Positions 1 to 64,000 of a stretch of 64,000 nt of DNA are shown in pieces. The DNA is from Chaetoceros tenuissimus. Lineage: Eukaryota > Bacillariophyta > Thalassiosirophyceae > Chaetocerotales > Chaetocerotaceae. The position numbers were made by a program, and so were the translations under genes. The notes beneath the pieces are model-generated. The model was given only the letters and a program-made list of their open reading frames with translations. It did no database searches and was not told where the DNA came from. The stretch spans positions 25,934-89,933 of the forward strand of contig BLLK01000014.1 of the NCBI GenBank assembly GCA_021927905.1. The letters are read 5' to 3'. Position 1 is the stretch's first letter. Each line of letters opens with the position of its first letter.

Positions 1-841
1 GACTGAAAGAAAAGAGCTTCTCAATCTGGATGAAAAACGCAAGGCACTTGAAGAGGAGGCATCGGTAATCACGGATGAGCTCATGACTGCTGTAGATGGG
101 AAAGAGCCAATGGGTATTTCTACGCCACTTGTAGATGAAGAAGGTTATCCAAGAGCAGATATAGATGTTTATAGGGCCAGGCATTTGCGAAAGAGACTCA
201 ATGAGATTAAATATGATCATGATGTAATCATGAAAAAGATTGAACAGGAAATGCTCAAAATTGTAAGTTCAAGAAATCTTTGACAGAAATGTTTCAGGAA
301 TTTTCTTATCGAATTTCAATACCTCTAGGAATCTAATGATAAGGAGGCTGAGAGAATAGCAAGACAGAGTCGAAAACCAAAACCTAAGTTTGATCCTGTC
401 TCAGGTAAATGGGTTTGCTCGAACGCTGATGGAACCGTTGCTGGGATTGAAAATGGTCATTTACGATCATTCAATGATATTGGGAAAGAAAATGAAGTTC
501 AAGATATGAGCCAGAAAACAGAAAATTCAAACATTGAAGATAAAGTGGAGATGGAAGAAATTCTACGTGCATTCGCAAAGATTGAACTTGTCAGTTTGGA
601 TTCTCCTGCACAAGAAGCTGGTCTGAAGAAGGACGATTTGATACTAAAATTTGGAAGTGTGGACTACAGTAATAATAGACAACTCAGAGCTCTGGGAGAA
701 ATTGTACAAAATTCATACGCTAATGGCTCCAGTATTACAATTCGTGTCAGCCGAAATGACAAGAACTTGAGTTTGAAATTATCTCCACAGCAATGGCCAG
801 GGAAAGGCTTGGTTGGATGTACTTTTTCTCCAGTTCTGTAA
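1..841 (+). CDS. PSMD9: 26S proteasome assembly chaperone PSMD9/Nas2 (p27), 5' end outside window
   Basis: Partial gene. The reading frame is already open at base 2. Exon 1 runs to 262, a 66-bp GTAAGT...AG intron spans 263-328, and exon 2 is 329-841 (phase 0, TAA stop). The N-terminal part carries the family signature around PLVDEEGYPRADIDVY followed by a basic helix (RARHLRKRLNEIKYDHD). The C-terminal part (about 561-835) is a PDZ domain with SPAQEAGLKKDDLILKFG. In the known family, Nas2/p27 binds the C-terminus of ATPase Rpt5 during assembly of the 19S base, in cytosol and nucleus. The middle linker (329-510) is longer and more charged than usual. The gene converges on the PfkB kinase. The identification is firm; only the missing N-terminus is unknown. 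Confidence 0.9.
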
Positions 842-1163
842 ATATAATTGAAGTTTTTTGATGATGGGAAACTTGGAGTTTTACATAGACTAAATGTGGT
901 CTTTTGACGATCCTTCAGTTTCATTCCATCACCTTTGGTCTAGTTTGTCGGCGATTCATTCTGACTTTGTGAGTACTCAATCGCACAGTATATAATAGAT
1001 ACAACAGAACTACTATCATTTCCATGTTGGATGTTGCTCATATGACAAACAAATAATTGCAATAATGTATGAAATATATAAAAAAAGCCATACTTAATGA
1101 AAGGATGAAAAGTCACGAAAATATGGGCATGTAATGTAGGAATGTTTAGTAAGGTACTGTGAT
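842..1163. other. intergenic spacer between convergent PSMD9 and PfkB genes
   Basis: AT-rich 322-bp spacer holding the two 3' untranslated regions. It contains AATAAT/TATATAA-like runs around 1010-1090 that could serve polyadenylation. I see no conserved ORF, repeat or RNA gene. Confidence 0.5.
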
Positions 1164-2273
1164 TCATGGATTTTCAATAGATTTAAATTCTTCCATAATA
1201 AATGTATCATCTTGACGTGGTAATCCCGATCTTGCTCCTGTCCTTGCAATTTTCAAGGACGCTACTCGCGTGGCTATCCGTAGAGCATGCGATAAAGTTT
1301 TGTTGTTCCAGTCAAGTCCACTCTTCTTTATATTCCACACTGTTGAGAGGAACGCACCCTCAAAGGCATCACCAGCTCCAGTAGTGTCAGTAATCTCAGA
1401 ATCCTGACGAAGAATATCGCACCATAAAGTAGAGCACCTTTTCTCAACCTTGGGCTCACTGAATTCAGCTTCAAGGTGTTCATCATCGTTATCGTTCGAA
1501 AGATTCAGTAAATAGGATCCTGATGAACCTCTTGTCATGATCGCCAACGAAGCATTTGGTGCTTGTATTGAAATCATTTGCTTAAATCTTTCAATGTTCT
1601 TCTCTTCATCATTGCTTAGTGGCTGATCGAGAGCCTTGGAGCAATAGTCCGAGTTACAAATAATAACAGATGCATTCTTCATCAACTCTTGTAGTCCATC
1701 TCTTGGTCTCTCGACATCGACTGAATATGGAATATTGAAATCTACACACTGTTTTGATAAATATACTGCTGCTTCTGGGTGACGACAATCAAAATGAACT
1801 GCATGAAAATCTTTCAAAGGCAAATGATGCTTGACAAAATCTATAGACAAGTCTCTTGTAGCAGGTTGATGAATTATTGTTCGAGTATCTCCGACAACCA
1901 TGATATAACTCCATGGCGAATTCCCTTCGTATCTCTCTACATACTCCATACCCACTTTTTCCTCCTTTAGTTCTTTCAGGATTGAATCGCCATTTGCATC
2001 ATTTCCTATGGCAGTTAGCAAATGTACATCTGAACGACCTAGTCTAGCCATTGCCACTGCTGTATTCGCTGCATTACCTCCTCCGAAATGCTGCAATGTT
2101 TTGGATCGAACTTTTTCATCAGCATTTGGATAATTATCTAGTGTAGCAATAGTATCCATGGTTGATATTCCAACACATAAAATCTTTGGTGGATTATTAT
2201 TTGACATGATTGAGAAAGCTTGTGATCTTTGGCTCGATAAGAAACAAGCGAAACAAATGAAAAGATGCCACAT
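1164..2273 (-). CDS. PfkB/ribokinase-family carbohydrate kinase
   Basis: Single-exon 369-residue protein. PfkB hallmarks are visible: the N-terminal strand ILCVGISTMD, the glycine motif FGGGNAANTAVAMARLG (sugar-binding side) and the C-terminal signature DTTGAGDAFEGAF with the catalytic Asp in GAGD. These predict ATP-dependent phosphorylation of a sugar or nucleoside. Spacing and the ILCVG...D..D.YP start resemble ketohexokinase-like members, but the substrate cannot be read from sequence. Two starts are possible. The ATG at 2273 adds a hydrophobic leader ending RSQAFS, similar to a diatom plastid motif. The ATG at 2207 (MSNNNPPK) gives a cytosolic enzyme. A TATATAA lies only about 10 bp upstream of 2273, which would favour the inner start if it is a TATA box. 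Confidence 0.85.
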   Translation of the reverse strand: MWHLFICFACFLSSQRSQAFSIMSNNNPPKILCVGISTMDTIATLDNYPNADEKVRSKTLQHFGGGNAANTAVAMARLGRSDVHLLTAIGNDANGDSILKELKEEKVGMEYVERYEGNSPWSYIMVVGDTRTIIHQPATRDLSIDFVKHHLPLKDFHAVHFDCRHPEAAVYLSKQCVDFNIPYSVDVERPRDGLQELMKNASVIICNSDYCSKALDQPLSNDEEKNIERFKQMISIQAPNASLAIMTRGSSGSYLLNLSNDNDDEHLEAEFSEPKVEKRCSTLWCDILRQDSEITDTTGAGDAFEGAFLSTVWNIKKSGLDWNNKTLSHALRIATRVASLKIARTGARSGLPRQDDTFIMEEFKSIENP

Positions 2274-2640
2274 ATATTATATAAATTTGGGCGAGACCTC
2301 CAGTTGAAGAATATCTACTTGCATAATATTCCTTCTTAGTATTATCTATGTGAGTGACCGTATCTATTTACTTTGAAAAAGGAAAAAAAAAACACTTTTT
2401 GCGTTTTGTCCAATGCGCTCTTGGCCCAATTTGAATAGATTTCTGTTGTAACGAAGGTATAGGTTATGAGTTTGCACAGATACCCTCATCTTTCTCCAGA
2501 AAAAAATGGTTGGTTGGCGTTGAGGAGGCCAAGATGTGCACACACTACACCATTCGCTTGGTCGCTTGGATCTAATACTTGGATCTATTACTCACCAACA
2601 ATAGAGACCTATTACTTTTCAGATTTCATAGCTGAGCACC
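2274..2640. promoter_or_regulatory. divergent promoter region, PfkB kinase / importin
   Basis: 367-bp spacer between two divergently read genes, so it should hold both promoters. A TATATAA-type box lies at about 2277-2288 on the kinase side, and an A-run with CACTTTTTGCG lies around 2380-2410. No ORF with coding character is present. The regulatory function is inferred from position only. Confidence 0.35.
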
Positions 2641-5600
2641 ATGAACACTGAACAGTTGCATGTTGCTTTGCAGCAATCTTTCAGTCCAGATGCGAATCTG
2701 CGACTTCCAGCTGAAGAAACTATCAAGAACTTGAAGCATATTCCTGGTGCATCAAAGATGCTATTGGAAATTGCTTCGGAAAGACAGGTGCGTCAATATT
2801 TATTGATATGGTTCTTCAAGAATTCTTTCATATCTAACATATTCAACTATAGGTTCAATTTGAAGTTAGACAAGCTGCTGCTATTCAATTGAAGAATCTT
2901 TGTCGAGTTTGTTGGACTGAACGAATCTCTTTCATGGGAACAACAATTGATGGTAATGATGCATCCAAGCAAGTTTTGCTTTCAGATGACGATAAGGAGT
3001 TCGTTCGTGTAAATCTTGTTGGAGCACTTTTATCAGAGCCTGAAAAATCGGTGCAGGCTTTGTTTGCAGAGACTCTTCACTCTATAGCCATCCATGACTT
3101 CCCATCCAGATGGCCGACTCTTCTCCCAACACTTTTGCAGGCCATTAGTATGAGTAATGATGGATCACAGGCTTTGCGAGTACATAACGCTTTGTTGGCA
3201 CTCCGAAAAGTGTGCAAGAGATATGAATTTAAACCACGGGAACAGAGAGGACCACTTAATGATATTGTAGCTCAATCTTTCCCACTTCTCTTGCCACTTG
3301 CACAGCGTCTTTGTGACCCTAGCGAGAATAGCGTCGAGGCTGCAATGATGCTAAAGCAGATCCTTAAGATTTTCTGGAGTGCGACTCAATTTTATTTACC
3401 TGGTGATGCAACTGGAAACAATTCCTCCCCATGCCTTTCTAATCCACAAGGGATGCAACCTTGGTTCGACATAATACAAAAGTCTCTTGCAAAAGAGTTG
3501 CCTGAAGAAATCCAACCAAAGACAGTCGAGGAAAGAAATGCTTGGCCTTGGTGGAAGGTTAAAAAGTGGGCTGCACAAATCATGTCTAGACTGTTTTCAA
3601 GATATGGTATCGCGTCATATGCGGAAGATGAAGCTAAGGACTTTGCTCATTACTTTTCGCAAAATGTGGCTCCACAATTCCTTGGACCAGTTTGCGAGAC
3701 TTTAAATCTTCGCGTACAGGGAAAGTTTTGCACAGACCGCGTAGTTCATCTTTGTCTTACTTTTGTTGATCTCGCTGTGGAGCTCGCACCAACTTACAAA
3801 ATGCTGAAGCCTCATTTGGATTTCTTGTTATTCCAGGTTTGCTTTCCAACCGTCTGCCTATCATCTGAGGATATTGAACTGTTTGAGAATGATCCTCATG
3901 AGTTTGTACATAGGCAGAACTCCCCCCTCGCAGACTTTTATGATCCAAGAATGTCGGCTATTACTTTGATTCAAAACATTGTCAAACATAGAGGAAAAGA
4001 TGCAACCGAGAAATTGTTAGGATTCATTCAGAATATTCTTCATACATACATCCAATCGGCTGATAATGCAAAGAATCCAATTGAAAAAGATGGAGCTCTT
4101 CTTATCCTTGGATCAGTTTCAGATATTCTTTTTAAGAAGAAGAAGTTTGCTGGAGAAGTTGAAGGGCTACTTATCTCAAATGTATTCCCTGATTTCCAGA
4201 GCCCAGCTGGATTTCTCCGCAGTCGTGCCTGCTGGATGGTGCAAAGATTTTCATTTGTAAAATGGTCGGATGATGGAACAAATTTGAGATCTTTGATTGA
4301 GCTGGTGTTGAGATCTCTCAGTGATAGTGCACTTCCTGTTCAAATCGAAGCAAGTAAAGCGCTTCGATTTTTAATTGATGCTGACGGTGCACAAGAGACT
4401 TTGATTCCTGTACTTCCAAAGGTACTTGAAGAATATTTTAGAATCATGAATGAAATTGGAAATGATGAAGTAGTTTCTGCTTTACAAGTGATTATTGACA
4501 AATTTGGAGATCATATTGGACCTCATGCTGTTGCTTTAATTTCACAGCTCACCATGGCATTTACTACTTACTGTGATGCTGGGGAAGATGACGACGATGC
4601 AGCAATGGCTGCAGCTCAATGTTTGGAATGTATTTCAACTGTTCTGAAAGGGATTTGCCAACGTCCTGAACTTTATCGTACACTTGAACCACACCTATTG
4701 CCTGTAACGAAGCAAATTTTGAGTAAGGATGGCGATTTCATTGAGTACCTTGAGTACGCTCTTGATATTGTTACATTCCTGACATATTTCCCAGATGATA
4801 TTTCAGAAGAGTTATGGGAAATTTTCCCAATGATTTATGTTGCTTTTGACCAATGGGCATTTGACTACTTGAATCTAATGGTACCTCCTCTTGAGAATTA
4901 CATTGGAAAGGCTCCCCAAATATTTATGTCCAAAAGTGCTGTTGTCGAAGGAAAGACTGTCAGTTATGTAGATTTGATTGTCAGTATTGTTGCAAAGACA
5001 CTTCAGGAAGATCGTGCATCTGAAAACGAAATGCGTAAGGCTTTATCGTTGTACATGAGTCTTCTTCTAAATTGCAAGGGAATGTTGGATAACTACCTTC
5101 CAATGATAAATGATCACGTTCTCACAAAATTGGGACAACAAGCTTCTTCAGAAAACCCATTAACAAGAATCTCTTTGTTTATCGTAATTGCAGCAGCATT
5201 ATATTACAATCCGCAGCTAGAATTAGCAGAGCTAGAGAAAAGAGGAGTCACTCTTCAAGTCTTTTTACAATGGCTGAAGGATTCAGAAGAGATGGAAAGA
5301 TGGTTGCCTCGCAAAATTACTGTTGTGGGATTGTGTTGTGTTTTGCAAATGCCAACGCCAACATTGCCAGTAGCTGTAGGAAATTTAATTCCGCAACTTG
5401 TTGCAACAGTTACTAGTCTAACAGGGAAGATAGAGGAAGATGCAAATAAGCAAGATGAACAGGATGATACTGGAGGTGATGATGATTATGATGTTCATGA
5501 TATTGGTGCAGATGACTTTGAAGGATTTGATGAGGACCAAGATGTTCACGATGTCAATGATGATGCATATCTCGATGCTTTGAAAAACTTTAGTGGACAA

Positions 5601-5858
5601 GATGATGTTGCCCGTTTCTTGATTGGTGATGCATGGCTAGACGAAGATGACGAGGATGATGAGTTCATCAGTCCACTTGATGATATTGATACTGCTATCT
5701 ATTACAAAGATACACTGAAAGCAGCTTTTGAGAGAGAGCCCGTATTTTTCCAGCGTGTTCAAGGTGCTTTACCTGCCGGAGCTCTGCCAATGTGTCAACA
5801 ACTCTTTGCAGTTGCTGAAGCAAGGCAGGCAGCTACATCTCAAAACCAGCAATCTTAA
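2641..5858 (+). CDS. importin-beta family karyopherin, importin-7/8 (Nmd5/Sxm1) type
   Basis: Two exons: 2641-2787 and 2853-5858, joined in phase 0 across a 65-bp intron (GTGCGT...ATAG), giving 1050 residues. The splice restores the importin-beta N-terminal heptad region ERQ|VQFEVRQAAAIQLKN, the Ran-binding start of these receptors. The rest is all-helical HEAT-repeat sequence. Near the C-terminus (about nt 5440-5690) is a long Asp/Glu-rich stretch (DDYDVHDIGADDFEGFDEDQD, DEDDEDDEF) in the position of the acidic loop of importins 7/8. Length matches the family (about 1040). Role from family knowledge: RanGTP-regulated nuclear import of ribosomal proteins, histones and kinases. Whether it is nearer IPO7 or IPO8/Nmd5 cannot be decided here. 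Confidence 0.9.
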
Positions 5859-6102
5859 TTTGTTATAATGAAAAAATACATCGATGCTACTTCAGCATTG
5901 GAGATTAATTACAACTTTGGTTATGACTGTATTAACTTCAATTGTGGTTGTACGGTACACAACTGACGTTTATGGAGGTTAGGGTTAGAATATTTAATAC
6001 CAAAAACATTTGACATAGAAAGAGAAGTCGCCAGTTATATTTTACAATATTTGTTCTTCATCATACTTCTTTTCCAAATAAACCTACGCCTTGAACTGAT
6101 TT

Positions 6103-8022
6103 TTAAAAGCCAGAAATGAAACCCCAGCACTCAACATTCACAATTTCAAATTGGTCTTCTGTACACAACTGTTCATTGTCAAAAGTATCACAATGGCCAG
6201 TACTACCGCAACGGAAGTCATCTTCAACACAAAGACCGAATTCGCCCTCTTCGCCACCACCACCTAAAGCAATAAGCTTGTGATGGATATCACACACTTG
6301 AATATAGCGATTCTTTCCAGACCATTTGAAAACTTTAACTTCTCCTTTTTCTTTACAAATAGAGAATAAACACGCTTGGGCCGAACCATAAAATTGAGCA
6401 CTTCCACCTATTCCTTGTGATTCCCAACTAGAATTCACATACGCTCCCATGATTTCATTTTTGGTGGTTTCGATCACCAATAAAGTACGAGTATGACCTT
6501 GCACCATTTTTAGAAAAGCGCTATTAAAACTATCACCATCTCTCTGGAGACTATAAAGTCTTTTCCACTTTGAAAACATAATAGATGGTGGTAAAGCATT
6601 TTCAGATAAATAATTCATTTGTTCCCGCGTCAGTAAGTACGGAACATTTTCAAGTACAGTCTCCGCCTCTTCTATAATCTTGACTGAATTTTGCGCGTCA
6701 ATGCATACGGTAGATTTTGCATTTGCAATCGACCTGTCCTCGTCTTTGGAGCTTTGTTTCATGTTTGATTGACTTTTGGCAGAAATAATCTGTTTCTCGT
6801 CATTCTTGGAGGTTTCACCTATAGAAGATTCTATCCTCTTCGCACCTTTCTTACTCATTGGCCCTGTGTTCTTATTCAAAAACTCTAGTTGAACAGTAAG
6901 CCCGCCTCCATTCGTAAAGCATGGGGTCCGTATACGAAACGCATCTTGTTCATCTTGCGAAATACTATTGTCAGCAGTCATCATCCCCATGCTTAAAGTA
7001 CTATCTATTGTATCAAAATCTAAATTCGATTGTGTCTGCATAGCAGTTTTGTAGTCGGCAAACGATTGATCGTCATCTCCATCTTCTTCTAGGTCATAGT
7101 GAATCTTTCCCGATGCATAAGATTCTTCATCTTCAATCACTTCTGCATAATTTCCACATAAAGGAACATTGCCTAATATACTACCTTTTGGATCATCATG
7201 ACTGTGTTGATTGGTCATGGCTTGAAATGTCGGGTTATCATTTAAAGTATGCTCATACTTCTTCTCCCACTCTCTTTTCCTTTCCTCTTCCTCCCTCTGC
7301 AAACTTTCACTGTGTTGTTGGTGCTGCTGATGCTGTTTTAATAATATTTTTTGTGTTTCCATGTATAAAATTCTACGTTGTTCTTCGACTTCTTTTTGAA
7401 GTTGTTGTTGTTGTCGTCTGGCACGTTGATCGTCCAACCATTTTTTCGTTGAGTCGAAGAAAGACCATCCATACTCTTCTTCTTCTGGTTCTTGCATAGT
7501 GTTATCAGAGCTGTCATTTAGGTTGTCATGACCATAGTTCTTATTATTTCGATTATGTATCGGATGCAAAGTTTGTGGCATATGTTGTGTACTTGATGTA
7601 GGTGCATATAAGTAATGATGATGTGGCGCGATAGATGCTTGATCTAGCATCTTTTGTAAATTCTCTACGGAATGCGAGTGATGATTGATACCTCTGGACT
7701 GCGACGAAGATCTCTTTGGAGAATTTGATGTTCTAGGATGCGGGGATCTATTTGGTGATCTATTTGGTGACCTACTCTTAGTGGTATAATGTTGGTCTAC
7801 AATCCTTTTGTTTGAAGCAGGTATCTCATCCTTGCCATTACTAGTGGAAGCAGTTGCTAAATCTTCAGAAGATTTATTCTTGTCATGAATGATATTGTTC
7901 ATTTCTCGCTCGATGCTATAGGTTCTCCAAGTCCTTCTCATTTTTATGAAGTAATATCCTGTTAATAAAGTTATAGCTCCAAATGAAGATTGAATTGTTC
8001 TCCTAATTAATCTGAACGACAC
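6103..8022 (-). CDS. TLDc-domain protein (OXR1/NCOA7-like C-terminus) with N-terminal hydrophobic segment
   Basis: Single-exon 639-residue protein. Residues about 465-639 form a TLDc domain, shown by LLVIETTKNEIMGAYVNSSW, GSAQACLFSI, IALGGGGEEGEFGLCVED and the ending FEIVNVECWGF, all in family order. Known TLDc proteins (OXR1, NCOA7, TBC1D24) protect against oxidative stress and bind the V-ATPase. The N-terminus has a hydrophobic stretch (about residues 12-28, SSFGAITLLTGYYFIKM) that could anchor it in a membrane or guide it to mitochondria. The middle contains SPNRSPNRSP repeats, His/Gln-rich tracts and a charged helix (about 190-260) likely to form a coiled coil. The C-terminal location of TLDc agrees with the family. 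The N-terminal 450 residues are not recognisable. Confidence 0.85.
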   Translation of the reverse strand: MSFRLIRRTIQSSFGAITLLTGYYFIKMRRTWRTYSIEREMNNIIHDKNKSSEDLATASTSNGKDEIPASNKRIVDQHYTTKSRSPNRSPNRSPHPRTSNSPKRSSSQSRGINHHSHSVENLQKMLDQASIAPHHHYLYAPTSSTQHMPQTLHPIHNRNNKNYGHDNLNDSSDNTMQEPEEEEYGWSFFDSTKKWLDDQRARRQQQQLQKEVEEQRRILYMETQKILLKQHQQHQQHSESLQREEEERKREWEKKYEHTLNDNPTFQAMTNQHSHDDPKGSILGNVPLCGNYAEVIEDEESYASGKIHYDLEEDGDDDQSFADYKTAMQTQSNLDFDTIDSTLSMGMMTADNSISQDEQDAFRIRTPCFTNGGGLTVQLEFLNKNTGPMSKKGAKRIESSIGETSKNDEKQIISAKSQSNMKQSSKDEDRSIANAKSTVCIDAQNSVKIIEEAETVLENVPYLLTREQMNYLSENALPPSIMFSKWKRLYSLQRDGDSFNSAFLKMVQGHTRTLLVIETTKNEIMGAYVNSSWESQGIGGSAQFYGSAQACLFSICKEKGEVKVFKWSGKNRYIQVCDIHHKLIALGGGGEEGEFGLCVEDDFRCGSTGHCDTFDNEQLCTEDQFEIVNVECWGFISGF

Positions 8023-8467
8023 TGATCACATATACATATGATTCTTTTGATCTGCTTTTTAGAAAAAGATACAAATTGAAATGAAAATATGACAGTGCAT
8101 TTATTTTTCATGAAACAAAACGAAACAACAACAGATGAAGATGCATTTTGCTGCTTGGTGCTTGGTGCTTGGCTGCTTGGGATTTGGGATGGATACGGGA
8201 GCTGTGAGATAACTCTCATCCTACATCCTACTTTTTGGTCGACTAAGTCGAGTACAGGTCGGTCATCATCAGCCCTAATCCTAGACCCCTCTTTGCATGT
8301 AGAAGTGAGTGAGCCAGAAACTAAAATGAAACCATATCCAACGACCGACGAGCCGACGAGTACTGAGTATCTTTCTCAAACCATCATCCTTTCTGCTTCA
8401 ATGTAAGCAACTAAGTACTACTTACCTCTACTATTATCTTGCAAATAAAGTTTAGACAGAGCAAATC
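8023..8467. promoter_or_regulatory. divergent promoter region, TLDc gene / PDZ-ferredoxin gene
   Basis: 445-bp spacer between divergently read genes. It includes a short direct repeat of TGCTTGG (three to four copies, about 8151-8180) and GACCGACGAG/CCGACGAG repeats near 8340-8360. A 105-codon ORF here has no protein-like composition and is ignored. Both promoters are inferred from gene orientation. Confidence 0.3.
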
Positions 8468-9486
8468 ATGAGCTTTCTTTATGTCTCCGTCATTGCGCTT
8501 TTTGCCAGTAACCTGAATTTGGTACTGGGTTTTACTTCGACTTTTCCAAGTGTTGTTTCCTCCATCACAACAACGCTGTCACCTCCATCAATTCGTCATC
8601 AAGCTTCAAACCCATCGTCAATCCATACATTACTGTTTTCATCATCGCCAGATTCTGATTCAGAGCAAAATCAAGATAATGGTATAGACATATCTCAAGA
8701 TGACCGACTATATCGTATCCGTCTACCAAGAGCACCTGGTATCGAGTGGGGGACAGACCTTTCCTTCTCCTTTGTATATGTAAGGGAAATGGAACCAGCA
8801 GGTCCAGCTTCTCTCTCTGACGTTGTCCAAAAAGGGGATCAAATTTGTGAACTGCGTCCAGTTTCATCTGAAAATAATGAATCTATCCCACTCATCGGAG
8901 CAAGTTTTGACGCTGTCATGAATGCATTCGCAACTCTTGATCCAAAAGTGAAAGATGTCGATTTGGTATTTTTTAAAGGTACAAAGGATGAATTGAAGAA
9001 ATTATGCTCTGCTGATGATGGAAAGTCGAAACAAAATGATGGAATGATTACTATTACTGTTATTCAGAACAAAGGTGCAAGTGATGAAAAAGTGATTACA
9101 TTGAAGGCAAAAGAGGGAGCGAACATTAGACAGACCTTGGTAGACAATGGGATCAATGTGTATCAGAGTGTTACTAGGTGGACCAATTGCAAAGGAAAGC
9201 AATTATGTGGTACTTGTATTGTGAATATTGCAGAAGGAAGTGTGAATACTAATCGCAAAAGGTGAGTGTTGTTCCTCTCTTTTGTGTTTCGATTGTAATG
9301 CGTAATTATGATTTCACAAACATGACTTGATGCATCATTCTAATTTGTTTTGTTCATAGCATGGATGAAGGTTCAACATTGAGAGAAAATCCTGATAGCT
9401 ACAGATTGTCGTGTGTTACTTTTGCATATGGAGATGTTACTGTTGAAACCTTTCCACCTATCAAAGCGGCACAATGGACCAGATAG
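8468..9486 (+). CDS. plastid-targeted PDZ-like plus 2Fe-2S ferredoxin-domain protein
   Basis: Two exons, 8468-9261 and 9360-9486 (intron GTGAGT...CATAG, phase 2), giving 306 residues. The N-terminal signal peptide ends VLGFTSTFP, a diatom plastid motif, followed by a Ser-rich transit region. Residues about 85-175 (GIEWGTDLSFSFVYVREMEPAGPA...KGDQICELRPV) look like a PDZ domain. From about 193 a beta-grasp ferredoxin follows (ITVIQNKGA...VITLKAKEGANIRQTLVDNGINVYQ). Cluster cysteines are C241, C247, C250 and C283: spacing C-x5-C-x2-C rather than the C-x4-C-x2-C of photosynthetic ferredoxin. Splicing is needed to supply the fourth cysteine. Role inferred: electron transfer or scaffold in the plastid stroma or at the thylakoid. 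Its partner is unknown. It converges on the PAM68-like gene. Confidence 0.82.
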
Positions 9487-9582
9487 AACAACATTGACAT
9501 ATTAAAACAAAGAGAATTTCTATTACAAAACATTCATTTCATATAGAAAAGTGCTCAAGCTTATCTCATATTATTTTACTCA

Positions 9583-10410
9583 TTATTCAAGCTCTTTTTC
9601 CATCTTTTGTTTCAAATCCATAGCCTTCTTTTTCTCAGTAGCTTCTTTTCTATCCAAGTTTTTAATTGCCATGTCTATCTCTTCCTCAGGCACACTACTC
9701 ATTTTTTCTCTCAAAATGGCATTCTCTCTAGTTCTCTTTAGACCATCTTGAATACTTCCAAAGTTCTTTTTAAACTCATCCACTCCTAAAGCGCTTCCTT
9801 CGACATCTTCATCCCAACTTGCTGACATGACCGAATATGTGATTCCCAACAAACCAACCGCCAATACACCAATAGTACTAAATGCCACAAGAGCTGGTTG
9901 AAATTCATAGTTCTTGTATGTAGCCAAATACCAAAATGTGACAAAGGTTCCCATAAGTCCAAAGAGTGGTACACCTACAAAAGGCAACATACGCTTCCCC
10001 ATACGTTGAGCAACTCTTTCAGGGATGACAGCTGCATTTGAATCCTGTTGAAGCATTTTATCAACATTTTGCAAATCACGAATTTGACGTAGTTCTTCAT
10101 TGCGCTCTTCAGCTTTTTGACGACGGAGACGTGCGAGAGCCTCTGATCCCATGTCTGTATTTGACGTTGCATATTCGGTTTGTGCAGGTGCTGTCGATGA
10201 TGATGTCTCTGCTTCAACAGGATCTTCTACTTTCGGTTTTGTTTTCTTTGGGGTAGATTTTCCAAATCCTTTTTTTGCATTTAAAGAAGTAGAAGTAATA
10301 GAAGTGATGTGTGGCTGTACGAAGTTCAATGTATGCTGTTTTGGAGGAGCAAATGCCATAGAAGCTGATAGGATGCTACAAAGCGTAGCGAGTGTTGCGA
10401 CCTTATTCAT
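9583..10410 (-). CDS. plastid PAM68-like photosystem II assembly factor
   Basis: Single-exon 275-residue protein. The signal peptide ends SASMAFAPPKQ, a textbook diatom plastid-import motif. A basic and acidic linker follows, then the PAM68 (DUF3464) core: IPERVAQRMGKRMLPFVGVPLFG leads into the first membrane segment (about 142-165), a second segment (about 173-198) follows, and then the conserved SASWDEDVEGSALGVDEFKKNFG. In plants and cyanobacteria PAM68 is an integral thylakoid protein that helps early photosystem II assembly and chlorophyll insertion. A C-terminal charged helix (EKKKAMDLKQKMEKELE) extends past the core. Length agrees with the family. The neighbouring PDZ-ferredoxin is also plastid-targeted, but the genes are convergent, so this is not evidence of co-transcription. 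Confidence 0.9.
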   Translation of the reverse strand: MNKVATLATLCSILSASMAFAPPKQHTLNFVQPHITSITSTSLNAKKGFGKSTPKKTKPKVEDPVEAETSSSTAPAQTEYATSNTDMGSEALARLRRQKAEERNEELRQIRDLQNVDKMLQQDSNAAVIPERVAQRMGKRMLPFVGVPLFGLMGTFVTFWYLATYKNYEFQPALVAFSTIGVLAVGLLGITYSVMSASWDEDVEGSALGVDEFKKNFGSIQDGLKRTRENAILREKMSSVPEEEIDMAIKNLDRKEATEKKKAMDLKQKMEKELE

Positions 10411-10734
10411 GTTATCAAATTGAAAAAATGTGTGGTACTGTTAATCTCGGTAAAGTACAATATAAGTGTAGTTATTGTCAATCAAACAAAATAAGTCAGT
10501 TTTTCGTTTCTGTGTTTCTTCAATGAGAGATTATGGAGGTGATGGATTTCGATTGTACGCACGTACTCTTTGTACGATGGAGAAAGATCTTGTGTTGAAG
10601 TTCTCTTTGCTCCTCTCAGGTTGGGAATTGCAAGTCGATCCTCTCATTTTTCTTTTTACATAGTTGTGGATAGGTAATAGTAATTCATCTCAATCTCGTT
10701 CAAACAATCAGGGAAAAAGTGACTACATTCCACT
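10411..10734. promoter_or_regulatory. divergent promoter region, PAM68-like / 2-oxoglutarate oxygenase
   Basis: 324-bp spacer between divergent genes. It contains GTACGCACGTAC (about 10554-10565), an ACGT-cored near-palindrome. I see no conserved ORF. The regulatory role is inferred from position. Confidence 0.3.
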
Positions 10735-11997
10735 ATGAAGATATTCACTCCACTATATTTATCTCTGTTGCTTTCATTCTCTGTTGTTAATGGCGAAGAA
10801 GTCGACTTCCCTCCTATCTTAGATGCCGATGACATAGCTTACTTTTCTGAAAATCATGATATTGATGGACTACACTGGGCTTTGTCTAATGTATTCCATA
10901 GATCCAAGCGAAATACCGATGCTTCACAAATAAAATTTGCAAATCTTCCAAATTCTTTGGTTTCAAGAGGTGGTGGAGATACTTACACTACGAAATACAA
11001 GCTAGAGATGGATATTGAACAAGCAAAATGGTTGGTGGATAATCATTTATTGAGAGACCAGGAAGAGGAAGATTTTTTCGTCAACACTGTGATTCCAACA
11101 TATGAAAAGGTTTTGAACAGAATTCCTGACTTGGATGATTTGAAAAAGACAGAAGGGTTGTATGCATTTGACAAAATTGATTACGAGAATGGAATTGCCT
11201 CTGTTTACAATAAAGCACTACACATTACAGATTATGACATTATGAAGGATAAACGGGGTAATGTGCTTCCCCTTTTATCCAAAAAGTTTGATGCAGACTG
11301 TATTGAGCGTCAATGGAATGGAGATAAATCTGCAATTTGCAAACATAATAACAAAGATACACCTAAAGGGCAAGAAGGTGTTGTTGTAATCGACAATATA
11401 TTAAATGACGAAGCTTTGAAACGCATCCGCGAGCTGTTGAATGCTTCAACAGTATTTTATCAAACTAAAATGCCATTGAAATTTGGAGGGTATGTGGGTG
11501 CATATATTGACGATGGACTGTATGATAAAATTTTATTGCAATTAGCATTTGAGTTGAACAAAGCACTACCATCAATAATGGAAGGTCATCCCCTTAAATA
11601 TCTATGGGCGTACAAATATGATTCGAGGTACACTGGTATCAATACTCATGCAGATCAGGCAGCTGTGAATGTGAATATTTGGATCACACCAGATGATGCA
11701 AATTTGAAGAAGGAGTGTGGTGGTCTCATTATCTTCACAGCTAAGCCTCCCCACGATTGGGACTTTGATAGATATAACAAAGATACAGAAAAAGTAATGA
11801 AAGAAATATTAGAACCAACAGGCTTTGCAAACGTAACGGTTCCATTTCGAGAAAACAGAGCGGTTGTCTTTGACTCGGCCCTATTTCACCACACTGATGA
11901 TTATGAGTTTGCAGATGGTTACGAAAACCGCAGAATCAATCTCACTATTCTCTATGGTGACATGAATTTGGCTAGAAAAGTAAATGATGAATTATAA
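10735..11997 (+). CDS. secreted 2-oxoglutarate/Fe(II) dioxygenase-like protein
   Basis: Single-exon 420-residue protein starting with a signal peptide (MKIFTPLYLSLLLSFSVVNG). The C-terminal half (about 215-415) has the double-stranded beta-helix pattern of 2OG-Fe(II) oxygenases. The proximal iron ligands His305-x-Asp307 lie in INTHADQAAVNVNIWIT, the distal His385/386 in FHHTDD, and a 2-oxoglutarate-binding Arg near 400 in RRINLTILYGD. CGGLIIF is the typical strand between them. All key residues are present, so it is probably an active hydroxylase in the secretory pathway or outside the cell. Residues 25-210 are not recognised. Prolyl-4-hydroxylase relatives share the fold, but the substrate is unknown. 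Confidence 0.78.
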   Translation: MKIFTPLYLSLLLSFSVVNGEEVDFPPILDADDIAYFSENHDIDGLHWALSNVFHRSKRNTDASQIKFANLPNSLVSRGGGDTYTTKYKLEMDIEQAKWLVDNHLLRDQEEEDFFVNTVIPTYEKVLNRIPDLDDLKKTEGLYAFDKIDYENGIASVYNKALHITDYDIMKDKRGNVLPLLSKKFDADCIERQWNGDKSAICKHNNKDTPKGQEGVVVIDNILNDEALKRIRELLNASTVFYQTKMPLKFGGYVGAYIDDGLYDKILLQLAFELNKALPSIMEGHPLKYLWAYKYDSRYTGINTHADQAAVNVNIWITPDDANLKKECGGLIIFTAKPPHDWDFDRYNKDTEKVMKEILEPTGFANVTVPFRENRAVVFDSALFHHTDDYEFADGYENRRINLTILYGDMNLARKVNDEL

Positions 11998-12326
11998 CTT
12001 AACGCATAACTAATTTGTGATGGAAATTGATGGAAAGATACTTTTTGTGGAATAAAATGAATAATTTGTCATTGATTGGCTATTTAGCTCATTCCTGGGC
12101 CGTTCGGAATCAAGACTGTTTGTGTCGTGGTTTTCTCCACCCCACCTACCACTCCATCAAATTTCTCTCAACTGACCATCATTGACCATCGTGCATCGTG
12201 TTTTGTTTATTGATGCTATCAACAAAGCTTCCTAACTTTAGGATTTGACTTAGCGCAATACATTGGAAAAATACATAAAGGACGTGTTTCATCAAACCAC
12301 TTCAATCTTTGTAGGGGTGGATTATT
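11998..12326. other. intergenic spacer before the 12.3-kb hypothetical gene
   Basis: 329 bp between two genes read in the same direction, holding the oxygenase 3' end and the promoter of the next gene. Repeats of TTGACCATC/TGACCATC (12173-12192) are seen. A short ORF beginning at 12263 is out of frame with the next exon and is probably not translated. Confidence 0.35.
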
Positions 12327-13869
12327 ATGATGGAACCAACATCAAGTTTTCATTTGACCATCAAGTGTGTAAGTATCAAATCTTTACTCCCTTTTTCATC
12401 AAACTGTACGAGTCAGATGGATCACGTTATCTCATATCATTTTCTACATACTTTTTGTGTCACCAAATAATCTTGTGTCGTGTAGCAACTGAGATGCTAT
12501 AATGAATATGATCGACAATGGTTGGAGCTAGAGGAATCTTCTGATTTGCCTCAACAAGAAATGATTGCTGTCTTGCATCCTGACGAGAAAGAATCGGGTT
12601 GGGCTTCTGTAATCAATACACCTCTGAATACATCAAATCATAGAAGAGAAGAATGCACTGAAGGAGGGGGTAGCTCGACTAATATGGCAAGAATACAATT
12701 TAAACCAATAACAAAGCCGCGATCGAGGCCCACATCACGAATTCGTTGCAGCTCAAGAGCTAGGAATAGTCTAAATTCATCAATGTCAGACTCGAGTGCA
12801 TCCATGAATAATTCAACACATACACCACAAGTTGTCTCCTCTAATTCCTCATTTACCATTGATCACTCTCCAATGATAAACCCTGTAGTGAGAAATACTT
12901 CCCCTATTCCAATCCGAGATATACCAACTCATCCAAGAACTACTCCTCGACGACGAAGACTACGTGACTCGTCAAGTTTGGCAGCAGCGTGTTTTGACAT
13001 TGACGAAAATGAAAACGATTTAGATTTTCTTCAGTATAAAACATTCCATGTACTATTATCCGAAATAATTTCAATTGAAAAACATGAATCAGCATTGAAT
13101 TCCAAAAGCGCGGGAGATTTTTTCATCAACACACAAAACAATGGATTTCTACAAGTAACACCGGAATCGAAACATGCACATGGAGTATTTCTTGCATTTT
13201 TAAAAGCGTCAGTCTCTGAAGATGTATTTAAAGCGCGAGATGATGATGCACAAATGCTCAAATCAGAAGTTTCAACGAGTCAAGATTCTTTTGATATGCA
13301 AAAGTTTGAGGCAAATACGGTCAAAACAAGATTTCAAAATGAAAGCATTTGGGATAAGATGAAACGTCGATCGGCAAGAATATTCAATAGATTCCAAGAG
13401 AGTGAGTATTTTAGCTGTACTAGTTTTTGCTTCCAAAGGAATTTGTTTTAGTGTGCTAACAACCATCATTTTCCTCGTTTAGTGTGTGTGTGTTGCGAAG
13501 GCATTCCAAATGACGAAGTGAGACCTTATGACAGCATATCAAAGGATGGTACTGATAGTATCTCTAACTCCGTGGAAAGTGTGTTGACTGAGGTAAGTGT
13601 AATTTACTTTAAATTTCATTCTGGCAATGACGATAAGAAATCACTTTTCTCATTTTTACTTTGACCTTATGTAGATGGAACTAGATCTTCCACATGGACA
13701 TGATTTGCAGATTGCCCCTCAATCTGAAGTCAAAGATATTGATGGTGAGAATGAAGGAATCAAATCAGAAATGAAAGAAGCTTCCTCTCAACCTACCGAA
13801 CAATCTCCAATTTCAACCACTGTATGCAATACGTCTCTTGAAGACAAGCTTCGTGCATTCGGAGTTTAG
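12327..13869 (+). CDS. hypothetical Ser-rich protein, four exons
   Basis: Proposed exons 12327-12368, 12486-13401, 13483-13592 and 13675-13869, with GTAAGT/GTGAGT donors and AG acceptors, phases 0, 1 and 0. The sum is 1263 bases (420 residues). The first exon (MMEPTSSFHLTIKC) is the least certain. It was chosen because its ATG is the one in phase with QLRCYNEYDRQW in exon 2. The protein is Ser/Thr/Pro-rich with basic patches (TPRRRRLR, MKRRSARIFNRFQ), a possible folded segment (about 180-250, FLQYKTFHVLLSEII...HAHGVFLAFLKASVSEDVF) and a cysteine cluster created by splicing (MCVCCEG). No domain is recognised. A regulatory or nuclear role would be a guess. Confidence 0.6.
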
Positions 13870-14019
13870 AGCAAGGATTAAGGTGCTGCACCAGCATAGA
13901 TAGGAGTGTAAATTTAATTTCAAATAGTTTTGTGTACCTGAAAAGACTATTCTCTCATTTACTAGAAATCCTGGTTTGTGTCCGCTGAATGCTGAAACTT
14001 TGTGGACGGGAACTCTTCA

Positions 14020-14268
14020 TCAGTTGCTCAAGAAGAGCTCCAAAGATATATATCTTATGATACGGTAAAAGACGTAACATATCAATGATAATGGACCAAA
14101 AATCTTTATAGGAAGCTCATTATCTTGTTTACTTGTGCTATGAATAAGAGGCATGTTCATCGGAACCACATCATATACACAAGAGATTGAAAGGAAAATC
14201 AAACATGCACTTGCAACCAAGAACGAAATTCCATTCTGCAATGAACTGCGTTCTCTCCCATTTCCCAT
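14020..14268 (-). CDS. candidate small two-pass membrane protein
   Basis: 82-codon ATG-started ORF with two hydrophobic stretches: GISFLVASACLIFLSISCVYDVV (about 13-35) and IFGPLSLICYVFYRIIRYISL (about 55-75). This topology is plausible for a small integral membrane protein. There is no homologue I recognise, and the ORF is short in AT-rich DNA, so it could be chance. Confidence 0.3.
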   Translation of the reverse strand: MGNGRERSSLQNGISFLVASACLIFLSISCVYDVVPMNMPLIHSTSKQDNELPIKIFGPLSLICYVFYRIIRYISLELFLSN

Positions 14269-14428
14269 TCTTTCTCTGTCTGATCTTTGAAGAATTATAA
14301 ATCTCTATACATAAAATATATCTATTTGTACATTGCAAAATAATAATGGTGCGTTTGAAAGAGCTTTGTTACAAAAAGTTGGGAAAAATCAATTAAAATG
14401 ATAGGGTTTATATATAATATTTTCTGAT

Positions 14429-14758
14429 TTAACTGACGCTCAGCACATGAATCTTCAACCTGTCTCTTGCATTTTTCCAGAGACAGCTCGGTTCGCGTGC
14501 AATCATGAGCGCCTTTACAATATTTGAAGCGCATTGTGCGTAAACACCTTTTTTGCATTTTTCTTGGTAACAACTTTCGATTACATTTTTAGCATTTTCA
14601 TCTATCTCATTTTTAGAATATTGAGGATTTATAAAACGAAATCGCGTAAATAAAAAGATTTCAAAATTACTGTCTCTACTCTGGCTTATTACAAAAAAAT
14701 TACTTGAACTTTTGCAAGGGTAACATGGTATGGAATTCGTATCTATTCGCAGCTTCAT
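14429..14758 (-). CDS. candidate small cysteine-containing protein
   Basis: 109-codon ORF. The C-terminal half has regularly spaced cysteines (SCYQEKCKKGVYAQCASN...PSCLWKN) and a helix-like pattern. The first half is Phe/Ser-rich and less protein-like, and a splice acceptor (CCAGAGTAG) within it may mean the real exon starts later. A different frame over the same bases is also open. Unrecognised and weak. Confidence 0.22.
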   Translation of the reverse strand: MKLRIDTNSIPCYPCKSSSNFFVISQSRDSNFEIFLFTRFRFINPQYSKNEIDENAKNVIESCYQEKCKKGVYAQCASNIVKALMIAREPSCLWKNARDRLKIHVLSVS

Positions 14759-14961
14759 CCCATAAATTTTCTACTTGTACATATCTAACGTATTTATTTT
14801 CTAGCTGCAAGCTCTAAATGATCAAGCTCGTTATATATATTTCAGTTTCTAGAATCGGCCATGTATGACGCTCCAAATAGTATCACGAGTCCAGTTTTGC
14901 AAAATATGGTAAATATAAATATAAATATAAAACTGTATTACTAAAACTAAAATACATTCAT

Positions 14962-15723
14962 TTACTTCTCGCTAGATTCAGATACTGTTGTCTGTCCACT
15001 ACTGACACCTTTTTTCAGTAAAGCCAGTCTCTGTTTCTGCAAATTGCTTGCATGTTCAGTCTTGTCCTTTTCTTCCTCATCTTCATCCGAACTCTTGTCT
15101 TCCTCTTCAAACTCTTCCAAAGTCTCCAAAAGATGCCCTCCATCACCTAGTATACTGCCGCCAGCCATGCTTCCCTCTCGGCTCAAACTATTCTCACTAG
15201 ATCTAGAAGAAATCATACTAGCGGTTCCACTTCCAGGTTGATCTTTCGAAATTTGCCGAATAACATCTTTGAGATCACTAAAGGCATGACAATCCTCCAA
15301 CGTCTCTTCTGACATGCGCTCGTTCACACTGGTAAGGGAACCTCTCATTGAGTGCACGTCCACATGTTTCGGTGCTTCTAGATCCAAATGCCCCATTTTA
15401 TCTGTAAGAATATCAGGATCTACATGGATATCTTCCACACTGACACTTGAAGAGTTGGAGTTGCGTCTACTTCTTGTCGCTGAAGGGGTACGAGATCGGG
15501 AGATTGCAGGTGATTGGTCCCGTGATCTGGAGTGTGAACGTGATCGGGAGGAGGAACGTGACCCAGTTCCTTTGAGTTTAGCGTTTTCACCAACATGTAA
15601 ATGAAGTGGTGATGCGTTAAAAATGTCAGCGTCTGCTTCATCTGCTACTAATGGTGCCAAAGACGGTGATTCACTTTTTGTAGGAAGTTGCCCTTCTGGA
15701 TTTACGCTTGCTGCTTCAGACAT
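14962..15723 (-). CDS. hypothetical RS-rich acidic-tail protein
   Basis: Single-exon 253-residue protein, mostly disordered. It has an Arg-Ser repeat tract (about 53-90, RSSSRSRSHSRSRDQS, then SRSRTPSATRSRR) like those of splicing regulators. A possible short helical segment follows (EETLEDCHAFSDLKDVIRQISKDQ). The tail is Glu/Asp-rich (LEEFEEEDKSSDEDEEEKDK) and ends in a basic helix (LQKQRLALLKKG). No RRM or other folded domain is visible, so assignment as an SR protein is not justified. The good ATG context, absence of internal stops and biased composition support a real gene. Confidence 0.6.
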   Translation of the reverse strand: MSEAASVNPEGQLPTKSESPSLAPLVADEADADIFNASPLHLHVGENAKLKGTGSRSSSRSRSHSRSRDQSPAISRSRTPSATRSRRNSNSSSVSVEDIHVDPDILTDKMGHLDLEAPKHVDVHSMRGSLTSVNERMSEETLEDCHAFSDLKDVIRQISKDQPGSGTASMISSRSSENSLSREGSMAGGSILGDGGHLLETLEEFEEEDKSSDEDEEEKDKTEHASNLQKQRLALLKKGVSSGQTTVSESSEK

Positions 15724-16075
15724 TTTGCAAGTATTAGATAGAATAATTTTTCGTAATGCAATTCTTTCTTCTCTTCAAGGATATGACTTTGTGTATGTAT
15801 GAACTAGCTGAACTAAGAAAGATTTCAGTAATATCGTATCTCTGTGGACTGTGTTTTCTTCTCCGCTGTAGCAACGAAAGTTGATCAGCTTTTCCGAATG
15901 AGATTAGATCTTTCAAAAATGTGCTTCTTGATAGCTTAGGTATACTCGTACAACCCAACTTATTGTGTTACTTTTGAGATGTGTCACCTCTTCTCATCCA
16001 TCATCTTATTCTCATTCCCCCTTCTTCCTCTGCTGTTGTGTACTGAAGCTTTTAGCTCCCTGCGTCTCTGTGCGC
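15724..16075. promoter_or_regulatory. upstream region of the RS-rich gene
   Basis: 352 bp between the start of the RS-rich gene and the left end of the hAT-like element. It should carry the gene's promoter. No clear motif or ORF is seen apart from pyrimidine-rich DNA at 15990-16040. Confidence 0.3.
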
Positions 16076-16604
16076 TAGGTACTGGTAACTGGTGCATGCA
16101 CCCGGAGGCCGAAATTTGCCTGTTTTTGCACCGGCTCTGGTGCATCTGGTGCAAATTTTTTAAGGTTAATAATTGCTAACATTCATGTAGCTATTGAATT
16201 GGAAACATTGGTGTAACTCACAACTATGATTTTTACTATTCATGAGTCGATCTATATCAACTCCGTGTTATAAAAATCATCCGTGATTACCTTATTTTTG
16301 CTCCTGAAAATTGAAAATTCCGAATCACAGTGTTTCAATATTCAAATAGTGAAATTTTTGCAATTCTTTTATCCAGATACGCATTGTCTTTATGAAATTT
16401 CAACTTAGAAGTTAAAACGTGCTTATGTTCATTGAATACATGTTGGAAATAAAAATTTGACCTGAATACAAGCATACAGGTAACCCAATGACGGCTGAAA
16501 TATCCATAACTAGTGTATAAATAACTGATAGTAGCTATAAGGTTATGATTTTGCACCGGCTTGCACCACAGCACCGTTCAGAATGCACCAGATACCTGCA
16601 CCTA
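16076..16604. mobile_element. non-autonomous hAT-like DNA element (MITE), 529 bp
   Basis: The left end reads TAGGTACTGGTAACTGGTGC and the right end, on the opposite strand, reads TAGGTGCAGGTATCTGGTGC. The terminal inverted repeats match at 19 of 22 positions. The element is bounded by an exact 8-bp direct repeat CTGTGCGC (16068-16075 and 16605-16612), the target-duplication length of hAT transposons. Both subterminal zones are packed with GGTGCA/TGCACC motifs (16089-16155 and 16553-16601), like the subterminal transposase-binding repeats of hAT elements. No transposase ORF is present, so it would need an enzyme in trans. It lies in an intergenic region and interrupts no gene. Confidence 0.82.
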
Positions 16605-16840
16605 CTGTGCGCTAAAGAGGAATACCCGGAGTTTAGTGGTACGTACTGCTACTAATGGGGCCGTTTGTAGAACTCCCTCTGGAGTTTATTTTTTTTCCGT
16701 TTCCTAGTCTAGAATACCACCATTCTACTCGTACTCCTATTTGATCATTATGAAGCTTTTGAAAAAGCACTTCTACAAAAAAAAGGCAGTGATATTTTAA
16801 TAATGAGCATTCATTTAAATTTTATAGATAGAATCTGTAC
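16605..16840. other. short spacer between the MITE and the HMG-box gene
   Basis: Right target-site copy followed by AT-rich sequence forming the 3' flank of the minus-strand HMG-box gene. AATAATG/TTTAATAA near 16796-16805 is a possible polyadenylation region on the minus strand. Confidence 0.35.
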
Positions 16841-18851
16841 TCAGACTACAACGTCTGGAGGATCTGGAACTGAGTTCCAATTCTTTTTTAAGTACGCTTT
16901 CAAATCCTCGGCAGCTTTGGCTTTTTCAACTTCCTTCAAGTATCTCTCCTTATCTTTCTTTGCGATTTCTTCAAATTCTGCTCTTTCGGAATCCGGTAAT
17001 GCTCTCCATAAAGTCCCAAGAACTTTCCCACTTTCTGGAGGTTTGATACCTTTTTCCTTCAATTCAGGTCCTTTCGACATGGAAAAATGCATGTATGCAG
17101 TGACATTCTTCTTGATTGCACTCTTTTCCTTCGTCTTTCTCTTTCTTTTTTTGGTAGTCTTTGTTACATCCTCCTCATCGTCATTCCCTTTATTATTCTT
17201 GGTTTTCTTCTCTGCAGGCTCTACATCCTTCTCCTTGTTGTTCTCTTCGACATCCTCCTCATCGTCATTCCCTTCATTCTGCTTGTTTTGGTACTCTTCA
17301 AGCTCCTTTTTATAAACCTTCATATTTCCATCATGGACAGCTTTAAAAGGTTGCAATTCTTCATCTGAGGCCTCTTTATATTGCTTAGCTAACAATTTGT
17401 TGATGTCTCCGGTAGATAGGCCTGGATTTTCCTCTACTACCTTACTACGAATAGAATTTTTGTACGCAATATTGTAATGTGTAGGCTTCTTTGGTGCATT
17501 AGGGTCTTTTGTCTTTGACTTCTTGGTTGATTTCTTGCTTGTTTCAACATTTTGAGGTTCCTCCGTGTCGGTAGATGTTTTCTCTGGTGTCTCAGGAGCT
17601 TCTATGGCTTCTTCTGTAGTTGTAGTATTTGTACTCGTGGTTGCTTTCTCGGATTCGGACTCGGATTCAGTTAATGTTGCTTTGCGTTTTCCCTCTTTCT
17701 TTGAAGAAGACTTCTTGGTTGAATTCTTGCTTGTTTCAACAATTGAAGATTCATCCGTGTCGGTGGATGTCTTCTCTGGTGTCTCCTCTTTCTCTGGTGT
17801 CTGAGGAGATTCTACAGTTTCTTCCGTAGCCGTAGTCTTTGCAGCCTTGTTTGATTTCTCGGATTCAGTGGATGCTGCTTTGCCTTTTCCATCTTTCTTG
17901 GATGTCTTTGATTTCTTTGTCGCTTTCTTGGTCGATTCCTTAGTGGTTTCAACAATGGGAGATTCGTTTGTGTCAGCTATTGTTTGAGGGGCTTTTGCAG
18001 TTTCTGTGTTCTTTGCACTTTTATTTGCCCTTTCCGAAGCACCAGTTGATTTCCGTTTCGCGCTTTTACTCGAAGAAGTACTTTTGTCGGTATTTCTAGA
18101 GACTATGTCTTTATCATTCTTGCAGAATTCTTTAATCTGATCAAAATTTGGATCGATAATGAAATCGCAGAGAGAGTCATTCTCATCAAAAGCTATTAGA
18201 ATCACCTTCGACACAGCTTTTTGCACTTTGAAACTGCTCGAGAATTGTGGCAAAGCTTTTGTGGATGGAACTATGTACAGTTCCTCTGAAGAAGAGCATG
18301 CAAGATGCGAAAGCAATGTGTCTATCAAATATACCTATGTTATTAGCTCTCATACAATCAATACAAATGATGCCTCATAACAAAACAGAGAACGTATTTC
18401 GCTTACCATCGTGGCATATCATGCATAATTGACGTTCACTTGTACCACCCATCACAATTCGGAAGTTGATCACTAACGAAACCACTGCGCTTGCTGATCC
18501 AGCCTTACGTATCATAACTTTGGCGCACTGTTTATCACCAAACTCGAATTCAACGTTGCAATTGTCATGTTGAGAGAATACCTTCGCAACTTCCTGCATA
18601 TATGAAATGTTATTTGTAACCATATCTCTCATAAAAGAAGCAAATGTTTGAGACTGCTCATCCTCTGATAGTGCTTTGCGAATACGAAGACTCTTGGATT
18701 CGAGTTGTTGGAGTTGTTGGACATTGGTTTGGTTAGTAACATCATTCAATAAACCTACAACAATAGCATGTTTGTATGTAGTCATGTTTGATAAATTGGG
18801 TGCTACTGGACTTTGATCTGCTGTTCTGATGGATTGTGAAATGTAGTTCAT
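16841..18851 (-). CDS. two-HMG-box chromatin protein with repetitive Lys/Thr-rich linker
   Basis: Two exons: 18851-18407 and 18321-16841 (GTAAGC donor, TTTGATAG acceptor, phase 1), 641 residues. The N-terminal 200 residues (HAIVVGLLNDVTNQ, FEFGDKQCAKVMIRKAG) are an unrecognised folded-looking domain. A Lys/Ser/Thr/Glu-rich linker (about 215-400) follows, with degenerate repeats of VETSKxSTKK and PETPEKTSTDTxE. HMG box 1 begins DPNAPKKPTHYNIAYKNSIRSKV and ends KVYKKELEEY. An acidic/basic spacer with GNDDEEDV twice follows, then HMG box 2 (NVTAYMHFSMSKGPELKEKG...LGTLWRALPDSERAEFEEIAKKDKERYLKE). HMG boxes bend DNA non-specifically in chromatin. The tail resembles histone-H1-type basic linkers. 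The function of the N-terminal domain is unknown. Confidence 0.85.
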
Positions 18852-20005
18852 ATAATATGGTGTCGATACAGTGCGTAGCTAGAGTCAACTTTTGTTCTTC
18901 GTAGTTTCAGTTGTTGGTGGGCAATTTTTTATGTTGTGCTAGTTTGTGTGTTTTTAGCGGAGCACGCCAGGCGGTAGACGTCAAACAACGTGCGGCTGAG
19001 ATCTCCTCTCTGATCCACAATAATTCATGCCAGCGGCGCGATTGAGATAGTAATATACTTACTCGTAGGTACTCTAAGTTAGGCTTAAAAAGGTAATGAG
19101 TACTCTTTTTTGCGCGAAGAATACTCCTCTCGGCTTTTTCTGCTGAAGTCACCACTTCGCGGCGCTTCGAGTATGTAGGAAGTGCTGCTGCTGGGCTGGG
19201 CATCCTCTCCACGCGGTAGACTAGCGCGTGAGCCGCTCCCCCTTCTTCTCTTGGCTTGATAGTTTTAGAGCCATTTACTCGAAATCCTAGCTGTTTTATA
19301 ATAATTTATCCTACTTTTTTCACTTGTTTTGCATTTTAATTTATATATTTGCCATAGCTAGAGGAAGTCAAAATAATTGAAATTAGACACAATCAAAAAC
19401 AAGTTTTTATAAGCATTTTGAATAGATAAGGCATGTGTTGAGATTGATTTGAATTGAAGTGCCAAAAACGTCCATCAACTTCATCCAGATCTGTCCCTGG
19501 TAGCCAGAATAAACACTACTACTTGATCATACGAGAACCAACATTTAAAATTATAAAATATACTTTTAGCATTGTTATGATAATATATATACTACCGATG
19601 GAATTTGTACTCGTAATTTCGATTGCAAGATTTAGCTTTTTTCGTTTTTTAGAAATAAATGTCTTTTTCGGCGTTTTTAAGGTGTCAATTGCATAGAAAA
19701 ATATCACATTAAATTTTTTCCCCGTAGACTCTCGTATTACTTATACCAAAGGGAGTGCCTCCGAAAGAACCCTCTTTCTCGAGCGTGATAGCGTGATGTT
19801 TTGGATGTTCTGAATTGCTGATGAAACCTATCTTTTTCATTATCTCACTCATGTATGTAATGTACCACCATATTCATGGTTTCATCCTTCATGTACTTGA
19901 TGATAAATAATTAAAATTGCAAATCCTCATTGAATTACAAGTTCCAACTTTAAATCCTGCCGTAGTGAGCAAGTTCAATTTCAACAGTTGAAGAAGATAG
20001 ATATC
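18852..20005. promoter_or_regulatory. 1.15-kb gene-free region between HMG-box and BEACH genes
   Basis: Divergent spacer, so both promoters should lie here. Bases about 18950-19260 are much more GC-rich than the flanks and carry GCGGTAGAC twice (about 18972 and 19212). The rest is AT-rich. ORFs of 60-101 codons overlap each other on both strands and have no protein-like character. I see no tRNA or transposon with target duplication. Confidence 0.35.
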
Positions 20006-30003
<9,998 letters not shown>

Positions 30004-30035
30004 TTAATAATAAATTGTTTTATTTTTCATACCTG

Positions 30036-33000
30036 CTAGTAAGCGTTTTTGACAACTTCTTTTGCGAGTTCAATTGTTACATGAAGACTCTGCCGATCTG
30101 ACTCTGAAAATTCTAGTCCATTTCCATTTTCGTATTGAATGACATATGCATCACAAAATGCAACAACGCCAATTGATATGACGAACTGCTTGAATTCTTC
30201 CCCGTGTGCCATCATGTCCACAACGGCTACTAGAATACGATGCATCAGATCTAGTTGTCCAGATTCAATAACTTCTTTTATCATGAGACCAGTGTTTTTC
30301 ACTTTAACTAAAGTCTGTGCTACCTTCAAGTCTTGACTTAACATGGCAATACAACCAGCAGCAGCCCTCGCACATTCGAAGTTTTCATTGAAATCAGCCG
30401 CAAATGCCACAAGCACCTTCAAATTTTCTTCGTTTTGGAAGTGCTCTATCATTTTTGGATGTGGGAACAAATTGCTGACAGCTTCAGTTGCAGCACGTCT
30501 TACCATTTCATGATTAGAAAACATAGCATAGGTCAAAATAGGTATGCCCTTTTCAGCTATTATATGCTGCTTGGTACCCTCATTCAGACTTGCAAGGTTT
30601 GTAATGGATAATAAGGCTTCGAATTTTTGCAAATCCGATGATTCGTGGTTTCTGACCATTTGCAACAATGGCTGGATTGCTCCCATACATTGCGCAGTAT
30701 TGAGTAGAGCTGGATTTGTAGTGACCAATAGTTTAGCCACAGTATGTTGGGCAAGTGTAACAATTTTCTTTTCAGTTTCTGATAACTCTCCTACCCTATT
30801 CAAATTGATGCATGAACGCAAGCAACCTTGTTGAATCATTGCACCCCTGACTGTTGTTTCACAGGCCATTCTTGTGAAAGCTGTCACAACCTGCTCAGTT
30901 GTTGTTGTGGTAGCTTCTTCCAACAAATTTATTAAAGCTTTGGGAACATTGAACTTTACCATCGCCTTAATCCTCGATTTCAGAGCGTTTTCACTATCAC
31001 TTTCTTTACGAAAATCTTCCATTTTTCTTTCTTCTTCGGTTTTCCCCATAGCTTGTAAATCATCGTACTGCTCTGCGGTAATTTCCTTATCTTCAAAAGC
31101 TTCCTTCCTTAGAGTCTCAATTGTTACAGATAAAGAGCAGAAAATGCTGGCAATGGCATATTTCACTGAATGACTACTACTCAACTTCTGATCAGAAAGG
31201 TCCACAATACGTTCTATGACTGACTCTGATTCCTTGTTCATAGATTTCAGAGAGAATCCGTGGGCTATCTCGTCCTTTACCAATGTTTTCGTTGAAAGGT
31301 AGTTCAGCAACTCTACACCTCTTTCCAGAGGTGCAGTATACTTTGATACGGTTTGATTATTGGAATCATTATCAGAAATATCTTCTTCCAAAAGTCCTGC
31401 GGCTATTTCTAGTAGACCCATGATCTCTCCTTCATCTGAAGAAAGTTCTTTGTCTGCAAGTCCTAGTTTTGCCATTGCAGATGCTGCTCCGGATCGCACA
31501 CCTCTATCATTCGAACTAAGCAACCTCCTCCACATTCCATTCTCGGAAGAGTCCACCAACGACGAAACCCATGGTCGAGAATCCTTTTCTCCAGCTGCTG
31601 CCGATGCGAACTCAGCAGCAATAGACATAGAAATGTTATCATTATTACTGACCAATGATTCCCACTCTTGGCGCGATCTTCTCCAATGCTCTCTAAGGGC
31701 CCATGATCCCATCTCTCCATTAGCAATAAGGAGAGAATTCACAAATAAACACCGTTGTCGACATCGAATAATCTCATCGCTACCAGTGTTAGTGGTATCA
31801 TTTGCTGTTGTCTCAAAGTGATCGTCGGTACCTATTTCTTCTATTGTTAAATGATGTTCGCTTTTGCTGAGGAAATTTTCAATCATCTTTCTAGTTTTCT
31901 GGTCTATGTACAAATCATCGTCACCCTTTGTAGCAGCTTCATCTCGGATATGATTGAACAGTCTAGCAACATTCAAAACTATCTCTTTCCTCAAATATCC
32001 ATCTTTAGATGTAGAAGCAGATTGGAGCAATAGTTGAAGACCTTGATATTTTTCGCAAAATATGGTAGCATTTCTTCTAGCCCTGTTCTCACGATTTCTA
32101 TTCCTTAAGGCCGTACATTTTCTATATTCTGCCAATGCTCTCGGTACCATCCTTTGTATTTCTTCTTCTGAAGGCTCCTTTACTTTGGAATAAGATTTCT
32201 TCGCTCCATCTTCAAATTTATTTGCATCAATGATTTTGATGGGATTAGGTTCCAACCAAGCTGCCAACAGATTGAGTGCACATACGATACTATCTTCATC
32301 GCAAAGATTCAAAATCTCCCAAATCATCATTCCTCCGTATCCATCGTTGCTATCTATATCTTGTTTTTCTTCAACACAATTAGCATAGATATAATCATCC
32401 TCACAGACATGTCTATGCAGAATCAAACGTGTCTCAAGTGCAACAATCCCATAGATGACATCCTTTGAAGAAGTACTCTTTATCACCTCAATAAATTTCA
32501 ATTCGAAATCTTGACTAAAATTCTCTTGCAAAAATACCAATACTGCCGAAGTAAAAGACGGATAGGAGCAAGCAGATGCTAGACACCTCAATGCTAATGC
32601 TTTCACATCGTCATCACTTTCTTGCAGTACAAGGTCAATCAACAAAACTCCACCTTTCATATCCTCTTTCAGCAATTCATGAGCTGCATTTGTTGCATCA
32701 TCTAAAATACAAGAATGAATGAATTTCAAAGCAGACAAAATCTTTTCATCACTATGGTCCTTTTGATATAGTTGGAGAATATTCTGCAATGCACTTTCCA
32801 AAGGTGACGATGAAGTGGATATCGTCCCGTCCTTTTTTAATTTCAGATTATCAGCTTTCATTTGCAGCAATAGCTTTTGAGCAATTTTATTTTTGCCATC
32901 AAAAGAGAGTAACTGATGTAAATCTGTCTGTGCATCAGCCATCCACTTGACGATACTAGGAATATCTGCAGTTGTTGATGTTACTAGGACAGAATGATTC

Positions 33001-33460
33001 ATGGCGAGTAAATGACGAGCTTTGGCTCTTCTGTACAACATTTTGGATCTTATAGGTTTTGTATCTTGATTAGGGCATGATAACCGATCGAGATGATTCA
33101 ATGCCAATGAGAGTTCATCAATGGTGTTTAGTAATTGCATGAGATTGTCGATAGACTTTGCCGTCTCGCATAATTTCAATTGACACATGCCTTTATTGGA
33201 TATAAGAGTAGAGCGTAACATACACAAAGTAGCTTTTTCTTCATTATCATTTGAAGATGGCACTGGCATTGACTCTATGGCTTCATTGTATCTTGCTATA
33301 GCATCTCTAAGTTTTCCCTGTAGACAGATGGATACAAGATGAATGTGACGATATGAGATAAATACATGTGAGAGTTAGTAGAGTGCTCAGTCCTTTTTCG
33401 TACCTTTTGAAACAACTTGTTTCCCTCCTGCTTGATTTCCTCTACAGATGATAAATTCAT
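30036..33460 (-). CDS. UNC-45/UCS-family myosin chaperone (TPR plus armadillo)
   Basis: Two exons: a 57-bp first exon 33460-33404 and 33317-30036, intron GTACG...CTACAG, 1112 residues. Splicing produces a TPR opening (VEEIKQEGNKLFQK|GKLRDAIARYNEAI), followed by two more TPR-like helical pairs (LALNHLDRLS, LYRRAKARHLLAM). In UNC-45 this part binds Hsp90/Hsp70. The rest is armadillo-repeat sequence. The C-terminal UCS region is recognised by FEALLSITNLASLNEGTKQHIIAEKGIPILTYAMFSNHEMVRRAATEAVSNL. UCS proteins fold myosin motor domains. The protein is longer than animal UNC-45 (about 930) through a charged insertion in the centre (about 370-420 and 480-500). It is convergent with the BEACH gene: only 32 bp separate the stop codons. 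Confidence 0.87.
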
Positions 33461-33815
33461 GTTTATTTCTCTGTATTCGCTTCAAGAGAAGATGAAGATA
33501 TGAGAAACATAAAAAAGATAGATAATGGATTTAAAAGTGGTGAAAAGATTCAAAAAGAGGGAAGACGAAGGGGACATCCAATGCTTTGTGTAGTAGACAT
33601 GACGTTTTGACAACTGTCAAAGCTCTTTCTTCTTCTCTCTTCCTTTCCCCTCTCTATTTCTTTTGTCTGGCACTGGCAACCACCAATTTTACAATTTTCT
33701 CTCATTTTTTCTTCACAAATTATTCTACTTCAATACTTACTTGGTACTGCATAAAGTGTACCTTGATTAGAACTTGAATTAGCCATAACAGATATATAAT
33801 ACATAAATCTAAGCC
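33461..33815. promoter_or_regulatory. divergent promoter region, UNC-45 / LSG1
   Basis: 355-bp spacer between two divergent housekeeping genes. It contains pyrimidine-rich DNA (CTTTCTTCTTCTCTCTTCC, 33624-33642) and TATATAA just upstream of the LSG1 ATG (about 33792-33799). No ORF of coding quality. Confidence 0.35.
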
Positions 33816-35989
33816 ATGCCAAGAAGTCAAGGAACATCGCGAAAAGGGAAACCAAAGAAGGCAGATAGAGCTGCTGGAATGGGAAAGGCTCTTCAAAAGT
33901 AAGTAAACATGCACATTTTCATTTGTTCTTTTGTATTCGTTGAACATAAGAGTCACTAAAGTTTTGATAACTCTATAGATCCCAAAGTAAAAAGTTCAAA
34001 GTCAAATCCAATGGATCTTCACATGGAAATGGTATGGCAGCATCAGGTGCAACATCTATTGGTTTAGAATTAGACCCAAATCAAGCTCAATCCAATAAAA
34101 TTAAATCTGTGCTCGAAACTGATGACTTGACAGATTTTCTCGCGAGAGCTGAGTTGGCAGATCGAGAATTTGAATCAGAACGCGAGCGCTTTGTAGTTAT
34201 TGATTCTGTTGCACAGGAAGTCGTTCATGGTAAACAACATCAACAGCAACGTGCAAAGACTATACAGTGGGAAGCTAATGTTAGAGGAGGAGAAAGTGGA
34301 AATGCATTGGATATGGATGAATATAATGCTGCTTCTGCACAAGCTGCAAAATTTGATTTCAAAGAATTGTCTGTGCCTAGAAGACCAAAGTGGGATAAAA
34401 ACACTACTGCAGCTGAATTGGATAGGAATGAAAAAGAAGCTTTCTTGGATTGGAGACGAAATATTGCAGAATACGAAGAGAAAATTGCTTCTTCCTCAGC
34501 AACCAGAGTAACTGTCACACCCTTTGAGAAGAACTTAGAAGTTTGGCGTCAGCTTTGGAGAGTTGTCGAAAGGTCGAATTTAATTGCATTAGTGGTGGAT
34601 GGAAGAAATCCTCAGTTTTATCTTTCAACAGATTTGAGATCATATGTTGAGATGGAGCTTGGAAAACCATTGATTGTTGTAGTGAATAAATGTGATTATC
34701 TTTCTGCTACACAGAGACAAATGTGGCATGAATATTTCAAGAAGCAAGACGGACTCGAACATGTTTTCTTTTCCGCTGTACAAGAACAAGAGATATTGGA
34801 TGGTTTGAAGGATGATGTCGAAATTATAGCATCTTCCGAGTCTTATCATGCAGAGGAGGGATATCCTACTAGTCTCAACCCTAAAAGAATCGGAATACAG
34901 AAGCCACTTGCAAGAAAAGAATTACTAGATATATTATGTGAATATGGAGATATGCAGGGTGTTTTAGACGATGTAGAAGACGCAAATTCAAAATCACGTG
35001 TTGAATTTGGAATGGTTGGATTCCCAAATGTAGGAAAATCTTCTGTTCTCAACGTGCTTGTTGGTGCATCTAAAAACAATCACAAAGCCAATCGTGTGGG
35101 AGTAGCCTCCATGCCTGGAAAGACGAAACATTTCCAAACTCTTAACGTCCCTGACTATGAAAATATTACTCTTGTGGATTGTCCAGGTTTGGTTTTCCCA
35201 AGTTTTGTATCTTCTTCTGCAGATTTAGTGCTTGCAGGAGTATATCCAATATCACAAGCAAGAGATTTCTGGCCTGCTGTCGAGTTGGTTTGTCGTAGAA
35301 TACCTCGAGAGATTCTAGAAGCGCATTTTGGAATAGAGTTACCAAAACCAAATGCACTTGATATTGCTCAAAAGGGAGGTTCGATTGAATTGAAAGCACC
35401 ATCTGCAGAAGAGTTATTAGGAACATACTGTATTGCAAGAAGTCTCTTAGCACCTTCGAGCGGAGTAGCTGATTATTATCGTGCATCTCGTGTTGTGTTG
35501 AGAGATTACTGTGCTGGGAATTTGCTCTACTGTCACTGTCCTCCAGCAGGCGAAGGTGATATTACAAGTGAATGGGAGAGTAAATTCCACAAAGAGACTT
35601 TATCAATGACATTTCGTCGTCAAGAAAAACTCCGAGAGAAGCTTGGTGTTGTCGAAACAAATGCAGGTGACTTCATTCCAAAAGAAGCGCCAAAGCCTGC
35701 GCCAGGATTAGGTGATGAATTGGAGGATGACCTAGATATGTTGGAATTGGCAGGTATGGTCGATCCACAGAAAGGTGGGAATAGAGGTAAATCACATAAG
35801 AAGCAAAATAAGTGGGGAAAGAAAGGGCGTAAGCAAAGGAATAAAGACCCTTATGGCTGTCATACCGACCCCGACGATGAATTATCTACAACTGGCAGCG
35901 GTCTTGTAGTAAATGCTGGTAAATATGGTCATAAATCATACACTAGAATCAACTATCGTGGACCTAGAAGTGCAGAAATAGCGGAATAA
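33816..35989 (+). CDS. LSG1: large-subunit GTPase LSG1 (circularly permuted, ribosome biogenesis)
   Basis: Two exons, 33816-33898 and 33979-35989 (GTAAGT...ATAG), 697 residues. The G motifs are in the permuted order G4-G1-G3: NKCD (about residue 263), GFPNVGKSSVLNVL (about 374) and DCPGLVFPSF (about 427). This is the YlqF/YawG circularly permuted family. The N-terminal RKGKPKKADRAAGMGKALQK and the Lys-rich C-terminal tail (RGKSHKKQNKWGKKGRKQRNK) suit rRNA contact. In yeast and humans LSG1 hydrolyses GTP in the cytoplasm to release the Nmd3 export adaptor from pre-60S subunits. The first exon is required to provide the conserved basic N-terminus, which supports the splice. Length agrees with the family (640-660) plus a small extension. 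Confidence 0.92.
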
Positions 35990-36301
35990 TTATAAGCGTC
36001 TTGTATACTGTCTTATACATTTTGAAATGTTTCTTTCTTATCAACTTTTCAAAAAAAAACTATGACAATCGATAGATGACATCATGACTATCATAACATT
36101 TTATCTTCTGGAAGAAGATTCTACCCCTTCTGAGTAACCGTTGAACATACGAGAGATGGCAAAGAAACATTGCCCACAAAATGATGAACACAAATACCAG
36201 TAAGGTACCTACCATAAGAATAGATACACCAGAATAAAATCTCTCCATCATTATTCTGTCGAAGGAAAGCTTAATTTTCCAGAAGAGTAAAAGCATATCA
36301 A
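35990..36301. other. spacer between LSG1 and UDP-glucuronate decarboxylase
   Basis: 312 bp between genes on the same strand. It has an A-run at 36051-36059 near the LSG1 3' end. A minus-strand 78-codon ORF (36296-36060) with one hydrophobic stretch (SILMVGTLLVFVFIILWAMFL) fills most of it. Because that ORF begins 6 bp from the next gene's ATG it is probably chance, but a small membrane protein cannot be excluded. Confidence 0.35.
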
Positions 36302-38224
36302 ATGCCGAGAAGAATACCCAACCGATACGCGCCTCGACACAAACTTAATCGACGAAGGGGGCAAAATGCACAACGATCCTTTCTTCGACACTGTCTATCA
36401 AAGCCATGCATCACTATGCTACTAGGAGGAGTTTTTGTCGGATATATCCTCATACCGTTCATGATGGGATCAATTTTTGAAACACGAAAACCAACTGAAC
36501 ATAAAGATTGGCACCAAGATTCTTCTCAGAACAAGCCATCGTTGCCTTCTCTTCAAGATGGTGAAACTTCTATTTCAAAACCAAAACCTCATGAAAGTGT
36601 AGTTACTATACGAAAACAAAAATCAAGCCCAAAGATTTCAAATGTAAGAGGAGGCGGTGTCGATACTCAAGCCGTTGGACATGATAGTGACAAGGAGATG
36701 CAGTATGGAACAAATGACGGAGAAGAAATACATGATGAAATAGACGGAGATAATTCTCAACATGAAGATCCTCTCCATTCTGATGGTGAGAAATCACCCG
36801 ATGGAGAAAATGATGGGGAAATTGTCCAAGCAGATGATGAGAAATCATCCGATGAAGAAAATGATGTCAACAAAGCTGATACAGAGGATACTGATAAAGA
36901 TGGTGATAGTTTCCACACAGAAAATGCAGCTAACGAATCTGTAGATCATGCTGCTGGCGATGCTACAGAATATTCTCGATTTGAAATTGATCAAAAGAAG
37001 GAAATACATGATGTAACTCAAACACAAGCAGCTATAGCGAAACAAGTAATAGATGATAACGTATTTGCAACACAATCCATTCCTACTCCAACCACACCAT
37101 ACGTTATGAAAACTGCTCAGTTGCCAGATAGTAAGCGAATGAAAATCATGGTGACTGGAGGAGCTGGTTTTGTGGGCAGTCATCTTGTTGATAAATTGAT
37201 GCAAGAAGGTCATGAAGTTGTTGTGATTGACAACTTTTTCACTGGACAAAAGAAAAATATCGAGCATTGGCTTCGTCATCCGCATTTCAGGTAAGTGTCT
37301 TGTCAACGTCGTTTCATTTTTCCATTTAAATTCTTCTTTCTAACTAAAGTTTCGGCTTGGGGATACAGCCTCCGTGTACACGATGTCACTGAGCCAATCA
37401 TGTTGGAAGTAGATCAAATTTATCATCTTGCATGTCCAGCAAGTCCACCTCATTACCAATACAATCCTGTGAAAACCATCAAAACGTCAACAATGGGAAC
37501 AATCAATGTGCTTGGGCTTGCTAAGCGTGTCAAGGCAAGAATGCTGCTTTCATCAACTTCTGAGATCTATGGAGATCCAAAAGAGCATCCTCAGAAAGAA
37601 TCTTATTGGGGAAATGTCAATACTATCGGCCCTAGGGCATGTTACGATGAAGGCAAACGTGTTGCTGAAACCATGATGTACAGTTACAAGAATCAAAACG
37701 AAGTTGATGTACGTGTTGCGAGAATATTCAACACCTTCGGACCTAGAATGCATCCAAATGACGGGCGAGTAGTGAGTAATTTTATCATTCAAGCACTACA
37801 GAATAAACCAATGACAATTTATGGAGATGGATCACAAACAAGATCATTTCAATATGTCTCTGATTTAGTGGACGGATTACATGCTCTCATGAACGGAGAT
37901 TATAATATGCCTGTTAATCTCGGTAATCCAGAAGAATATTCTGTGAAGCACTTTGCAGAAACTATTAAAGAGATTACAAAGAGTGACAGTGAGATTATGT
38001 ATCTTGAAAAGACTCAAGACGACCCTACTCAAAGAAAACCAGCTATTGATGTCGCGAAGCAAGAGATTAATTGGGAACCAAAGGTACATGTCACTGATGG
38101 TCTGTCTAAGGCGATTGATTATTTCCAGAAAGTTATTGACGCTGATGGGGAAATTGTGATCACCGCAGGAAAGCAGTCAACGACTAAACATTCTACGACC
38201 AATGTTGTAGACAAACTAAATTAA
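36302..38224 (+). CDS. UXS: UDP-glucuronate decarboxylase (UDP-xylose synthase), Golgi type II membrane form
   Basis: Two exons, 36302-37290 and 37369-38224 (GTAAGT...TACAG, phase 2), 614 residues. A single membrane segment (about 35-57, [22 protein letters not shown]) after a basic N-terminus gives type II topology. A long acidic stem follows (about 60-270, many [13 protein letters not shown] repeats), then the short-chain dehydrogenase domain. NAD binding is shown by [14 protein letters not shown]. The catalytic Ser/Thr in [10 protein letters not shown], Tyr-x3-Lys in [13 protein letters not shown] and the UXS signature [21 protein letters not shown] are intact. It converts UDP-glucuronate to UDP-xylose, feeding wall and proteoglycan glycans. 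The splice falls inside the Rossmann domain and restores [15 protein letters not shown]. Confidence 0.93.
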
Positions 38225-38618
38225 TTTTTCTTTATATGAAGCCGAAGCTCATTTTATTTTTGAATAGTAAACATTCCTCCAAAGAATTTTTTAGAGGGTA
38301 TGCTAACTCCTTTTGAAAGACAATCCATCTACAAGGAGACGAGAAACCAGATGCACTGCAATTCTGTCTACAACCTTTATTCATCGACATCCAGATCACA
38401 GCAATAATAGAATAAAATACTTGCATCTTTCCTATGCCTAGTGATGTCCATGTTTGGTCAAATCCAACCATTGCAGCAGGTCAAATATACAAATCTGAGA
38501 GTTTTACAATGAGCAAAAGGCTAAGGAAAAGTAGATGGAAACTCAACACTTGAACTTCTCAATAGTAGAGTAACAAACAAGGAAATAAATCTATGTGCCA
38601 CCCAATCTAGTTGCTTTC
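38225..38618. other. convergent spacer, UXS / ankyrin gene
   Basis: 394 bp holding both 3' ends. A 79-codon minus-strand ORF (38471-38232) lacks protein-like features. No repeat or RNA gene is seen. Confidence 0.4.
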
Positions 38619-39578
38619 TCAAGCGAGAGTTTTTCGATATTCCATTAATGAGTTGAGTTGTTCTTTTGTTATGCCTTCCATACTAGTTATTTCATCAACA
38701 TCCTCCTTTGATGGATTCGAATCAACAATAGCCCGAACAAAAGTCTGCAGAAAAAGTTTCTCATCTCGATACTTTAGAAACATAGATTTGTGATGGCTAG
38801 GTATGCCATTTATCGTGATGATGCGATATATGTCAGAAAACGATGGATTGAAAGAGAGTATTTTTTCAATTTGCTCAACCTCGTTTTCCATCATTCCCTT
38901 TGATGAAATGATATCAATATAGTCTTCAATGAGCAGCACCTCTTCCACAATACTGTGTTCCATTCCAACCATAGCTTCATGTCCATCTTCATTTTTCATA
39001 TTTACAAGATCTAGACCTCCAGTTCGGATCAAAAGTTTGATCACATCAACATCTTTGTGCCTTCTACAAGCCATATGAAGCGCAGTATCTTGGTAGATAT
39101 CTTGTTGTTTGAGCAATTCCGTCCCACCAACATCCAATAGCAACTTTATTATCTCAAAACTTGAATTATAAAAACATGCATAATGAAATGGTGTTGCCCC
39201 TCCAAGATCAGCCTCAAACACAATATCGCTTCTTACATCAATGATGGCCCTGACTACATCTATTGGGACACTACTGCTCTTTATAGCCTCATGGAGGCAC
39301 GTGAAGCCATCATCTTCATCTTTCCATTGAAGGATCTGTTGTTTCCTTTCCCTAGAATCATTGGAATGCAGTAGATAGTCTATTACCAAGTCCCATTCTT
39401 CTTGAATGCATAAATCTGAGAATTTCTCACCGTTCATGGTGTTTGTGTGAGATGGATTGTACAAGTTCAGTCGGAGGACTGCCCATAGAACTTCCACCAG
39501 TCTATACAAGTTAATAAGGAGTCTAAATGCAAGCAGTATTAGATACTGTCGAGTAGGCATATCATGGTAACCAAGCAA
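38619..39578 (-). CDS. ankyrin-repeat protein
   Basis: Up to 319 residues. Three to four ankyrin repeats are visible between about residues 88 and 210: DGFTCLHEAIKSSSVPIDVVRAIID, GGATPFHYACFYNSSFEIIKLLLDVGG and QDTALHMACRRHKDVDVIKLLIRTGG. They are followed by a helical C-terminal part (about 225-319) of unknown type. The ATG at 39578 gives a hydrophobic leader (LILLAFRLLINLYRLVEVLWAVL). The ATG at 39437 (MNGEKFSDL) gives a 272-residue soluble protein and looks the more natural start. Ankyrin repeats bind proteins, and this type (single gene, short repeats) is common in diatoms. No specific function can be given. Confidence 0.75.
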   Translation of the reverse strand: MLGYHDMPTRQYLILLAFRLLINLYRLVEVLWAVLRLNLYNPSHTNTMNGEKFSDLCIQEEWDLVIDYLLHSNDSRERKQQILQWKDEDDGFTCLHEAIKSSSVPIDVVRAIIDVRSDIVFEADLGGATPFHYACFYNSSFEIIKLLLDVGGTELLKQQDIYQDTALHMACRRHKDVDVIKLLIRTGGLDLVNMKNEDGHEAMVGMEHSIVEEVLLIEDYIDIISSKGMMENEVEQIEKILSFNPSFSDIYRIITINGIPSHHKSMFLKYRDEKLFLQTFVRAIVDSNPSKEDVDEITSMEGITKEQLNSLMEYRKTLA

Positions 39579-39952
39579 TACAGCCTTTCATTACAATAAT
39601 TACAAAGAGCAGATAGAGATTAGAGATGTGAGATTTGAGATTTGAGGTGTTGAAAACGCCCCGAAAAAAGGCAAAAAGGGTTGATTTTTTCTGAAAAACT
39701 GGGAAACACCCGGAATCAAATTTTAGCGACGTCAGCACAAAAGAATTCTTTCTTTCAAACAATAGGTTATGCATAATGCCATCGTCTTCAACTTCTTCTT
39801 CTTCAACATTGCAACATTGCAACACCCTTGCACATCGCACATCATCATTGCTAGTGTCTAGAGGTAGACTGCATGAAGTTACAAAGTTACCGTATACAAA
39901 AGTCAAACTTTCTCTACCCGAATAAGATTCGGAATACCTTATAGCTATCACT
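39579..39952. promoter_or_regulatory. divergent spacer, ankyrin gene / small plastid protein
   Basis: 374 bp. It holds purine-rich GAGATTTGAGATTTGAGG (39629-39646) and CTTCTTCTTCTTCAACATTGCAACATTGCAAC short repeats (39793-39823). A 150-codon minus-strand ORF crosses it but overlaps the plus-strand start region and has no protein character. If the inner ankyrin start is used, the spacer is 515 bp. Confidence 0.3.
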
Positions 39953-40240
39953 ATGCTCTCCTTCTCCAAACTTCTACTTCTCGCTGCTCTACTTGTCTCG
40001 ACAGGGGCATTCACGGTACCAGCAAGGTCGAATGCTCTTCAGATTAATTCGCACACATGCTACAGCTTGCTGCAAATGGCATCGAACAAGGAGGAGGACC
40101 TTGAGAAAACCATTCAAATTATCATGGACGCAAAGACACAAGTAAAAGAGGTTCAGAAGAAAGTCATTGAGAGTCAGAAGAAGAAGTCAAAACGGGAGAA
40201 AGTGAAAAAGTTCTTGAAGAAAATTATTGGAAAAAAGTAA
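39953..40240 (+). CDS. small basic plastid-targeted protein
   Basis: Single-exon 95-residue protein. The first 20 residues form a clean signal peptide (KLLLLAALLVSTGAFTVPARS) ending in a TGA/FTVP cleavage motif, the plastid-import signature of diatoms. After a short transit region the mature part (about 45-95) is one strongly charged helix, MASNKEEDLEKTIQIIMDAK, ending in a Lys-rich KKKSKREKVKKFLKKIIGKK. Such a chain could bind nucleic acid or membranes. No family is recognised. The good leader and codon structure argue for a real gene despite its size. Confidence 0.65.
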   Translation: MLSFSKLLLLAALLVSTGAFTVPARSNALQINSHTCYSLLQMASNKEEDLEKTIQIIMDAKTQVKEVQKKVIESQKKKSKREKVKKFLKKIIGKK

Positions 40241-40479
40241 TTTTCTGAATGCGCACCTCTAGATAGTGCAAGTTCATAACTTCTACTTGCTTGTTGATGT
40301 TATAGAGAAGTAAAAATACATCAAGTTTCATTAAAAAATAAAGCAAGGACATCGTGGAACAAATCACAATCACTTTATATGTTGGGCAAATGAAAATGGG
40401 AATATATCATGTAAAAATAAGGAGATAGTGTTAAAGTATAAGAATACTACTGATATCTAATTGTTACTATTCTATACAT

Positions 40480-42136
40480 CTATTCTTGTGTTGGCTTTTG
40501 TTTCATTCTTGAGGCCTTTACTCTCTGTAACTTGTCACTGATTCGTCTCAAGCCACTTGAGACAATGGATCTAAAGCCCCTCCTTTCCTTCTCGTACTCT
40601 ACAACCTGGCGTTCCAGATCCTTGATTTTATCTTCAGATGTAAAATCGTCCTCATTCTCTACATTGAGTTGAACATCCATTAGATCCTTGTATGATTTAC
40701 CATCAATCTTTCCTCTGTCTGTATTTTGAAGGGTTTCCTCAAGAACCTTGATCTTTTCACTTAACTCTCTTTCCCTCTTCATTGAGTATACCTTTTCTTC
40801 CAATATATTATTTCGTTCCTTGACAAGCTTATACTTTTCAGTTGTCCATTTTGCTTCCATCTCTTTGAAGTACTGAACTTGTCTTTGTAAAGCTGTATTA
40901 CTTCCACTCAGTTGCTCATTCTCACGCTCCAAGGAAAATAGAGCATCTTTCCATTTCTCTTCAGATTCTTCAAGCATTGCTCGTAATTCCTTGACTTCTA
41001 ATCTTTCTTGTTCTAAGCTTGCTTGTAAATCATTGATGATTCCTTCAAGAGAATCACATCTTTGTTTCCACATTTTGACTTCTTCCTCTTTTTCTCGCAA
41101 CTTTTTGGATTGATTGGCTAATTCTTGTCTAAGCTGATCAGATTCAGATTTGTACTTTTCAATGTCATTTTGTAGAATCCTATTTTGTGCTTCTGCTTTT
41201 TCAAGATCCTCAATGCGTTGAAGAAGAATAGATTTCTCAGCTTCTGACATTTTGGTGAGACTAGACTGAGCTGCTACCTCTTCTTTCATGGCAGATACCT
41301 CCATCTTGTACTTCTCCAATTGGTCATTCAGCTCCTTGGCCTGTTTCTTGTACATGGTAACTTCATCCTTTAATCGCTTTGAGTTTTCTAATGCTATTTC
41401 TAATTCCTCTTTTTGAGCTATTAGAGCCACTTGATTATCTCCTGTAGCATTAGATTTTGAAGACAAAGCTCTCATCGTTTCTATTTTGACTTCTAATTCA
41501 CTCTTTACGCTGATAAGCTCGTCCTCGCGCTTCTTTGCTTCAGATTTTAAATCTTCAACTTCCTTCTCGAGTGATTTGGTCTCTTCAACCTTTTTTTCTA
41601 GCTCATCAATACGCGCCAGTAACTTTGGATCTCCCGAGTTGTCCGAAGTTTTATCACTCAAATCAATTATTTCTCGTTTCATATCTTCTACTTTCACCTC
41701 TTGTATGCTTAAATCATTTTTCATATTCGTAATGACAACATCTTTTGATTCAATCTCATTTCTAAGAGTATCAATTTCATCATTTAAAGTCTCAATCTGA
41801 AACAAAGCACCTTCATCATATTGAGTTTCAGCAGCTGATAACTTCGCCTTGAGCTCCTTAATATCGTTGTCTCTCGATACAATGCCCATAATCTGCCTAG
41901 TGATTTCAGCCTTTAGCTGCTCAATGTCTTCTTCATATTCATCCATTTTCTCCTCGTAGAGCTTGGCATTTGATTCCATGGTATCTTGTACGATTTCAAA
42001 AGCAGCTGATAATTCATTTATTTCTTCGAGTAGTGCTTCAGTGTCATCATTATTGGTACTTGTTTCTGCACTTGACAACTTAGAAGTAGATTTTGTTATC
42101 CGTGTCGAGGTTCCACCTCTTGATCTATTTTTACCA
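40480..42136 (-). pseudogene. body of a secreted or plastid coiled-coil protein gene, split from its 5' end by a transposon
   Basis: Continuous coding body, frame open from the transposon edge at 42136 to the TGA region at 40480. It begins YGKNRSRGGTSTRITK and is then almost wholly alpha-helical coiled coil (heptads such as LKAEITRQIMGIVSRDNDIKELKAKL; LARIDELEKKVEETKSLEKEVEDLK). It ends in a basic tail (SSGLRRISDKLQRVKASRMKQK). The missing start codon and first 23 codons lie at 45700-45630, beyond a 3490-bp PIF/Harbinger element. The 1657 bases here plus 71 there equal 576 codons exactly, so the original frame was intact. As it stands the first in-frame ATG is at 41979, giving an N-truncated 499-residue product without a leader. 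Function of the coiled-coil is unknown. Confidence 0.8.
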
Positions 42137-42373
42137 TAAGGCCTTGTCCAAACACATTGAAAAAAAAAAAAAAAAAAGTAGTGATGATGACGTCGACAAG
42201 GACGTTTATTTTTTTCAACGCACCTGTCCAAACAACTTTCGAAAAGAAAAAAAAAGGTTATGTCAATTTTAGCTAGATTATTATAATACTCTTCATTTTC
42301 ACTCGGCTGTCCTACGCTTCTTTCATATGACCTCTCCACCACTCACGCGAGCCGTCTTCTCCACCAAATACAT

Positions 42374-43738
42374 TCATTCTTCACTTTCATGTTCCTGTGC
42401 ACGTAAGGTATCCAACTGTTCCTCTAGCTCAATGAGTGCGTCAGCTTGTGCCAGAATCTGTGCTTCAATTTGATCAGTCCATACCTTCTGTTCTTCAATT
42501 TCTTCAGCAGGGATATGCTCATCTCTCTGCATCTTTCTAAGTTCCTTCATCGCTTCAATCTTCCGACCTTTTAAGTCGAGAAGAGTAGATTCACTTGCAC
42601 GAATCTCACTCTTGAGAACAGATGCTTCCATGACGTAAGTTGAACGTGCCAATCTCTTCATCAACTCTTTATCTTCCTTACTCACTTCAATTGAGATCTT
42701 TCTTTTGGTTCCAGAAGAGTTGACAGCAGAAGGAATATTGTTCTCACTCAAAGCGATGCTTGGATCGATTTGCTGCATCACTGTTGGGAGAAATCCCAAG
42801 CTGTCCGCATACTCCCAAAGATATAGACAAGCGCTTGGCTCACCATTGAGGAAACAATGCTTATCTGAACCGACCTCCTCACCATCAACCATATTTCCAT
42901 CACCATTCCCACTGAGATCATGGCGGGCCTTCACTCTATTGACACATGATTGCAAGTGGATGAATTTACTTTTTGCTTTTTGCGCATCAATTTCGATATC
43001 TGCACATGACAGGTCTAGCACTTGATCAAAATCATCATGCAAATACCCGTATGGTAAGCTGTTTGGTTGGAATTCTGGATTTTTGAACATTTCAGCAGCA
43101 TCAATCCAGAAAGAGACTGGAGCAACCTCGGTGGAGTTTCTTGCGTCAATGCTCTCTCGAGTAAGTGCAGCGTATGACTGCTGGAATTTTCTACGCATCT
43201 CTGGAGTGTCCAGAATGCAGTGAATCAGACGAAGGTAGGGCTCTTGTCCTCTCCAAAAGTTTGCATGGTTCCTATCATTGGGGGCAGTTTCCTCTGCAGC
43301 ACGGACAGCACGAAGTGTTCTTTCAAATGAAAGGACATTATCAGTAAGAAAAGTGATGTCAGCCGGATCGTCGATGGGATTATCAGTCAACCACGCAAGT
43401 AAACTAGATTTGTCTTTAACACCTGTTCTGGTTTTAATGTTCAAAATACATTTGCGACGTTTCATCTCACGCACGAGGTGTGTCTTGGTCGGCATGTAGT
43501 CGGTTTTTTTACTGCTACCAACAGTCTTGTTCCAAAGCGTTTCGTCGTTAAGATCTACAACAACTTTACCAGTCGGAGATCTGATTCCCACTGCCATAGC
43601 CAGCAGAGTCTTGTTGCTATGATCATTGACCTTGTAGTGTTCAGTGCAATCATGATACTGTTTACAACTTTTGCACTGAACAAAAACAGTAAGTTCAGAA
43701 TCAGATGGAGAAACAGATGATGTTGGAGAAGAGTTCAT
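42374..43738 (-). CDS. accessory protein (ORF1) of the PIF/Harbinger element
   Basis: Frame open from 43801, with the first ATG at 43738 (MNSSPTSSVS), giving 454 residues. An AG acceptor just before 43801 leaves room for an upstream exon. Near the N-terminus FVQCKSCKQYHDCTEHYK has four Cys/His in a zinc-ribbon-like cluster. Residues in the middle (YMPTKTHLVREMKRRK, KSSLLAWLTDNPI, FWRGQEPYLRLIHCILD, VSFWIDAAEMFKNPEF) are helical. The C-terminal 110 residues form a Leu/Glu-rich coiled coil ending LEEQLDTLRAQEHESEE. Harbinger elements normally carry a Myb/SANT-like second protein that helps the transposase enter the nucleus and bind DNA. This protein holds that genomic place, but I cannot see a clear Myb signature. 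Confidence 0.7.
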   Translation of the reverse strand: MNSSPTSSVSPSDSELTVFVQCKSCKQYHDCTEHYKVNDHSNKTLLAMAVGIRSPTGKVVVDLNDETLWNKTVGSSKKTDYMPTKTHLVREMKRRKCILNIKTRTGVKDKSSLLAWLTDNPIDDPADITFLTDNVLSFERTLRAVRAAEETAPNDRNHANFWRGQEPYLRLIHCILDTPEMRRKFQQSYAALTRESIDARNSTEVAPVSFWIDAAEMFKNPEFQPNSLPYGYLHDDFDQVLDLSCADIEIDAQKAKSKFIHLQSCVNRVKARHDLSGNGDGNMVDGEEVGSDKHCFLNGEPSACLYLWEYADSLGFLPTVMQQIDPSIALSENNIPSAVNSSGTKRKISIEVSKEDKELMKRLARSTYVMEASVLKSEIRASESTLLDLKGRKIEAMKELRKMQRDEHIPAEEIEEQKVWTDQIEAQILAQADALIELEEQLDTLRAQEHESEE

Positions 43739-44041
43739 TTTGCGTAATTTCTTGAAAAATGAGCTTCCATTCGGAGTAGATTTTTGAATTTCAGAGATCA
43801 CCTAGAGATAGACTGACGTAGAATACATTTCATTTTGGAGGGAAATCTCGGTTGGCATCTTCTGATTGGTTCAAAGCCGAAGAAAGCGTTCTTTCTTGAC
43901 GAAGAATGAAGAAAGCGTTCCTTCCTGACTAAGAATATGAAGAATGCAATTCCTCGAATTGCTGACGAAGCAACTCCAGTGGTCAAAGCCAAACACAAGA
44001 TGTGCGCCTACAATTCCATAAAATAATAAGAAGAGAGAAAA
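43739..44041. promoter_or_regulatory. bidirectional promoter region inside the Harbinger element
   Basis: About 300 bp between the divergent accessory ORF and transposase. It contains the direct repeat GAAAGCGTTC.TTC.TGAC.AAGAAT.A (43882-43911 and 43912-43940). The only ORF (66 codons, minus) is probably an upstream exon or chance. Confidence 0.4.
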
Positions 44042-45361
44042 ATGACAATTTATTCTATAGCTGCTACATATTTGAAAACAGTTTCTTCATATTCTGTGCA
44101 TAGAAAATTATGCATCGAACGAAAAGCCAGTGTAGTTGGTACAAGACTCGGTTCTGTCACCATTCCTCGCACAAGAAGAACAATGCCTTCTATTTACCGA
44201 GAAATGGGTGAGTTATATTTTCGACGAGCATATCGTATGTCTTACACTTCCTTCCGACTTCTATTTCGAGAGATAAAACAAGTCTTGTATGAGAAACTAT
44301 ACAAGACCGAAGGTAGGGAAGCGCCAAATGGTAGAATACCTCTTGATAGCCGACTTGGAATCGGTGTGAGATACTTTGCTGGAGGAGATCCGTATGATAT
44401 ATCTATATCATATGGAGTCTCTCATTCTTCTGTTTTTGATACTGTCGATGCTGTCGTCGATGCTATTAACAGTCACGATAGGTTCAAAATCATGTTTCCT
44501 ACCGATCATGATGAACAGCGTCGAATTGCTGCTGAGTTCAAAACAAAGTCAAGGGTTGGCTTTTCCAATTGTTGTGGTGCAATTGACGGTATGTTGGTCT
44601 GGATACACAAACCATCTAAGAAGGAATGTGAAGAAGCAAAGGTAGACGAACGAAAATGGTTTTGTTCCAGGAAGAATAAATACGGCCTAAATCTACAAGC
44701 AATCTGTGATTCCCGAAAGCGATTCTTAGATTTATCCATTCTTTTTGGTGGATCTTCCAGTGATCTCATTGCATTTGAATCTTCTCCAATCCGCCAAAAG
44801 CTTGAGCAGCCAGGTTTCTTAGCAGATGGTCTCTGTCTATTTGGAGACAATGCATACGTCAACACAAAATTCATGGCTACACCATACGTGAAATCTCATA
44901 GAGGTTGGTCTGATCTTCATGATAACTACAACTTTTACCATTCACAGTTGCGTATTAATATTGAATGTGCATTCGGTATTCTCTGTCAGCGATGGGGATT
45001 CTTACGAAAACCTGCTCCAAAGAAATACAGCATCAAGAAGATCATGGCGTTCGTATCCTGTCTCTGTCGCTTGCATAACTTTCTCATTGATCAGAATCCG
45101 ATGTATGGCTCTAGCATGCTTGCTCCAACACCACGAGATGCATATCATTTAAGTTGCGAAGGTCAAGTAGATGTGTCAGAGAGACGTGATGGATATCCAT
45201 TGGTACCAAATGATCTAAGTGGAGGAGGTGAGCATTTTGATGATGATACTCAGAGAACGAGAAGATCTACTGTGCCACGCGGCTTGGAAAATATGCTTCC
45301 ACGTGAACAATTGATGATCCAAGTTAGTGATAGTGGGTTTGTTAGACCATCAGTAACATAG
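44042..45361 (+). CDS. PIF/Harbinger DDE transposase (DDE_Tnp_4)
   Basis: 439 residues, ATG start, no introns. The DDE nuclease fold is recognisable. The first Asp lies in CCGAIDGMLVWI, the second in LFGDNAYVNTKFMATPY and the Glu in INIECAFGILCQRWGFLRKP. The YGLNLQAICDSRKRFLD strand lies between them and the RLHNFLID motif follows. An N-terminal helix-turn-helix-like segment (SRLGIGVRYFAGGDPYDISISYGVSHSSVFDTVDAVVDAI) matches the family's usual DNA-binding region. All three catalytic residues are present. The C-terminal tail (about 390-439) is polar and not conserved in the family. It cuts and pastes elements with TWA target sites, presumably this one. Confidence 0.93.
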   Translation: MTIYSIAATYLKTVSSYSVHRKLCIERKASVVGTRLGSVTIPRTRRTMPSIYREMGELYFRRAYRMSYTSFRLLFREIKQVLYEKLYKTEGREAPNGRIPLDSRLGIGVRYFAGGDPYDISISYGVSHSSVFDTVDAVVDAINSHDRFKIMFPTDHDEQRRIAAEFKTKSRVGFSNCCGAIDGMLVWIHKPSKKECEEAKVDERKWFCSRKNKYGLNLQAICDSRKRFLDLSILFGGSSSDLIAFESSPIRQKLEQPGFLADGLCLFGDNAYVNTKFMATPYVKSHRGWSDLHDNYNFYHSQLRINIECAFGILCQRWGFLRKPAPKKYSIKKIMAFVSCLCRLHNFLIDQNPMYGSSMLAPTPRDAYHLSCEGQVDVSERRDGYPLVPNDLSGGGEHFDDDTQRTRRSTVPRGLENMLPREQLMIQVSDSGFVRPSVT

Positions 45362-45481
45362 AGTAGATGATATGGAAAGAGTGATAGTTGTAACATAAAC
45401 ATGCAGTTCTATGGTGCAGTCTTCTCTCTTCTTACTACCCTCCGTCCGCAGAAACGAGGATGGCCGATCGTCCTATCTACA

Positions 45482-45537
45482 TTTTTTTTTTTTCCGATGC
45501 CAGCCTCGGTGGGGAGCTGGCATCGCAAAAAAAAAAA
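45482..45537. repeat. long hairpin at the 3' side of the transposase
   Basis: A 12-T tract (45482-45493) and an 11-A tract (45527-45537) bracket the perfect 10-bp inverted repeat CGATGCCAGC / GCTGGCATCG (45495-45504, 45516-45525) with an 11-base loop. As DNA or RNA this makes a stem of about 21-22 pairs with one C-C mismatch. It lies 92 bp inside the right end of the transposon. It could end transcription, shape the transposition complex or be the remnant of a smaller inserted element. Confidence 0.7.
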
Positions 45538-45629
45538 GTAAAAAAAACATGTCATGATCAGAAAATGAATGGGTTATGAGGTGTGATTTTTTACTTTTTT
45601 TTTTTTTTTTGCTGTGTTTGGACAAGGCC

Positions 45630-45700
45630 TAATGCACTACGAATCCGTCACTGCAAGTCAGCAGAGAATTCAGAACAAATAAAGATAGGCTTATTCTCAT
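45630..45700 (-). pseudogene. detached 5' coding fragment (signal peptide) of the split coiled-coil gene
   Basis: Reading on the minus strand from the ATG at 45700: 23 codons encode a leader (MRISLSLFVLNSLLTCSDGF...). It is a hydrophobic signal peptide with a G/F junction resembling the diatom plastid motif. Two further bases form codon 24 with the base at 42136 (TA+T, Tyr) once the transposon and one TAA copy are removed. After the last host base the reading runs into the transposon end. The promoter of the gene should lie at 45701-46117. Confidence 0.75.
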
Positions 45701-46117
45701 TCTTCGCGATAAAGTTGCTGCAATTGGATTTTGCTCTATTCACTTTTCAGTACAGGGCTGTATCTTAAGCTCTATCTTGGTTGGATATGAGTTCAATAAC
45801 AAATGAATTCTGCCTCAAAAAGATTGTGAAGGCTTATTGTGTATTCTTCTGTTGGAATGTACTAGTAACTATGTAAGTACTATGTAAGTACTATGAAGTA
45901 CTGGTATCATGGTATCATCGACGATGATGATGGGTTGAAGCCGAAGAGAAGGATCTTCTCAGAAGTATGGATATACCCGCTATTTACCTTCTTCACTCCC
46001 TTTCATTTTTTAATTAGGGTTAAAAGTCTTCCTCATATCTCATATTCCAATCAAGAAATAGAACTATTTGTATATATTATGTTCCCCATTTTCATGAAAT
46101 TTTACAAAATTATCTCA
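45701..46117. other. spacer with 11-bp tandem repeat; presumed promoter of the split gene
   Basis: 417 bp between the detached start codon and the end of the SET-MBD gene (same strand). At 45868-45899 ACTATGTAAGT is repeated twice, followed by a 10-bp variant. ATCATGGTATCATCGACGATGATGAT follows at about 45905-45930. No convincing ORF. Confidence 0.45.
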
Positions 46118-49100
46118 TTACCTAGATTTTCCAAAGAGTTTTAGTGCCTTTTCATCGTCACCACCAGCCTTTTCCAAACAAACGATGTACCTTCTAATCT
46201 CTGGTTTTGATCTAAGCTTTTTTCCACCCTTGGTAAACCAATACCAATCAAGATGTGAAGTTGATGTTGGTCCTTGCTCACGATTGTGAATATGAATAAC
46301 CCACCCCTCCGGTAACTCATCACCCCCAGGTTTTTCTTCCCAGAATGTAAGATTGTTTCTATTGCGCTCAACATTTGGGTGGACATTTGGTATCCACCCT
46401 GATGTCTGTCTCCCTCCTTCTCTATCGAAAATCTTTTGCGCATCCGCCGAGAATCTCTTTGTTCGTTTGATACGAGAAGTTTTATTGATCGAGTCCTTGA
46501 AGCGATGATCCTTTTGCTGGACATATTTTTCTTTGTCATAAGGCTCCTCTATTCTAGTCTTCACCATTGCCTCTGCAGCTTCTAAATTTACTCCAAGTTG
46601 TTGACATAGACTTTGTAGACTGTAGTACTTTTGGAATTTGAGGTATCCGCATGCAACAGCGTGTATCACTCTCACATTTTGCAGCATGTACCAGTCAGTA
46701 TCGACCTTGACCTCATTGTCAATCTTTTTACAGCGAATTCGCTTTGCATCCTTTTCCTCGAGAGTAATAGCCTGACCCCCATGTTTATCAGGTCCTTTTT
46801 GCAAGTAGTCACTTATAACTTTATTGTCAGAAGTGTCGAAGCCAAGCATTATCTTGGAAACGTCTGACAGCTCTTCGTTTGGTATAATATGTCTTGCAGC
46901 TAAAAGCGCTAATTCATATATATTTGCCACGGCTGTTGCTTCATCAGAAGTTCCAATGTGTACTTTTAGAACTACATCCCTCACAAGTCTTGAAAACAAC
47001 TTTCTTGTAACTTTGGTGTACATACATGTATCGAGAGGGTGTGGGAGATTACATGCAATTGTTGGCAAAGATAGAGCGAAAATGACTTCCTCTAAGATCT
47101 CTTCGTATGCAATGTTTGTTAGGATTTCATTGTCATCAATTCTTCGAAGTAAAACTGGTGGAATCTTCATTTTACTTGCAATTTTTCTAATATCTGATTC
47201 TGCGAGTAGTTCATTATCCGAAAATCGATTTCGTTTCTTCTTGATGAAGTCGAGATGCTCTATGATACACGTTGATATCCAGTGCATTCTGAGTCTAGAC
47301 CTCACTTGTCTCCGGGATGCATTCTGAATTGATGAACTCCTGAAACATTCATCAGTAATACTGTTTACGCCCAAAACAGTTTTCTCCAGAGATATTACCA
47401 AGACGCAAAGACCATGCAGTCCTGTTTGAGAATAAATGTGTTCAAGAGTAACAATTCGTGCAGCTTGATTCCTCCTTACTCGAAAGATTTCATTGCTATC
47501 ATCGGGAACATTTGAAAGACCATATCCTTTTCTTTCTCTAACTGTTTCGTAATGATCACCATAATTGACAAGAAGCTCGACTTCGGCTCCAACCTTCATA
47601 GGTGACTTTATATGCGCAAAGTAGTAAATTCCGTCAATGTCTTGTAATGGAGTCACATTATGTTCTAGACTTTTGTCATGGCCAACTTCATTCACATGCA
47701 TTGGGAGATTTTCCCGAGCTCTAAGATGTGTTTCACCGGTCTCTTCATCAGTAATGTCTAAAATGAGATCTCCATTCCTAGTCTCTTCTGTTTCATCTTC
47801 TTCATCATATCCATATGACCACCCTGCAGGTTCGAAGTCGAAGAGAAAGTTTTTTACTTCGAAGTGATGATTACCCTTCAAGTCGGAAACAAAGAATGGT
47901 CCATAAGAACCAAGATTGATAATTCCATTACCTTCATCATATGAAGAAAAGGTAAGCGAATCGTCCCTAATATAGTTCTTATTACGAAAAGCTTTTTCAT
48001 CTTCATGTATTTCATTCGGCCCAATTGTGACATTACAAACTTTGCCACAGGGCATGTTGGCAACCAAAGAACATCTTGTCAATGGAAAGGTACTGTAGTC
48101 TTTGTCCTGGATTCCTACTCGAATTCTATCAAGTCTCAAAAAAGCTCCATTTCCAGAGTTGGGAATACGAGATTTACCAACATATGCAGTGAAGTCAAAA
48201 AGTTGATCTGATGTTTTTTTAGCCACAAAAAATGAAATAAAATGTACAATAGTCCAAATAATGCTTACCTTTTTCCTCGTTCAAGATCGAAAATGTGAGA
48301 ATTGGGTGGTGTTCGCTTGTCAAACACTTTCGGAAATCTAGCAATTCCATTTCTTTCAATTCTGATGGATCTCTCGAGAAATTCCTTCCACCATTCTCTC
48401 CTTTACGACCAATTTTGGGAATTCTTAAACGCCGTTTTGGGGAGAAAGGAATTGGTGCAATCTTATCTTGCAATCTTGAAACAGAGCTTGATCTGGCAGG
48501 ATCTGACAATTGCCCTTCTCCATTCGATTCATAGCTTTTTCTCAGACAAGGTTCAACACTTGTATGGGAATCTTGCACTGATAATTCTTTTTCTGAAGAT
48601 AGTTTTAAAGTGTCAGTGATTTGCGAATCCTTCACTCCGAGGAATATTGCTTTCATAGTCAACATGCTATTCTGGTCTTTGCCATTTCTAATATTCTGCT
48701 GATTGGAAATCTTCTTGAGAGTCATTAGAGATTCCTTGACCTGAGAAGGGACATCTTCACAAACTCTAGTAACATGATTCCAAAGGATGTAAAAACTTTT
48801 CTCTTGTAAGCATACACTCTTTGAGCCACAATGTAGACATGTGAGGCACCCATGCCCAATGTGCTTTTGATGATCTTTATCAGAATCTTTGATACTATCG
48901 AGGAAAAATTGCTGGAAAGTGTAATATTCCAAATCTGTCAACTTGACCTTTTCTGAATCCAAGACTGGACTTTTTCTTTCGTTTGAGTATTCCCTCCACG
49001 CCCTTTTCTTCATCTCTTCTAATGTCCCTATTGCATTGGTGAAATGACGAACTTCTGTCAGATCTTCAGATTTATGAGGCGATTCAACGAATACTTTTCC

Positions 49101-51062
49101 ACGCTCGTCTATGGGATTTACTCTATTTTCTGAATATTCTTTGGATTTAGATTGCTCTAGCATGCCTTTGCTCTCACTCGCATTCAACATGGTATTGGAT
49201 TCTAAAGACTGATTTGAATTGACAGAAGGAGTCTTTGTTGTTTTGCAATTGGCTTCCTCTTGTTTTTCTTCCACAAGACAGTTGGAGGGCATGTCTTGTC
49301 TACTTGTTTCCATGCCCACTTTTCTCTTTTTCATAGGTAAAGAAACCCTGCCGAACCCAAATCTGTCGAAAGTATCGTTGGCAGAACTTGCAATATGTAC
49401 GGCATTGTCGGGTGGAACAGATGTCTCCGTTCTCATCTCAATAGTTCCTTTATTGGAGTCGTTGGTCTGCAGCAGCTCTTGAGTAGAATGAGTGGATTCC
49501 ATGACACTATCAGGAGAAGCAGGTTTCTCAATTTCAATCTTTTCCATGTCATTACTTTCTTCATTAGAATCGTTGGTTTGCACCTCTCGAGTAGAATGAG
49601 TGGATTCTACCACACTATCAGGAGAAGCGGGTTTCTCCATTTCAATCTTGCCTAAGTCATTACTTTCTTCGTCAGAATCGTTGGTTTGTACCTCTTGAGT
49701 AGAATGTGTGGATTCTATGACACTATCAGGAGAAGCGGGTTTCTCCAATTCAATCTTGTCTATGTTGGTTTCCAGCTCTTGAGTAGAATGCGTGGAAGGC
49801 ATAACTCCATCAAATGAAATTTGCTTTTCCACTTCTTCATAATTCTCTTGATTAGAACCGTTGGCTTTTTGCTCATTCCCAATTGTAGTATTATGATCAT
49901 TTACATCAAATTCATCTTCGTTTCCTGTTTCATCAGAATCAGAAAGTAAATCAATGACTTCTTTTCTTCTCTTTTTCCTCGCTAGTAATTGTTCATAACT
50001 AGTATCCTCTTGTTTTGTCTTAGGCTGATCATTCGTAGCATTGGATTCTTCAAAATTCAACGGAAGGTTTTCCATTACCGTTGAAGTAGATAGATCTGTC
50101 GGGGATGAAACTCTAGCTTTGCTTTTTGAAAATGTAAATTGAAATACGTTATTCTTTTCACCATGTTTACAAGCATTGTGATCAGTCCATTTTCCCATGC
50201 CATTCTCGCACTTTGAACACCAGTGCCAAAGAACGCCACCATAGATTTTGGACGTCGGTTCATTATACAATGGAGGTTTGAACATCCAATTAGATCGATC
50301 TTTTACAGGTGCTTGGCTCGTGACTTGATGGCTACTGGTCGTGCCTTCGCATTTCTTTTCAATTTCGCATTGGGTATTGCCATCTTTTATATCGTCATCA
50401 TCGTCGTCCTTGGTTAGGTCAATTTCTATCTTTTCATGGCGTTTCCGAGTAACAGATGGAATTGGAATATCTTCTTTCTTTGCCGTGATCACCAATGGTA
50501 CGGCTTTATCATCAGAATTATTGACACCAAAACTCTGTCTTTTCGTTTTTATTTCAAATTGTAAACGTTTTATTCTTGCTAAGTCGTCGTCACTGCTGCT
50601 ACTACTACTTGTATCATCTTCAACCCCTAGGTATTTTGAAGACGGCGACTCTGGACACTGAATCATAGTTTCATGTCCGCTACTTGAGGCTTTTCCTTCT
50701 TGATTTGTTGGATGCGTCGAAGCATAATAATCATATTGAAACTCTTTCGAATTCTTTAGAGAGTCCGTGGTGTTTAGAGTATTTTTTGCATCAGTCAAAG
50801 AGTGTCGCTGTCGCTTTTCGTCTCTAGCCGATTCCTGTAACTCAGCGACCCCAGTGACTCTTTTCAATTGATTCTCACAATCACGACCTTGACCCAATGC
50901 TTGTTTCTCTTGTGTTTCACAGTTACCACCTTGAATGCTGAGATTAACATGCAATGGCTGATTTCTGCTAGTCTCGTCATTAGTGTCTGTGCTTGAAGAT
51001 TCAGCATGAGACTGAACCTCCTTCGCTCCCTCTTCCCGAAGCTCCGCAGTACTATAACTCAT
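46118..51062 (-). CDS. large SET-like plus methyl-CpG-binding-domain-like chromatin protein
   Basis: Two exons, 51062-48269 and 48207-46118 (GTAAGC donor, ACATCAG acceptor, phase 1), 1627 residues. The first 900 residues are largely disordered and acidic. They hold a Cys/His cluster near 275-300 (WHWCSKCENGMGKWTDHNACKH), four 36-residue repeats near 420-540 (KIEMEKPASPDSVVESTHST) and a second Cys cluster near 730-767 (GCLTCLHCGSKSVC...HVTRVC). From about 932 a SET-like domain starts (GKSRIPNSGNGAFL). It closes near 1165 with IYYFAHIKSPMKVGAEVELLVNYGDHYE, where VNYGD resembles the SET pattern E-L-x-x-x-Y-G. The last 66 residues (DELPEGWVIHIHNRE...DWYWFTKGGKKLRSKPEIRRYI) match an MBD. Role inferred: histone-lysine methylation or reading of chromatin. 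Whether the SET site is catalytic is uncertain. Confidence 0.78.
49440..49800 (-). repeat. 108-bp tandem repeat within the SET-MBD gene
   Basis: GAGTAGAATG recurs at 49481, 49589, 49697 and 49781: spacings of 108, 108 and 84 bp, all multiples of three. The copies encode near-identical 36-residue units (EKPASPDSVxESTHSTxEVQTNDSxEESNDxxKIE). The last interval lacks 8 residues. Copies differ at few positions, so the array is young. Copy number may vary between alleles. Confidence 0.85.
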
Positions 51063-52541
51063 ATGACAAAAATGTCTATTTCTGTGTTGTTATATTTCCA
51101 TAGATGAATTCCTATCCTAAAAATACAATGAAATGAAACACACTAGATAAAATTCAGAGGGCAAAGGAATTACAATTGCCGTAGTTTTTGTACGTATTTG
51201 TAGTACCAATGAAAACCCGGAGATCAATGAAAAAAGTTGTTTAAGGTGGTTTACACGTCTAAAAACGTGTAATATAGCAAGGTATTGGAGAAGAATCACG
51301 AAAGGTGCTTTCAAAAAGAGGGGCGAAACGGCAAAACTGAGAGAGCGATCAGAATTCTAGTAAGCAGTAAGTGTTGAGTTGACATAATCAATCAAGAACT
51401 GTGAATGAGAAGATGCCAACTCATTCTCAGCAAGTGCTGGAAATGCTTAGGTAGATCATGCAATAACAGCATAAAATAGATCGCAAAAATAGCAAAAGCA
51501 TCAATATCTTGTTGGTGGTGATTTGAAGAGCGATTCACAATTCAAAGCTGAAACAATAATGAGAGAAACAACAATTTGTGATACTTATTTTCATTGCTTG
51601 ACAACTCCCTGAAACATACATGTTTATGTGCTTGATGAGAGATGAGGAAATAGACTTAGTAGAAACTGAAAAAGTCATGGTTAGAGTCAAGATTTGGGTT
51701 ATATATATATGTATATGTACATCGTACAGTACATGTACATCGTACATAGGCACGACCAATTTCAATTCTTTTTTTGTAGATCCTTGCAATAAATGTGAAG
51801 CAAAAGAATCATATGCTTGTTATTTACTTACTTCAATTTTGATATCATTTGATTTTTTTCTATCTCCCCTGTGAAATCTATGGTATGGTAGTTGGTTGGA
51901 TAGAAGTGACAGAGCCATACAAGAGAGGAAAAAATCAAATGATATCAAAATTGAAGTAAGTAAATAACAAGATGAAAGGCAGCAAAATAATTTTGATAAA
52001 CAAGTGCAAAGGAAGATTACCAAAATGTTTACTTCAAGTCGGAGTACATATTGATGTATGTAACTGTATTGGTATGATGGAAAAAGTCATTTCCTTTTAC
52101 TCTACATATTATGAAAGAATCTTTGTCTTTCAAACATAAAATATTCTGATTTTTTAAGCACCCCTAGTTGTATTCTTCTCCAATAGAAAGAAATTCTTGA
52201 ATTGGAAAGAATCAAATATTTTTACAACGCAACCTTCTAGCACTCCGTCATAGCAAAACGAGAAGTCATTGTACTTTGGCTAGAAGATTTGATAATAGCC
52301 ACGTATGTGTGTTGTTCAAAGGAATTTCGCTTTCGCCTGCCTGCCCCTCATTTTTTGTTTTGTTTTTTACCACACTCGTATTCTCGTATTTTGTTCTATT
52401 GAAAAGCCCACTATCCATCTCACTACTCTAATTTCTGGTTTCTAGTACGACTCTAGAATTCTTAAAGTCTTAGACCATTCAATTTATTTGAGTAACTGAC
52501 AAAGATCTTTGCAAGTGTGGCCTATTTGATCGGCACATACC
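51063..52541. promoter_or_regulatory. 1.48-kb gene-free divergent region, SET-MBD / TYW2
   Basis: Both promoters should lie here. Contents: an alternating AT run with TGTACATCGTACA repeated twice (about 51715-51748), a long foldback (51816-51971, listed separately), and otherwise AT-rich DNA with a T-rich block near 52350-52370. ORFs of 65-84 codons come from the foldback arms or AT-rich DNA and are not genes. Confidence 0.4.
51816..51971. repeat. foldback element with about 43-bp near-perfect inverted arms
   Basis: Left arm 51816-51859 (beginning CTTGTTATTTACTTACTTC) and right arm 51929-51971 (ending GAAGTAAGTAAATAACAAG) are exact reverse complements over 42 bases, differing only in the length of the terminal T/A tract. 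The loop is about 70 bp. Both arms are flanked outside by ATG (51813-51815 and 51972-51974), which may be a 3-bp target duplication or chance. It could be a small non-autonomous DNA element or, if transcribed, a long hairpin RNA. No coding content. Confidence 0.85.
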
Positions 52542-54107
52542 ATGAATAATTCAGCAGTTACCAATGTTTGTGTGACAGAAAAGAGACATGCCAAGATTGT
52601 GAAGAGTGCATTGGAAAAAGAAGGAGCACTCGACAAATCCTTCCGATTGTGCAATATTCATGCTTCTTATGAAGCGAAATACGAAGAATGTCTGAGTACT
52701 TGTGACGTGCTACAAGAATCGTCAAAGTACATTGCTTTACCCATTCATAAAGAGAAAATTGAAAGCTTTCTGAAGAACAAGGCTGGCAGTAGTGAGTTAC
52801 AAGATGCAATCGGTCTTATACACAGCTATGGTGTACAATCATGTCGATTTAGTAGTGCTGTGATGGGAAATACCCAACGTCAACTATCGTTAACTGCAAA
52901 CAATGATTTGAATCCTGTACAAAATATTGTACTACAGACTATTAGAAAGAATGAGGCATCAATACAGCAACCATATGTAGGTCTTGGAACGAAGATTGAA
53001 AACATGGTCAGGGCTCTATCGAAAGTTGACGCGCCACCAAAGTTGGAAGTGATGGGTGATGATAGATCTTTGGTTATTCCTTATCAATCTCTGAATGTGA
53101 ATACAAAATCCCCATTTCAACTTTTGGTACATGAATTATTTGGTACAGCTAGCGATGAACAATCCCTTTTCTTATCATCGCTATGGGAAGAATTGGCTAG
53201 ATTATATCGAAGTCAAAGAGTTGTGCGAAGAGGCGAGATTGATCCTAATTCAAAGGTGCGAGAAAGTGGTCACTGTATTCTATGGATTAATCAAGAATTA
53301 GCAAAGAGTTTCACGAGTGACTATGGTCCAGGATCGAGAGGGTGGATCACAGTCACAGAACAGGGAATTAAACAATCTCTTGATTTTACGAAGGTAATGT
53401 TTTCACGAGGAAATATATCCGAGAAAATTCGATTTGGAAAGCTTGTAAAGGAAGGAGAATTGGTATTAGATATGTACACAGGCATTGGATACTATACACT
53501 TCCTGCTCTAGTGATCGGGAAAGCCAGACATGTATATTCATGTGAATGGAATCCACATGCTGCATGTTTCTTACGGTATAATCTTAAACAAAATGGTGTA
53601 AGTGATAGAGCTACTGTGCTGGAGGGCGACTCTCGAATACGATTAGAGGAGGAGAATGTTATAGACCTTGATTTTCACAGAATATCTTTGGGTCTCTTGC
53701 CAAGTAGCGAAGGTGGATGGAAGACTGCAGTGAAAGCTATTCGAAAAGACCCAGGAGGATGGCTTCATGTCCATGCAAATGTTCCAACACACGAACACGA
53801 AGAATGGGCTTTGTGGATGTGTAGGAAGATATCGCAACTTTGTCAAGACTTAAATGATGACTCAGCATGCCAAGCTCACGTGATATGCAATCATATCGAA
53901 AAAGTTAAATCTTTTGCTCCAAAGGTCGATCATATTGTAGCAGATGTTTATGTAGGAATAAAAATACCTTCAAACATGGATCTAGAAGGCCAAAACAATG
54001 TGGGAATCTTATGTAGAAAAAGAGAATTTATTCGAAGTAGCATAGACATCTGTCCACCGTCTTGTGCTCTTGGCAACGGCGTTCTTGATCAGGGATGGAT
54101 GATGTGA
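52542..54107 (+). CDS. TYW2: tRNA wybutosine-synthesizing protein 2 (TYW2/Trm12)
   Basis: Single-exon 521-residue protein. The class I SAM-binding fold lies in the C-terminal half. Motif I is VLDMYTGIGYYTLPALV (about 307-323), the acidic loop follows in VYSCEWNPHAACFLRYNL, and the family signature is HRISLGLLPSSEGGWKTAVKAI with GGWLHVHANVP. In eukaryotes TYW2 transfers the 3-amino-3-carboxypropyl group of SAM to 4-demethylwyosine at position 37 of tRNA-Phe, a cytosolic step of wybutosine synthesis. The N-terminal half (about 1-250) fits the TYW2 N-domain weakly. It stands alone here, not fused to TYW3 as in plants. Confidence 0.88.
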   Translation: MNNSAVTNVCVTEKRHAKIVKSALEKEGALDKSFRLCNIHASYEAKYEECLSTCDVLQESSKYIALPIHKEKIESFLKNKAGSSELQDAIGLIHSYGVQSCRFSSAVMGNTQRQLSLTANNDLNPVQNIVLQTIRKNEASIQQPYVGLGTKIENMVRALSKVDAPPKLEVMGDDRSLVIPYQSLNVNTKSPFQLLVHELFGTASDEQSLFLSSLWEELARLYRSQRVVRRGEIDPNSKVRESGHCILWINQELAKSFTSDYGPGSRGWITVTEQGIKQSLDFTKVMFSRGNISEKIRFGKLVKEGELVLDMYTGIGYYTLPALVIGKARHVYSCEWNPHAACFLRYNLKQNGVSDRATVLEGDSRIRLEEENVIDLDFHRISLGLLPSSEGGWKTAVKAIRKDPGGWLHVHANVPTHEHEEWALWMCRKISQLCQDLNDDSACQAHVICNHIEKVKSFAPKVDHIVADVYVGIKIPSNMDLEGQNNVGILCRKREFIRSSIDICPPSCALGNGVLDQGWMM

Positions 54108-54178
54108 TGTGAAATATAGACCAAACGCTATGTGCATGTAACATTACTAAATTTTTACAGTTGCTACTCTAATATACA

Positions 54179-56683
54179 TCATATTGATCTCATCTTCTTG
54201 TATATCTCTAAACAATGTTGACTTCTTAGCTCTTCGTCATCTATCATCCTGGAAATTATTTTGTTGAGAACCCTCCTGTGTTTCTCTTTCTCTCTTTCGT
54301 CTTTCAATCCAATGTCGCTTTCAAAATGCATTTGACCCTTTTCCGACAGAATTTCTTTGAGCAAAGTCTTCACAGCCAAACTTTGCCCATTCAAATTTTC
54401 TTCTGCACTTGAAGCACACCATATATGTAAAAGCGCCTCTTCTTTCTGTGTCATATTGTCTGCACTGTCCTTCTCAGCTACCTCAAGTCTCAAAGCAACT
54501 ACACAATTCATGCCAATCCCGAAGCCAAGATACAATGAATCAGTATCTATGAGACCTTCTATGGATTTCGATTCAACAGATATCGAAGTTGAAGAGTAGA
54601 AAAGCTGGTTTGGTGATCTCTTCGAACTTGGACATTGTTTTGAAGTATGGTGGCTAATTGTCATTGACTTCAAAATAGAAGCATCCTGAATATAATTAAT
54701 TGCATAAAAGTCCTTGATGAGCGAACGCACTGTATCCTCACTGACGCCAGGTTGAACATGTATCTTTTCCATGCTTTCAACAAATGGAAGAGATTTTTCC
54801 TGACAAAAAGTATGTGGAAAGGTTACTCCATCTTCACTTTGGAATGTATTTCGATCGTCTTTGTCTATTTCAGACGACGCGGTGACTGTACTCGAACGAA
54901 ATGTTAGGTATTTGTGCAGACTCCAAATCTGCGCAAATACTTCTCTGTTAGGATTCCCGCTTACAAAACTGTAACTCTGTGCAGTACCTCCGTGGTATAC
55001 ATTTAGTTCTTTTTTGACACCATCTATTTCAACTTGAGCAGAACCTAGTGCATTACATGGATTCTTGATCACATTTGATGCAACGTATTGAGCTAGTGTA
55101 TATTGTTGGAAATGAAATGTGTCAGCCTGTCTCAGATTTTCGTTTTCTTGCTTTATAGACTTTGTGGCGCATTTCAACCGGACTCTTTGTTTACTTTCCA
55201 TTTTTGCAGAGATTTTTTCATTTGATGTTGATGCAATCGAACTCTGTGAAGTTACAGTATTTATCATAGCTCGTGTAGTAGCAATATCATGTTGGAGCTT
55301 TTTCATCTTATTTGATTGTGACTCCTTTGTATCGTCCAATGTGGCATCTCTCTTTGCAGTGGAAATACCTATATTTTGTGTTGTATCTCCTTCCCTATCC
55401 AATAGAAGAGACAAACAGTACAATCCAAAATTCTTTGATACACAAAACAAAAAGGTCTTTTGTTTCCCTGACAAATTCACAAGAATAGTCGATACGCTTG
55501 CAATGTCAACTTTAATTGGAACTTTTGAAGAACGAACGAATATTTTCTCATTAGAACTATCTGAAGAAATCTTCACCGTGTAAGAATCCCCACTATTTGA
55601 GATGACAAGTAAACCTGTTTCTACATCATTTTTCACAGTGATCGAATATGATTCCACATTTGCAATAGCCCCCATATCAATTGGTGCCCCATCCAATTTA
55701 CTTGCCAATTGCAAACATTTACTATTCAAAACTAAAATTTTCCCAAAAGATCCTATGCATGTCAACAACTTGTCATGGACAACGCAAATCGAGATAATTG
55801 AACCAAAAGCTGCACATGGATTCTGCAACTGTACAGCATGTGACACCGAAGTACGCAAAACATTGTTTTCACTGATACATTTCACTACACATGCATGAAC
55901 GGAACCATCAGCGTATCCAAACAACACAATACTATCCCATAATGTTTCGTCATATTTCTTCTCATTTCGACCAATCCATAAAGATTTGAGACTACCCCAT
56001 AGCTTTGAATCTTTACGATTGTGTACAATGCCAACTGAAGTCAGTTTTGAATTGACATCTTCCAATCCGTCTACATCTATAGCCACCATTACGTCATTGG
56101 AATTTTCTACAATCATTGGCGGTGATAGAGAGTACCGACCAGCCATTACCATCCAATTGCGACGTCTTTTGGAAGTATGTTCTGCATTCGATAATTTCGG
56201 GCATTGAATACTAGATGATGTGATGGAGTCTATACTCAGTAAATCAATACTTTTGTTCCAAGTACATTCCCCCGTTGGGACAGAGTCATGTATCGACATA
56301 TTCAAGATATCTGCAAGATTGGGGCTTTTGTATAATATTCCATTTTGACCAATTGCCATCAAGATTGTTTCATCAATTCTACCATTGTTGCCTTCGTCTT
56401 CACTTCTCAGTTCACATTTATGAAATGCAAAGGTTTGAATGAAGGATGGAAATTGAATAAATCGACTCTTGACCAGCTCTAAATCCCGTTTCGACGATGG
56501 ATCTTGATTCACTCGATAAAAGAGTAGAGAACATCTATTTGGAGCTGATTGGTAACAAGCCACAATCGTCTCTGATGAAAGAGAGTCATGACCGGAGGCA
56601 GGTGATATAGTGGTCGCTTTGATGTTTGGTATTATGGTCGTATCTTTCACGACATTGCGAATTTGTGTCAGAATTTGTATCAT
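54179..56683 (-). CDS. hypothetical large protein, predicted beta-propeller plus helical C-terminus
   Basis: Single-exon 834-residue protein that I do not recognise. The first 430 residues contain repeated strand patterns typical of a WD-like propeller (ILMAIGQNGILYKSP, IVLFGYADGSVHACVV, LTCIGSFGKILVLNS, LFCVSKNFGLYCLSL). Around 450-520 is a Lys/Gln/Ser-rich helical linker (NKMKKLQHDIATTRAMIN). The last 250 residues are mixed alpha/beta and end in a charged helix (DEEELRSQHCLEIYKKM). Several DNA-repair scaffolds (such as FANCB/FAAP100) share a propeller-helix layout, but no diagnostic motif links them here. The gene is convergent with TYW2 with a 71-bp gap. The long open frame makes it certainly real. 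Confidence 0.75.
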   Translation of the reverse strand: MIQILTQIRNVVKDTTIIPNIKATTISPASGHDSLSSETIVACYQSAPNRCSLLFYRVNQDPSSKRDLELVKSRFIQFPSFIQTFAFHKCELRSEDEGNNGRIDETILMAIGQNGILYKSPNLADILNMSIHDSVPTGECTWNKSIDLLSIDSITSSSIQCPKLSNAEHTSKRRRNWMVMAGRYSLSPPMIVENSNDVMVAIDVDGLEDVNSKLTSVGIVHNRKDSKLWGSLKSLWIGRNEKKYDETLWDSIVLFGYADGSVHACVVKCISENNVLRTSVSHAVQLQNPCAAFGSIISICVVHDKLLTCIGSFGKILVLNSKCLQLASKLDGAPIDMGAIANVESYSITVKNDVETGLLVISNSGDSYTVKISSDSSNEKIFVRSSKVPIKVDIASVSTILVNLSGKQKTFLFCVSKNFGLYCLSLLLDREGDTTQNIGISTAKRDATLDDTKESQSNKMKKLQHDIATTRAMINTVTSQSSIASTSNEKISAKMESKQRVRLKCATKSIKQENENLRQADTFHFQQYTLAQYVASNVIKNPCNALGSAQVEIDGVKKELNVYHGGTAQSYSFVSGNPNREVFAQIWSLHKYLTFRSSTVTASSEIDKDDRNTFQSEDGVTFPHTFCQEKSLPFVESMEKIHVQPGVSEDTVRSLIKDFYAINYIQDASILKSMTISHHTSKQCPSSKRSPNQLFYSSTSISVESKSIEGLIDTDSLYLGFGIGMNCVVALRLEVAEKDSADNMTQKEEALLHIWCASSAEENLNGQSLAVKTLLKEILSEKGQMHFESDIGLKDEREKEKHRRVLNKIISRMIDDEELRSQHCLEIYKKMRSI

Positions 56684-57093
56684 ATTCTCATTTACAAAAA
56701 ATGTTTCTTTGTCGGGTTGCTAGAGTTATCTTGCGATGTCTTGTGTGTAATAGTTACTGATGTAGTAAATGAAATAATGAGTATCATTGTTGCACCTTCG
56801 TTACTACATATTATGGTCTCATTATTCACAACCTTTCATCATTGGAGTAGCTTTATGTAGCTATTTGATGGGCTACTTACAACACTACTATCTGAACGTA
56901 ATGTAAATATTCAAACTACATAACGCCAATTTGGTAATGAGAACTTTTGCAAGATACGCCACGTATTTCAACCATCGAATAGAGCAGATGAAGATGAATG
57001 TGAAGAAAAGTGATGGGAAAAAAGATTCTATTGCTTCTTCGTGTCTCTCACCTCCAATCATAAAATCATAGATACCCTCTTCAATACAACAAC
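56684..57093. promoter_or_regulatory. divergent promoter region, orphan 834-aa gene / plastid reductase
   Basis: 410 bp between divergent genes, presumed to hold both promoters. It includes TACGCCACGTATTTC (56955-56969), with a CACGTA core. No ORF of coding quality and no repeat. Confidence 0.35.
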
Positions 57094-58050
57094 ATGAAGT
57101 TTCTTGCAATTTTCTCATCTCTTGCTGTAGCTACCCAGGCATTTGTGCCATCTGCTCCAATTACAAAGAGCGCAGCAATCTCTCAACCATCCATCATCAC
57201 TTCAAATGTGGACATTGCAACTTCGACACAATACATCTCAACTTCCTCCAGATGCCCAACCCAGCTTTTCATGGGATGGGGTCCAGAACCAGAGTGGGCA
57301 CCGGCTACTGTCAAATCGGCAGATAGTTGCTCATCCAGTGGAAACTTTGTATCTGTATCTGTGGATGTACCAGCATCTGTTATTGAAGAATACAAGGTTC
57401 CAGGTCAATACGTTCAGGTCAAAGCAGACATTGCAGATGCAGAAGGAAAGGTTCTATTTTTGGCAATTGCTTCTCCACCAGCGAAAGAAGGAGAATCTCC
57501 CTCTTCCATAGAATTTTTGGTCAAAAAGACAGACACCAATGGATGGTTAACAGATGCAGCAGCAGGAACCAATTTTGCAATTAGTCAAGTTATGGGCGGA
57601 GGATTTCCAATTGCTGAGGAATGTGAAGGTTTCAAGTACGATTTCCCTTTGCAAAATTGTTTGCTCTTTGCAAACGGATCTGGAATTGCTCCTATTCGTG
57701 CTGCTATTGAGTCGGGACAACTCAAGATTGGAAAACCAGGAATGGGTGGAAGAACTGCTAGATTGTACTATGGATGTTCTACCGTTGCGGATATGCCTTA
57801 CATTAGCAAGTTTCAAGAGTGGGAAGCAAGTGGTATTGAAGTTGTTCCAGTTATTTCAAGACCAGAGGAGTGTCAAGGAAGTTGGACTGGGCGCACTGGG
57901 TATGTACAGACTTGTCTGGAGGAAGATGGTGTTGCTGTACCTAGAAATTCAGGGGCTTTGCTTTGCGGAGTAAAGGGAATGGCAGAAAGTGTAAAGGATA
58001 TTCTTACAAAGGCAGGAGTATTTGAAGGGCGTGTAATGACAAACTTTTAA
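57094..58050 (+). CDS. plastid-targeted FNR-like FAD/NAD(P) oxidoreductase
   Basis: Single-exon 318-residue protein. The signal peptide MKFLAIFSSLAVATQAFVPS ends in a plastid ASAFAP-type motif. The mature part starts near 60. A ferredoxin-reductase-like flavin domain (about 70-175: FVSVSVDVPASVIEEYKVPGQYVQVK, LFLAIASPP) is followed by a nucleotide-binding domain (LLFANGSGIAPIRAAIESG, then RLYYGCSTVADMPYISKFQEWEASGIEVVPVISRPE and ALLCGVKGMAESVKDILTKAGV). It resembles plant plastid FAD/NAD(P)-binding oxidoreductases of unknown role rather than the photosynthetic ferredoxin-NADP reductase: the terminal aromatic residue of true FNR is replaced by RVMTNF. Electron partners are unknown. It converges on ChlH with about 50 bp between stop codons. 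Confidence 0.85.
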   Translation: MKFLAIFSSLAVATQAFVPSAPITKSAAISQPSIITSNVDIATSTQYISTSSRCPTQLFMGWGPEPEWAPATVKSADSCSSSGNFVSVSVDVPASVIEEYKVPGQYVQVKADIADAEGKVLFLAIASPPAKEGESPSSIEFLVKKTDTNGWLTDAAAGTNFAISQVMGGGFPIAEECEGFKYDFPLQNCLLFANGSGIAPIRAAIESGQLKIGKPGMGGRTARLYYGCSTVADMPYISKFQEWEASGIEVVPVISRPEECQGSWTGRTGYVQTCLEEDGVAVPRNSGALLCGVKGMAESVKDILTKAGVFEGRVMTNF

Positions 58051-58099
58051 ATGTATGTTAATAACATCTGCTGCAATTTAGATTTTGTGATGTTTTCTT

Positions 58100-61000
58100 T
58101 CAATTATATAATGAATCAAGCTGCTCAATCATGTCATCTGCATCCGAATACAAATCACGGAGTTTCTGCAGTGTTTCCTCGTCTGTTTCCCACATTCCAC
58201 GTCCGTTGGCCTCTAGCAACCTCCGTACAACATTCTTGAACGCTTCTGGATTATTTTGCTGTAGTTTTCTTGCTACTGCCTCGTCCAATGCGTATCTCTC
58301 TGCTGCTTGATCAAAAACAAACTTTGGAATCATAAGAAATGGATACTTCCAACACTTGATATCATCAAATCAAATCAGTACAATAGAATGCCTACTTACT
58401 TTGTCTACTTTTGCAGTGGCTCCCCATCCTATCATCGCGGTCATTCTTTGAGACACTTCGTATGCACCACCAGATCCCTGGTCAACCATTGCGTCTCTCC
58501 ATTTTGGGTTTAAAAGCTTTGAGCGGTATTCAAGCCGAAGTACGTCTTCTAACTCTCTTACGGGAATATTTTGTTCTGATGGATTAGGTGCATTGTTAAA
58601 GGCTTCTACTATTGATACTGAAACCTTCTTTCTATGCCCCTCGGACTTTTTGTTCTCGGCAGCTGTCTTCAGAGCTCCAGTGTTTGCATAATATTCATTG
58701 ATATCAGTTAATCCATATTCCACACTGTCAATTTCCTGGACTATTCTTTCAGTTGTGTTTAAAAGTTTATTTAAAACTTGGGGTCTTGCTGTACCACTGA
58801 TTCCGTTACCATTGTTTTCATTTCTCCCATAAGAGAACATATTTCGCTTTTCCCATGTCTCTCCCAAGGCCTTGGAATCTTCCCATTCACCTGTATTTAC
58901 TACTTCATTTACCATGCTACCGTAGTCTCCCTGAATGGTATTCAATATGATTAATTGAGTAATATGATGAGTTGAAACAATTAGGTCAAATGAAATAATC
59001 AAAAATCTTACCGGAGGATTAGAGAATAAGCGGGCTGCTGGACGCTCGACGCCATCCGTCTTGAGTTCAAGGGCATGTTTTTTTATGAAATTCATATCCA
59101 CTGGCTCATCTGCTTCAGCAAGGCGCTCGAACATGTCATCTAACATATCGACAACATTTCCAAATGAATCCCGAAATATTCCACTAAGAGTTGCGAGACA
59201 GTCAATTCTAGGTCTGTTTAATTCACTGAGAGGGATAGGGTCAAATCTAACAACTCTGCCTGTTCCCTCTTTGACAGGTCTTGCCCCTACCAATGATAAG
59301 ACTATTGCAATGGAATCACCTATTCACAGAATGAAAAGACAGTGATAATTAGTATTCAAAAGAACATGTCGCCTGTTAAGATCTGCAGAAGATTACTAAC
59401 CCTTGGATTTGATAGTGTCGAGTCCCCATAAGGTGCATGCAACTACAGGTAAGAAATTTCACCTTGTGAGTAAAACGGAACTATGCATGTTTTTCACATC
59501 TACACAGAATCTTAATTAACTCACTTGTTTCAGGAAATGCACCTTCATTCTGTTCTAAGTGTTGCTTGATTGTTTCCTCTACAATTTTCTGGCCCCGTAT
59601 CCAAGCTCCTTCACTAGGCATTCTATACGGATCAAGAGCATGAATATTTCTACAATAAGTCGTAAGTATGTAGTTCTTCAGAATGTAAAGATTCAAGAGT
59701 ATTTCTTACCTGCCCGTAGGTAATACTGATGTTCCATCTCTCAATAAATCTCCACCTGGTTTTGGTGGTACGAAGCCGCCACTTAGTCCTACGACAATAT
59801 TATCGATTTCATCTGTATTTTTAGACAACAAGGATACGATTCTCTTAGCTTCCTCCACCTTACTTTCAACAGCAATGGATGAGTGCTCTGATGCTTTCTG
59901 ATTATTACCAAACATTGGCATATGTTTTTGAGTAAAGTGAAAGATCTTCTGCAGTAGATTTTCTTTTAGATCCAAATCTTCAGAAGGCGTCTCAACTAAT
60001 ATTTGATCACATTCATCGTCAGATAAAGAGTTGTTGAAATATGCTTGTAAGTAAGATTTCATATCGCTTTTCGAAGGAATCTCTCCAAGAACATGTAGCC
60101 CACTCGAAAAAAGCCTATCTTGTAGTATGTCTAAATAATTTCCAACATTTACTATCCATTCATTGAAAATACCCACTTGGATGTCTTGAGGAAGATCAAA
60201 ATCAGTATATGGTTCCTCGTTGATGTACAGAGGAACTTCTGCATCTATACCAGCTTTCAGGCAATTGGACCATATAGGTTGACGAAGATCGACTGATTTC
60301 GAATTTCTGTATTCGGTAAGGAGTTCTTTCAAGTTTGCTAATTCCAGGTAAAGTCCTGCTCTGCCGTATGGTGGTACATTATATGAAATAAGTGTCCCGT
60401 AACCCCTTCTTTTTGCCAAAATACTTTCGCTAGGATTATTTGCAGCATATACATAGAGATTTGGAGTTCCATCCATCAATTCGTCGCACCAGCTTTCTCT
60501 GTCATTGCCCAAATTTTGACCTGGAAGCCACTCTTCAGTTCCATGCATCCCCAAATGAATAAATGAGTTAATTCCGAAACCACCTTTGTGTTGAGGTAGG
60601 CTTAAAAACTCATAAAACGCAGCATATTGTGGATGAGGAGTAAGATCTCTTACGAAGAGAAGTCTCATCGGGTCTGTGGAAATTGCTCTTTAGAAGAAGT
60701 GCTTCAAGAAAAAGTGCTCACATCATATTTAGTATCATTGATTCTGAGACTTACCTCCCTCCAGACCAAGCAGAGGTTGGACTGCAAGAAAAACATTTCC
60801 AATTTCCAACCCACAAATTACCATATCACCCGTTCTGGATAGGCCAGGACTTCTATCTTTCTCTTTCCACGACCTTCGAATTTTTTCCGACATGTATTTC
60901 CCCAGAACTTTTTCCAAGTCGTCAAATGTCAAATCCATAGCTCTCACTTTTGCGTCACCAAGCCCACCATTTCTTTTTGCAAGAGTATCGGGAATTGTTT

Positions 61001-62837
61001 TATCTCCTTTTATTGCCTGTTGAACTCTATTCTGAAGAACACATTCCATCTTTTCTGCTCCCATGGCTATGACAGATTCTTCGCTTAACACACTCAATGC
61101 AGCAACCAAAGATTCACCACATGCATTTGAGTCTGTAGCAAAGTCACCAACATTGTAGCCATCATCATGTAATCTTCTCAGAATATTTTCCAACGATTTC
61201 GGAACATCCAACAAGGCTGCTGTGCCAACAGCACCTACGTTAGGTGGGAATCCATACACAATAATGGCAATACGTTTGTCTTCGTTTGAAGTTTTTCGCA
61301 ACAAATCCCAGCCCTTTATTCTCGAGCACAGTTTCTCTACCCTTTCATCAACGAGCTCTATGTCATCGCCCACAAGCCCCCCAAGCACAACTGTGTCGAT
61401 TGCACCATCTAGTTCAGGTAGAGAGTACAACACTACAGATTGTAAACCTAACACACCATTTTTCTTCCACTGCTCAAGGCTCTGAAGTAATAGAGGGGAT
61501 GCTATAAAGTATGGGACATTCATCGAAGTGAGCAACTTTTCCGCAACTTCAACATTTCGACCTGCTGTCACGCTTCCAGCGGGACCACCAACAAGAGGGA
61601 ACCCGATAGATGATACGATACTATCAACTTCAATAGCTGCACTATTATCGTATGTAGGCGCCCTTGTAAGATGCCCCTTCGTGACCTCTTTGATCTCATA
61701 AGATGTAGTCAGCCAATCCCGTACAATAGTATGGGCCTCGACACCATTGATGAATATAGGAACAGGGATCACACCATTCTCTTCCATTTGTGTTATAAGG
61801 TCCATTATATACTTTTGCTCAGTAATGACATGCTTTCTGTAAAGAAGAAGTGCTGTACAAGGTGCATCATTATTAGCTAAAGACAAGCCTTTCATATTGG
61901 CAGAATCCACACATTTTTGTGATAGGCGCCATGATAGGTATTCTTTTGGGGTTTTAAAGTATTCTTCATGAAGAGGGTGGATCAAGCCAATATCTGGCGG
62001 AGTAAGCGCCTCTGGAAGATTTTTCAAATCTTGATGAAAATAATATTTTGTGAGCAATTGAACCATATACTCTATATTTTTTGATCCTCCCGCATTCCAG
62101 TATTTGTATGTCTGGAGCCAAGTTCTTAAATCTTGAGCCTTTTCACCAGGGACTAATTTCAAAAGCGAAGGTCCTACCTTCAATAACTTCAAGTAACTAG
62201 ATATTTTGTCCTCTTCATTTCCTGACGAGAATGCAGAGATAAGAGCTTTAATAGCCTTTGGAGGCCCAGCCTCCTTACCTTCCTTAGGCTTCATAGAAAA
62301 TGTACCTAGTTCGTTATGCACCATAAGTTCTGAAGAGCATTCAAAAAATAATTTTGGCCCTTTTACATGTTCAAGTAATGATTCAACTGCTAAAGCATCA
62401 TCATAGTCCTATCATGATTGAAACAATCAAGTTGGTATGTACTGTGTACATGTATTTGCGATTACATCATATTTTACACTTACGAATATGAGCGATCCAA
62501 TAAAGATATCGGCATCTTCCATTGCTTTGGTAAACTTCGGATTTACCTCTTTGGGAGTTGAGTGTATCTCATTGTCTGCAAACACTGACAGGTTGACATG
62601 CTTCAAATTAGATGCTGCTTGCCGATATAGCTTTTTGTTAAACGACTCGAATCCAGCGACTAAAACTATGTTGGGAACATCAAGCTCTAGAGAGTTCGGG
62701 ATTATCTTCTGCTTTGATTCTGGAATCGTACTAAATAGTTTCAATGATTTTTGCTTTCTCTCCTTTAACGAGGTACATGTTTGGAAGGAGATACAATTGC
62801 CTACTAGTAGTAGACATAAAATTACACACTTTATCAT
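58100..62837 (-). CDS. CHLH: magnesium chelatase subunit H (ChlH), plastid
   Basis: Eight exons: 62837-62484, 62408-60755, 60673-59710, 59649-59525, 59442-59401 (42 bp), 59319-59012, 58930-58400, 58321-58100. Every join keeps frame and the family sequence (GLEG|DPMRLLF, LPTG|RNIHALDP, NPP|GDYGSMVN, VDK|FVFDQAAERY). The total is 1399 residues, the usual ChlH length. The N-terminus is a signal peptide ending NCISFQTC, plastid-type. Characteristic stretches are [65 protein letters not shown] and LEANGRGMWETDEETLQKLRDLY. ChlH binds protoporphyrin IX and, with ChlI and ChlD, inserts Mg2+ as the first committed step of chlorophyll synthesis. CobN (cobalt) is a relative, but the plastid leader and signature favour ChlH. 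Diatoms can carry more than one ChlH; this may be one of several. Confidence 0.94.
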
Positions 62838-63184
62838 TATTCAATGTATTTGCTTATATTGTATGATTCAAGAATGGTTGGAGTAGTAGGATAGAGCATG
62901 ACTTTCCTTCTCATAATACCTCCAGAATGCAAGACATCAAAGATGAAGAATCCTTTTGAGACCACAAATGTCGAAAAAGGCCATTTTTCAAATCTTGACT
63001 TCCGTCATCCATACGACAGAAGATGATGATGAGAACGGGAACACAATTCGTTATCATCAGTACGTACTTACCGTACTCTTATCATCGCGATAAGATGAGA
63101 ACATAGAACAGATCTTATCTATTGAGTATTTTCACAAAGCTGCCTCCCTATAATATAACGCAACAGTTCTTGTTTCAATGTAAT
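62838..63184. promoter_or_regulatory. divergent promoter region, ChlH / BTB protein
   Basis: 347 bp between the ChlH and BTB start codons. At 63078-63094 an inverted pair of GATAAG boxes (CTTATCATCGCGATAAG) is found, with a third GATAAG-type box (AGATAAGATC on the minus strand, about 63110-63119). ACGTAC cores sit at 63060-63066. GATA/I-box elements are frequent in light-regulated promoters of plants; here the role is inferred only. Confidence 0.4.
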
Positions 63185-63901
63185 ATGAATGGTATACGAC
63201 GAGTAAATTGCAGATTATTAAAATCAACGCGAAACTTCCAGTCATGTAGGATGAAGAATCGAGTTCATCGCGAGTCATCATCTCAACCCTCTTTCAAACA
63301 TGGAAAGATAACTAGACATGGCGAGGGAGACAAAGTCATAACACTTGATGTTGGTGGTAAGGAATTCAAAACGTTACGATCAACTGTTGCTTGTAATGAG
63401 GTTCTTCTTCAGCATGTTTTGAGAGCAGAAGAGAATAACCAATTTACTTCAGGAGGTAATGCAATTTTTATCGATCGCGACGCAAAACATTTCGGACTAA
63501 TTCTACAATATTTGCGGAACAAAGCAGATAACGTTTCATTCCAGAAGCCTTTGTCTTCTATTGGCCTGGTTAAAAGTAAACCAACCGATTCCCTGAATCT
63601 ACCAACAGAGGGAATATTGCTACGGGAAATCTACGTCGAAGCCACACACTATAAACTTCAAGAATTTCAAGATATCTTGTGTCGTCAAAAAATACTGACC
63701 AGTTTCATGAGTTCCATGGGCAGCAGCAATCCCTTTGATGCTGCAAGTAATGCGGCAAAACAGTTTAGAAGGGCTCTTATTGCCGGAGGTAGCATGGGAG
63801 GTATAGGGACGTTCTTCAGCTTAGGGGACGATAAAAATTACAGCCCAGCAACGAAGAAGATGAGAAAATTTCTAAACGAAATAATTCAAGAAAAAGAATA
63901 A
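63185..63901 (+). CDS. BTB/POZ (K+-channel T1, KCTD-type) domain protein
   Basis: Single exon from ATG 63185 (the frame is open from 63122 without an ATG), 238 residues. A basic, Arg-rich N-terminus (about 1-55) precedes the BTB/T1 domain: VITLDVGGKEFKTLRSTVACNEVLLQHVL, then AIFIDRDAKHFGLILQYLRN and LREIYVEATHYKLQEFQDIL. The order and spacing (VGGxxF...L; DRDxxxFxxILxYLR; EAxxYxL) are those of KCTD proteins, which oligomerise and often link substrates to Cullin-3 ubiquitin ligases. An insert (about 120-150, PLSSIGLVKSKPTDSLNLPTEG) separates the last two parts. The C-terminal Gly-rich tail (AGGSMGGIGTFFSLGDD) is unknown. The protein could be a channel-independent adaptor. Confidence 0.85.
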   Translation: MNGIRRVNCRLLKSTRNFQSCRMKNRVHRESSSQPSFKHGKITRHGEGDKVITLDVGGKEFKTLRSTVACNEVLLQHVLRAEENNQFTSGGNAIFIDRDAKHFGLILQYLRNKADNVSFQKPLSSIGLVKSKPTDSLNLPTEGILLREIYVEATHYKLQEFQDILCRQKILTSFMSSMGSSNPFDAASNAAKQFRRALIAGGSMGGIGTFFSLGDDKNYSPATKKMRKFLNEIIQEKE

Positions 63902-64000
63902 GGTTCACATTATAATACATAGATTCCACTATTTTCAATATTGTGAATACAGTGCCTCGTTGACTTCGTATTGCTTTGCGGTCAAAGCAAGTTGGTTCCT
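63902..64000. other. 3' flank of BTB gene at window end
   Basis: 99 bp of AT-rich 3' sequence (TATAATACATAG). The last bases (TATTGCTTTGCGGTCAAAGCAAG) include a short inverted repeat TTGCTTTG/CAAAGCAA. Nothing else can be supported. Confidence 0.35.

Follow-up and report, generated by a model that had tools for sequence, protein, structure and literature searches.

The window, the whole stretch of 64,000 nucleotides of Chaetoceros tenuissimus DNA analysed here, corresponds to C9:25934-89933 of the genome that was searched (41,027,912 bases in 68 contigs). Its minus strand carries a gene for a coiled-coil protein in two pieces, lying on either side of a PIF/Harbinger-type element of 3,490 bp (42140-45629). 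The leader, codons 1-23 with the ATG at 45700, occupies 45633-45700, the coiled-coil body, which begins with the remaining bases of codon 24 and runs through the stop codon, occupies 40480-42136, and the ends of the element are bordered by a target-site duplication of TAA, its left copy at 42137-42139 and its right copy at 45630-45632. When the element and one TAA are removed, the minus-strand pieces 45700-45630 (71 nt) and 42136-40480 (1,657 nt) join into a frame of 1,728 nt from ATG to stop, which comprises 575 codons and the stop, has no internal stop and has its codon 24 (Tyr) built from both sides of the junction. An earlier note on this DNA had claimed that a transposon splits the gene around codon 24, that the ATG at 45700 opens a 71-base leader in the strand and frame of the body, and that Tyr-24 forms across the junction with no stop left after excision; the joined frame and its translation bear out all of this, the figure of 71 bases (45630-45700) counting the TAA duplication beside the element and the stretch 45633-45700 being the leader without it. 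It is also correct that the body has no start of its own, the first ATG in the body being Met-77 (41979) and the 23-residue leader supplying the ATG of the joined frame. In the genome the split gene occurs a single time, as two pieces on C9 (2 matches) and in the split form only, and the right flank of the element (45633-48600) likewise has a single occurrence. Beyond the other end of the split gene and facing it lies a 95-aa ORF on the plus strand (39953-40240), which stops 239 bases short of the gene; its leader, MLSFSKLLLLAALLVSTGAFTVPA, comes close to the classical plastid motif of diatoms and is followed by a short helical body rich in Lys.

Both ends of the element read GGCCTTGTCCAAACACA, with 17 bases identical in inverted order, and two proteins are encoded between them. 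The transposase ORF (44042-45361, plus strand, 439 aa) matches DDE_Tnp_4 of Pfam with an E value of 1.2e-26 and 93.7 bits (cut-off 24.8), and has the motifs GAIDG, GDNAY and ECAFG at residues 179, 268 and 308, which we take to be the carriers of the DDE residues. It scores 23.8 bits with the NCBIfam IS5 model, under the cut-off of 140, and has no match in PDB. The second ORF (42374-43801, minus strand, 475 aa) belongs to no recognised family; it gave no Pfam match at E ≤ 10, no PDB match, no NCBIfam match above cut-off and no relatives in viral_contigs, and its structure model has a mean pLDDT of 41, too poor for a structure search. Its relatives within the genome are 79% (a frame on C20), 39% and 36% identical to it. 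The DDE_Tnp_4 match, the inverted repeats and the 3-bp duplication together uphold the assignment to Harbinger made in the earlier note.

The 16-base end of the element has 27 matches in the genome when up to one mismatch is allowed, one of them being mismatched. Twenty of the 27 constitute 10 two-ended copies, and the remaining seven are one-ended, were aligned only and stand outside the duplication count; one of the seven, on C38, belongs to a nearly complete copy with an altered left end, and another, at C34:996176 (L026), has no alignment to the element. By length, the two-ended copies comprise three of 3,490 bp (in the window, on C36 and on C54) and seven shorter ones, of which three measure 1,598 bp and the others 1,237, 1,236, 1,161 and 881 bp. 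Among the long copies none of the 3,490 positions differs, though short-read polishing could have erased a few differences; they have different flanks and keep both element proteins complete. On C58, one copy (L025, 4504-6970) retains the whole transposase, but its second ORF is shortened, and the sequence beside its end differs. All ten two-ended copies (window; L011-L019) are flanked by a 3-bp duplication of the form TNA, which is TWA in three, including the TAA of the window copy, and TSA in seven. Because three full-length copies are identical at different sites and every two-ended copy has its TNA duplication, the element looks, from these sequences, to have been recently mobile in this lineage.

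The family resembles PIF/Harbinger elements and their Tourist-like derivatives in its DDE_Tnp_4 transposase, inverted ends, 3-bp duplication and two ORFs, and the Tourist-like derivatives further in having internally deleted copies with the same ends (here 1,598, 1,237, 1,236 and 1,161 bp). However, plant Tourist elements duplicate TWA, as a passage of PMC12595863 describes, and the duplication here is more broadly TNA. The second ORF of PIF/Harbinger elements has a Myb/SANT-like domain, whereas no Myb domain was detectable in the second ORF here with Pfam.

With the joined 575-aa protein as query, a search of about 5.8 billion proteins, in which scoring covered the 7,994 candidates with the most words in common, yielded two matches at E ≤ 0.001, P0001 and P0002. 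Each is 588 aa long, covers the full query and reads MRISLSLFVLNSLLTCSDGFVVHYGK uninterrupted over the predicted junction. Over the 575 positions, P0001 differs from the window protein at 28 and P0002 at 33; between the two relatives there are 14 differences in 588 positions. Residues 1-26, the insertion point included, are invariant among the three proteins; the variable positions amount to 11 in residues 27-56 and 25 in residues 57-575. Since the two relatives are continuous and identical to the window protein over residues 1-26, leader and body are best read as one gene of which an empty site exists. Thus the empty allele that the earlier note wanted looked for in relatives is present at the protein level, and as for homologues lacking the leader, both matches carry it fused to the body exactly at the predicted junction. 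Their source contigs are 5,148 and 7,706 bases at longest, and we take both to be genomic, so that leader and body should adjoin in DNA. Because the protein database was clustered at 90% identity, with P0001 representing 9 sequences, there may be unbroken alleles closer to the window gene.

A profile search built from the three sequences (again 7,994 candidates scored) returned the same two proteins and nothing further, and viral_contigs contained no relatives of the coiled-coil protein. Pfam and NCBIfam gave coiled-coil matches only, all below their cut-offs; PF19220 and PF24161 are found in the precomputed annotation of P0001. Both relatives start 13 residues ahead of Met-1 of the window protein (MQRATLPRRNLAR), where the window has no in-frame ATG. 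The window protein has 22 unique substitutions and the relatives have 3 and 8, in an unrooted three-way comparison in which relaxed constraint on the split gene is inseparable from the window lineage being the outlier. Positions 45701-45740 of the window hold a stretch that resembles the 13-residue extension of the relatives but is shorter and without an ATG.

The earlier note had described the leader as a hydrophobic signal peptide with a plastid-like junction, and this stands only in part. Diatom plastid preproteins have a bipartite presequence, in which Phe occupies +1 and the transit peptide abounds in hydroxylated residues (PMC4329603, in the passages available). The leader of the coiled-coil protein is alike in its hydrophobic core (mean 1.89, residues 5-16), in the Phe at residue 20 and in what follows, residues 21-55 having 13 Ser/Thr, 6 Lys/Arg and 3 Asp/Glu, that is, being rich in hydroxylated residues and net positive. 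The full ASAFAP motif is, however, absent, the residues around the Phe, CSDGFVV, agreeing with it at Phe only. Import of the protein into the plastid is put forward as plausible and, in our judgement, rather probable. From length and heptad-rich composition, we would guess at a protein that is structural or serves as a scaffold, either in the plastid or at it.

When the flanks of the 10 two-ended copies were joined, a frame of >300 codons ran over the junction in four cases, and in two of these the junction is clearly inside a protein: that of the window and that of a 1,598-bp copy on C44 (L016, G000:C44:963400-966950, element at 953-2550). Of the other two junctions, one lies upstream of the first Met and one at codon 6 of a frame that is truncated where the locus ends and that we take from its appearance to be patatin-like. 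The protein interrupted by the C44 copy, in codon 184, is 318 aa long; it matches the ubiquitin-conjugating domain UQ_con (E = 6.7e-28) and has a hydrophobic leader with ASFAF, of plastid type. Searched against the genome, this E2 protein found its own two halves at 99% and 10 further matches at no more than 36% identity. Among its best 120 of 473 relatives, P0003 and P0004 are unbroken; the former differs at a single one of the 318 residues, the latter at 19. A place of the E2 in plastid import is likely and no more, given the names of its relatives: among the matches listed, P0095 is named 'Symbiotic ubiquitin conjugating E2' and several others 'ubiquitin-conjugating enzyme E2 W'. An apicoplast E2 is essential in Toxoplasma, according to a portion of PMC3681736; if the diatom E2 were essential as well, the strain should either have an allele free of the element or remove the element by splicing.

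In the window, the leader read into the element meets a stop after 23 aa. With the element present, the frame of the body stays open as far back as a GTG at 42342, which lies 203 nt within the element, but Met-77 is the first ATG reading into the body. The position of the insertion thus predicts that this allele has lost the targeted protein, and, as the earlier note had held, the insertion would remove both the targeting and the promoter of the coiled-coil protein. The element might supply a promoter, so that the body is expressed from Met-77 as an untargeted coiled-coil protein. The second element ORF does run in the same direction as the body, stopping about 240 bp short of the junction, and the frame from Met-77 encodes 499 aa; seven out-of-frame ATGs (42326 to 41979) nevertheless precede it. 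Such expression is unlikely, and would modify the explanation by gene disruption and not replace it. A good deal less likely still is that the element is spliced from the RNA as an intron and a nearly normal protein continues to be made. There are poly-T tracts ahead of AG at the element ends, and one GT-AG pair would retain residues 1-20 and rejoin at 42079. This pair is one of 22 frame-keeping GT-AG pairs, out of 60 frame-keeping pairs formed by 12 donors (GT or GC) and 92 AG acceptors and counted without splice-site scoring; many such pairs are expected by chance from these numbers, and at the coiled-coil site the route that uses the GT and AG of the inverted repeats runs into a stop directly after residue 23.

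Two further readings concern the joining of the pieces itself. Three identical long copies of the element could confuse an assembly, and one of them could have been misplaced here; against this, the site has exact element ends, a matching 3-bp duplication and a unique right flank, and an assembly artefact is highly improbable. That leader and body are unrelated and in frame by chance has the distance separating them as its sole point, and is refuted by P0001 and P0002, which encode one protein with the exact junction, leaving this reading with practically no probability.

A related question is whether the family might be on its way to becoming an introner. Introners, which are intron-making DNA transposons, as described in part of PMC9860276, likewise have inverted ends, a short duplication and insertions in coding sequence, and those of Aureococcus add 12 bp (PMC9860276). 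Splicing at the GT and AG of the inverted ends would here leave 9 element bases and the 3-bp duplication, also 12 nt, and would thus preserve the reading frame at any site whose codons permit it. At the C44 E2 site this route is in-frame, adding four residues to give 322 aa, so that, if the idea were true, the E2 copy could be tolerated and the coiled-coil copy would have landed where a stop arises. Unlike introners, however, the long copies here carry their own transposase, the two-ended copies number about ten, and the splice route fails at the site in the window. The main text of PMC9860276 contains none of the words 'diatom', 'Chaetoceros' and 'Harbinger'. We regard such a transition towards an introner as very improbable.

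The evidence argues strongly that insertion of a recently mobile PIF/Harbinger-type element split a one-exon coiled-coil gene with an N-terminal signal peptide, and we hold this reading with high confidence. The element, of the cut-and-paste kind and mobile in this lineage until recently, would have entered the gene at codons 23-24, where the coding strand reads TTA, doubling that triplet. On this allele the native promoter would now drive just the 23-residue leader peptide, and the body would yield at most an untargeted product from Met-77, by way of element-driven transcripts. To judge from the relatives, the ancestral start of the gene may have been further upstream, and a small deletion or a different start at 45701-45740 may have come before or alongside the insertion. 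For C. tenuissimus NIES-3715, PMC8613185 describes an assembly collapsed with HaploMerger2 into a single haploid sequence, gives a heterozygosity of 1.56% and states that no huge insertion or inversion separates the haploid sequences. If the assembly studied here is that of NIES-3715, an intact second allele would therefore not show in it, and the other haplotype may be intact.

This kind of mutation is ordinary and well known, and its mechanism is textbook. A keyword search found no paper pairing 'Chaetoceros tenuissimus' with 'transposon insertion', and the word Harbinger is absent from the main text of the genome paper (PMC8613185). The locus is a clean example of gene breakage by a DNA transposon that was mobile until recently, for which both unbroken relatives and identical sister copies of the element are at hand, and the family has a further copy inside the sole plastid-type E2 gene of its kind found in the genome. 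It would serve as a ready marker for continued Harbinger movement in culture and for intact alleles hidden by haploid-merged assemblies.
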